This document shows positions 1-33,229 of a DNA stretch of 33,229 nucleotides, in pieces. The first letter of the stretch is position 1; each line of letters opens with the position of its first letter. A program made the position numbers and the translations under genes. Source of the stretch: an uncultured Clostridia bacterium (GTDB taxonomy: Bacteria; Bacillota; Clostridia; Oscillospirales; Acutalibacteraceae); the NCBI GenBank assembly GCA_947630285.1, contig CANRHD010000021.1, positions 1 through 33,229 on the forward strand, in the 5' to 3' direction. A model generated the notes under the pieces. It was not told the DNA's origin. It ran no database searches and saw nothing but the letters and a program-made list of their open reading frames with translations.

Positions 1-77
1 TTATAAAGGTTTTTTCAATGAGTTGCTATCTTTTTTTCCTTTTTTCTATTTGTTGCACTTCATATTATAATCCAAGG

Positions 78-137
78 AAAAAAGACGGACAAAAACTTTT
101 GGACATTTTGCTATCACAAAACAGTTTATCGACAGGC
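78..137 (-). repeat. Intergenic repeat, copy A (next to a hairpin)
   Basis: On the minus strand this segment reads as a near copy of 32992-33052: about 50 of 56 bases match, including the core GATAAACTGTTTTG and the tail GTTTTTGTCCGTCTTTTTT. A shorter copy lies at 7471-7500. Here, as in the other two copies, the element directly abuts a GC-rich hairpin (141-168). It contains no open reading frame. Function is unknown. A dispersed intergenic or transcript-end repeat is the simplest reading. Confidence 0.75.
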
Positions 138-140
138 TGA

Positions 141-176
141 CGGCGTCGGAGAGTTTTTTCGGCGCCGCTTTTTTAA
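141..176 (+). terminator. Rho-independent terminator of an upstream gene
   Basis: The ten-base arms 141-150 and 158-167 pair (two G-U wobbles) around a T-rich loop and are followed on the plus strand by six T. Nothing in the window lies upstream, so it probably ends a gene to the left of the window. Bases 1-77 hold no gene or structure I recognise. Confidence 0.6.
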
Positions 177-203
177 TTTTTACGGCTTGTTTTGTCAATA
201 CGG

Positions 204-232
204 TTGACATATTACGGGATAAAAATTATAAT
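204..232 (+). promoter_or_regulatory. Promoter of the GH36 gene
   Basis: A perfect TTGACA (204-209) and perfect TATAAT (227-232) are separated by 17 bp, about 50 bp before the start codon at 285. This is a textbook housekeeping-sigma promoter. No obvious operator was seen around it, so strong or constitutive expression is possible. Confidence 0.85.
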
Positions 233-284
233 CAACTTACGAACCTGCGTGCGTTAGATTAAACTTAAAACGGAGAAAGAGATT

Positions 285-2363
285 ATGTATCCTGATATTT
301 TTGTAATTGAAACCCTGAACACGCACTATGTTTTGGGCGTGGATAAAAACGGGAGGTTGAACCATATCCATTGGGGAAAAAAGGCCGATCCCGAGGACTA
401 TGAGGTTAGGGATAATTGGGAGCAAAACTCCAATCATTCCGGTCTTGACTACACGGATATGGAATACACGGCTTTCGGCGGTACAATGTACCGAAACTGC
501 GCCTTTAAATGCGAATATTACGACAAATGCCGTGACAGCGTTTTTACTTACCTTAAATCGGAGCAGAGCGACGGCAGGCTTGCCGTTACCCTTTGCGACA
601 AGAGCTACGGCGTCGAGCTGGAGCTTACATATCTCTATTCGGACGAGAGCGATATAATCACAAGGTTTGTCACAGTCAAAAACAATTCAAATAAAACGCT
701 TAAAATAGAAAAATTTATGTCGGCGGAGCTTACGCTTCCCGGCACTCGGCCGTATGCCGTTAAAAATCCGAACGGCGCATGGGGAAGCGAATTTCTTACC
801 AAGACCACAATTTTGGAAAACGGCACCATAGCGTTTGAGTCGAGAAAAGGCACGGCCGGTCACACCAATTCGCCGTACGCCGTTATGTCTGCGCCCAATG
901 CGGACGAGGACCACGGGGCGGTTTACTTTGCGGCGCTCGGCTACGGCGGAAGCTTTAAGGTGGAAATTCAGCGTGACTTTGCAGGCGTCACAAGGGCTGT
1001 GCTGGGAATTTCGGATTTTGATTTTTCCTATACGCTTAAAGGCGGCGAGAGCCTTACTTCGCCCAAGGTATATATGGGCTTTACCGACGGCTTTGCGCAA
1101 ATGAGCAATATGATGAACGAATTTGCGTACAAAAACATCTTACCCAAAAGCTTTGCCCAAAAGCCGCTTCCCGTTTTGTATAATTCATGGGAGGCGACGG
1201 AATTTAATGTAAACGCCCGACAGCAGTTAGAGCTTGCAAAAATCGCAAAGGAAATAGGCTGTGAGCTGTTTGTAATGGACGACGGCTGGTTCGGCAGGCG
1301 CTATAACGATTGGGGCGGTCTGGGCGACTGGAGCGTAAACAGCGAAAAATTCCCCAACGGCATAGATGAGTTAATTGACGGCGTAAATGAGCTCGGTATG
1401 GATTTCGGCCTGTGGTTTGAGCCGGAAATGGTACAGGAGGACTCCGACCTTTACAAAGCCCACCCCGACTGGACATATCATTACGATAACAGGGAGGCTA
1501 TGAAGCTTCGGCATCAGCTTGTGCTGAACCTTACCAAAAAAGAGGTCTGCGAATATGTGTTTGACTGTATGGACAAGATGCTTGAAAAGCACAATATACG
1601 CTATATCAAATGGGATATGAACAGACCGTTTTCGGAGATAGGTACGGAAAACCTTGAAAACGGAAAGGAGCTGTGGCTTCGTCACACCATGGCGGTATAT
1701 GAAATTGCGGACAGGCTGAAGGAAAAATACCCCTATTTACAGCTTGAGGCGTGTTCAAGCGGCGGCGGCAGGGCGGAATACGGCGCAATGGAGCATTTCG
1801 ATATGGTATGGACCTCCGACAACACCGACCCCGTTGACAGGCTGGATATTCAGCACGGCTATTCGCTTATCTACCCCATTAAGTGTATGAGGGCGTGGGT
1901 AACCGACGCCAATAATACACGCAGACCCGTGAGCCTTGATTTCAGGTTCGGCGTTTCGATGCAGGGCTCGCTTTCCATAGGTTCAAATTTACTCAATTAC
2001 AGCAAAGAGGATATTGAAAAAAGCGGGCGGTATATCGAGCTTTACAAATCATTCAGAAGCGTTATTCAGTTCGGCGATTTTTACAGGCTTAAAAACTATG
2101 CCGAGGACGGCTTTTACTCTACGCAGTATGTCTCAAAGGATAAGAAAAAGAGCGTGTTGTTTATAAATTCAAACGCAAACTCCTTTTTCAACGCCCGGTT
2201 TAAGAGCATTCGCCTGAAGGGACTTAGCCCCGATGAAAAATACAGGCTTACCGACGGCGACACGGCCGTTATAAAATCGGGAGCGTATTTTATGAACAAG
2301 GAATATGCCCTGTGCCTTGACCGTCCGCTGATGAGCAAAATAATAATTTTGGAAAAAGTTTAA
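285..2363 (+). CDS. Alpha-galactosidase, GH36 family
   Basis: A 692-residue protein that should hydrolyse terminal alpha-1,6-galactose from raffinose-family sugars or galactomannan. There is no signal peptide, so it acts in the cytoplasm on imported sugars. The layout is that of GH36: an N-terminal beta-sandwich (about 1-290), a (beta/alpha)8 barrel (about 295-610) and a C-terminal beta domain. Visible motifs are YNSWEA and FVMDDGWFG in the first barrel strands, KWDMNR with the expected nucleophile Asp444, CSSGGGR, and TSDNTDP with the expected acid/base Asp512. The start at 285 is preceded by GGAG at a suitable distance. It is monocistronic: its own promoter lies upstream and the next gene has a separate promoter and T-box. 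No sugar transporter or regulator is adjacent. The family call is secure; exact substrate is inferred. Confidence 0.93.
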   Translation: MYPDIFVIETLNTHYVLGVDKNGRLNHIHWGKKADPEDYEVRDNWEQNSNHSGLDYTDMEYTAFGGTMYRNCAFKCEYYDKCRDSVFTYLKSEQSDGRLAVTLCDKSYGVELELTYLYSDESDIITRFVTVKNNSNKTLKIEKFMSAELTLPGTRPYAVKNPNGAWGSEFLTKTTILENGTIAFESRKGTAGHTNSPYAVMSAPNADEDHGAVYFAALGYGGSFKVEIQRDFAGVTRAVLGISDFDFSYTLKGGESLTSPKVYMGFTDGFAQMSNMMNEFAYKNILPKSFAQKPLPVLYNSWEATEFNVNARQQLELAKIAKEIGCELFVMDDGWFGRRYNDWGGLGDWSVNSEKFPNGIDELIDGVNELGMDFGLWFEPEMVQEDSDLYKAHPDWTYHYDNREAMKLRHQLVLNLTKKEVCEYVFDCMDKMLEKHNIRYIKWDMNRPFSEIGTENLENGKELWLRHTMAVYEIADRLKEKYPYLQLEACSSGGGRAEYGAMEHFDMVWTSDNTDPVDRLDIQHGYSLIYPIKCMRAWVTDANNTRRPVSLDFRFGVSMQGSLSIGSNLLNYSKEDIEKSGRYIELYKSFRSVIQFGDFYRLKNYAEDGFYSTQYVSKDKKKSVLFINSNANSFFNARFKSIRLKGLSPDEKYRLTDGDTAVIKSGAYFMNKEYALCLDRPLMSKIIILEKV

Positions 2364-2389
2364 CCGTTTAAAAAAATTATAAAATATGC

Positions 2390-2418
2390 TTGACACAGAC
2401 GCTTCTTTGTGCTAAAAT
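2390..2418 (+). promoter_or_regulatory. Promoter of the T-box operon
   Basis: TTGACA (2390-2395) and TAAAAT (2413-2418) are spaced by 17 bp. Transcription should begin near 2425, just before the first helix of the T-box leader. Confidence 0.8.
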
Positions 2419-2424
2419 TACCGC

Positions 2425-2690
2425 ACATATTAAAAATGCAATGAAGGAACTAATCGTTCTCCTCACTTCATTTCAGAGAGCCGCCGTTCGGTGAAAGGCG
2501 GTATGAACGGAAAACGAGCCTCATTCTCGAGCAGAGCCGCGGAAATCAGTAAGCGGCTACGGCTTGCCCCGTTACCATGGCAGGAGATTTGTTGGAATCT
2601 CGCAGAGTGGGTTTGAGCAATCAAGCCAATTAGGGTGGTACCACGGAAATTTTCGTCCCTGAAATCTTAGGATTTCGGGGATTTTTTTAA
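2425..2690 (+). promoter_or_regulatory. T-box riboswitch, probable leucine specifier (CUC)
   Basis: The leader has the standard T-box parts. Stem I shows AGAGAG (2475-2480) and the GGTGAAA apical motif (2490-2496). The conserved T-box AGGGTGGTACCACGG lies at 2632-2646, and a terminator hairpin (arms near 2656-2666 and 2671-2681) is followed by seven T. The specifier loop region (about 2515-2532) contains CTC followed by the expected purine and then TTCTCGAGC. CUC reads as a leucine codon, and the TGGT bulge fits a tRNA with discriminator A, as tRNA-Leu has. Uncharged tRNA-Leu would therefore allow read-through into the downstream operon. The T-box itself is certain. The specifier was chosen by eye; AUU (Ile) is the main alternative but lacks the following purine. 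Confidence 0.93.
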
Positions 2691-2714
2691 CTTGAATTAA
2701 AAGGAGAGAAAGTA

Positions 2715-4094
2715 ATGAAAAAAATCAGCATTGCAGACACAACCCTTTGTCGTGAGGACAGTACATTCGCTTTTAAGGAGAAAATTGAAATCGCACGCCA
2801 GTTGGAAAGGCTGAATGTTGACATCATTGAATTGCCCGAGATTAAAAATGCGAAAACCGATGTTTTGCTTGTGCGTACAATTTCATCGTTTGTAAAGGAC
2901 AGCCTTTTGTCCGTTGCGGCAGGCGTTACGGCGCAGAGCATAGACGATGCGGCGGAGGCTCTTCAGGGCGCCGCACACGCAAGGATAAGAATAGAACTGC
3001 CGGTTTCTCCGGTGGGAATGGAATACACCTGTCACAAGAAAGACGAAAAAATGCTCGCCTGGATTAAAACAGCGGTGGAGAGCGCAAAGCAAAAGGTTCA
3101 AAGCGTTGAGTTCTGTGCGGCGGACGCTACAAGGGCCGAAAAGGAATTTTTAATAAAGGCTGTCAAAACGGCGGTTGAGGCCGGCGCAGATTGCGTTTCC
3201 GTTTGCGACAGCGCAGCGTCAATGCTCCCCGACGACTTTGCCGATTTTGTTTCGGAGATTTTGGAGCAGATAAGCGTGCCGCTCGGCGTTAAGTGCAGTA
3301 ACAAGAACGGCTTTGCCGAGGCGCAGAGCATACTTGCCGTGCGCAGGGGCGCAGACGCAGTAAAAACGGCGGTCGGCGGCGAAACATCTTCGCTTGAAAC
3401 CTTTGCCGCAATGATAAAAAACTGCGGCGACAATTACGGCTTCTGCTCGTCTGTACGCTTTACCGAGCTTAACAGAATAGCAAAGCAGATTAATTGGGTA
3501 ACGGAAAACGCCAAGAACGAAAAAACAAGCGTCACCGTAAGCAGCGTAAACGAAAAGGTGCTTTTAGACAAAAACGACGATGAAACCGCCGTAAGAGCGG
3601 CAGTTATAAAAATAGGCTACGACCTGTCGGACGAAGACTTTGTAAAGGTTTATGAGGAATTTCAGAGGGTCGCAAGGAAAAAGGCGGTTGTCGGCGCAAA
3701 GGAATTGGACGCAATAGTCGCTTCCGTTGCATTACAGGTTCCCTCTACATATAAGCTCATAAGCTATGTAATCAACAACGGCAATATAATGACCGCCTCC
3801 GCTCACATCACACTTGAAAGGGACGGCAAGACTATGGAGGGCATTGAATTGGGCGACGGCCCCATCGACGCCTCGTTCATAGCTATAGATAAAATTACCG
3901 GCCATCATTATGAGCTTGACGATTTTCAAATTCAGGCGGTTACCGAGGGCAAGGAGGCCATGGGCTCCGCTCTTGTAAAGCTCCGTGCAGGCGGCAAGCT
4001 GTACTCCGGCAACGGAATTTCAACCGATATTATCGGCGCAAGCATCAGGGCATATATCAGCGCATTAAATAAAATTGTTTACGAGGAGGCATAA
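2715..4094 (+). CDS. 2-isopropylmalate-synthase-like protein with leucine-regulatory domain and altered active site
   Basis: A 459-residue protein with the LeuA/HMGL-like TIM barrel (about 1-270), a linker, and a complete LeuA allosteric domain (about 330-457; GDGPIDASFIAID, FQIQAVTEGKEA and GGKLYSGNGISTDII are visible). In true 2-isopropylmalate synthases the first strand reads DTTLRDGEQ and the metal is held by that Asp plus HxH in HCHND. Here the first motif is DTTLCREDS, so the substrate Arg is Cys12, and HCHND is KCSNK (Lys193, Ser195). The FSxEDA(S/G)R glutamate is Ala and GERAGN is GGETSS. Catalysis of the usual acetyl-CoA condensation is therefore unlikely, while leucine sensing may persist. 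AGGAG precedes the ATG. The next gene starts 3 nt after the stop. Possible roles are a leucine-sensing subunit, an altered lyase or aldolase, or a scaffold. Confidence 0.85.
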   Translation: MKKISIADTTLCREDSTFAFKEKIEIARQLERLNVDIIELPEIKNAKTDVLLVRTISSFVKDSLLSVAAGVTAQSIDDAAEALQGAAHARIRIELPVSPVGMEYTCHKKDEKMLAWIKTAVESAKQKVQSVEFCAADATRAEKEFLIKAVKTAVEAGADCVSVCDSAASMLPDDFADFVSEILEQISVPLGVKCSNKNGFAEAQSILAVRRGADAVKTAVGGETSSLETFAAMIKNCGDNYGFCSSVRFTELNRIAKQINWVTENAKNEKTSVTVSSVNEKVLLDKNDDETAVRAAVIKIGYDLSDEDFVKVYEEFQRVARKKAVVGAKELDAIVASVALQVPSTYKLISYVINNGNIMTASAHITLERDGKTMEGIELGDGPIDASFIAIDKITGHHYELDDFQIQAVTEGKEAMGSALVKLRAGGKLYSGNGISTDIIGASIRAYISALNKIVYEEA

Positions 4095-4097
4095 GCC

Positions 4098-6620
4098 GTG
4101 AAATTATCATTTTCAACCAAGGGCTGGCACAACAATTCGTTTGAGGAATTTTGCGACATTGCTCAGGACTTAAAATTTCAGGGGATAGAGCTTCATAACA
4201 TTCACAACCGTTTGTTTACCGAAAAAGACGGGGCTTTCCACGATTACACGGCGGCGGCCACGCTTCGCAATCTTTACGAGAGAAAGCTGGAGCTTACCTG
4301 CATTGATACAATTTGCGATATTTCCGACAGCGCTAACGAGAAAAGCACTCTTGAGGAAATCGAAAAGTGCATTGAAATCGCAAAAAATCTCCATATACCT
4401 TACATAAGGCTCCGTGCAGGTGCGGAATATAACGAGGAGAATGCCGAAACCGTTTGCGCATTGCTTGAAAAGGTTATATCTGCGGCGGAGGAAAACAAGG
4501 TTACGCTTTTGCTTGAAACTTCGGGTATGTTCTCAAACACCGCAAACCTCCGTGATATGCTTGAGAGATTTGCCTGCGACAATCTTGCGGCGCTCTGGAA
4601 TGCGTCTGCGGCGTATTTTACCGCCGGCGAAAAGCCTGAGGAAATCATCAAAAACCTCGGCGCATATGTGCGCCATGTCCATATCAGCGACGCCGCCATT
4701 GCGGACGGAAAGCTTGAATACCGTCTTATAGGCGAGGGCGAGCTTCCGCTTCTTGATATGATGCTTGCGCTTCGCTCGGTAAATTACGACGGCTTTATTT
4801 CGCTTGTTTGGGACCCTGCATGGTGCGAAGAGCTTGACGATATGGAAATCATCTTTTCCCAGTTCGTAAACTATATGAAGCAGTTTACGGCTATTTCGAG
4901 AAAGGAAAAGACCCTTTTCTCAAACAACGCCCACACCGGCAAATTTGTTTGGAAAAAGGAAACCCTTATAGACGAAACCTTTTCACAGGTGCTTGACAGA
5001 ATGGTTGAGGAATTTCCCGACCAATACGCCTTTAAATACACGACCCTTGACTATACCCGTACATATTCGCAGTTCCGTGACGATGTTGACGAATTTGCAA
5101 GGGTGCTTATATCAATGGGTGTTAAGCCCGGCTCGCATGTGGCTATTTGGGCGTCCAATGTGCCGCAGTGGTACATCACGTTTTGGGCTTCGGTTAAAAT
5201 CGGAGCGGTACTCGTAACGGTAAACACCGCATATAAAATTCACGAGGCCGAGTACCTTTTGAAGCAGTCGGACACCCATACCCTTGTTATGACCGAGGGC
5301 GCAAAGGATACGAATTACGGCGAAATAGTTGCCGAGCTTTGCCCCGAGCTTCAAAATACAAAACCGGGTTCGCCCCTGCACAGCAGAAGGCTTCCGTTCC
5401 TCAGGAATGTTATTACCGTCGGCTTCCGTCAGAAGGGCTGTCTTGAGTGGAGCGAGGCTCTTGAAAGGGCTTCGCAGGTTCCGCTTGACGAGGTTTACAG
5501 GAGGGCGGCAAATGTCAACCATGACGATGTGTGCAATATGCAGTACACCTCGGGTACAACCGGCTTCCCCAAGGGAGTTATGCTCACCCATTACAATATA
5601 GTCAATAACGGTAAATGTATCGGCGACAGAATGGATCTTTCGACCGCCGACCGTATGATGATTCAGGTGCCGATGTTCCATTGCTTCGGAATGGTTCTCG
5701 CCATGACCGCCACCATGACCCACGGCGGCACTATACTGCCTATTCCGTACTTTTCGCCGAAGCCGTCGCTTGCCTGCATCAACAACGAGCATATCACGGC
5801 TTTCCACGGCGTACCCACCATGTTTATTGCAATGCTTGAACACCCCGATTTCCCGAAAACGGATTTCTCGTACATGAGAACGGGCATTATGGCAGGCAGT
5901 CCCTGCCCCATTTCCGCAATGCAGGATGTTGTAAACAAGATGAACATGAAAGAGATTACCATTGTTTACGGCCAGACGGAGGCTTCGCCGGGCTGTACCA
6001 TGAGCTCTACGGACGATTCCATAGAGGTTCGTGTTTCAACGGTCGGCAGACCTCTTCCCGAAATTGAATGTAAAATAGTTGACCCCGAAACGGGCGAGGA
6101 TTGTCCGGACAATGTGACCGGCGAATTTGTGGCGAGGGGCTACAACATTATGAAAGGCTACTACAAAATGCCCGAAGCTACCGCCGCCGCAATAGACAAG
6201 GACGGCTGGCTTCACACGGGCGACCTTGCCTGCCGTACAGAGGAGGGTAACTATAAAATTACGGGCCGTCTTAAAGATATGATTATCCGCGGAGGCGAGA
6301 ATATTTACCCCAAGGAAATCGAGGAGTTTATTTACACCAACCCCAAGGTAAGCGATGTTCAGGTAATAGGCGTACCCGACGAGCAGTACGGCGAGGAAAT
6401 TATGGCCTGCGTAATCCTCAAGGAGGGCGAAACTATGACCGAGGACGAAATGAAACAGTTTGTCGCCGCCTCCATGGCACGCCATAAGGTGCCGAAATAT
6501 GTTGACTTTGTCGATTCGTTCCCGATGAACGCCGCAGGTAAGATACTTAAATATCAGATGCGTAAAGACGCAGTTGAAAAACTCGGACTTCAAAAGGCTG
6601 ACAGTGTGGAAACGGCATGA
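4098..6620 (+). CDS. Fusion: sugar-isomerase-like TIM barrel + acyl-CoA synthetase (AMP-forming)
   Basis: An 840-residue two-domain protein with a GTG start behind GAGGAGG. Residues 1 to about 265 resemble the xylose-isomerase-like/AP-endonuclease-2 barrel (KGWHNNSFEEF, GIELHNIHNR, LLLETSG, HVHISDA). Of the four usual metal ligands, Glu140 and a His (193/195) are present, but the usual Asp is Asn168 and the usual last Glu appears to be Val237. Residues from about 280 form a full ANL-family adenylate-forming enzyme: YTSGTTGFPKG (from 483), YGQTEASP, GWLHTGDLA, GRLKDMIIRGGENIYP and the catalytic Lys motif NAAGKILKYQM. It should activate a carboxylic acid as acyl-AMP and then acyl-CoA. The overall fold resembles medium-chain acyl-CoA ligases, but the substrate is unknown. 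The following gene overlaps it by 4 nt (ATGA), so the two are translationally coupled. Confidence 0.88.
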   Translation: MKLSFSTKGWHNNSFEEFCDIAQDLKFQGIELHNIHNRLFTEKDGAFHDYTAAATLRNLYERKLELTCIDTICDISDSANEKSTLEEIEKCIEIAKNLHIPYIRLRAGAEYNEENAETVCALLEKVISAAEENKVTLLLETSGMFSNTANLRDMLERFACDNLAALWNASAAYFTAGEKPEEIIKNLGAYVRHVHISDAAIADGKLEYRLIGEGELPLLDMMLALRSVNYDGFISLVWDPAWCEELDDMEIIFSQFVNYMKQFTAISRKEKTLFSNNAHTGKFVWKKETLIDETFSQVLDRMVEEFPDQYAFKYTTLDYTRTYSQFRDDVDEFARVLISMGVKPGSHVAIWASNVPQWYITFWASVKIGAVLVTVNTAYKIHEAEYLLKQSDTHTLVMTEGAKDTNYGEIVAELCPELQNTKPGSPLHSRRLPFLRNVITVGFRQKGCLEWSEALERASQVPLDEVYRRAANVNHDDVCNMQYTSGTTGFPKGVMLTHYNIVNNGKCIGDRMDLSTADRMMIQVPMFHCFGMVLAMTATMTHGGTILPIPYFSPKPSLACINNEHITAFHGVPTMFIAMLEHPDFPKTDFSYMRTGIMAGSPCPISAMQDVVNKMNMKEITIVYGQTEASPGCTMSSTDDSIEVRVSTVGRPLPEIECKIVDPETGEDCPDNVTGEFVARGYNIMKGYYKMPEATAAAIDKDGWLHTGDLACRTEEGNYKITGRLKDMIIRGGENIYPKEIEEFIYTNPKVSDVQVIGVPDEQYGEEIMACVILKEGETMTEDEMKQFVAASMARHKVPKYVDFVDSFPMNAAGKILKYQMRKDAVEKLGLQKADSVETA

Positions 6621-7423
6621 TTAATTCAGAGTATTACGCAATAGACGCCCATTGCCATGTTTATCCCGATAAAATAGCTTTAAAGGCGGCGGGCGCAACT
6701 GATAAATTTTATAATGTCACTTCCTTTGCGGACGGCACCATAGGTATGCTTCTTGAGGAGGGCGGCAAGGCAGGAATAGATAAGTTTGTCGTTCAGTCCG
6801 TTGCAACAACGCCCAAGCAGGTTGCAAGCATAAACAAATTTATTGCACAGTCCGTTGAAGAAAGCAACGGTAAGCTTGTCGGCCTTGGAACGCTCCACCC
6901 CGACAGCGAAACTATGGCAGAAGATGTGCAGAATATAATCGACCTCGGGCTTCACGGAGTAAAGCTCCACCCCGATATACAGAATTTTAAGGTTGACGAT
7001 TACCGCTGTCTTAAAATTTATGAGCTGTGCGAAAAGGCAGGGCTTCCCATTCTTATGCACACGGGCGACAAACGCTATGACAACTCAAACCCGAACAGGC
7101 TTATACCTATTTTGGAGATTTACACAAATCTGACCGTCGTGGGCGCACATTTCGGCGGCTGGTCAATTTGGGAGGAGGCGTCAAAGCAGTTGGCGCATAT
7201 CCCGAACCTTTATGTTGACTGCTCGTCAAGTATGTATTGGCTCGACGCCGAAAAAACGGTGGAGATTATCCGCCGCTACGGTGCGGACAGAGTGCTTTTC
7301 GGCACGGATTACCCCATGTGGTCGCCGCAGACAGAGATAGAAAAGTTTATGGCGTTGGGGCTTACCAAAGAGGAAAACAGGAAAATTCTCTCCGAAAATG
7401 CGAGAAAGGTTTTCAATTTCTGA
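6617..7423 (+). CDS. Amidohydrolase-2 (ACMSD-like) family metal-dependent hydrolase/decarboxylase
   Basis: A 268-residue cytoplasmic TIM-barrel enzyme. All expected metal and catalytic residues are visible: HxH at His12/His14 (DAHCHVYP), His148 (LMHTGD), His178 (GAHFGGW) and Asp231 (FGTDYP); GTLHPD and VKLHPDIQ are also typical. Relatives of this subfamily decarboxylate or hydrolyse ring-type or beta-keto-like carboxylates, ACMS decarboxylase being the namesake. Its start overlaps the stop of the ligase-fusion gene, which places it as the last enzyme of the T-box operon. A plausible reading is that it acts on the acid or product handled by the ligase, but the substrate cannot be read from sequence. 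A GC-rich hairpin follows at 7446-7470. Confidence 0.88.
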   Translation: MINSEYYAIDAHCHVYPDKIALKAAGATDKFYNVTSFADGTIGMLLEEGGKAGIDKFVVQSVATTPKQVASINKFIAQSVEESNGKLVGLGTLHPDSETMAEDVQNIIDLGLHGVKLHPDIQNFKVDDYRCLKIYELCEKAGLPILMHTGDKRYDNSNPNRLIPILEIYTNLTVVGAHFGGWSIWEEASKQLAHIPNLYVDCSSSMYWLDAEKTVEIIRRYGADRVLFGTDYPMWSPQTEIEKFMALGLTKEENRKILSENARKVFNF

Positions 7424-7445
7424 AACTGAAAACAGAGCATTTACT

Positions 7446-7470
7446 TGCGGCGCCGTCATAGGCGCCGCAT
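7446..7470 (+). terminator. Hairpin at the end of the T-box operon
   Basis: A perfect nine-base stem, TGCGGCGCC / GGCGCCGCA with loop GTCATA, starts 23 bp after the amidohydrolase stop. It lacks a T-run, so termination efficiency is uncertain. An RNA 3'-end stabiliser is the alternative. Confidence 0.55.
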
Positions 7471-7500
7471 TAGTCTGTCAATAAACTGTTTTGCGATGGT
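7471..7500 (+). repeat. Intergenic repeat, copy B (partial)
   Basis: TTAGTCTGTCAATAAACTG followed by TTTTGCGATGG matches the first part of the repeats at 78-137 (minus) and 32992-33052 (plus). It again sits directly after a hairpin. Downstream the similarity stops and a different small hairpin, GAACCC-ACGCAT-GGGTTC-like (7501-7520), follows. The remaining gap to 7681 holds only A/T-rich sequence and a weak promoter (TGGACT 7623-7628, 17 bp, TACAAT 7646-7651). Confidence 0.65.
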
Positions 7501-7681
7501 GAACCCACGCATGGGGTTCCCCATAACCTTATTCCTTTTGTGCTTATTGCCAAGTGACATATACTTTTTCTACACACTGTTGCGGCAAGTAGTTAAGATT
7601 TTAAAATATTTTTAAATTGCTATGGACTATTTATAAATATTGTAGTACAATATGTTCAGATTTAATTCAGAGGAAATTACT

Positions 7682-8374
7682 ATGATTAAAAATATTTTCT
7701 TGGATTTGGACGAAACTATACTTGATTTCACCAAGGCGGAACGCATCGCCCTGAAAAACACTCTTGAGCATTTCGGCGCACCGAGCGGCGACTCCGTTTT
7801 GGAAAGGTACCACGATATAAATATCGAACATTGGAAAAGGCTTGAAAAGGGCGAACTGACCCGTGAGCAGGTCAAGGTGGGAAGATATGAACAGCTTTTT
7901 TCGGAGCTTGGGCTGAGTGCGGACGCAAGCGCCGTTACCCGTTATTATGAGGGCAGGCTCAAAATAGGCCATTATTTTATCGACGGCGCACAGGAAATGT
8001 TAAACTCTCTTTTCGGCAGTTACCGCCTGTTCTTGGTAACCAACGGCTCGCAGAGGGTTCAGGACGGCAGGATAGAGAGCGCCGGTATAAAAGGGCTTTT
8101 CGACGGCATTTTCGTTTCCGAGACTGTCGGTTACAACAAGCCCGACAAAAGATTTTTTGAAAGCTGTTTTGATAAAATTCCCGATTTTTCAAAGGCGGAG
8201 TCAATAATAATAGGCGACAGCCTTACATCGGATATTTTGGGCGGTAAAAACTGCGGAATAAAAACAGTTTGGTTTAATAAAAATAATGTTGAAAACAAAA
8301 CCGATATTATTCCCGATTATGAAATTGACAGCTTAAATCAGATAAGGGCGCTTATTGAAAAAATCAGCGTTTAA
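7682..8374 (+). CDS. yjjG: YjjG-family HAD hydrolase (noncanonical pyrimidine nucleotidase)
   Basis: A 230-residue HAD phosphatase. Motif I is DLDETILDF (nucleophile Asp8, acid/base Asp10), motif II VTNGSQ, the motif III lysine is in NKPDKRFF, and motif IV is [13 protein letters not shown], a signature close to E. coli YjjG. Members dephosphorylate unusual or damaged nucleoside monophosphates, and so help keep the nucleotide pool clean. I chose the ATG at 7682 because AGAGGAAA lies just before it; an in-frame ATG at 7652 has no ribosome binding site. It precedes the copper ATPase by 19 nt, suggesting co-transcription, although no functional link is obvious. Confidence 0.85.
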
Positions 8375-8393
8375 AGGCAATAGAGGTGTTAAT

Positions 8394-10622
8394 ATGCTTC
8401 AAAAATACAGAATAACCGGTATGTCCTGCTCGGCATGCTCCGCCACAATAGAAAGGGTGGTTTCCAAAAAAGAGGGCGTGGCCTCGGTTCAGGTGAATTT
8501 GCTTGCAAACACTATGATTTGCCGGTACGATGAAAAAATTATAAATGATGAGGAAATAATAAAGACCGTAGAGGACGCAGGCTACGGCGCAAGCGTTTTT
8601 GTGTTCGGCGACTCTGTGCCGCAGGAAAAGGAAAAATACACACCCATTAAAACAAGGCTGATTTTATCCTGCATACTTTTAGCGGCGCTTATGTATATTT
8701 CAATGGGGCATATGATAGGTTTGCCCGTGCCGCATTTTCTGACTGCGCACGCCAATCCCCTGATTTTCTCGCTGGTACAGCTTGCTTTGACCCTGCCGGT
8801 CATATATCTTAACAGAAAATTTTACTATTCGGGCTTCCGTGCGCTGTTTAAACGCTCCCCGAATATGGATACGCTTGTGGCAATAGGCTCATGCGCTTCG
8901 CTTTTGTACGGAATTGTCTCTACTGCAATTATTATTTATGCAAGCGTCAGGGGAAATGCCGAGCTTGCAATGAAACACGCCCAAAACCTGTACTTTGAGT
9001 CCGCCGCCACCATACTCACCCTCGTAACCGTAGGCAAATATCTTGAGGACGGCTCAAAAAAGAAAACGGGCTCAGCCATTGCAAAGCTTATGGATTTGTC
9101 GCCAAAAACCGCCGTTGTGATACGCAACGGAGAAGAGGTTGAAATACCTACCCGGAGCATTGTCAAGGGCGATATTATAAAAATTAAGCCGGGAAGCGCC
9201 ATTCCCGTTGACGGAAAGGTGGTTTCGGGTTCTTCGTCGGTAGACGAGTCCGCAATTACGGGCGAGAGCATACCCGTAGAAAAAAATGTCGGCGACTCCG
9301 TTGTGGGCGCCTGCGTAAACTTAAACGGCAGTTTTACCATGGAGGCGGAAAAGGTCGGCTTTGAAACAACGCTGTCGCAGATTATTGAGCTTGTTGAAAA
9401 TGCAAGCGCAACAAAAGCTCCCGTTTCAAAGCTTGCCGATAAAATCGCCGGCGTTTTTGTGCCTGTCGTTATGTGCATTTCGGCCGTTACGCTGATAGCT
9501 TGGCTCGCCTTGGGCTATACGCCGTCGTTTGCCGTAACATGCGCCGTTTCCGTGCTTGTCATTTCCTGCCCATGCGCTCTGGGGCTTGCAACGCCCGTCG
9601 CCATTACCGTGGCGGTGGGAAGGTGTGCGTCAAAGGGCATTTTGATAAAATCCGCCCAGGCTATCGAAAGCTTGAATTCAATAGATACCGTTGTGCTTGA
9701 TAAAACAGGCACGCTCACCGTCGGCAAGCCGGTTATAACCGATACAAAGTTCTACGGCATAGATGAAAACGAATTTAAAAAGATAGCCTATTCCCTCGAA
9801 AAAAGCAGCGAGCATCCACTTTCGGACGCCGTACTTCGCTATTGCGGCGCAACGGACGCCTATCCTGCAAGCGAGTTTGATTCGGCTTCGGGCAAGGGAA
9901 TAAGCGCCGTAATTAACGGTAAAAGATATTTTGCCGGCACACGGGAATATATCGCCTCCCTCGGAGTTCCCGACGGCGGACAGGGCAGGGATATAGATCT
10001 GCTTATCAATGACGGTAAAACCGTTATGGTATTTGCCGACAGCGAAAAGGTGATAGCCGTGCTGGCGGCAAACGATGAAATCAAGCCCACAAGCATAGAG
10101 GCTGTAAAGGCCATGAGGGATATGAAGCTCGATGTAATAATGCTGACGGGCGATAATGAGGGAGCGGCCAAAACAGTTGCGGACAAGGCCGGAATTGAGC
10201 ATTTTGTAGCGGGCCTGAAGCCGGAGGAAAAATATTCCGAAATAGAAAGGCTCAGGTCAAGCGGCAAAAAGGTGGCAATGATAGGGGACGGAATTAACGA
10301 TTCGCCGGCCCTGAGTCTTGCCGATGTGGGCATTGCAATAGGCAACGGCACGGACATCGCCATTGACTGCGCCGATATTGTGCTGACCGGCGGAGATTTA
10401 AGCTCTGCGGCGCAGGCGGTTTCGTTTTCCAAGAAAACCATGCTTAATATAAAAGAAAATCTGTTCTGGGCATTTTTCTACAATGTCATTTGTATTCCGC
10501 TTGCGGCAGGTGTGTTTTATCCCGGCTTCGGAATTTCGCTTTCGCCGATGATAGGCTCGGCGGCTATGAGCCTGTCCTCGCTTTTTGTTGTCACAAACGC
10601 CTTAAGGCTTTATAAAAAATAA
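8394..10622 (+). CDS. copA: Copper-exporting P1B-type ATPase
   Basis: A 742-residue integral membrane pump. It has one N-terminal heavy-metal-associated domain (GMSCSACS, CxxC), paired transmembrane helices, the actuator TGES motif, the metal-site [11 protein letters not shown] (Cys392-Pro-Cys394), the phosphorylation site DKTGT (Asp436), the SEHPL nucleotide-site motif, and [10 protein letters not shown] before the last helices. CPC with the conserved helix 7-8 residues (YN in [14 protein letters not shown] near the end) points to Cu(I) efflux. The ATG at 8394 has AGAGG upstream; an in-frame TTG at 8355 would overlap the nucleotidase gene and lacks a site. The CopZ-like gene follows after 17 nt. 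No CsoR or CopY regulator is adjacent. Confidence 0.95.
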
Positions 10623-10639
10623 TAAAGGAGCATATGATT

Positions 10640-10849
10640 ATGAAAAAGGAAATCAAAATTGACGGTATGCACTGTGAGCATTGCGTTGCAAGGGTCGATT
10701 CTGCATTGTCGGCGCTTAACGGGGTTGACAAGGTTAAGGTAAACCTTAAAAAAGGTATTGCTAAAATTGACTGCGACGGCGCTGTTGCCGACGACGCAAT
10801 AAAGACCGCAATAGCCGACATAGGCTTTACGGTTACCGCAATAGACTGA
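10640..10849 (+). CDS. copZ: CopZ-like copper chaperone (HMA domain)
   Basis: A 69-residue single-domain heavy-metal-associated protein with the metal-binding motif GMHCEHC near the N-terminus and the full beta-alpha-beta-beta-alpha-beta length. It should carry Cu(I) in the cytoplasm and hand it to the ATPase encoded immediately upstream. AAAGGAG (10624-10630) is nine bases before the ATG at 10640 and only three before the in-frame ATG at 10634, so 10640 is preferred. A strong terminator follows directly. Confidence 0.92.
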   Translation: MKKEIKIDGMHCEHCVARVDSALSALNGVDKVKVNLKKGIAKIDCDGAVADDAIKTAIADIGFTVTAID

Positions 10850-10850
10850 A

Positions 10851-10890
10851 AAAAACCGCCGCTTTGTTCTTTAACTTAGCGGCGGTTTTT
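10851..10890 (+). terminator. Terminator of the yjjG-copA-copZ operon
   Basis: An 11-base stem, AAACCGCCGCT / AGCGGCGGTTT, with a 14-base loop is followed by T residues, immediately after the copZ stop codon. Confidence 0.9.
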
Positions 10891-10940
10891 ATGGGCAAGA
10901 TGTTTTAAGACAATAAATAATAATTAAAAATAAAAAAGAA

Positions 10941-10974
10941 AAAAGCCGGCTCGTACTTGACTAAAGCTGGCTTC
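10941..10974 (-). terminator. Terminator facing the small minus-strand gene
   Basis: On the minus strand AAGCCAGCT pairs with AGCCGGCTT and is followed by a T-rich run (CTTTTTTCTTTTTTATT). A second perfect nine-base hairpin, GAAGACCGC / GCGGTCTTC, lies at 10987-11013. Both stand downstream of the 34-codon gene at 11107-11211 and could end its transcript. Confidence 0.65.
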
Positions 10975-11106
10975 TTTCTTTTGGACGAAGACCGCCGCAC
11001 AAGAGCGGTCTTCAACAAAAAAAGGGGGTTAGGAATTTATATGAAAAAACTTGTGGGTATATATAAACTCGCCGAAGCGAGATTTGGACGGATTAAGCTT
11101 TGAACC

Positions 11107-11211
11107 TTATTTAATGGTGAGTACATAAAGTTCAATAGCTTTTACGAAAGACTTCCAAGAAATCTTTTCGCAAGCAAGCTCGTCAATGAGCTTGAGTTCG
11201 TTCTTCAACAT
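11107..11211 (-). CDS. Small gene, 34-residue peptide of unknown function
   Basis: The peptide begins MLKNELKLIDELACEK and ends with a hydrophobic IELYVLTIK tail. It has one Cys, mixed charge and no recognised family. The support is the expression signals: TTGACA (11269-11274), 17 bp and TATTAT (11246-11251) on the minus strand, then GGAAAGGAG ten bases before the ATG, and terminator hairpins downstream. Few spurious short frames have all of these. A secreted or signalling peptide, a small regulatory protein or a leader peptide are possible; nothing decides between them. An in-frame upstream extension to 11343 is rejected, as it has no ribosome binding site and crosses the promoter. Confidence 0.6.
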   Translation of the reverse strand: MLKNELKLIDELACEKISWKSFVKAIELYVLTIK

Positions 11212-11245
11212 ACGAATCAATCTCCTTTCCGTTTGCTGTGGCAAT

Positions 11246-11274
11246 ATAATATCACTATATGTTAAATTTGTCAA
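11246..11274 (-). promoter_or_regulatory. Consensus promoter of the 34-residue peptide gene
   Basis: On the minus strand a perfect -35 TTGACA and the -10 TATTAT are separated by exactly 17 bp. The expected 5' leader is only about 30 bases and contains the AAGGAG ribosome binding site. Confidence 0.75.
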
Positions 11275-11399
11275 GACTTTTTTCACAATTTTTTTAAAAA
11301 TTTTTTGTTTAATATTACTATATAATTTTGCCAGTATTTTCATAAAAATTTTATTTATATTTTACAAACCTTAGTTCTGCGTTAAAAGCACTTACAATT

Positions 11400-11417
11400 A
11401 GTGAATTATAATTCACT
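11400..11417. promoter_or_regulatory. 18-bp perfect palindrome, possible operator
   Basis: AGTGAATTATAATTCACT is a perfect inverted repeat without a spacer. It lies in the non-coding region between the DUF3048 gene terminator and the small-peptide promoter, about 125 bp upstream of that promoter's -35. The form is that of a dimeric regulator site; the regulator is unknown. Confidence 0.4.
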
Positions 11418-11451
11418 CTATCTGTTGTGAGAAATGCCAAAGAAAAAATTA

Positions 11452-11479
11452 ACAGCCGAGGTAATTTTTCCTCGGCTGT
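11452..11479 (-). terminator. Terminator of the DUF3048 lipoprotein gene
   Basis: A perfect ten-base stem, ACAGCCGAGG / CCTCGGCTGT, with an eight-base loop is followed on the minus strand by TAATTTTTTC. It begins 28 bp after the stop codon. Confidence 0.88.
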
Positions 11480-11506
11480 GTTTTATAAATATGTTTTACC
11501 CGAAAA

Positions 11507-12547
11507 TTACTTAATTTCAACAGGATTGCTCTTGGGAACAAAGCCCATCCAGGTCTTGCCCGTATTGAGTTCAAGCTCGTTTCCGTTCTCGTCATAGAGC
11601 TTGAGCATATCGTGCGTATCGCCCTTTTCCCAGGTGATGTTCTGCGCTCCGCCGTTTGAAATATAAACTCCCGAACCCTTGGTCAAATTCCACTCGGCAT
11701 ATTTTGTATCGTAATATGTGACATTGCAGTAGATGATTATTACATTTGAAACGCTCATCTGCTTGCCGTTGTCGTCAAGCATGGGCTTTTGGTTCATTTT
11801 GTTGTAATAGAGGCCGTCCTCGGCGTTGTACTCAAATGTGTGCTTGTAGCTTGAGGAGAAAACGGCGGTTACGCTGTTACAGCTCTGCGGCAGGGTGCGT
11901 TTTTCCTTGGCAAATTTAAAGGGATTTTCGTATTCGGGCTTTATATCGTAGCGAATATTTTTGTCCGAAATGGCCTTTAATATCCACTCTCCCGTGGTAT
12001 ATGCGGTATGCTCGATTGCAACGCCCCTCGACCTGTCCCGTTTAAAATATCCGTCGGAATTAAGGCCGTCGATATGGTCTATTGTGGAGTCGTTATTCAT
12101 CAGCTTGTAAGCGTGCTTGCTTCCGCCGAGATGGACATATATGGCGTCAAAGGCCTGCGCCATTTCAACATAATTATTCCTTGCGCTTCGTGTAGGGCCT
12201 GCCTTTTCGAGACGGGAAATATCGGAATAGAACCAAAGCATACGGGTTATGCCGCCCTCTACAAGACCCTCTATTACCATATCGGGGGAGCAAAGACCCC
12301 ATTGAGGGCGTGCGGCCGGCGTGTTTTCAACAACAACCGCAACCGGACGCTTGCCTATGGCGCTTTCGTCAAGCCCCTCCTCGCCCGTAAGAGGATTGAT
12401 GTCAACCGGTTCGGGTACGGTAGTAGGCTCTGTGGTAGTCGTTGTAGTTGCCGGGATTATTTCTTCCTTTTTGCAAGAAGTAAGCATACAGCTTGTAATC
12501 AATAGTGTTAAAGCAAGTAAAAAAGATATTCTTCGTTTAAAATTCAT
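11507..12547 (-). CDS. DUF3048 (YerB-like) lipoprotein
   Basis: A 346-residue exported protein. The N-terminus has basic residues (MNFKRR), a hydrophobic stretch and a lipobox (LITSC, or LTSC five residues later), then a Thr/Glu-rich linker. The body matches DUF3048: NPLTGE, RPVAVVVENTPAARPQWGL, MVIEGLVEGGITRML, GPTRSARN, and the C-terminal VYISNGGAQNITWEKGD-type segment. It should be anchored to the outer face of the membrane; the family's biochemical role is not established. The ATG at 12547 follows GGGGTG; an in-frame GTG at 12559 is the alternative. A probable promoter, TTGCAA (12603-12608), 16 bp, TAAAAT (12581-12586), lies upstream. Confidence 0.88.
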   Translation of the reverse strand: MNFKRRISFLLALTLLITSCMLTSCKKEEIIPATTTTTTEPTTVPEPVDINPLTGEEGLDESAIGKRPVAVVVENTPAARPQWGLCSPDMVIEGLVEGGITRMLWFYSDISRLEKAGPTRSARNNYVEMAQAFDAIYVHLGGSKHAYKLMNNDSTIDHIDGLNSDGYFKRDRSRGVAIEHTAYTTGEWILKAISDKNIRYDIKPEYENPFKFAKEKRTLPQSCNSVTAVFSSSYKHTFEYNAEDGLYYNKMNQKPMLDDNGKQMSVSNVIIIYCNVTYYDTKYAEWNLTKGSGVYISNGGAQNITWEKGDTHDMLKLYDENGNELELNTGKTWMGFVPKSNPVEIK

Positions 12548-12659
12548 TGGAACACACACCCCAAAAAATATAGTATGTATATTTTAGCATAATTTTAGAT
12601 TTTTGCAAGTAAATATAAAAAATATGGGAATTACGCTTTATGTAATCCCCATATTTATG

Positions 12660-14732
12660 TTAATCTTCTTGTAAGCTTGCCTTGTAATCGGCTATAACCT
12701 TGTCCGCAACGGCCTTGGGAGCTTCCTCATATCTTGTAAATTCAAATGTGAAATAGCCCTTGCCTGCTGTTACGGAGCGCAGTATAGTTGAGAAGTTGCC
12801 CATTTCCGCCATGGGAACCTCGGCAACAAGCTCCTGCATCTTAGGCTCGTCTGCCGCACCCATACCTATAACCCTGCCGCGGCGCTTGGTGACATCGCCC
12901 ATAATATCGCCCAAATTTTCATCGGGCATATACGCTTTAAGCGTGCCGACCGGTTCAAGAATTGCCGGGTCTGCCAGCGGAACGGCGTTCTTAAACGCTA
13001 TGGAAGCCGCCGTTTTAAACGCCATTTCGGAGGAGTCAACGGGGTGATAGCTTCCGTCGTAGAGCGTAGCCTTAATATTTACCATGGGATAGCCGGCGAT
13101 AGCGCCCTTTGCCACGGACTCACGAAGACCCTTTTCAACCGCCGGGAAGAAGTTTTTGGGAACCGAACCGCCGAAAACTTCCTCTTCAAATATAAGCTCT
13201 TCGCTGTCGCAGGGCTCAAAACGGATCCAAACATCGCCAAACTGACCGTGACCGCCCGACTGCTTTTTATGCCTGCCCTGAACCTCAACCTTTTTGCGTA
13301 TTGTCTCTCTGTAGGCAACCCTCGGAACGGTTAAATCGACCTCGACGCCGAATTTTGTCTTTAGCTTTGTAACGACAACATCAAGATGCTGTTCGCCGAG
13401 CCCCGAAAGTATCTGCTCCCTTGTTTCTTTATTAATATAGAATGTGAGCGTGGGGTCCTCCTCGATAAGCCTGTTAAGACCCTGGGCAACCTTTTCCTCC
13501 TCGCCCTTTTTGCGGACGCTGACGGCCATTGAAAGACAGGGTCTCGGGAAATTAACGCCCATAAGGGTAACCGGCTTTTTGGGATTGGAGAGCGTGTCGC
13601 CCGTCCTTACGCCCGAAAGCTTTGTAACAACCCCTATATCGCCTGCGCCGATGTACGGAATATCCGTTTGCTTCGCTCCGTTTACGGAGATGATTTTGCC
13701 CATCTTCTCCGTTTCGCCCGTGCGGCTTATATATGCCTGGGTTTCGGGGGTAATCTTTCCGCTTATAACCTTTATAAACGACATTTTTCCGACAAACGGG
13801 TCGGCAACGGTCTTAAAGCATATAGCCGCAAGAGAGCCGTTTTCATCGCATTTTACTTCAATTTCGTTGTTGCTTTCGTCAACGCCCCATTCGCCTGCAA
13901 CATCGCCTGCGGCAGGGGTGAGCTTTGAAAGCACATCCATTACCTGCTCTACAGCCTGTAGGGTAAGTCCGCTGCAAGCGAGTATGGGATATACATCGCC
14001 CGAAGCTATACCGGCTTTAAGACCCTTGACTATTTCATCGTGAGTAAAGGTTTCACCGGCAAAGAATTTTTCCATAAGCTCATCTTCGCCCATGGCAACC
14101 GCCTCGAGAAAAGCAGAGTGCATTTCTTCAATTAAAGAGTCCTCGGGCATGGGAACCTCGGTAGCCTTGCCGTCGCTGTATTTGAAAGCCTTGTTTTTGA
14201 TAAAGTTTACAAAACATTCAACCTTATTGCCGTTCATAAGAGGAATAAGAATTGGGCAAAGCGGAGTGCCGTATTCGGCCTTGAGAGCGTCAAATGTGGA
14301 ATAAAAGCTCTTATCCTCTGCGTCAACGCCCGTTACTACAAAGAATTTTGCAATGCCCCTGTTCGTAGCCGCCTTAAACGCCTTTTCTGCGCCGACATCA
14401 ACACCGCTGCCTGCGCTTGTTACGATAACTGCGCTGCCGCCGGCTCTTACCGCCTCCGCAACGCCGCCCTCAAAGTCAAAAAAGCCCGGGGCGTCAATAA
14501 TATTCATCTTTCTGCCGTTCCATTCAAATGTGGCCATGGCCGAAGAGACGGAAGTCTTGCGGCGCTTTTCCTCGGCGTCAAAGTCAAGTACTGTATTTCC
14601 GTCGGCAACCTTGCCGAGGCGGTCGGTGGCGCCGGCTGTGTAGAGCATAGCCTCGCACAGCGTTGTTTTGCCTTTTCCGCCGTGGCCCAATATGGCGATA
14701 TTACGAATATCGTTTGCAGAATAAGCTTTCAT
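12660..14732 (-). CDS. Elongation factor G paralogue with atypical GTPase motifs
   Basis: A 690-residue protein with the five-domain EF-G layout: GTPase, beta-barrel domain II (MSFIKVISGKI), domain III (GLGEQHLDV), domain IV (GGHGQFGDVWI) and domain V (LEPVGTLKAYMPDENLGDIMGD). It belongs to the EF-G-like paralogue group, not the canonical fusA: G1 is GHGGKGKT instead of GHxDHGKT, and switch II is DAPGF, so the catalytic His of DTPGH is Phe84. G4, normally NKxD, is TGVD (134-137). GTP binding or specificity may be changed. A role in the ribosome cycle is inferred from family only. The ATG at 14732 has GGAGG upstream; an in-frame start at 14768 does not. It stands alone on the minus strand. Confidence 0.9.
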   Translation of the reverse strand: MKAYSANDIRNIAILGHGGKGKTTLCEAMLYTAGATDRLGKVADGNTVLDFDAEEKRRKTSVSSAMATFEWNGRKMNIIDAPGFFDFEGGVAEAVRAGGSAVIVTSAGSGVDVGAEKAFKAATNRGIAKFFVVTGVDAEDKSFYSTFDALKAEYGTPLCPILIPLMNGNKVECFVNFIKNKAFKYSDGKATEVPMPEDSLIEEMHSAFLEAVAMGEDELMEKFFAGETFTHDEIVKGLKAGIASGDVYPILACSGLTLQAVEQVMDVLSKLTPAAGDVAGEWGVDESNNEIEVKCDENGSLAAICFKTVADPFVGKMSFIKVISGKITPETQAYISRTGETEKMGKIISVNGAKQTDIPYIGAGDIGVVTKLSGVRTGDTLSNPKKPVTLMGVNFPRPCLSMAVSVRKKGEEEKVAQGLNRLIEEDPTLTFYINKETREQILSGLGEQHLDVVVTKLKTKFGVEVDLTVPRVAYRETIRKKVEVQGRHKKQSGGHGQFGDVWIRFEPCDSEELIFEEEVFGGSVPKNFFPAVEKGLRESVAKGAIAGYPMVNIKATLYDGSYHPVDSSEMAFKTAASIAFKNAVPLADPAILEPVGTLKAYMPDENLGDIMGDVTKRRGRVIGMGAADEPKMQELVAEVPMAEMGNFSTILRSVTAGKGYFTFEFTRYEEAPKAVADKVIADYKASLQED

Positions 14733-14856
14733 AAAAATTCCTCCAAAGTATATAATAATTTTTAACAAAAATTATGTGCGACACAAAGAAATTGTAGCAT
14801 AATTAACCAAAAATATCAACAGCTATTTAAAAATTTATGAGAAATAAAAATAAAAA

Positions 14857-14882
14857 ATTCCCCCGGCCGCGCAGGGGGAATT
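14857..14882 (-). terminator. Terminator of the transglutaminase-dockerin gene
   Basis: The nine-base stem AATTCCCCC / GGGGGAATT around a GC-rich loop is followed on the minus strand by a T-rich run (TTTTTTATTTTTATTTC). Confidence 0.85.
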
Positions 14883-14907
14883 AAGATTTGGCGTATTAAG
14901 CAAGGAT

Positions 14908-16170
14908 TTATCGGGAATTAATACCGACAACCAGCGCCAATATGCCCTTTGCGTCTGAAATTGTAATCTCAAGATCGCCGTTGACATCGGCCTTTGAAGC
15001 CTGGTCGCTGTTAAAGGTTCTAATCTTTACGATGCTCTGCAATACCCATTTGGCGTCTACTATGGTAACCTCGCCGTCTCCGTTGACATCGCCGGGCATA
15101 TTAAGATATACGGAGGGGTCGTAAACATATTTTGAAGAACTCATCTGCGGATATTTAAGATAGGTATTTTTAAAGCGGTCGCCGACCGGGTCGTGCGTTC
15201 TTGAGAAAGCGTAGCCGTCGCTGTCCCTGGTCTGCGAACCTGCAAGGAAATAATCGTAACTCGGCAGGGAGCCCGGAATATCGTCCCATGTAAGGTCAAC
15301 AGCATACCATTTTCCGTCCTCCATTTTCACATAGTTCCAGGTGTGGCCCTCCTTTATAATTAACAGCCCGAAAATATCGGGGGAATATCCGTAGCCGGTG
15401 ACAACTATGCAGGGAATACCGTACCTGTCGCAAATCATTTTAAAGGCCTTTGCATACCCGTCGCAAACCGTCTCGTACGGCGAGAGCAGGGCGCTTGAGG
15501 GATAAAAGATTTTTGAGTTCACGGCGGAAACTGTGCTGTTTAAATTTTTGCTGTAGCTTGCACGCTGAGCAAGCTTATCGTGAATACTCTTAACCCTCTC
15601 GTAGCGGTTGTTGCCCGAAATTTTAAAGGAATTTACGGCGTTGAGAAGATTATTGTATTCTTTCTCGATTTCTTTCCAATTCTTATATGGGAGCTGTGAC
15701 ATATCCGTTTTAAGCTCCAATCGGCCGCCGGCGCCGTAGTATTCAACCTTAAACGGAGCGTTCAGAAGCCATTGGTATTCCGGCTTGTCGTCCGAAAGTG
15801 CGGCACAGGCGTAGCACACGGCGGTAGCAATGGCGCTTTCGCTTAAATTTTTGCCGTATGACGACATATTGATTTTTATTGTACCCCGGGGCGAGCTCGT
15901 AAGCCCTGCATTGTCGCTTTCAAGCTGTCTGTATATCGCCTTTGCGTCGTTGGGAATGGAGTCGTACAGCTTGTAGCCCGTTCCCAAAGCGTATTTTGCG
16001 GCGCTTTCATAGCCCCCTGCCGCATATTTTTTAACGAGCATATCCTTGGATACGCCCTCTATTTCAAACGATAAGGTCTTTTCGCCGTCCGAAGCGTAAG
16101 CCGCCGTCGAAAATACCGAGCAAATCATAACAAGAGCCAATACTATGCTCAAAACTCGTTTCGCTTTCAA
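14908..16170 (-). CDS. Secreted transglutaminase-like protein with C-terminal dockerin
   Basis: A 420-residue protein with a signal peptide (MKAKRVLSIVLALVMICSVF, cleavage likely after AYA near 26). The transglutaminase-like core has the Cys-His-Asp triad at Cys236 (TVCDGYAKAF), His276 (EGHTWNYV) and Asp292 (AVDLTWDD). The C-terminus (about 359-418) is a type I dockerin with two calcium-loop repeats, DVNGDGEVTIVDAK and DVNGDLEITISDAK. It is therefore exported and probably attached to a cohesin scaffold or the cell surface. The core may be a peptidase or a cross-linking enzyme; these bacterial forms are mostly uncharacterised. Translation starts at TTG 16170, eight bases after AAGGAGG; the nearby ATG is out of frame. 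It is monocistronic. Confidence 0.9.
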   Translation of the reverse strand: MKAKRVLSIVLALVMICSVFSTAAYASDGEKTLSFEIEGVSKDMLVKKYAAGGYESAAKYALGTGYKLYDSIPNDAKAIYRQLESDNAGLTSSPRGTIKINMSSYGKNLSESAIATAVCYACAALSDDKPEYQWLLNAPFKVEYYGAGGRLELKTDMSQLPYKNWKEIEKEYNNLLNAVNSFKISGNNRYERVKSIHDKLAQRASYSKNLNSTVSAVNSKIFYPSSALLSPYETVCDGYAKAFKMICDRYGIPCIVVTGYGYSPDIFGLLIIKEGHTWNYVKMEDGKWYAVDLTWDDIPGSLPSYDYFLAGSQTRDSDGYAFSRTHDPVGDRFKNTYLKYPQMSSSKYVYDPSVYLNMPGDVNGDGEVTIVDAKWVLQSIVKIRTFNSDQASKADVNGDLEITISDAKGILALVVGINSR

Positions 16171-16198
16171 TTTTTCAGCCTCCTTTTCATCTTTTATA

Positions 16199-16227
16199 AT
16201 ATTAACATAATATGTTTGTTATGTAAA
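16199..16227 (-). promoter_or_regulatory. Promoter of the transglutaminase-dockerin gene with internal inverted repeat
   Basis: On the minus strand TTTACA (16222-16227), 17 bp and TAATAT (16199-16204) precede the TTG start. The spacer holds the inverted repeat AACATA-A-TATGTT (16204-16216), which overlaps the -10 edge and could bind a repressor. Confidence 0.55.
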
Positions 16228-16259
16228 TATACAGTTTTTAAACTGCGGAATACTTTGCC

Positions 16260-16288
16260 TTGATTTTTACTAATATAATAAGTATAAT
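16260..16288 (+). promoter_or_regulatory. Promoter of murL-murD2
   Basis: TTGATT (16260-16265), a 17-bp spacer and a perfect TATAAT (16283-16288) lie about 48 bp upstream of the murL start, divergent from the dockerin gene. Confidence 0.7.
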
Positions 16289-16335
16289 AGCTTAGGTGGA
16301 ATTTTAATCAGATTTTAAAATCCGAGGTGATTTTT

Positions 16336-17754
16336 TTGGCAAATGAAAGGTTTACGGAGCTTAGAAATAAATACAAAACCTTTTGCTATGAGGGCTGGCG
16401 TCTTTCAAAGGAAGCCGACCGTATAAATATTGAGTTTGATTTTTCGATAGACGGTCTATGCGAATTTCATCCCAAAACAAGCATTAAAACAGAAAATTTG
16501 AATATATTAAATAAGTTTGACGGCGAAACGGGGAAGAAGATTATTTTTAATCTCGGAATGGTGGAGCTTATAAGCTACTGGAAATGCGCCTGTCCGCAAA
16601 GCGTTGAGATAAAATGCGGCCGCCTTTCGCAGGAAGATATACTCTGGTGGAAAAAGCTCTATTTCAGAGGGCTGTCTGAATTTTTTTATATTAATCGCAT
16701 TGAAACAGATGAGGAAAGCTTTATGGAAATCAGCTCTCTTGAGCAGTCGGACGGCGGCGCAGAGCATGAACACAGCCACGGCGGCTGCCGCAAGGAGGGC
16801 GAAAGGTATATTTCGGCAGGGCTGAACCTCATTCCCGTAGGCGGCGGAAAGGACAGCTGCGTAACGGCGGCGCTTTTGAAAAAGTCGGCGGAGAAAAACA
16901 GGTTTTTCACCGTAAACGACCAGCAGGCAAGAACCGATACGGTTTTAAATTCCGGTTACGGCGAAAAGGATATAGTCAGAACCTACAGGACGATAGATAA
17001 AAATTTACTAAGGCTTAATTCCGAAGGATTTTTAAACGGCCACACGCCGTTTTCCGCCATAGTGGCATTTCTCTCGCTTTACTGTGCATATCTTATCGGC
17101 GCAGACTATATAGTGCTTTCAAACGAGTCGAGCGCCAACGAATCCAACATTGACGGCGCCGAAATAAACCATCAGTATTCAAAGTCGTATGAGTTTGAGT
17201 GTGACTTTGAAAAATATATCGGGAGAAACATATTCGGCGCAATTTCATATTTCAGCTTACTGCGCCCGTTCTCCGAGCTGCAAATTGCCAAAATGTTTGC
17301 TTCCCTGCCCGAATATCACAACAGCTTCAGAAGCTGTAACAGGGGGAGCAAGGAAAATAAATGGTGCGGCAAATGCGCCAAGTGCCTGTTCGTTTTTACC
17401 ATACTTTCCCCGTTTACCGATTATGAGGGTCTTGTAAAAATATTCGGTAACGATATGCTTGACGACGGGGATATGAAGGCGGATTTTGACGGCCTCGCCG
17501 GCTTTACAAAGCTTAAACCCTTTGAGTGCGTCGGCACAAAGTCGGAGTTCAATTTTGCGCTTGCAAGGCTTGCCGAAAAGCTCGGGGCGCAGGGTAAAAC
17601 GCTTCCCAGGCTTGTGGAATACTTTGTTAAAAACTATGACGAACAATCAATAGATAAAAATTTACTAAACGAATATAATCCGATGAATAGCGTGCCGGAT
17701 AATTTTCTTGAAGCTGTAACGGAGATGTATAAAAATGTTGCCGAAAATTATTGA
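16336..17754 (+). CDS. murL: UDP-MurNAc-L-Ala-L-Glu epimerase (MurL)
   Basis: A 472-residue cytoplasmic enzyme that uses ATP to invert the terminal L-Glu of UDP-MurNAc-L-Ala-L-Glu to D-Glu. Supporting motifs are the ATP-binding loop PVGGGKDSC (near 167-175), GHTPFSAIVAF, VLSNESSANES, the NHQYSKSYEFE block, YFSLLRPFSELQIA and the cysteine cluster SCNRGS...WCGKCAKC. These are characteristic of the MurL family first characterised in Xanthomonas oryzae. The downstream gene is a MurD homologue overlapping by 20 nt, exactly the MurL-MurD2 pairing known from that work. I prefer the TTG at 16336, spaced correctly behind GAGGTGA; GTG 16327 lies within that ribosome binding site. An unrelated ATP-pyrophosphatase is the only alternative, and is unlikely given the neighbour. 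Confidence 0.9.
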   Translation: MANERFTELRNKYKTFCYEGWRLSKEADRINIEFDFSIDGLCEFHPKTSIKTENLNILNKFDGETGKKIIFNLGMVELISYWKCACPQSVEIKCGRLSQEDILWWKKLYFRGLSEFFYINRIETDEESFMEISSLEQSDGGAEHEHSHGGCRKEGERYISAGLNLIPVGGGKDSCVTAALLKKSAEKNRFFTVNDQQARTDTVLNSGYGEKDIVRTYRTIDKNLLRLNSEGFLNGHTPFSAIVAFLSLYCAYLIGADYIVLSNESSANESNIDGAEINHQYSKSYEFECDFEKYIGRNIFGAISYFSLLRPFSELQIAKMFASLPEYHNSFRSCNRGSKENKWCGKCAKCLFVFTILSPFTDYEGLVKIFGNDMLDDGDMKADFDGLAGFTKLKPFECVGTKSEFNFALARLAEKLGAQGKTLPRLVEYFVKNYDEQSIDKNLLNEYNPMNSVPDNFLEAVTEMYKNVAENY

Positions 17755-19024
17755 TTATTTAAAAGACAAATCTGTGCTTGTCCTCGGCTACGGCAGGGAG
17801 GGGCAGTCCACCGTCAAGTATATAAGGGACTTTTTGCCCGAAAAAAAGCTCGTTATCGCCGACAGGAACAGCGTGGCACTTTGCGATGAAAACACGCAGG
17901 TAATAAGCGGTGAAAACTACCTTGACTGCATTAACGATTTCGACCTTGTCATGAAAAGCCCCGGAATTTCCTTTAAGAGCGTCGAGGTGGGCGAAAACAC
18001 CGAGATAAGCTGTCAGGTGGATCTTTTCCTGCGCTTTGCGCCCTGCCGCAAGATAGGCATAACGGGTTCAAAGGGGAAAACGACCACCTCCACCCTGATT
18101 TACGAGATGCTCAAGGCGGCAGGTTTTGACGCAAGGCTCATAGGCAATATCGGCGTACCCGTTTTTGAAACGCTTGAAACGCTCAGCCCCGACACCGTGG
18201 CGGTAATAGAGATGTCGTCGCATCAGCTTGAGTTTACCCGTACCTCCCCCGAAATAGCTGTGCTTACCAATGTTTACGAGGAGCATTTGGATCATTACAG
18301 GGGCGGCTTCGACGGCTACCTGAACGCAAAGCTCAATATTATGAGATTTCAACGGGAAAGCGACTGCTTTATTTATAACGCCTCGCAGGGAGTGGAGCAA
18401 TACATTTCTCTTGACTCGGTTGCTTCAAAGAAAATCGGCGTAAGAGCAGATGATTTTTTACCCTTTGAAATTAAAAACGAGCATCTTTTGGGCGAACACA
18501 ACCGCCAAGATGTGCTTTTTGCGTATAATGCCGCCGCAACATTCGGCGCCGACGGCGACGCCTGCAAAAAGGGCGTAGAAAATTTTTCCGGCATTGAGCA
18601 CAGAATGGAAAAGGTGGGAACCTTTAAGGGGATCACCTTTTACAACGACTGCATAGCCACCATACCCCACGCCGTCGAATGTGCGGTTGAGGCGCTCAAG
18701 AGCGTTGACACGCTTATTATAGGCGGCAAGGACAGGGGAATTGATTACGGGGAATTTACGCAGTTCCTTGACAAATGCTCTGTCAGAAATATAATAGGAA
18801 CGCCCGAAACGGGTCACAGCATAGCGGACAGATTAACGGAAAAAGGCTGTAAAAAGAATATAGTAAAGGCTGAAAATCTTGAACAGGCTGTCATTAAAGC
18901 CTATGAGCTTACGGCGATAGATAAAATTTGTCTATTATCTCCTGCCGCTTCAAGCTATAATGTTTATAAAAATTTTGAGGAAAAGGGCAGGCATTACAAA
19001 CAGCTTATCGAAAAGTACAAATAG
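17735..19024 (+). CDS. murD2: UDP-MurNAc-L-Ala--L-glutamate ligase (MurD2)
   Basis: A 429-residue Mur ligase. The N-terminal UDP-binding domain starts with LVLGYGREGQST; the central ATPase domain has GITGSKGKTTT (about 108-118), EMSSHQLEF and TNVYEEHLDHY; the C-terminal domain has GIEHRMEKVG, YNDCIATIP and LIIGGKDRG. In canonical MurD the acceptor amino acid is D-Glu. Coupling with MurL indicates that this is the L-Glu-adding MurD2 type, whose product MurL then epimerises. The start overlaps the end of murL by 20 nt and has GGAG upstream, consistent with translational coupling. Whether a normal murD and a glutamate racemase exist elsewhere in this genome cannot be seen. Confidence 0.88.
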   Translation: MLPKIIDYLKDKSVLVLGYGREGQSTVKYIRDFLPEKKLVIADRNSVALCDENTQVISGENYLDCINDFDLVMKSPGISFKSVEVGENTEISCQVDLFLRFAPCRKIGITGSKGKTTTSTLIYEMLKAAGFDARLIGNIGVPVFETLETLSPDTVAVIEMSSHQLEFTRTSPEIAVLTNVYEEHLDHYRGGFDGYLNAKLNIMRFQRESDCFIYNASQGVEQYISLDSVASKKIGVRADDFLPFEIKNEHLLGEHNRQDVLFAYNAAATFGADGDACKKGVENFSGIEHRMEKVGTFKGITFYNDCIATIPHAVECAVEALKSVDTLIIGGKDRGIDYGEFTQFLDKCSVRNIIGTPETGHSIADRLTEKGCKKNIVKAENLEQAVIKAYELTAIDKICLLSPAASSYNVYKNFEEKGRHYKQLIEKYK

Positions 19025-19027
19025 GCA

Positions 19028-19903
19028 CTACATTATGGCGGAAAGCATTAAAAGCTCTTCCGCATTTTGATAAGCCTTTGAAAAACTCTCCCCGTTAAAC
19101 TCTTTTTCATTTTTAAACGAAAATTCAAACGACGGCCTTTGGTACTTATTGCAGAACCATTCGCAGAAATTGCCCCTGCACGCCTGTTCGCTTCTCTTTT
19201 CGGCTTCAAAGCCGCTTATGCTTTTGAAAATCTGCGCCATAAGGGCGTTTTCGCTGTTTGCGATATTGGGGGAGTAAATTATTTTTTCGCCGTTTGCACA
19301 AAGAAGTACGGCATATTTGATATTTTTAAGCTCTATGTAGTCGGCAACCGCTTGCGTCTCCGCCTCGCTGTGTGCGGACGGACCGCAGTTTTCTGCCCAA
19401 AGCGGATAATTATGCGTTTGGGAAACGGGGAATAGATAATCAAAATTCAGATACGGCTCAACACCTCTGGCGTTTGCCGCCCATTCGGAATGATTTTTCC
19501 CCGAAAGGGCTTTGTCCGCAATTCCCCTATAATTTTTTGCCTCGCCCGTTCCGAACAGCGATATTTGCAGTCCGTCCGGGTTCACAAGAGGGATAACCGT
19601 GATTTTTTGCTCCCTTAATATGTTTGAAGTCTTGACTGCGGAAATTTTTAAGTCGTTTTTGCTTGAGATGCACAGCCTTTCAAAAAATCTTAAAAGCAGG
19701 GCGGGTGTTATGCGGTCGGTTCCCCTCATACCGCCCAAAAATAAAATGGATTTTTCGCCTTTTCCGAGGGAAAGCGAAAATATCTTTCTTTTGCACGGCG
19801 TTTCTCCGAGAACGGAAAAATCGGCAAAAGGGAATTTTTCGCCTATATTTTCGGCGCAGGCAAAGAGATTTTCATAATTAAAATTTTCGATTTCTGTAAT
19901 CAT
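19028..19903 (-). CDS. M14 carboxypeptidase-like protein, probable pseudoenzyme
   Basis: A 291-residue protein without signal peptide. The M14 fold is recognisable from the order GGMRGTDR (58-64), VIPLVNPDGLQ (104-113), NARGVEPYLNFDY (144-156), CGPSAHSEAETQA (173-185) and RPSFEFSF (256-263). The residues that make M14 enzymes active appear to be replaced: the first zinc pair HxxE is Arg60-Asp63, the third zinc His falls at Cys202/Ala203, and the catalytic Glu of TIExG falls at Ser262. It may bind peptides or peptidoglycan fragments without cutting them. It converges on murD2, with stops only 3 nt apart. The ATG at 19903 is preceded by GGAAGGA; an upstream ATG at 19939 lacks a site. Confidence 0.7.
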   Translation of the reverse strand: MITEIENFNYENLFACAENIGEKFPFADFSVLGETPCKRKIFSLSLGKGEKSILFLGGMRGTDRITPALLLRFFERLCISSKNDLKISAVKTSNILREQKITVIPLVNPDGLQISLFGTGEAKNYRGIADKALSGKNHSEWAANARGVEPYLNFDYLFPVSQTHNYPLWAENCGPSAHSEAETQAVADYIELKNIKYAVLLCANGEKIIYSPNIANSENALMAQIFKSISGFEAEKRSEQACRGNFCEWFCNKYQRPSFEFSFKNEKEFNGESFSKAYQNAEELLMLSAIM

Positions 19904-19970
19904 AGTTTCTTGTCCTTCCGAGATAAACATTTTAAACAATAAATAATATTCCGAAAGAAGTGAAAATATT

Positions 19971-20516
19971 ATGAATATGACCGAAAAGCCGATAAATCAG
20001 AAATATATTTTCAGGGGCAGGATTGTAAATTTAAGGGTTGACGACGCCTTACTGCCCGACGGCAACACGGCTGTCAGGGAGGTTATCGAGCACCCGGGCG
20101 GAGTATGCGTTGCGGCTCTGACGGACGATAACGAGCTCCTTTTTGTAGAGCAGTTCAGATACCCTTATTTTGAAAATCTGCTTGAGCTTCCGGCAGGGAA
20201 GCTTGAATACGGCGAGGATCCCTTTGAGGCAGGCAAACGGGAGTTGAAAGAGGAAACCGGAGTGACAGCGCAAAGCTATGAGGATTTGGGCAAGCTGTAC
20301 CCCACTCCCGGCTACTGCGGTGAAATAATACATATGTACCTTGCCAAGGGGCTTTCGTTCGGGGAACAGAAGCTTGACGACGACGAGTTCCTTGAGGTCA
20401 GGAAAATCCCCTTGAAAACGGCCTTTGAAATGGTTATGAAAAATGAGATAAGGGACAGCAAGACCCAGGTAGGGATTGTAAAGACATACTATAAAATATA
20501 CGGTGAGAAAATATGA
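19971..20516 (+). CDS. Nudix hydrolase, ADP-ribose pyrophosphatase type
   Basis: A 181-residue cytoplasmic enzyme with a complete Nudix box starting at GKLEYGEDPFEAG and ending RELKEETGV (about 78-100). The flanking FVEQFRYP and LYPTPGYCGEIIHMYLA match ADP-ribose pyrophosphatases, with the Pro about 16 residues after the box that marks this subgroup. It hydrolyses ADP-ribose or related nucleoside diphosphate sugars. It heads a three-gene unit; its stop overlaps the maf start by 4 nt. An in-frame ATG at 19977 is an alternative start. Confidence 0.88.
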   Translation: MNMTEKPINQKYIFRGRIVNLRVDDALLPDGNTAVREVIEHPGGVCVAALTDDNELLFVEQFRYPYFENLLELPAGKLEYGEDPFEAGKRELKEETGVTAQSYEDLGKLYPTPGYCGEIIHMYLAKGLSFGEQKLDDDEFLEVRKIPLKTAFEMVMKNEIRDSKTQVGIVKTYYKIYGEKI

Positions 20517-21067
20517 AATTTGTTCTTGCATCGGGTTCTCCGAGAAGACGGGACATACTTAAAGGCGCAGGTTATGATTTTGAAATACTTACCGCAGATT
20601 TGGACGAAACCCTGCCGCAGGGAATAAGGCCCGAAGAAGCGGTGCTTTGTTTGGCTCAGCTGAAGGGCGACGCCGTTTCCAAAAAAACGGACCTGACCGT
20701 TGTTTCCGCCGATACGGTGGTTGCGCTTGACGGGAGAATTCTCGGAAAGCCCGGAAACATGAGCGACGCCTTTGATATGCTGTCGGCGCTTTCGGGAAAG
20801 ACCCACAGCGTTTTTACGGGGGTCTGCATACAAAATGCGGATAAGAAAGTAAAATTTTACGAGCAAACGCTGGTTGAGTTCTACAGCCTGTCCGAAAAGG
20901 AAATATATGATTATATCCTTACAAAAGAGCCTATGGACAAGGCAGGCGCTTACGGGATTCAGGGACTGGGGGCGTTGCTTGTAAAAAGGATAAACGGCGA
21001 TTATCTCAATGTGGTGGGACTGCCGCTTGCAAGGCTTTCGAGGGAGCTTAAAAAATTCGGAATTTGA
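20513..21067 (+). CDS. maf: Maf-family nucleotide pyrophosphatase
   Basis: A 184-residue Maf protein: LASGSPRRRDIL at the N-terminus, then DLDE, VVSADTVVALDGRILGKP, HSVFTGVCI and the KAGAYGIQG motif. Maf enzymes hydrolyse dTTP/UTP or modified nucleotides and were first linked to septum inhibition. The ATGA overlap with the preceding Nudix gene implies coupling, and both remove unwanted nucleotides, so the unit reads as a nucleotide house-cleaning operon. Confidence 0.93.
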   Translation: MKFVLASGSPRRRDILKGAGYDFEILTADLDETLPQGIRPEEAVLCLAQLKGDAVSKKTDLTVVSADTVVALDGRILGKPGNMSDAFDMLSALSGKTHSVFTGVCIQNADKKVKFYEQTLVEFYSLSEKEIYDYILTKEPMDKAGAYGIQGLGALLVKRINGDYLNVVGLPLARLSRELKKFGI

Positions 21068-21093
21068 TTTTTGCCTTTTTTACGGAGGGTTTT

Positions 21094-21546
21094 ATGAGCT
21101 ATATAAAAGATATGCGAAGATATATAGGCCATAAGCCGATGATTTCGGCAGGGGCTACGGCAGTTGTAATTAAGGATAACAAAATTCTGTTAAACCTGCG
21201 CTCTGATACAGGCACATGGGGAATGCCGGGAGGGGCGATGGAGCTTGGCGAAAATTTGGAGCAGACGGCGGCAAGGGAGCTGAAAGAGGAAACGAATTTG
21301 ACCGCCGAAGAATTTACCCTCTTAAATGTTTTTTCGGGTAATGACTTCTATTTTAAATACCCGAACGGCGACGAGCTTTACAGCGTCATAGCGCTTTACC
21401 TTGCAAAAGGCGTTGAGGGAAAGCTTAAAATTACGGACGGCGAAAGCACAAGGCTTGAATATTTTGACAAAAACTCCGTTCCCGAGCTTGAGAGCAGGGC
21501 AAAAGTCTTGCTCGACTGGCTTTTAGAAAATAATTATCTAAAATGA
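21094..21546 (+). CDS. Nudix hydrolase (MutT/NUDT-like)
   Basis: A 150-residue protein with a Nudix box starting at GGAMELGENLEQTA and ending RELKEETNL; the final usual Gly of the box is Asn. MISAGATAVVIKDNKILLNLRSDTGTWGMPGG gives the typical strand before the box when read in sections. Its substrate is not predictable. The ATG at 21094 sits four bases after CGGAGGG; longer in-frame readings from 21064 lack a site. It is the last gene of the Nudix-maf-Nudix unit and is followed by a terminator shared with the convergent kinase gene. Confidence 0.85.
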   Translation: MSYIKDMRRYIGHKPMISAGATAVVIKDNKILLNLRSDTGTWGMPGGAMELGENLEQTAARELKEETNLTAEEFTLLNVFSGNDFYFKYPNGDELYSVIALYLAKGVEGKLKITDGESTRLEYFDKNSVPELESRAKVLLDWLLENNYLK

Positions 21547-21577
21547 TTTTGCAAAATGAAAATATAAAAAATAAACG

Positions 21578-21611
21578 GCGGCCGTACCTGGGAAAACCAA
21601 GGTACGGCCGC
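21578..21611. terminator. Bidirectional terminator between the Nudix unit and the sensor kinase
   Basis: A perfect 11-base stem, GCGGCCGTACC / GGTACGGCCGC, with a 12-base loop. The plus side has TTAGCTTTT and the minus side has CGTTTATTTTTTAT, so it can serve both convergent transcripts. Confidence 0.88.
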
Positions 21612-21671
21612 TTAGCTTTTGGATTTTCAAAGCAAATTACAGGGGCTTATGCAATAGGGATTTCTTCATTT

Positions 21672-23045
21672 TCAAAAATTTTGCGGGGGGGGGGTAGAAC
21701 TGTTTTTAATAGTGTTTTTAAGTACTGTTTTAGTAAAATACTGACTATCTGTTTGTGTGGAGGAGTATTCTCCGTCATATTTGTTCGCTATTTCGCAAAT
21801 TATTTCTATGCCGTTTCCGTGCCCGTCGGATTTTTTGCTTTTATTCTGATTTTTGCTGTTGTATCCGTTTTCGCTTTTTATAACTATGTTTTCCTCGTCT
21901 ATGCTTACAGATACCCGGCAGGTTCTGTTTTTGCTTAATGCGTTCACAGCGTTAATTTCATTGTCGATTATGTTGTTGAGCAGTCGGCAAAGGTCGTAAT
22001 CATCAATTTGTATCGGGCAGTTTTCGTCAATTTCCGCAATAAGCTTTATCCCCAGACTTTCCGCCTGCTGCAGCTTAATAAACAGTATGGTGTTTACCGT
22101 TTCGTCCGAGCATACGGAAAAGCCTGCCAGCCCCTCAAGGTCGTCGTTTGTGCTTTTAAGTATGGCAAGCGCTTTTTCGGGCTTGCCTATCTCTATAAAG
22201 CCCCTTGCGGTGTTAATTATGTTTGAGAGATCGTGCTTTATTTTGCGAAACTCCTGCTTTTCCTTTTTCAGCATCATTGTCTGCTGAAAGTCAAAGGCGT
22301 TTTTAATAAGCTGTCTTTCCTTTTCGATATTTTCCGTCTCCAGCTTTTCGATATGGTCTACCACAAAAATTATAAGAAAGTCCAAAAGCATGCAGACAAG
22401 CAATGAGACAATAACAAATTTGCTTATGTAATTGTCCTTTATAACCATGGGGTTGGCCCTTAATACCATTGCGGATATAAGCGAGCTGAAGGCGTGCGTA
22501 AACGGGAACAGCAGGAAAAATGTAAACTTCGGCTTATATTGCAGTAATTGATTTTCCTTAGGCTTTAAACGCCTTATCAGCGCCGCAAACAAAAATGAAA
22601 ACGCAAATGAGGTTGAACAGCACGATGCAAAATCAACAACGGTTAATGTAGTCTGGCTTATCGCAATATAGTCGGAAGAGGTCAGCAGGTTTCTGAAAAA
22701 TTCAAAAATTATCGTACTGCATGTGTATGTGAGAAAACCGAATACGACAGAGAAAATTTTTGAAAACAGTTTTCCCTCGCAAACAATTAAAATAACGACA
22801 AGCTGTACGGCGTAATAAAAAAATGCGGCCGCAACCTCAAGCCACGGGGGTACGGAATACCGGCTCAATAAATTGAGCGAAAAGAAAGAATACAGCATGC
22901 AGGTAACGGTAACCGAAAAGAATGTTACGAGGGAATTATATTTGTCCTTTAATACCGAGTGAATTATATTGAAAGAGATAAGCGCCCTTACAAGGTGCAA
23001 AATCCATGTCCATGGGAAAAACTGCGATAAATCTATTGTTTCCAA
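21672..23045 (-). CDS. AgrC-like GHKL-domain sensor histidine kinase
   Basis: A 457-residue membrane kinase. The first ~225 residues are hydrophobic, with about six transmembrane helices; then a helical linker, the histidine-containing segment KIKHDLSNIINTARG, an N-box-like LCRLLNNIIDNEINAV and the G-box SDGHGNGIEII. This matches the AgrC/peptide-sensing class of kinases that pair with LytTR regulators. Start: the regulator stop is at 23059, and TTG 23045 lies six bases behind AAGGTG, so long upstream readings to 23174 are rejected; GTG 23054 is possible. The end is odd: a run of ten C in the coding strand (21685-21694) precedes the stop by about five codons. No agrB or agrD gene is visible nearby, so the ligand is unknown. 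Confidence 0.88.
   Translation of the reverse strand: METIDLSQFFPWTWILHLVRALISFNIIHSVLKDKYNSLVTFFSVTVTCMLYSFFSLNLLSRYSVPPWLEVAAAFFYYAVQLVVILIVCEGKLFSKIFSVVFGFLTYTCSTIIFEFFRNLLTSSDYIAISQTTLTVVDFASCCSTSFAFSFLFAALIRRLKPKENQLLQYKPKFTFFLLFPFTHAFSSLISAMVLRANPMVIKDNYISKFVIVSLLVCMLLDFLIIFVVDHIEKLETENIEKERQLIKNAFDFQQTMMLKKEKQEFRKIKHDLSNIINTARGFIEIGKPEKALAILKSTNDDLEGLAGFSVCSDETVNTILFIKLQQAESLGIKLIAEIDENCPIQIDDYDLCRLLNNIIDNEINAVNALSKNRTCRVSVSIDEENIVIKSENGYNSKNQNKSKKSDGHGNGIEIICEIANKYDGEYSSTQTDSQYFTKTVLKNTIKNSSTPPPQNF
21685..21694. repeat. Ten-base G:C homopolymer at the 3' end of the kinase gene
   Basis: Ten consecutive G on the plus strand (C in the coding strand) encode the Pro-Pro-Pro near the kinase C-terminus. 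Loss of one base shifts the frame to a stop at 21647-21649; loss of two, or gain of one, shifts it to a stop at 21637-21639. Either gives a different short tail. Confidence 0.9.
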
Positions 23046-23058
23046 ATCAATCACCTTT

Positions 23059-23772
23059 TTATAAGCTGAGTTTATAGCGGTTGTATTTATTAACCGCTTC
23101 GGTATATTTCTTTGCCGGAACGGGAACGACAAAGCCGTCGTCAAGAACGAATTTATAAGGTTCGTAGGAGACAATGTAATTCAAATTTACCATAAAGCTT
23201 TTATGTACCCTTAAAAAGTTCGGGGGCAGAAGCTTTTCGTATCTTTTCAGCGAAGAGTATGCCCGTATCTGCTCATTATCCCAAATATGAAATATTACAT
23301 TGTTATCGAGCGACTCTATATACATGATGTCCTGAACATTTACCTTTCTCCTCTTACTGCCGATGCTCAAAAAATACGGGGCGTCGCTTTTGTTGGAAAT
23401 ATGCTTTATTGCCCGTCTGATTGCCCTTTCCAATGTTTCGTCGTTCATTCTCGACTTAACCATAAAATAACAGCAGTTCGTCTCGGAAATGTTGTAAGCG
23501 CATTGCGGATAGGCGGTCATAAAAATAAATTGCACATAGCTGTCGTCAATATTTTTGATTGTCCAGTCCATGGCGTTTTGATCGTTTACCATAATGTCAA
23601 GAAAAACAATATCGACTCTCTCGCCCTCAATGTGCTTTTTCAATTTGTCCAAATCATTGAAGCAGGTGATTTTAAAATCCATTTTGAAAACCTGTTTCAT
23701 ACAACTTTCAATTTTGTATGAAATAATTTCATGAAATGCAATTTCATCATCACAAATTACAATATTAATCAT
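23059..23772 (-). CDS. AgrA-like LytTR response regulator
   Basis: A 237-residue regulator. The receiver domain (about 1-120) has the acidic pocket in VICDDE, phospho-acceptor Asp in VFLDIMV, and FMTAY. The C-terminal LytTR DNA-binding domain (about 130-235) shows DIMYIESLDNNVIFHI, LRVHKSFMVNLNYI and the VPVPAKKY motif. It pairs with the kinase gene 13 nt downstream. LytTR proteins bind short direct repeats about 21 bp apart, and such a pair stands directly upstream of this gene's promoter, suggesting autoregulation. AGAGG precedes the ATG. Confidence 0.92.
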   Translation of the reverse strand: MINIVICDDEIAFHEIISYKIESCMKQVFKMDFKITCFNDLDKLKKHIEGERVDIVFLDIMVNDQNAMDWTIKNIDDSYVQFIFMTAYPQCAYNISETNCCYFMVKSRMNDETLERAIRRAIKHISNKSDAPYFLSIGSKRRKVNVQDIMYIESLDNNVIFHIWDNEQIRAYSSLKRYEKLLPPNFLRVHKSFMVNLNYIVSYEPYKFVLDDGFVVPVPAKKYTEAVNKYNRYKLSL

Positions 23773-23807
23773 TCTTATACCTCTGTCAAATTTCCAATAT
23801 CCTGTAT

Positions 23808-23872
23808 ATTATACCATATTATAGGGAAATTTTTCAGTTTTTTACCCTGATTTCTCGGTCGTTTACCCTGAT
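23808..23872 (-). promoter_or_regulatory. Promoter of the LytTR two-component operon with a direct-repeat operator
   Basis: On the minus strand the -10 TATAAT is at 23808-23813 and a poor -35 (TGAAAA, 23831-23836) is 17 bp away. Two exact copies of ATCAGGGTAAA lie upstream at 23841-23851 and 23862-23872, centre-to-centre 21 bp, i.e. two helical turns. Weak -35 plus adjoining 21-bp repeats is the usual form of a LytTR-activated promoter. Confidence 0.7.
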
Positions 23873-24190
23873 ACATCTGTAAAATTCTGTATAATCGGTA
23901 AAATTAAAGAGAAAATTGTAAAAAGATAAAATCAGATAAAATAATGCAAAAAAATCAGTCTATTATTTTCGTCGGGCAATATTTTTCGACCGAAAACACG
24001 CAAAATATACAAGTTAAATTTTCAAAACGGCAAGGTTTTAACTAACTGTAATATTTTGGCACGCTTATTATTAAACCATAATCATCTATAAAAATCAACA
24101 AAATTACAAAATAATATTAACTTTTTCATTAATTGTCACAAATATACTTTTTTGCTCAAGCTATATTGCTTTTTGCGGAAAATTAAAAAA
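23873..24190. other. A/T-rich non-coding stretch
   Basis: No credible reading frame was seen between the LytTR operator and the hairpin at 24191. There is one TATAAT on the plus strand (23890-23895) with no good -35. I see no further structure here. Confidence 0.5.
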
Positions 24191-24226
24191 ATCAGGGACT
24201 GTTTTGCGGTTAAAACAGTCCCTGAT
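24191..24226 (-). terminator. Strong orphan terminator on the minus strand
   Basis: A perfect 15-base stem (24191-24205 with 24212-24226, loop GCGGTT) is followed on the minus strand by seven T. No protein-coding gene lies upstream of it on that strand, so it may end a small RNA or act as an insulator before the two-component operon. Confidence 0.8.
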
Positions 24227-24350
24227 TGTGCTTTTACTCAAATATGATTTTTAGGTGTGTGCAAATTATGCGTGCAAATAATGTGTGAAAATGAAAGTAA
24301 AATATCCTAAAAATATTTTATTATAGTAACTGCATTTTAAAATTTTAATA
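24191..24350 (-). ncRNA. Possible small RNA
   Basis: Between the strong terminator and a TTGACA on the minus strand (near 24356-24361; a TATAAT occurs near 24321-24326) lies about 130 bases with no open frame: the only ATG is followed by a stop after four codons. The sequence carries two similar units, TGCGTGCAAATAAT and GTGTGCAAATTAT (24255-24285, plus-strand sense), as short direct repeats. Promoter spacing is not ideal, so this stays a hypothesis. Confidence 0.25.
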
Positions 24351-24443
24351 TAATATGTCAATAATGCGCCATGAAGCGCAGATAAAAATTTTGCCGTCAG
24401 ACGGGTAGGGGAATTTGGCTTAAACGGATTTTGCGGAGGTGCT

Positions 24444-24723
24444 TAAGGCGAGGGGAGTCGAACACACACCGCTTCACGCAGGCTCTTTTCGGCGCTTTTA
24501 CGCTTCTCCTCGTTGCCTTGCGTCAGCAAGGCTTCCTCGTCCGCACGCAAAATCACACGAAAAATAGCTCTGCGTTAAGTGCAAAGCAGTTTTCACCGAG
24601 CGGATTTGCGTTCAGGCAAGGAAGCGTCCGAAGGAAATACTGCCGTATTGTCAAGGGCGATGACACAGCATGGGCGTAAATCCGCCGTTGAAAACCGGTG
24701 TGGGTTCGGCTCCCCTCGCCTTA
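24444..24723. mobile_element. 280-bp MITE-like element with 28-bp terminal inverted repeats, copy 1
   Basis: The ends 24444-24471 and 24696-24723 are inverted copies with only two mismatches in 28 bases, each including GGCGAGGGGAG. The first 68 bases recur at 33162-33229 with three A/G differences. The interior has no transposase. An 82-codon open frame over most of it reads RGESNTHRF and TQALFGAFTLLL, but it is more likely a by-product of the repeat. The element has a higher GC content than its A/T-rich surroundings. It could be a non-autonomous transposable element or a structured interspersed repeat; a target-site duplication was not obvious. Confidence 0.7.
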
Positions 24724-24829
24724 TCGTTGAAAGAGTAAGAATTTTTTGATGCTGTCACTGAATTATCAAAAGCTATTAGTCCGCAGAAGTCGTGCTATAT
24801 TATTTTAAGGCGTTTGAAGGGCAACAGGC

Positions 24830-25165
24830 TTATAAAATAATTTGAATTGCGGATTTCAGATATTCAAGGAAGCCGTCTCTTTTGTCCTCGGGTATCATTC
24901 GCAGTAATTCGATAGCTTTAAGCTCAAATTCGCTCAAATTCTCCTGCGTTTCGGGATTTCTGACATTTGTATATCCCATTAAATACGACGGGGAAACATT
25001 GAAATATTCCGCAAGCGTCTTTATTGTGGAGCTTTTCATATTGGTTACATTTCCGTTTTCGTATTTCCAAATTGCCTGCTTTTGCACCCCGATAACTTTG
25101 CCGAGCTGTTCCTGAGTCAAGCCTTTTTCTTTTCTTAATTGCTTTAGCCGTTCTGCAAGTGTCAC
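24830..25165 (-). CDS. XRE-family helix-turn-helix repressor (CI-like)
   Basis: A 111-residue DNA-binding protein. The HTH (about 4-62) reads LKQLRKEKGLTQEQLG, IGVQKQAIWKYENG, and TIKTLAEYFNVSPSYLMG, the classic phage-repressor-like pattern; the short C-terminal part (DKRDGFLEYL) is helical and could mediate dimerisation. Translation starts at GTG 25165. It is divergent from the small HTH gene at 25336 across about 170 bp, the arrangement of a CI/Cro switch. No integrase or other phage gene is nearby, so it is either a remnant or a domesticated switch. Confidence 0.88.
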   Translation of the reverse strand: MTLAERLKQLRKEKGLTQEQLGKVIGVQKQAIWKYENGNVTNMKSSTIKTLAEYFNVSPSYLMGYTNVRNPETQENLSEFELKAIELLRMIPEDKRDGFLEYLKSAIQIIL

Positions 25166-25261
25166 TGCTGTTTCACAACCTTTCAGATATAAGTATATAT
25201 TGTAAAGTGTCTAAAATCAATAATTTTTAATTTGAAATATCTTAATAAGTTAATTTTTATG

Positions 25262-25290
25262 TTGACAAGTTAGGCAGAATATGTTAATAT
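25262..25290 (+). promoter_or_regulatory. Promoter of the Cro-like gene, with operator-like repeats
   Basis: A perfect TTGACA (25262-25267), 17 bp and TAATAT (25285-25290). The motif TATCTTAA occurs on both sides (near 25240 and 25298), the second inside AAGTATCTT, close to an inverted repeat. These could bind the divergent repressor. Confidence 0.65.
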
Positions 25291-25335
25291 TCAAGTATCT
25301 TAAAAAGATGATTGATTGTAAAAGGAGGGATAAAA

Positions 25336-25578
25336 GTGAACAAACAGTTATTAAGGTCTAAAATGGCTTTGTTCGGAGATACCGTTGCAACCCTTTCGTC
25401 GAAAATAGGCACCTCCACTGCTTCTCTATCCTTGAAAATGAATGGAAAATCAGACTTTAGACAGAGTGAAATAGACAAAATCAAAAATATATATTATTTG
25501 AGCGCCGATGAGATAGTAAATATTTTTTTTGCCACTCAGGTATCGCATAAAGATACCAACGGCAATGATAAGGGGTAG
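25336..25578 (+). CDS. Small Cro-like HTH protein (DUF739-like)
   Basis: An 80-residue protein whose body (LSSKIGTSTASLSLKMNGK, then SDFRQSEIDKIKNIYYLSADEI) is a compact helix-turn-helix of the kind found in phage Cro-like/DUF739 proteins; the tail is polar. The GTG at 25336 is six bases after AAAGGAGGG, an excellent site. The pairing with the divergent XRE repressor supports a Cro role in a bistable switch. No genes of a phage module follow; the next gene is convergent. Confidence 0.75.
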   Translation: MNKQLLRSKMALFGDTVATLSSKIGTSTASLSLKMNGKSDFRQSEIDKIKNIYYLSADEIVNIFFATQVSHKDTNGNDKG

Positions 25579-25753
25579 CTTAAAAGAAAACCTCTTTCGG
25601 CTCGGTAAAAATTCCGTAAAAAGCGGGGCGTTTGGACTTTCTCCGGCTTAAGTTTTGCCTTTCACGGCGGTGCGGCACGCATACAAATTTTACATTATCC
25701 TCGCATAATATAGGCAAAATATGCCTGTTTTTTTCATAAATTCTTCGCAAAAT

Positions 25754-25790
25754 AAAAGTCCGTTGGTGCAATGTCCATCAACGGGCTTTT
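25754..25790. terminator. Shared terminator, Cro-like gene / GH30 operon
   Basis: A 15-base imperfect stem (AAAAGTCCGTTGGTG / CATCAACGGGCTTTT) lies between the convergent genes, flanked by T-rich sequence on the plus side and A-rich on the other. The preceding 25579-25753 holds no gene that I can support. Confidence 0.75.
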
Positions 25791-25791
25791 A

Positions 25792-27156
25792 TTATTCGCA
25801 GATTACGGTCAACAGATGATTTTTGTCTATCGTCACTTTTTCTTTAAATTCCCCGTCATATTCTGTCTTTAACGCTTCGTTTTGACAGGAGGAAATAATT
25901 TTCATTCTGCTGAAATTGCCGTCAAAAAGTATGCTTGCCCTCTCGCCCTCGTTGACAATAACGGTGACGGTTTTCCCCTCGGGGGTGAGGAAAGAAAAGG
26001 CGTTCAGGCTGTTGCCGTTTTCGGGTAAATTGCCCGTGTCAAGGCAGACGGAGCCTATGGGGATAAACTTTGAAAAATGCGCCGTGGCGTAATACCTTTT
26101 GGCTGTGTAAAAGCGTGAAAAGTCATTTGTTGCGGTGAGCATACCGTCGCCGTAATCCCTGCCGTCCTCTTTTACGGAAATCTGATTTACCGCCACCCAG
26201 GAGGTCCAGCTTTGAGCGCCGGCAAGTATGAGGTCCTGGCCTATAATCCTCGCCGTGATAAGCGCCGCCTTGAACGAATCCGTGGGGCTTTTGTTGGGAA
26301 GCTCGCACCACTCGGACATATCAAAACGAAGCTCGGGATTTTTCAAAACCAAATCGTTTTTAAATTTAATTCTCGTTTCGTAATCATCGTCGCCGTGATA
26401 TGAATGATAGGCGAATATCGGCATAACGCTCATAATAAGCCCGTCGTTTTTGAGCGCCTGCAAATACTCGGGCGTAAGTCCCGTCATCTCGCCGGACTCC
26501 GGCCCGTAAAGCTTAACGGGAAGTTTCCTGTCGATAATTTCCTGCGCAAAGAGTCGGTAAATTTCGATTAGCTCCTGCGTTTCATAGTGACAGCCCTCCT
26601 GCCATACATATGAGCCGCCCCATTTCCATTGAGGCTCGTTTATGGGGCTTATATATTTTACGGGCACACCGTCATTTAAGAAAAATTCGGCAATATCAAG
26701 CATATAATTTACAAATTTTTTGTAATTCATCTTGGGTATATTGCAGGTGTGGTAAAGCAGGCTTCCCGTGCTTTGACCCGTTGAGGTCTGCGACCAATGC
26801 GGAGAATTGGCAAAGAGAATTACCGTGTCGATATTTCCCTTTTTTAAGCACAATTTCATAAAATCGCGGGCGGTTTTGTCGTTTTCAAAATTATAATGGC
26901 CCTGCTGTGCTTCACGGTCGAACTCGTAAAGGCTTTCGGTAAGCCTCCAGGGGTTTGTAACACGGCAGTTGCCCCTGTCGTAGCCTGCGCCGACATTATA
27001 GCGGTAAATGTTAAGCCCGAGACCGCTGTCGCCGTAGAGCATTTCGGAAATTACCTCTGCCGCCTCGCCCGTGCAGTATTGGCTCCACCAGCAGGAAGAA
27101 GTGCCGAAGCCTTTAAGGGTTTGCAGTTTTTTGGCGTTTTTAAAATCAAGCTTCAT
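25792..27156 (-). CDS. GH30 family glycosidase (endo-beta-1,6-galactanase-like)
   Basis: A 454-residue cytoplasmic enzyme: no signal peptide, (beta/alpha)8 barrel (about 1-365) plus a short beta domain. The acid/base is Glu174 in SPINEPQW and the nucleophile Glu282 in DMSEWC; GFGTSSCWWS at the N-terminus and RYNVGAGYDRG are typical of the GH30 branch that includes fungal endo-beta-1,6-galactanases. Glucuronoxylanase or beta-glucosidase-type GH30 specificity is less likely. It is the last gene of a three-gene operon, starting six bases after the beta-mannosidase stop, so the two enzymes probably act on the same imported oligosaccharides. Confidence 0.88.
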   Translation of the reverse strand: MKLDFKNAKKLQTLKGFGTSSCWWSQYCTGEAAEVISEMLYGDSGLGLNIYRYNVGAGYDRGNCRVTNPWRLTESLYEFDREAQQGHYNFENDKTARDFMKLCLKKGNIDTVILFANSPHWSQTSTGQSTGSLLYHTCNIPKMNYKKFVNYMLDIAEFFLNDGVPVKYISPINEPQWKWGGSYVWQEGCHYETQELIEIYRLFAQEIIDRKLPVKLYGPESGEMTGLTPEYLQALKNDGLIMSVMPIFAYHSYHGDDDYETRIKFKNDLVLKNPELRFDMSEWCELPNKSPTDSFKAALITARIIGQDLILAGAQSWTSWVAVNQISVKEDGRDYGDGMLTATNDFSRFYTAKRYYATAHFSKFIPIGSVCLDTGNLPENGNSLNAFSFLTPEGKTVTVIVNEGERASILFDGNFSRMKIISSCQNEALKTEYDGEFKEKVTIDKNHLLTVICE

Positions 27157-27162
27157 ATTTTA

Positions 27163-29700
27163 TCACTCTTCAATTTTTATATCTGCCGGAATTTTGCCGT
27201 GGAATGCGGCGTTGCCCAGATTTATGGGCGAGGTGAATATTTTTACTTTATTTTTCAGAACCTTTAATTTGCTCCTGTCCTTTTTCACATCGCACAGGCT
27301 CATTATGCCGATACCGTTTTGAAAATCCTCAAGGGCCGTACCGTCGGGGATTTTAACGGTTACCTGTTTTATTTCGCCGGGCATAAGGTCAAAGTAATTG
27401 TCCGAAAAAGGCTCCTCCGCCGTTTTGCTTTCAAGCCTTACAAGGCGTGCGAATTTATCGGATTTAAGGTAAATTTTAAGAAGCTGTCCGTCCCTTTCAA
27501 AATTTACGGATATTTTAGCCTTCGGAAGCTTCAGGTTCTTTTCCCTGTCAAGCAAAACGGTCTTTTGAAGCAGGGCTTTGCCGTCTTTGATAAGCCTTAT
27601 TAACACAGCGTCGCCGCTCTTGTCAAGCTCCCTTGCATCGAAGCTGTAAACGAGCTTATTTTCAAGGCGGTCAAGCGTAACGGCCGTTGATTTTCTGTAT
27701 TTCTCACCGCCGTTTATTTCAAAGACTGCGGCCTCAAGAGTTACTTTTTGCTCACTGTTTAAATCGTTTATAACATAAATATCTATTTTATTTTCGTCGT
27801 TTTCCACCGAGACGCCCAGCGGCGCATTGAAATTCCTTGCCGAATACTGCAAAGCCTTGTAATTGCCGTAGTAATCGTAGCTTGACCAGGAGCATACCGG
27901 CCAGCAGTCGTTAAACTGCCAATACAGGGCGCCGTTGCACCTGCCCTTATTCCTGCGCCAATGGGCCGTTGCGTCCTCGATACACTCCGCCTGGGTTATC
28001 TGCGAAAGGTAAATGCAGTCCTCAAATTTTTCGGGGAGATCGAAACGGGAGGCAATGTAGTAAATCATCTTGTCGTTGCCGTTTTGACATTTTTGGTGGG
28101 AGAGGAAAACCTCGCTTGCAAGGTCGAAATCCTTTTCTTCGGCAAATTTTTTAACCGTTTTTATATCGGGCAGGCTTTCAAAGCCGAACTCCGAACAGAA
28201 ACGGGTCATTCTCTTTCTGTAAAAGCTCATGGGTTTAAGCCCGTGCCATACCGCCCACAGGTGGGTGTCGCCCACATTGTCGCAGTCAACGCCCTTGTTG
28301 TGGGAAATTCCCACGGGCGAACCCGGTGTAAAGGGCGTAGAGGTATCGTATTTTCTTATCTCGTCCTCAAGTATGTGCCAGAAGAATTTTTCCGTCCATT
28401 CAATATAATTCCTGTACGCAAGCCAGCCCGAGTGCATCTCCTCGATCTCGTTGTTGCCGCACCAAAGCGCAAGAGAGGCGTGATGCGAAAGGCGTTTTAC
28501 ATTGTATTCGATTTCCCTTTTAACATTTTCAAGAAAATCCTCTTTGAAAAACGGATATGCCTGACAGGCGAACTGAAAATCCTGCCAGAGCAAAATTCCC
28601 ATTTCATCGCAGGCGTCGTAAAATTCATCGCTTCCGTAATATCCGCCGCCCCAAATTCTGAGGAAATTCATATTTGAAAACCTCACGGCGCCGAGCAGCT
28701 TTTTAAGAGCCTTTATATCAAATCTCGTTATGAACTGATCGGGCGGAATGTAGTTTGCACCCTTTGCAAAAACGGGTACGCCGTTGAGGACGAACTGAAA
28801 ATTTTTGCCCCATTTGTCTTTTTCACGGTTTAGCTCTATTGTGCGAAGACCTATCTTTTTCTCCGTTTGGCAAAGCTTTTCGCCGCCGCAAAAAAGCTCC
28901 GCCCTTACGGTATATAAGGGCTGAATGAACTTGCCCGAAAGCTCATAAGTCCACCAGAGCTCGGGGTTTTCAATTTCAAAAACCGCTTCGGCAGAATTTT
29001 CGCTCAAAACCTCGCCGTCGGGGCAAATTACGGATATTACGCAGTCCGTGTTGCCGTCCGAACAGTATTCAATATCCGCCTGCGCCTTAATGCTGACCTT
29101 TCCGTCCCTGTGTTCCTGACCGAGCTTTAGGAAATTGAGCCTCGCATGCTTTACAAATTCAAGCTCAACATTGCCCGTAATGCCGCTGGGCGTAAGCACG
29201 GGACCCCAGTCCCAGCCGAAATGGCTTTGCGGCTTCCTTATATGTACTATGCCGTTCTGCCCGTTGCTGTTGGGGGGAGCGGACTCCTTTTTGTATATGC
29301 GTTCAACATATTTTTTGGGGGAGCGGAAAATGATTGATAGCTCGTTGTTCCCAAGCTTTAGATAATTTTTAACTGAAAAGCTGTACCCTATAAAACAGTT
29401 ACAGCATTGAGCAAGCTTTTTACCGTTGATATACAGCTCGCAGACGGTGTCGAGCATATCACAGTTTAGATAAATTTTATCTGAATTCAACTCTTCCCTG
29501 TCAATGCCGAAAACTTTTTTGTATTCCCAGTCCTTTTCGGCGACAAAGCCCAAATCCTTTTCGTTTGTTCCCACAAACGGGTCGGGTATAATCCCGTTTG
29601 CCATAAGGTCAAGATAATTACAGCCGGGGACTTGGGCGCACAGCTCTTTTTCCGTTTTGTATTCTTTAAAGGTCCAGGTGCCGTTTAATGTCTTTTTCAT
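27163..29700 (-). CDS. GH2 beta-mannosidase
   Basis: An 845-residue cytoplasmic enzyme: N-terminal sugar-binding jelly roll (about 1-180, with RKPQSHFGWDWGP, a beta-mannosidase signature), immunoglobulin-like domain, (beta/alpha)8 barrel (about 290-620) and C-terminal beta domains. Catalytic residues visible are acid/base Glu418 in GNNEIEEM and nucleophile Glu504 in SEFGFESLP. It releases terminal beta-linked mannose from mannooligosaccharides or N-glycan cores. It lies 2 nt downstream of the MutT-like gene and just upstream of the GH30 gene, all on the minus strand. Neither a transporter nor a sugar regulator is in this operon. Confidence 0.93.
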   Translation of the reverse strand: MKKTLNGTWTFKEYKTEKELCAQVPGCNYLDLMANGIIPDPFVGTNEKDLGFVAEKDWEYKKVFGIDREELNSDKIYLNCDMLDTVCELYINGKKLAQCCNCFIGYSFSVKNYLKLGNNELSIIFRSPKKYVERIYKKESAPPNSNGQNGIVHIRKPQSHFGWDWGPVLTPSGITGNVELEFVKHARLNFLKLGQEHRDGKVSIKAQADIEYCSDGNTDCVISVICPDGEVLSENSAEAVFEIENPELWWTYELSGKFIQPLYTVRAELFCGGEKLCQTEKKIGLRTIELNREKDKWGKNFQFVLNGVPVFAKGANYIPPDQFITRFDIKALKKLLGAVRFSNMNFLRIWGGGYYGSDEFYDACDEMGILLWQDFQFACQAYPFFKEDFLENVKREIEYNVKRLSHHASLALWCGNNEIEEMHSGWLAYRNYIEWTEKFFWHILEDEIRKYDTSTPFTPGSPVGISHNKGVDCDNVGDTHLWAVWHGLKPMSFYRKRMTRFCSEFGFESLPDIKTVKKFAEEKDFDLASEVFLSHQKCQNGNDKMIYYIASRFDLPEKFEDCIYLSQITQAECIEDATAHWRRNKGRCNGALYWQFNDCWPVCSWSSYDYYGNYKALQYSARNFNAPLGVSVENDENKIDIYVINDLNSEQKVTLEAAVFEINGGEKYRKSTAVTLDRLENKLVYSFDARELDKSGDAVLIRLIKDGKALLQKTVLLDREKNLKLPKAKISVNFERDGQLLKIYLKSDKFARLVRLESKTAEEPFSDNYFDLMPGEIKQVTVKIPDGTALEDFQNGIGIMSLCDVKKDRSKLKVLKNKVKIFTSPINLGNAAFHGKIPADIKIEE

Positions 29701-29702
29701 AC

Positions 29703-30107
29703 TTATCTCCCGTAGGTTTCTTTAATCAGCTTTAAAATATCCCTGTCGGCAGGGCAGAAATCGTATTTTGGTATTTCTTCGGGCGTTATCAGTTTTATAT
29801 CGTTGTGTTCGAGCAGCTTCGGCTCGCCCTCGGTAATCTCGGCGTTAAAAAGGGTCAGATGAATGAGCAGGTCGGGATATTTGTGGGTAACCTCGGTAAA
29901 AACGCCGTTTACCTTAATTTCTACGCCAAGCTCTTCACGGCATTCCCTTTTAAGGGCTTCCTCCTTGCTTTCGCCCGGCTCTACCTTGCCGCCGACAAAT
30001 TCCCACAACAGCCCTCTTGTCTTGTGCTTCGGCCTTTGGCAAATCATAAATTTGTTACCCTCCCGGATAAGTGCGGCAACAACCTGCGTGATTTTTTCGT
30101 TATACAT
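29703..30107 (-). CDS. MutT-like Nudix hydrolase (8-oxo-dGTP diphosphatase type)
   Basis: A 134-residue Nudix protein: VVAALIREGNKFMICQRP, GLLWEFVGGKVEPGES, and a full box ending RECREELGV, then YDFCPADRDIL at the C-terminus. The WEFxGGKxExGE pattern is that of MutT/NUDT1-like enzymes that hydrolyse oxidised dGTP. It is the first gene of the operon with the two glycosidases; the link is probably only transcriptional. AAGGGGTGGT precedes the ATG. Confidence 0.88.
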   Translation of the reverse strand: MYNEKITQVVAALIREGNKFMICQRPKHKTRGLLWEFVGGKVEPGESKEEALKRECREELGVEIKVNGVFTEVTHKYPDLLIHLTLFNAEITEGEPKLLEHNDIKLITPEEIPKYDFCPADRDILKLIKETYGR

Positions 30108-30133
30108 TTCACCACCCCTTAAATATGATTAAT

Positions 30134-30162
30134 ATTATACAATGTAAACGGCAATATTGCAA
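30134..30162 (-). promoter_or_regulatory. Promoter of the mutT-GH2-GH30 operon
   Basis: On the minus strand TTGCAA (30157-30162), a 17-bp spacer and a perfect TATAAT (30134-30139). A weaker divergent promoter for the GH95 gene lies at 30201-30229 (TTTATT, 17 bp, TATTAT). Confidence 0.72.
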
Positions 30163-30253
30163 CGAAATATGAGCATAAAGTTATATTTGTTAAAAAGGTA
30201 TTTATTTTTTTAAAAGTAAATGGTATTATATAACTCGGAAAGGGATGATACAT

Positions 30254-32944
30254 TTGAAAAAAATTCATTTCAGCGATAAATTTAAAAAAGTCGTAAAAAA
30301 AACCGTTAAGACCTTACTGTGCATAGTGCTTACCGTTTGTATCCTGCTATCTGTAACGGTACTCGGACTTAAGGCTTACCAGAAATCAACACAGGGCGAC
30401 GCCTCCCTGCTCAAAGGCGAAACTCAAAAGGCGTTTTCAACTGAATTTTACAATGTTGTCACATATCCTAAGACAAAAACTCAGGGAAGATATTGGCGTG
30501 ACGGAATGATAGGCGGTAACGGAAAGCTCGGCTTTGTTACCTCCGGCGCTCCGTACAGCGATACCATTATATATCAGGATGTCGATTATATTATGCCGAC
30601 AGACCGTGACAGGAACTATTTGCCTGATTTAACGGGCGACCTTGAAAAGACAAGGCAGGCCGTAGTTAATCTTGATATGAGCTGGAATGTTGCAGACAGT
30701 AAAAGCTGGAATTACGGTTATTCGTTCCACCCGGGTCAGCAGTTGAGGCTTACTCAGGAGAAATCATTATTCTTTAAGGATTATATCCGCTGGACGGACT
30801 ACGAAACAGGCGAGGTAGGCGTTTCGTACCGTGATAAGAACGGCACATGGGAGAGAACAACCTTTACCTCCCGAACGGACGATGTGACGGTTACAAAAAT
30901 TACGCAGTCGTCGCAGGGCAGTAAAATAAACCTCACTTTATCTCTTGACGACGCAAGCGGAATTTATAAGTTCGGCAACGGCGACGAGAAAAATATGCAG
31001 TACAAAAAGCTTGTCGATGATAAGGGCGAGTATATAAGCTTTGTCGCACATTATCCCGACTATGAGCTCTCTTCGCTTGCAGACGGCGGATATGCCGGCG
31101 TTACATATATTGTTGTTGAGGGCGGCTCAAAGGAAAAGGTACAGCTTGACGCCGACAAAAATCAAAAACAGAGCGAAAGTATAATAAAGGGCGACGCAAA
31201 CCCCGCCGTTAAAATTACCGACGCAGACGCAGTTTACCTTATAACCAAAAACGACAGAAGCTTCAATCTGTGTCCCTTTGAGGAGTTTGAAAATAAAACG
31301 CAGTACGCTCTCACGGACGAATTAATGAAGGACTGCAAGGCCGTTGCGGATAAATACACCAAGGACGGCAAGTTCGACTATTCCATGGCGTTAAAGCCGA
31401 GCGCAGATATTCAGGCGGAAATGTTTAACCGTGTGAGCTTTACTCTCGGCGGCGATGAAAACGGGCAGAGGGATCTCCCCAACGAGGATTTGCTGTTTAA
31501 GCAGAAGTTCTCCGGAAAAGTAAACGAGGCGCTTATCGAAAGATTTTATAAACAGGCGAGATACGCTATGATTTGTTCAAGCGGCTATTCGATGACAAGG
31601 CTTTCGGGAATGTGGACGGGCGAGTTCAACCCCGGCTGGCGCAGCGACTATACCATGGACGCAAACGCCAATCTTCAGTCAAGCGGTATGAACACCTCAA
31701 ACCTTGTCGAGTTCGGCGAGGGCTATATAAAGTTTATTCTTCGTCAGATAGACGATTGGAAAATCAACGCCGAAAAAATTTACGGTATGAAGGACGCAAT
31801 TCTCTGCCCCGTTCACAGCGACGGCGACGGTGCGCTCAACGCAGAGTATTATCAGGGCTATCCGTTCCAATACTGGAATGCCGGCGCAAGCTGGATGATT
31901 CAGCCGATTTACGAGATGTACGAGTGCTTCGGTAATGTGAGCATTACGGGCGATAACGGCGAAAAAATGAAATTGCTTGAAGATGTGCTTTTGCCGCTTC
32001 TTACATTGCAGTCAAATTTCTGGGATCAGCTTGTTACCCCCGAATACTATACCGATAAGGACGGCAACGCCTGCTACGAAAAGGGCAAGACCGATTTAAA
32101 GGACGGGGAAAAGTATTTGCTTGTTCCCTCGTACTCACCAGAAAACACAACGGGCGGTGAAAAATACAATTCCACCGTCGCCGCAAACGCCGCTATGGAT
32201 ATAGGTGCGGCAAAGAGCGGACTTGAAATGACAATAAACGCAGAAAACGCCGTTAAATCTGACGGCTATGAGCAGAGAGTCGAGCATTGGACGGAGCTTT
32301 TAAACAACTTGCCCGATTATCAGCTTGACGAAAGCGGAGCCGTTAAGGAATGGTGCGCCAATCAGTATGAGGACAACAACAAGCACCGCCATATCAGCCA
32401 CCTTTACTGCGCTTGGCCGCTCAACGAAACACAGCACGATGAAAAGCTTGCAGACGCAGTTCTCCGCGCAATAGAAAACAGAGAAAAGGAAAACAGCGCT
32501 TCGCACGGCTTTGTTCATCAGGCTTTGGTGCTTGCAAGGCTTAAACAGGGCGAGAGGGTAAACGGCTTGGTACACAGCCTTTTGAAGAGCAATATCTGCT
32601 ATACCTCGCTTATGACGGACCACAACACGAACAGGGGCTCGGACACCTACTGCACCGATACGGAATTGGGTATGATAGGCATAGTAAACGAAAGCCTTGT
32701 ATATTCCGAAAGGGGCGAGATTGAGCTGTTGCCGGCGCTTCCCGACGATTGGGTAAAGGGCGAGATTAACGGCATCAGGGCGAGGACAAACGCCGTTGTT
32801 TCCGTTAAGTGGGAGAACGGCAAGGCAACCGCCGAGATAACCTCGGACATCGACCAGACCTTAAAGGTTTTGTGCGCCGGTTCCGAAGCCCAAACGGTAA
32901 CGCTGAAAGCAGGCGAGACAAAAACTCTTGATTTTAATTTTTAA
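30254..32944 (+). CDS. GH95-like glycosidase with N-terminal membrane anchor
   Basis: An 896-residue protein whose first 25 residues are basic and then hydrophobic (TLLCIVLTVCILLSVTVLGL), so it is exported and probably anchored at the outer face of the membrane. The rest follows the GH95 alpha-fucosidase/alpha-galactosidase layout: an N-terminal beta domain (RDGMIGGNGKLGF), an (alpha/alpha)6 barrel (RLSGMWTGEFNPGW, SPENT with candidate acid Glu630, HRHISHLYCAWP) and a C-terminal beta domain (IELLPALPDDW). In characterised GH95 fucosidases the base relay is NxN in YTININ; here the site reads YTMDAN, so the first Asn is Asp469 and the second Asn471. The substrate may differ from alpha-1,2-fucose. 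TTG 30254 has the better spacing from GGAAAGGG; ATG 30245 is an alternative. Confidence 0.85.
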   Translation: MKKIHFSDKFKKVVKKTVKTLLCIVLTVCILLSVTVLGLKAYQKSTQGDASLLKGETQKAFSTEFYNVVTYPKTKTQGRYWRDGMIGGNGKLGFVTSGAPYSDTIIYQDVDYIMPTDRDRNYLPDLTGDLEKTRQAVVNLDMSWNVADSKSWNYGYSFHPGQQLRLTQEKSLFFKDYIRWTDYETGEVGVSYRDKNGTWERTTFTSRTDDVTVTKITQSSQGSKINLTLSLDDASGIYKFGNGDEKNMQYKKLVDDKGEYISFVAHYPDYELSSLADGGYAGVTYIVVEGGSKEKVQLDADKNQKQSESIIKGDANPAVKITDADAVYLITKNDRSFNLCPFEEFENKTQYALTDELMKDCKAVADKYTKDGKFDYSMALKPSADIQAEMFNRVSFTLGGDENGQRDLPNEDLLFKQKFSGKVNEALIERFYKQARYAMICSSGYSMTRLSGMWTGEFNPGWRSDYTMDANANLQSSGMNTSNLVEFGEGYIKFILRQIDDWKINAEKIYGMKDAILCPVHSDGDGALNAEYYQGYPFQYWNAGASWMIQPIYEMYECFGNVSITGDNGEKMKLLEDVLLPLLTLQSNFWDQLVTPEYYTDKDGNACYEKGKTDLKDGEKYLLVPSYSPENTTGGEKYNSTVAANAAMDIGAAKSGLEMTINAENAVKSDGYEQRVEHWTELLNNLPDYQLDESGAVKEWCANQYEDNNKHRHISHLYCAWPLNETQHDEKLADAVLRAIENREKENSASHGFVHQALVLARLKQGERVNGLVHSLLKSNICYTSLMTDHNTNRGSDTYCTDTELGMIGIVNESLVYSERGEIELLPALPDDWVKGEINGIRARTNAVVSVKWENGKATAEITSDIDQTLKVLCAGSEAQTVTLKAGETKTLDFNF

Positions 32945-32958
32945 TAAGCGATAAAAAT

Positions 32959-32990
32959 AATCACCGGCTTGTAAACTCAGGCCGGTGATT
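32959..32990 (+). terminator. Terminator of the GH95-like gene
   Basis: A perfect ten-base stem, AATCACCGGC / GCCGGTGATT, with a 12-base loop lies 14 bp after the stop codon, followed by TTAGTTTG. The T-run is weak on the plus side. Confidence 0.7.
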
Positions 32991-32991
32991 T

Positions 32992-33052
32992 AGTTTGCCG
33001 ATAAACTGTTTTGCAATAGCAAAATATTAAAAAGTTTTTGTCCGTCTTTTTT
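32992..33052 (+). repeat. Intergenic repeat, copy C
   Basis: Starts right after the terminator and carries the core GCCGATAAACTGTTTTGC and the tail GTTTTTGTCCGTCTTTTTT. It is the inverted counterpart of 78-137, and its first half matches 7471-7500. Confidence 0.75.
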
Positions 33053-33161
33053 CAAAAAGAAGATTCCCCTGCCAGGGGAAATGTCTGCGAAGCAGACAAA
33101 AGGGTAAGGGTCGAGGGGCAACGCCCCCGTCGCAGTCCGCAGACTGCGAAAAACCTGTACT
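33053..33161. repeat. Cluster of short palindromes between two repeats
   Basis: Four consecutive inverted repeats occur: TCCCCTGCCAGGGGA, TGTCTGCGAAGCAGACA, GGGGCAACGCCCC and GCAGTCCGCAGACTGC. No open frame was seen. It joins repeat copy C to element copy 2, so the whole block 32992-33229 looks like a composite of interspersed repeats. Confidence 0.6.
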
Positions 33162-33229
33162 TAAGGCGAGGGGAGTCGAGCGCACGCCGCTTCACGCAGG
33201 CTCTTTTCGGCGCTTTTACGCTTCTCCTC
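33162..33229. mobile_element. MITE-like element, copy 2 (cut off by the window end)
   Basis: These 68 bases match 24444-24511 with three A/G differences, all within the terminal repeat. The same orientation is kept. The right half lies beyond the window. Confidence 0.75.

Follow-up and report, generated by a model that had tools for sequence, protein, structure and literature searches.

A leucine T-box operon with a LeuA-like pseudoenzyme and a fused acyl-CoA ligase: a probable route from isovalerate to leucine in uncultured Clostridia

The window (the whole analysed stretch of 33,229 nucleotides from an uncultured Clostridia bacterium) contains one promoter-like site, one T-box leader and three close-packed genes, ORF1 to ORF3 (Table 1). 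When the window was searched with covariance models, RF00230 was the sole Rfam match above the gathering score. All of these elements had been reported in the first-pass annotation and were found again, together with the 3-nt gap and the 4-nt overlap (ATGA) between the genes. At the sequence level the leader holds a leucine specifier, an antiterminator motif and a terminator hairpin (z -2.7; equal stability in 1 of 200 shuffles), and it is predicted to be the leucine-responsive switch of the three-gene operon. Its canonical structure, CUC specifier and terminator/antiterminator are those of Leu-specific T-box riboswitches, whose target genes differ from those found here.

Table 1 Features of the operon in the window
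Feature	Position	Strand	Score or basis
Sigma-70-type promoter-like site, TTGACA-17-TAAAAT	2390..2418	+	direct reading
T-box leader, RF00230	2432..2663	+	132.6 bits (gathering score 93), E 1.6e-29
Specifier codon CUC (Leu; CTC in DNA)	2520..2522	+	direct reading
T-box antiterminator motif AGGGTGGTACCACG, UGGN-type, tRNA 3'-end binding	2632..2645	+	
Intrinsic terminator, hairpin 2657-2680 followed by T-run	2657..2688	+	downstream of T-box
ORF1, putative LeuA-derived pseudoenzyme: degenerate DRE-TIM barrel and conserved LeuA regulatory domain	2715..4094	+	
ORF2, xylose-isomerase-like TIM barrel fused to AMP-forming acyl-CoA ligase	4098..6620	+	
ORF3, Amidohydro_2 metal-dependent hydrolase, accessory	6617..7423	+	121 bits

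Nine other T-boxes of the same genome, outside the window and contig C28, served as a control for the reading of specifiers, with their genes named by eye. Seven of the nine precede genes of evident specificity and were read correctly. The specifier before an asparagine-synthase-like gene was read one base off, and a Trp T-box precedes a transporter, where the specifier was not checkable. In relatives, a motif search upstream of ORF1 yielded 100 leaders. A first automatic reading of these gave 69 CTC, 14 TCC and others, taking the wrong triplet at leaders with a second GAG further on; when the rule was tightened and re-run, 98 of the 100 read Leu (94 CUC and 4 CUG; two are truncated and unreadable), or 90 of the 92 distinct leader sequences.

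The first-pass annotation had named a gene order unique to this strain as the outcome that would speak against it. In the gene-neighbourhood comparison the order was widely conserved, and the unit T-box(Leu)-ORF1-ORF2 was observed within the class in no fewer than 17 families, and outside it in two genomes. The scan of relatives covered the 80 top-ranking ones out of 587 or more, and all 80 are MAG or uncultured records. A T-box lies upstream of ORF1 in all 19 loci L002-L020; none was recognised at L087 and L126, and by Rfam search L153 and L169 had no T-box hit, while L167 had none next to ORF1. In the phylum survey, 4 of 398 genomes including our own matched at 1e-120, and the two from outside the class both carry the unit (T-box and codon read by eye); at L176, a locus from this survey, the ORF2 ligase reaches the contig end. 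The class survey gave 22 matches, of which G116 and G194 were rejected as carriers and moved out of the operon-positive count, being true LeuAs beside ilvC-like genes, while G126, a contig-end fragment, was counted as positive without reading of its surroundings.

ORF1 (459 residues) shares the fold and the HMGL-like (113 bits) and LeuA_dimer (105 bits) domains of LeuA, yet falls below the curated LeuA equivalog cut-offs (284 vs 532 and 257 vs 599 bits). Compared with two true LeuAs of 514 and 517 residues, it matches at 32% in the barrel and 37-41% in the regulatory domain. Those references keep the Asp and HxH positions, which we take to be the catalytic and metal-ligand residues of LeuA. 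In contrast, among the 110 rows of the ORF1 alignment (109 distinct) the catalytic Asp is present in none (2 gapped), the first metal His in none and the second in 2. The first-pass annotation had described two TIM barrels with altered active sites, and for ORF1 this holds in every aligned homologue. The regulatory domain is the better conserved part, with 39 of 134 columns conserved at 95% or above, the barrel having 23 such columns out of 255. The overall fold compares with full-length LeuA at a TM of about 0.53 (query-normalised, high rmsd) and the barrel with catalytic-domain structures at 1.8-1.9 A; a PDB sequence search with the regulatory domain alone gave insignificant matches. Whereas LeuA goes with leuBCD, ORF1 adjoins an acyl-CoA ligase gene. 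The first-pass view of the LeuA-type domain as a leucine sensor is plausible, the catalytic site being lost and the regulatory domain conserved, and we put the chance that ORF1 senses leucine at the protein level at about even.

It is unlikely that ORF1 has kept or gained catalysis of an aldol or Claisen type, which would leave the operon product unspecified as in the first-pass annotation. The conserved barrel columns speak for it, as do the residues M102, E103, Y104, E132, D137 and R140, which are invariant in both smaller alignments; the chemistry may be metal-independent, and the Arg of the LRDG motif is kept in 12 of 110 rows. However, the catalytic Asp and the two His positions are occupied by many different residues, which suggests loss of function and not re-specialisation, and the recognisable linked genes (see below) belong to branched-chain amino-acid metabolism.

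ORF2 consists of an N-terminal TIM barrel (approx. residues 1-270; AP_endonuc_2, 77 bits) and a ligase (approx. residues 290-840; AMP-binding, 314 bits, and AMP-binding_C, 68 bits). In its alignment of 99 rows (98 distinct) the ligase P-loop YTSGTTGxPKG is conserved throughout and the C-terminal catalytic Lys in 98. The metal site of the isomerase-like domain, as placed by aligning it with a solved relative, reads E-N-H-V in the window; 30 of 99 rows keep all four ligands (E-D-H-E). Thus the second altered barrel of the first-pass annotation is altered in the window but not family-wide. In this lineage the function of the domain is probably docking or structural. The ligase scored under the cut-off of every NCBIfam model listed (25 of 111 matched). 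Best among those listed was PRK12583 (694 vs 832 bits), which describes a subfamily of fatty-acid CoA ligases. The substrates of the solved relatives of the ligase are varied. From the gene context, the substrate is likely to be isovalerate.

In the case of ORF3, the metal ligands (HxH, H, H, D) are intact in 61 of 61 rows (60 distinct), so that both the ligase and the amidohydrolase are intact, as had been claimed. The Amidohydro_2 family stood as well, but the label ACMSD-like did not extend to ACMSD itself, since no NCBIfam model, of ACMSD or another named family, matched at 0.001; the best solved relative is the uncharacterised BB4693. ORF3 was rejected as a pathway-defining gene because 14 of the 59 named loci long enough to include it lack it, and because 16 of 21 operon-negative members of the genus have a general paralogue (33-37%).

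In many relatives the operon stands near genes for VorBAC (branched-chain 2-oxoacid:ferredoxin oxidoreductase) and a branched-chain aminotransferase, together with XRE-cupin-AMP ligases whose leaders are Ile or Val T-boxes. VorA was found within the fetched flanks of 32 of 80 named loci; where at least 8 kb lay upstream, it was found in 25 of 47 loci, the fetched flanks of the other 22 having no VorA. ORF1 follows ilvE or vorC in L082, L090, L101, L104, L120, L122, L123 and L167 (in the last after a 16-nt gap), and no T-box was recognised in between at these loci; in L168 the order is ORF1-ORF2-ilvE-ATPase-vor. In the genome under study vor and ilvE lie on contig C28, separate from the operon contig, and none was seen in positions 1-284 of the window translated in three forward frames. 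VorB of this genome scores 538 bits and its VorA is identical to that of the nearest relative, in which VorB and IlvE score 541/399 and 482/307 bits.

Classical leucine biosynthesis was ruled out genome-wide on leuB, ilvC and LeuA_dimer, in agreement with the earlier statement that the operon is not leucine biosynthesis. In this genome (99.2% complete) the only LeuA_dimer match is ORF1, no leuB exceeds the cut-off (best 151 vs 353.2 bits) and ilvC has no match at 1e-10. Among 59 relatives, leuB was found in 1 of 20 operon-positive vs 32 of 39 operon-negative genomes (p 8e-9) and ilvC in 2 of 20 vs 30 of 39 (p 9e-7), and in a class sample of 196 genomes leuB in 4 of 20 vs 119 of 176 (p 5e-5) and VorB, common regardless (129 of 196), in 20 of 20 vs 109 of 176 (p 2e-4). 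All of these p-values overstate the significance, since members of one clade do not count as independent genomes. The ilvC contrast was not significant outside the genus (1 of 5 vs 9 of 18, p 0.34). Nor is the operon strictly a replacement: the two surveys together gave 39 distinct genomes with the operon, and 5 of these (G001, G082, G090, G127 and G160) also have leuB.

Three features point to leucine as the end product, by way of isovaleryl-CoA and 2-oxoisocaproate: the VorBAC/IlvE linkage, the parallel ligases under Ile and Val T-boxes, and the fact that leuB and ilvC are scarce in carriers. The first-pass annotation had an unknown acid or acyl-CoA made or salvaged when tRNA-Leu is uncharged; the acyl-CoA and its timing remain plausible, while the product no longer seems unknown. 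Isovalerate is an acid released by other microbes. The host, related to gut Clostridia, has apparently lost the standard route to leucine, and we consider it quite probable that the operon serves to make leucine from isovalerate. When leucyl-tRNA is low, uncharged tRNA-Leu (GAG anticodon) would bind the CUC-specific T-box and transcription would read through. The ORF2 ligase domain would convert isovalerate to isovaleryl-CoA, VorBAC, a 2-oxoisovalerate-type ferredoxin oxidoreductase presumably working toward carboxylation, would reductively carboxylate this to 2-oxoisocaproate, and IlvE would transaminate the product to leucine. ORF1 would most likely bind leucine and inhibit or gate the ligase, as end-product feedback on the bypass pathway, with ORF3 as an accessory hydrolase. 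Both leucine binding and an ORF1-ORF2 contact are putative, and the fuller version, a LeuA pseudoenzyme kept solely for its allosteric site that sits on the isomerase-like domain, binds leucine and feedback-inhibits a dedicated isovalerate:CoA ligase, is a tentative proposal with somewhat less than an even chance. Neither ORF3 nor the isomerase-like domain has a role in a minimal isovalerate pathway, which counts against the proposed route from isovalerate to leucine.

A supply of isovaleryl-CoA primer for iso-branched fatty acids, with leucine control reflecting the loss of leucine-derived primer, would also employ such a ligase; branched short-chain acyl-CoA synthetases supporting branched fatty-acid synthesis exist in S. 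aureus (PMC10026030), and the subfamily of PRK12583 would agree with it, albeit below cut-off. We regard this as improbable, since the linked genes are vorBAC and ilvE, leuB and ilvC are missing in most carriers, the Ile- and Val-T-box ligases fit amino-acid supply, and inspection of the neighbours' N-termini by eye revealed no gene of fatty-acid synthesis. Degradation of leucine to isovalerate for energy is very improbable: VOR enzymes are reversible and also serve amino-acid fermentation, and VorB is widespread in the class sample, but a Leu T-box turns genes on at leucine scarcity, an ATP-consuming AMP-forming ligase points to activation, and most carriers are missing leuB and ilvC.

A route from isovalerate to leucine is known in rumen microbes (PMC7356843; PMC10658910), and branched short-chain fatty acids have been recognised since the 1960s as growth factors of rumen bacteria and leucine precursors (as cited in PMC7356843). 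The activation, reductive carboxylation and amination proposed here are those of the isovalerate carboxylation of Allison and co-workers in rumen bacteria (cited in PMC7356843), and the genome has genes for an acyl-CoA ligase, a VOR and a branched-chain aminotransferase, as such a route would require. Many operon carriers likewise originate from the ruminant gut, judging by record titles. What would be added is a candidate genetic basis, namely the T-box operon, the fused isomerase-ligase and the LeuA pseudoenzyme. Searches of open-access papers listed no description of this gene set and no gene set for the isovalerate step, and a term search of the main text of a T-box survey (PMC2494555) gave no match to AMP-binding, acyl-CoA, ferredoxin, fatty acid, amidohydrolase or CoA ligase. 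If true, the fuller version describes a replacement leucine pathway with two leucine controls, one on RNA through the T-box and one on protein through leucine itself, and a case in which the recruitment of a pseudoenzyme as metabolic sensor can be tested. The operon would also predict cross-feeding from protein fermenters, and its T-box mark would allow isovalerate-dependent leucine makers among uncultured gut Clostridia to be recognised from sequence.

As a whole, the operon is likely the leucine arm of a system that turns scavenged branched short-chain fatty acids into branched-chain amino acids; the T-box-controlled ligases beside vorBAC would serve the parallel arms, from 2-methylbutyrate to Ile and from isobutyrate to Val. 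Leaders were read for 46 of 48 XRE-cupin ligases (22 Ile, 23 Val and one TTG, a misread with GTA at a second anchor). Of the Val- and Ile-T-box ligases of this genome only the former was queried against solved structures, and its closest relative was 3ETC (604 bits), the 2-methylbutyryl-CoA synthetase Macs of Methanosarcina acetivorans, which prefers 2-methylbutyrate (PMC10455477). The Ile/Val-T-box ligases carry HTH and cupin domains, and the ORF2 ligase is closest to another subfamily, PRK12583-like.

All elements placed by the first-pass annotation (a promoter-like site, the T-box and three genes) were found where it had put them, and the 3-nt gap and 4-nt overlap claimed between the genes are both present in the sequence.

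Features of the operon and nearby genes in the window
Feature	Position	Remark
T-box	2432-2663	132.6 bits (gathering score 93)
Specifier codon	2520-2522	CUC
Terminator hairpin, then T-run	2657-2680	3' of the T-box
ORF1	2715-4094	HMGL-like and LeuA_dimer domains
ORF2	4098-6620	AP_endonuc_2 TIM barrel fused with complete AMP-forming ligase
ORF3	6617-7423	Amidohydro_2 protein
GH36 alpha-galactosidase gene	285-2363	immediately upstream of the operon
Transglutaminase-like secreted protein	14908-16170	- strand; two C-terminal dockerin-like repeats (by eye)

When 59 relatives were searched at 1e-10, ORF1 matches were observed in 30 (own genome counted). Twenty of these contain a full-length match (41-100 % identity), with both ORF2 domains downstream in 20/20; the remaining ten matches (1e-11 to 1e-37) were classed collectively as true LeuA or related synthases. 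Among named contigs (the best 80 of at least 587 relatives), the ligase is present in 76/80 loci and the isomerase-like domain in 78/80, the exceptions (L109, L119, L142 and L143) being contig ends. Every one of these best 80 is metagenome-assembled or uncultured, many are from ruminant or deer gut, and their record titles read Clostridia, Clostridiaceae, Clostridiales, Eubacteriales, Eubacterium, Oscillospiraceae, Ruminococcaceae, Ruminococcus, Lachnospiraceae and Bacillota. In the class sample, 22/196 genomes matched at 1e-80: two matches are true LeuAs, one is the window's own, one is a fragment left unfetched, and all 18 others, each with its surroundings fetched, hold ORF1-ORF2. The 59-relative and class surveys combined place the operon in 17 families of the class. 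A phylum sample matched at 1e-120 in 4/398 genomes; two lie outside the class, and both have a Leu T-box just 5' of ORF1 (by eye).

Rfam placed a T-box 5' of ORF1 in the window, in 19/19 of loci L002-L020 and in L168; it gave no T-box match in L153 or L169, and the sole match in L167 is situated elsewhere. A simple motif detected T-boxes in 68/80 named loci (best 80 of at least 587). In seven of the 12 motif-negative loci ORF1 comes straight after ilvE or vorC, two are truncated, L113 has a T-box seen by eye, and L087 and L126 show none. A hairpin-like sequence (by eye) precedes ORF1 in 3/7 of the loci behind ilvE or vorC: L082, L090 and L104 carry a G+C-rich one, followed by T's, between ilvE and ORF1, with no recognised T-box, and this is possibly another attenuator. 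The specifier was read as the codon six bases 5' of the conserved (G/T)AG, a rule tightened once after its first version misread many leaders. A Leu specifier was read in 98/100 motif-found ORF1 leaders (94 CUC, 4 CUG; two cut off), drawn from 117 loci with some genomes entering twice via two collections, and in 90/92 distinct leader sequences. Nine other own-genome T-boxes served as a control. Seven precede genes of evident specificity (by eye) and were all read correctly (Tyr, Asn, Cys, Trp, Phe, Val and Thr); one before an asparagine-synthase-like gene was one base off, and the ninth adjoins a transporter gene downstream.

In G001, the nearest relative, whose ORF1 is 95 % identical, the locus runs from an XRE-cupin-AMP ligase and an ATPase through vorB, vorA, vorC, ilvE and a GH36 galactosidase to the T-box and ORF1-ORF2-ORF3. 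VorB (541/399 bits) and IlvE (482/307 bits) passed their NCBIfam cut-offs there, and the two remaining Vor subunits fell under theirs. The own genome carries matching vor/ilvE genes on contig C28, with an identical VorA. Positions 1-11000 of C28 (L066) encode two HTH-cupin-AMP-ligase proteins, followed by an ATPase, a 75-residue ferredoxin-like ORF ahead of vorB, VorBAC and IlvE. Each ligase has its own T-box in front; of the two, only one exceeds the gathering score of 93 (99.6 and 81.8 bits), and their specifiers read GUA for Val and AUC for Ile. This gene set is a parallel Ile/Val salvage operon. Of 48 such ligase leaders across loci, 22 have an Ile and 23 a Val specifier, one was misread and two could not be read. 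Among solved structures, 3ETC is the best match to the Val-T-box ligase (604 bits); an excerpt of PMC10455477 gives 2-methylbutyrate as the preferred substrate of 3ETC. VorA was found in the fetched flanks of 32/80 named loci (best 80 of at least 587); where at least 8 kb upstream was available (n=47, same set), it was present in 25 and absent from the fetched flanks in 22. The gene set is constant and its order variable: ORF1 starts 16 nt after ilvE in L167, and L168 reads ORF1-ORF2-ilvE-ATPase-vor.

Classical leucine genes were also compared. Among the 59 relatives, leuB (over cut-off) is present in 1/20 operon-positive and 32/39 operon-negative genomes, and ilvC in 2/20 and 30/39. Within the genus, the figures are 1/15 versus 20/21 for leuB, the lone operon-negative member without it (G012) having it as a contig-end fragment, and 1/15 versus 21/21 for ilvC. 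Outside the genus, leuB is found in 0/5 versus 12/18 (p 0.014) and ilvC in 1/5 versus 9/18 (p 0.34, not significant), the Fisher p-values treating genomes as independent and ignoring shared ancestry. In the class sample, operon-positive genomes have leuB in 4/20 versus 119/176 of the rest, and VorB in 20/20 versus 109/176. When 25 genomes were searched for LeuA_dimer, the single own-genome match was ORF1. Five carriers (G001, G082, G090, G127 and G160) have leuB alongside the operon, which can therefore coexist with the classical route. In G001, another LeuA_dimer protein besides ORF1 is encoded close to leuB and ilvC at about 5-11 kb of contig C9, a possible re-acquisition.

Because of the vor/ilvE and Ile/Val ligase neighbours, the pathway of the operon can be named. 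Most simply, carriers would produce their leucine from isovalerate, the substrate we infer for the ligase. Uncharged tRNA-Leu would turn the operon on, the ORF2 ligase would act on isovalerate as the first step, VOR would then perform reductive carboxylation, and transamination would be the final step to leucine. Isovalerate-to-leucine chemistry is known in rumen microbes, according to excerpts of PMC7356843 and PMC10658910; for Prevotella, an excerpt of PMC7709123 describes conversion of branched acids to amino acids as unproven yet theoretically possible through ferredoxin oxidoreductase.

The ORF1 alignment consists of 110 rows, 109 of them distinct (the window was entered twice). At the Asp, His and His positions, which we take to be catalytic in LeuA, Asp is kept in 0/110 rows (two gapped), the first metal His in 0/110 and the second in 2/110; the neighbouring Arg is kept in 12/110. 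The lost positions are occupied by many different residues, and two true LeuAs used for comparison keep all four residues. Mean identity to the window is 73 % in the regulatory domain and 54 % in the barrel, with 39/134 and 23/255 columns, respectively, reaching 95 % conservation or more. LeuA structures, leucine-bound and 2-oxoisocaproate-bound entries among them, were the best matches to the fold predicted for ORF1 (mean pLDDT 86.6, pTM 0.60; domain orientation uncertain). Judged from its sequence, ORF1 is a pseudoenzyme whose regulatory domain still looks functional; it is a probable protein-level leucine sensor and would presumably bind leucine. New here are the candidate gene set and its regulation for an isovalerate route, and the LeuA pseudoenzyme as probable leucine sensor; among the matches listed by partly broad searches of open-access literature, the operon is undescribed.

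Conservation is highest in the ligase domain of ORF2, with a mean identity of 81 %, against 55 % for the isomerase-like domain. The latter has diverged about as much as the ORF1 barrel, which is compatible with, and no proof of, the ORF1-ORF2 contact that we infer. Its model (pLDDT 93.3) resembles sugar isomerases, epimerases and AsbF. The four metal ligands are intact in 30/99 rows and lost elsewhere in several ways, so catalysis by this domain seems dispensable in the window's lineage. ORF3 metal ligands are complete in 61/61 aligned rows, and the gene is present in 45/59 named loci with room for it (from the best 80 of at least 587). Among 41 genomes searched, close ORF3 orthologues (at least 62 %) were found only in operon-positive ones (13/15 in the genus, plus G049), and 16/21 operon-negative genus members have a 33-37 % paralogue. 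On this distribution, ORF3 seems to be an operon-specific version of a general amidohydrolase. Another amidohydrolase of the ORF3 type, 36 % identical, is encoded at G000:C1:200296-201093, and most same-genus genomes searched have this second type.

The GH36 gene upstream of the operon in the window has a counterpart in G001, between ilvE and the T-box. Elsewhere in the window, the dockerin-like repeats of the transglutaminase-like protein suggest a cellulosome-type system.
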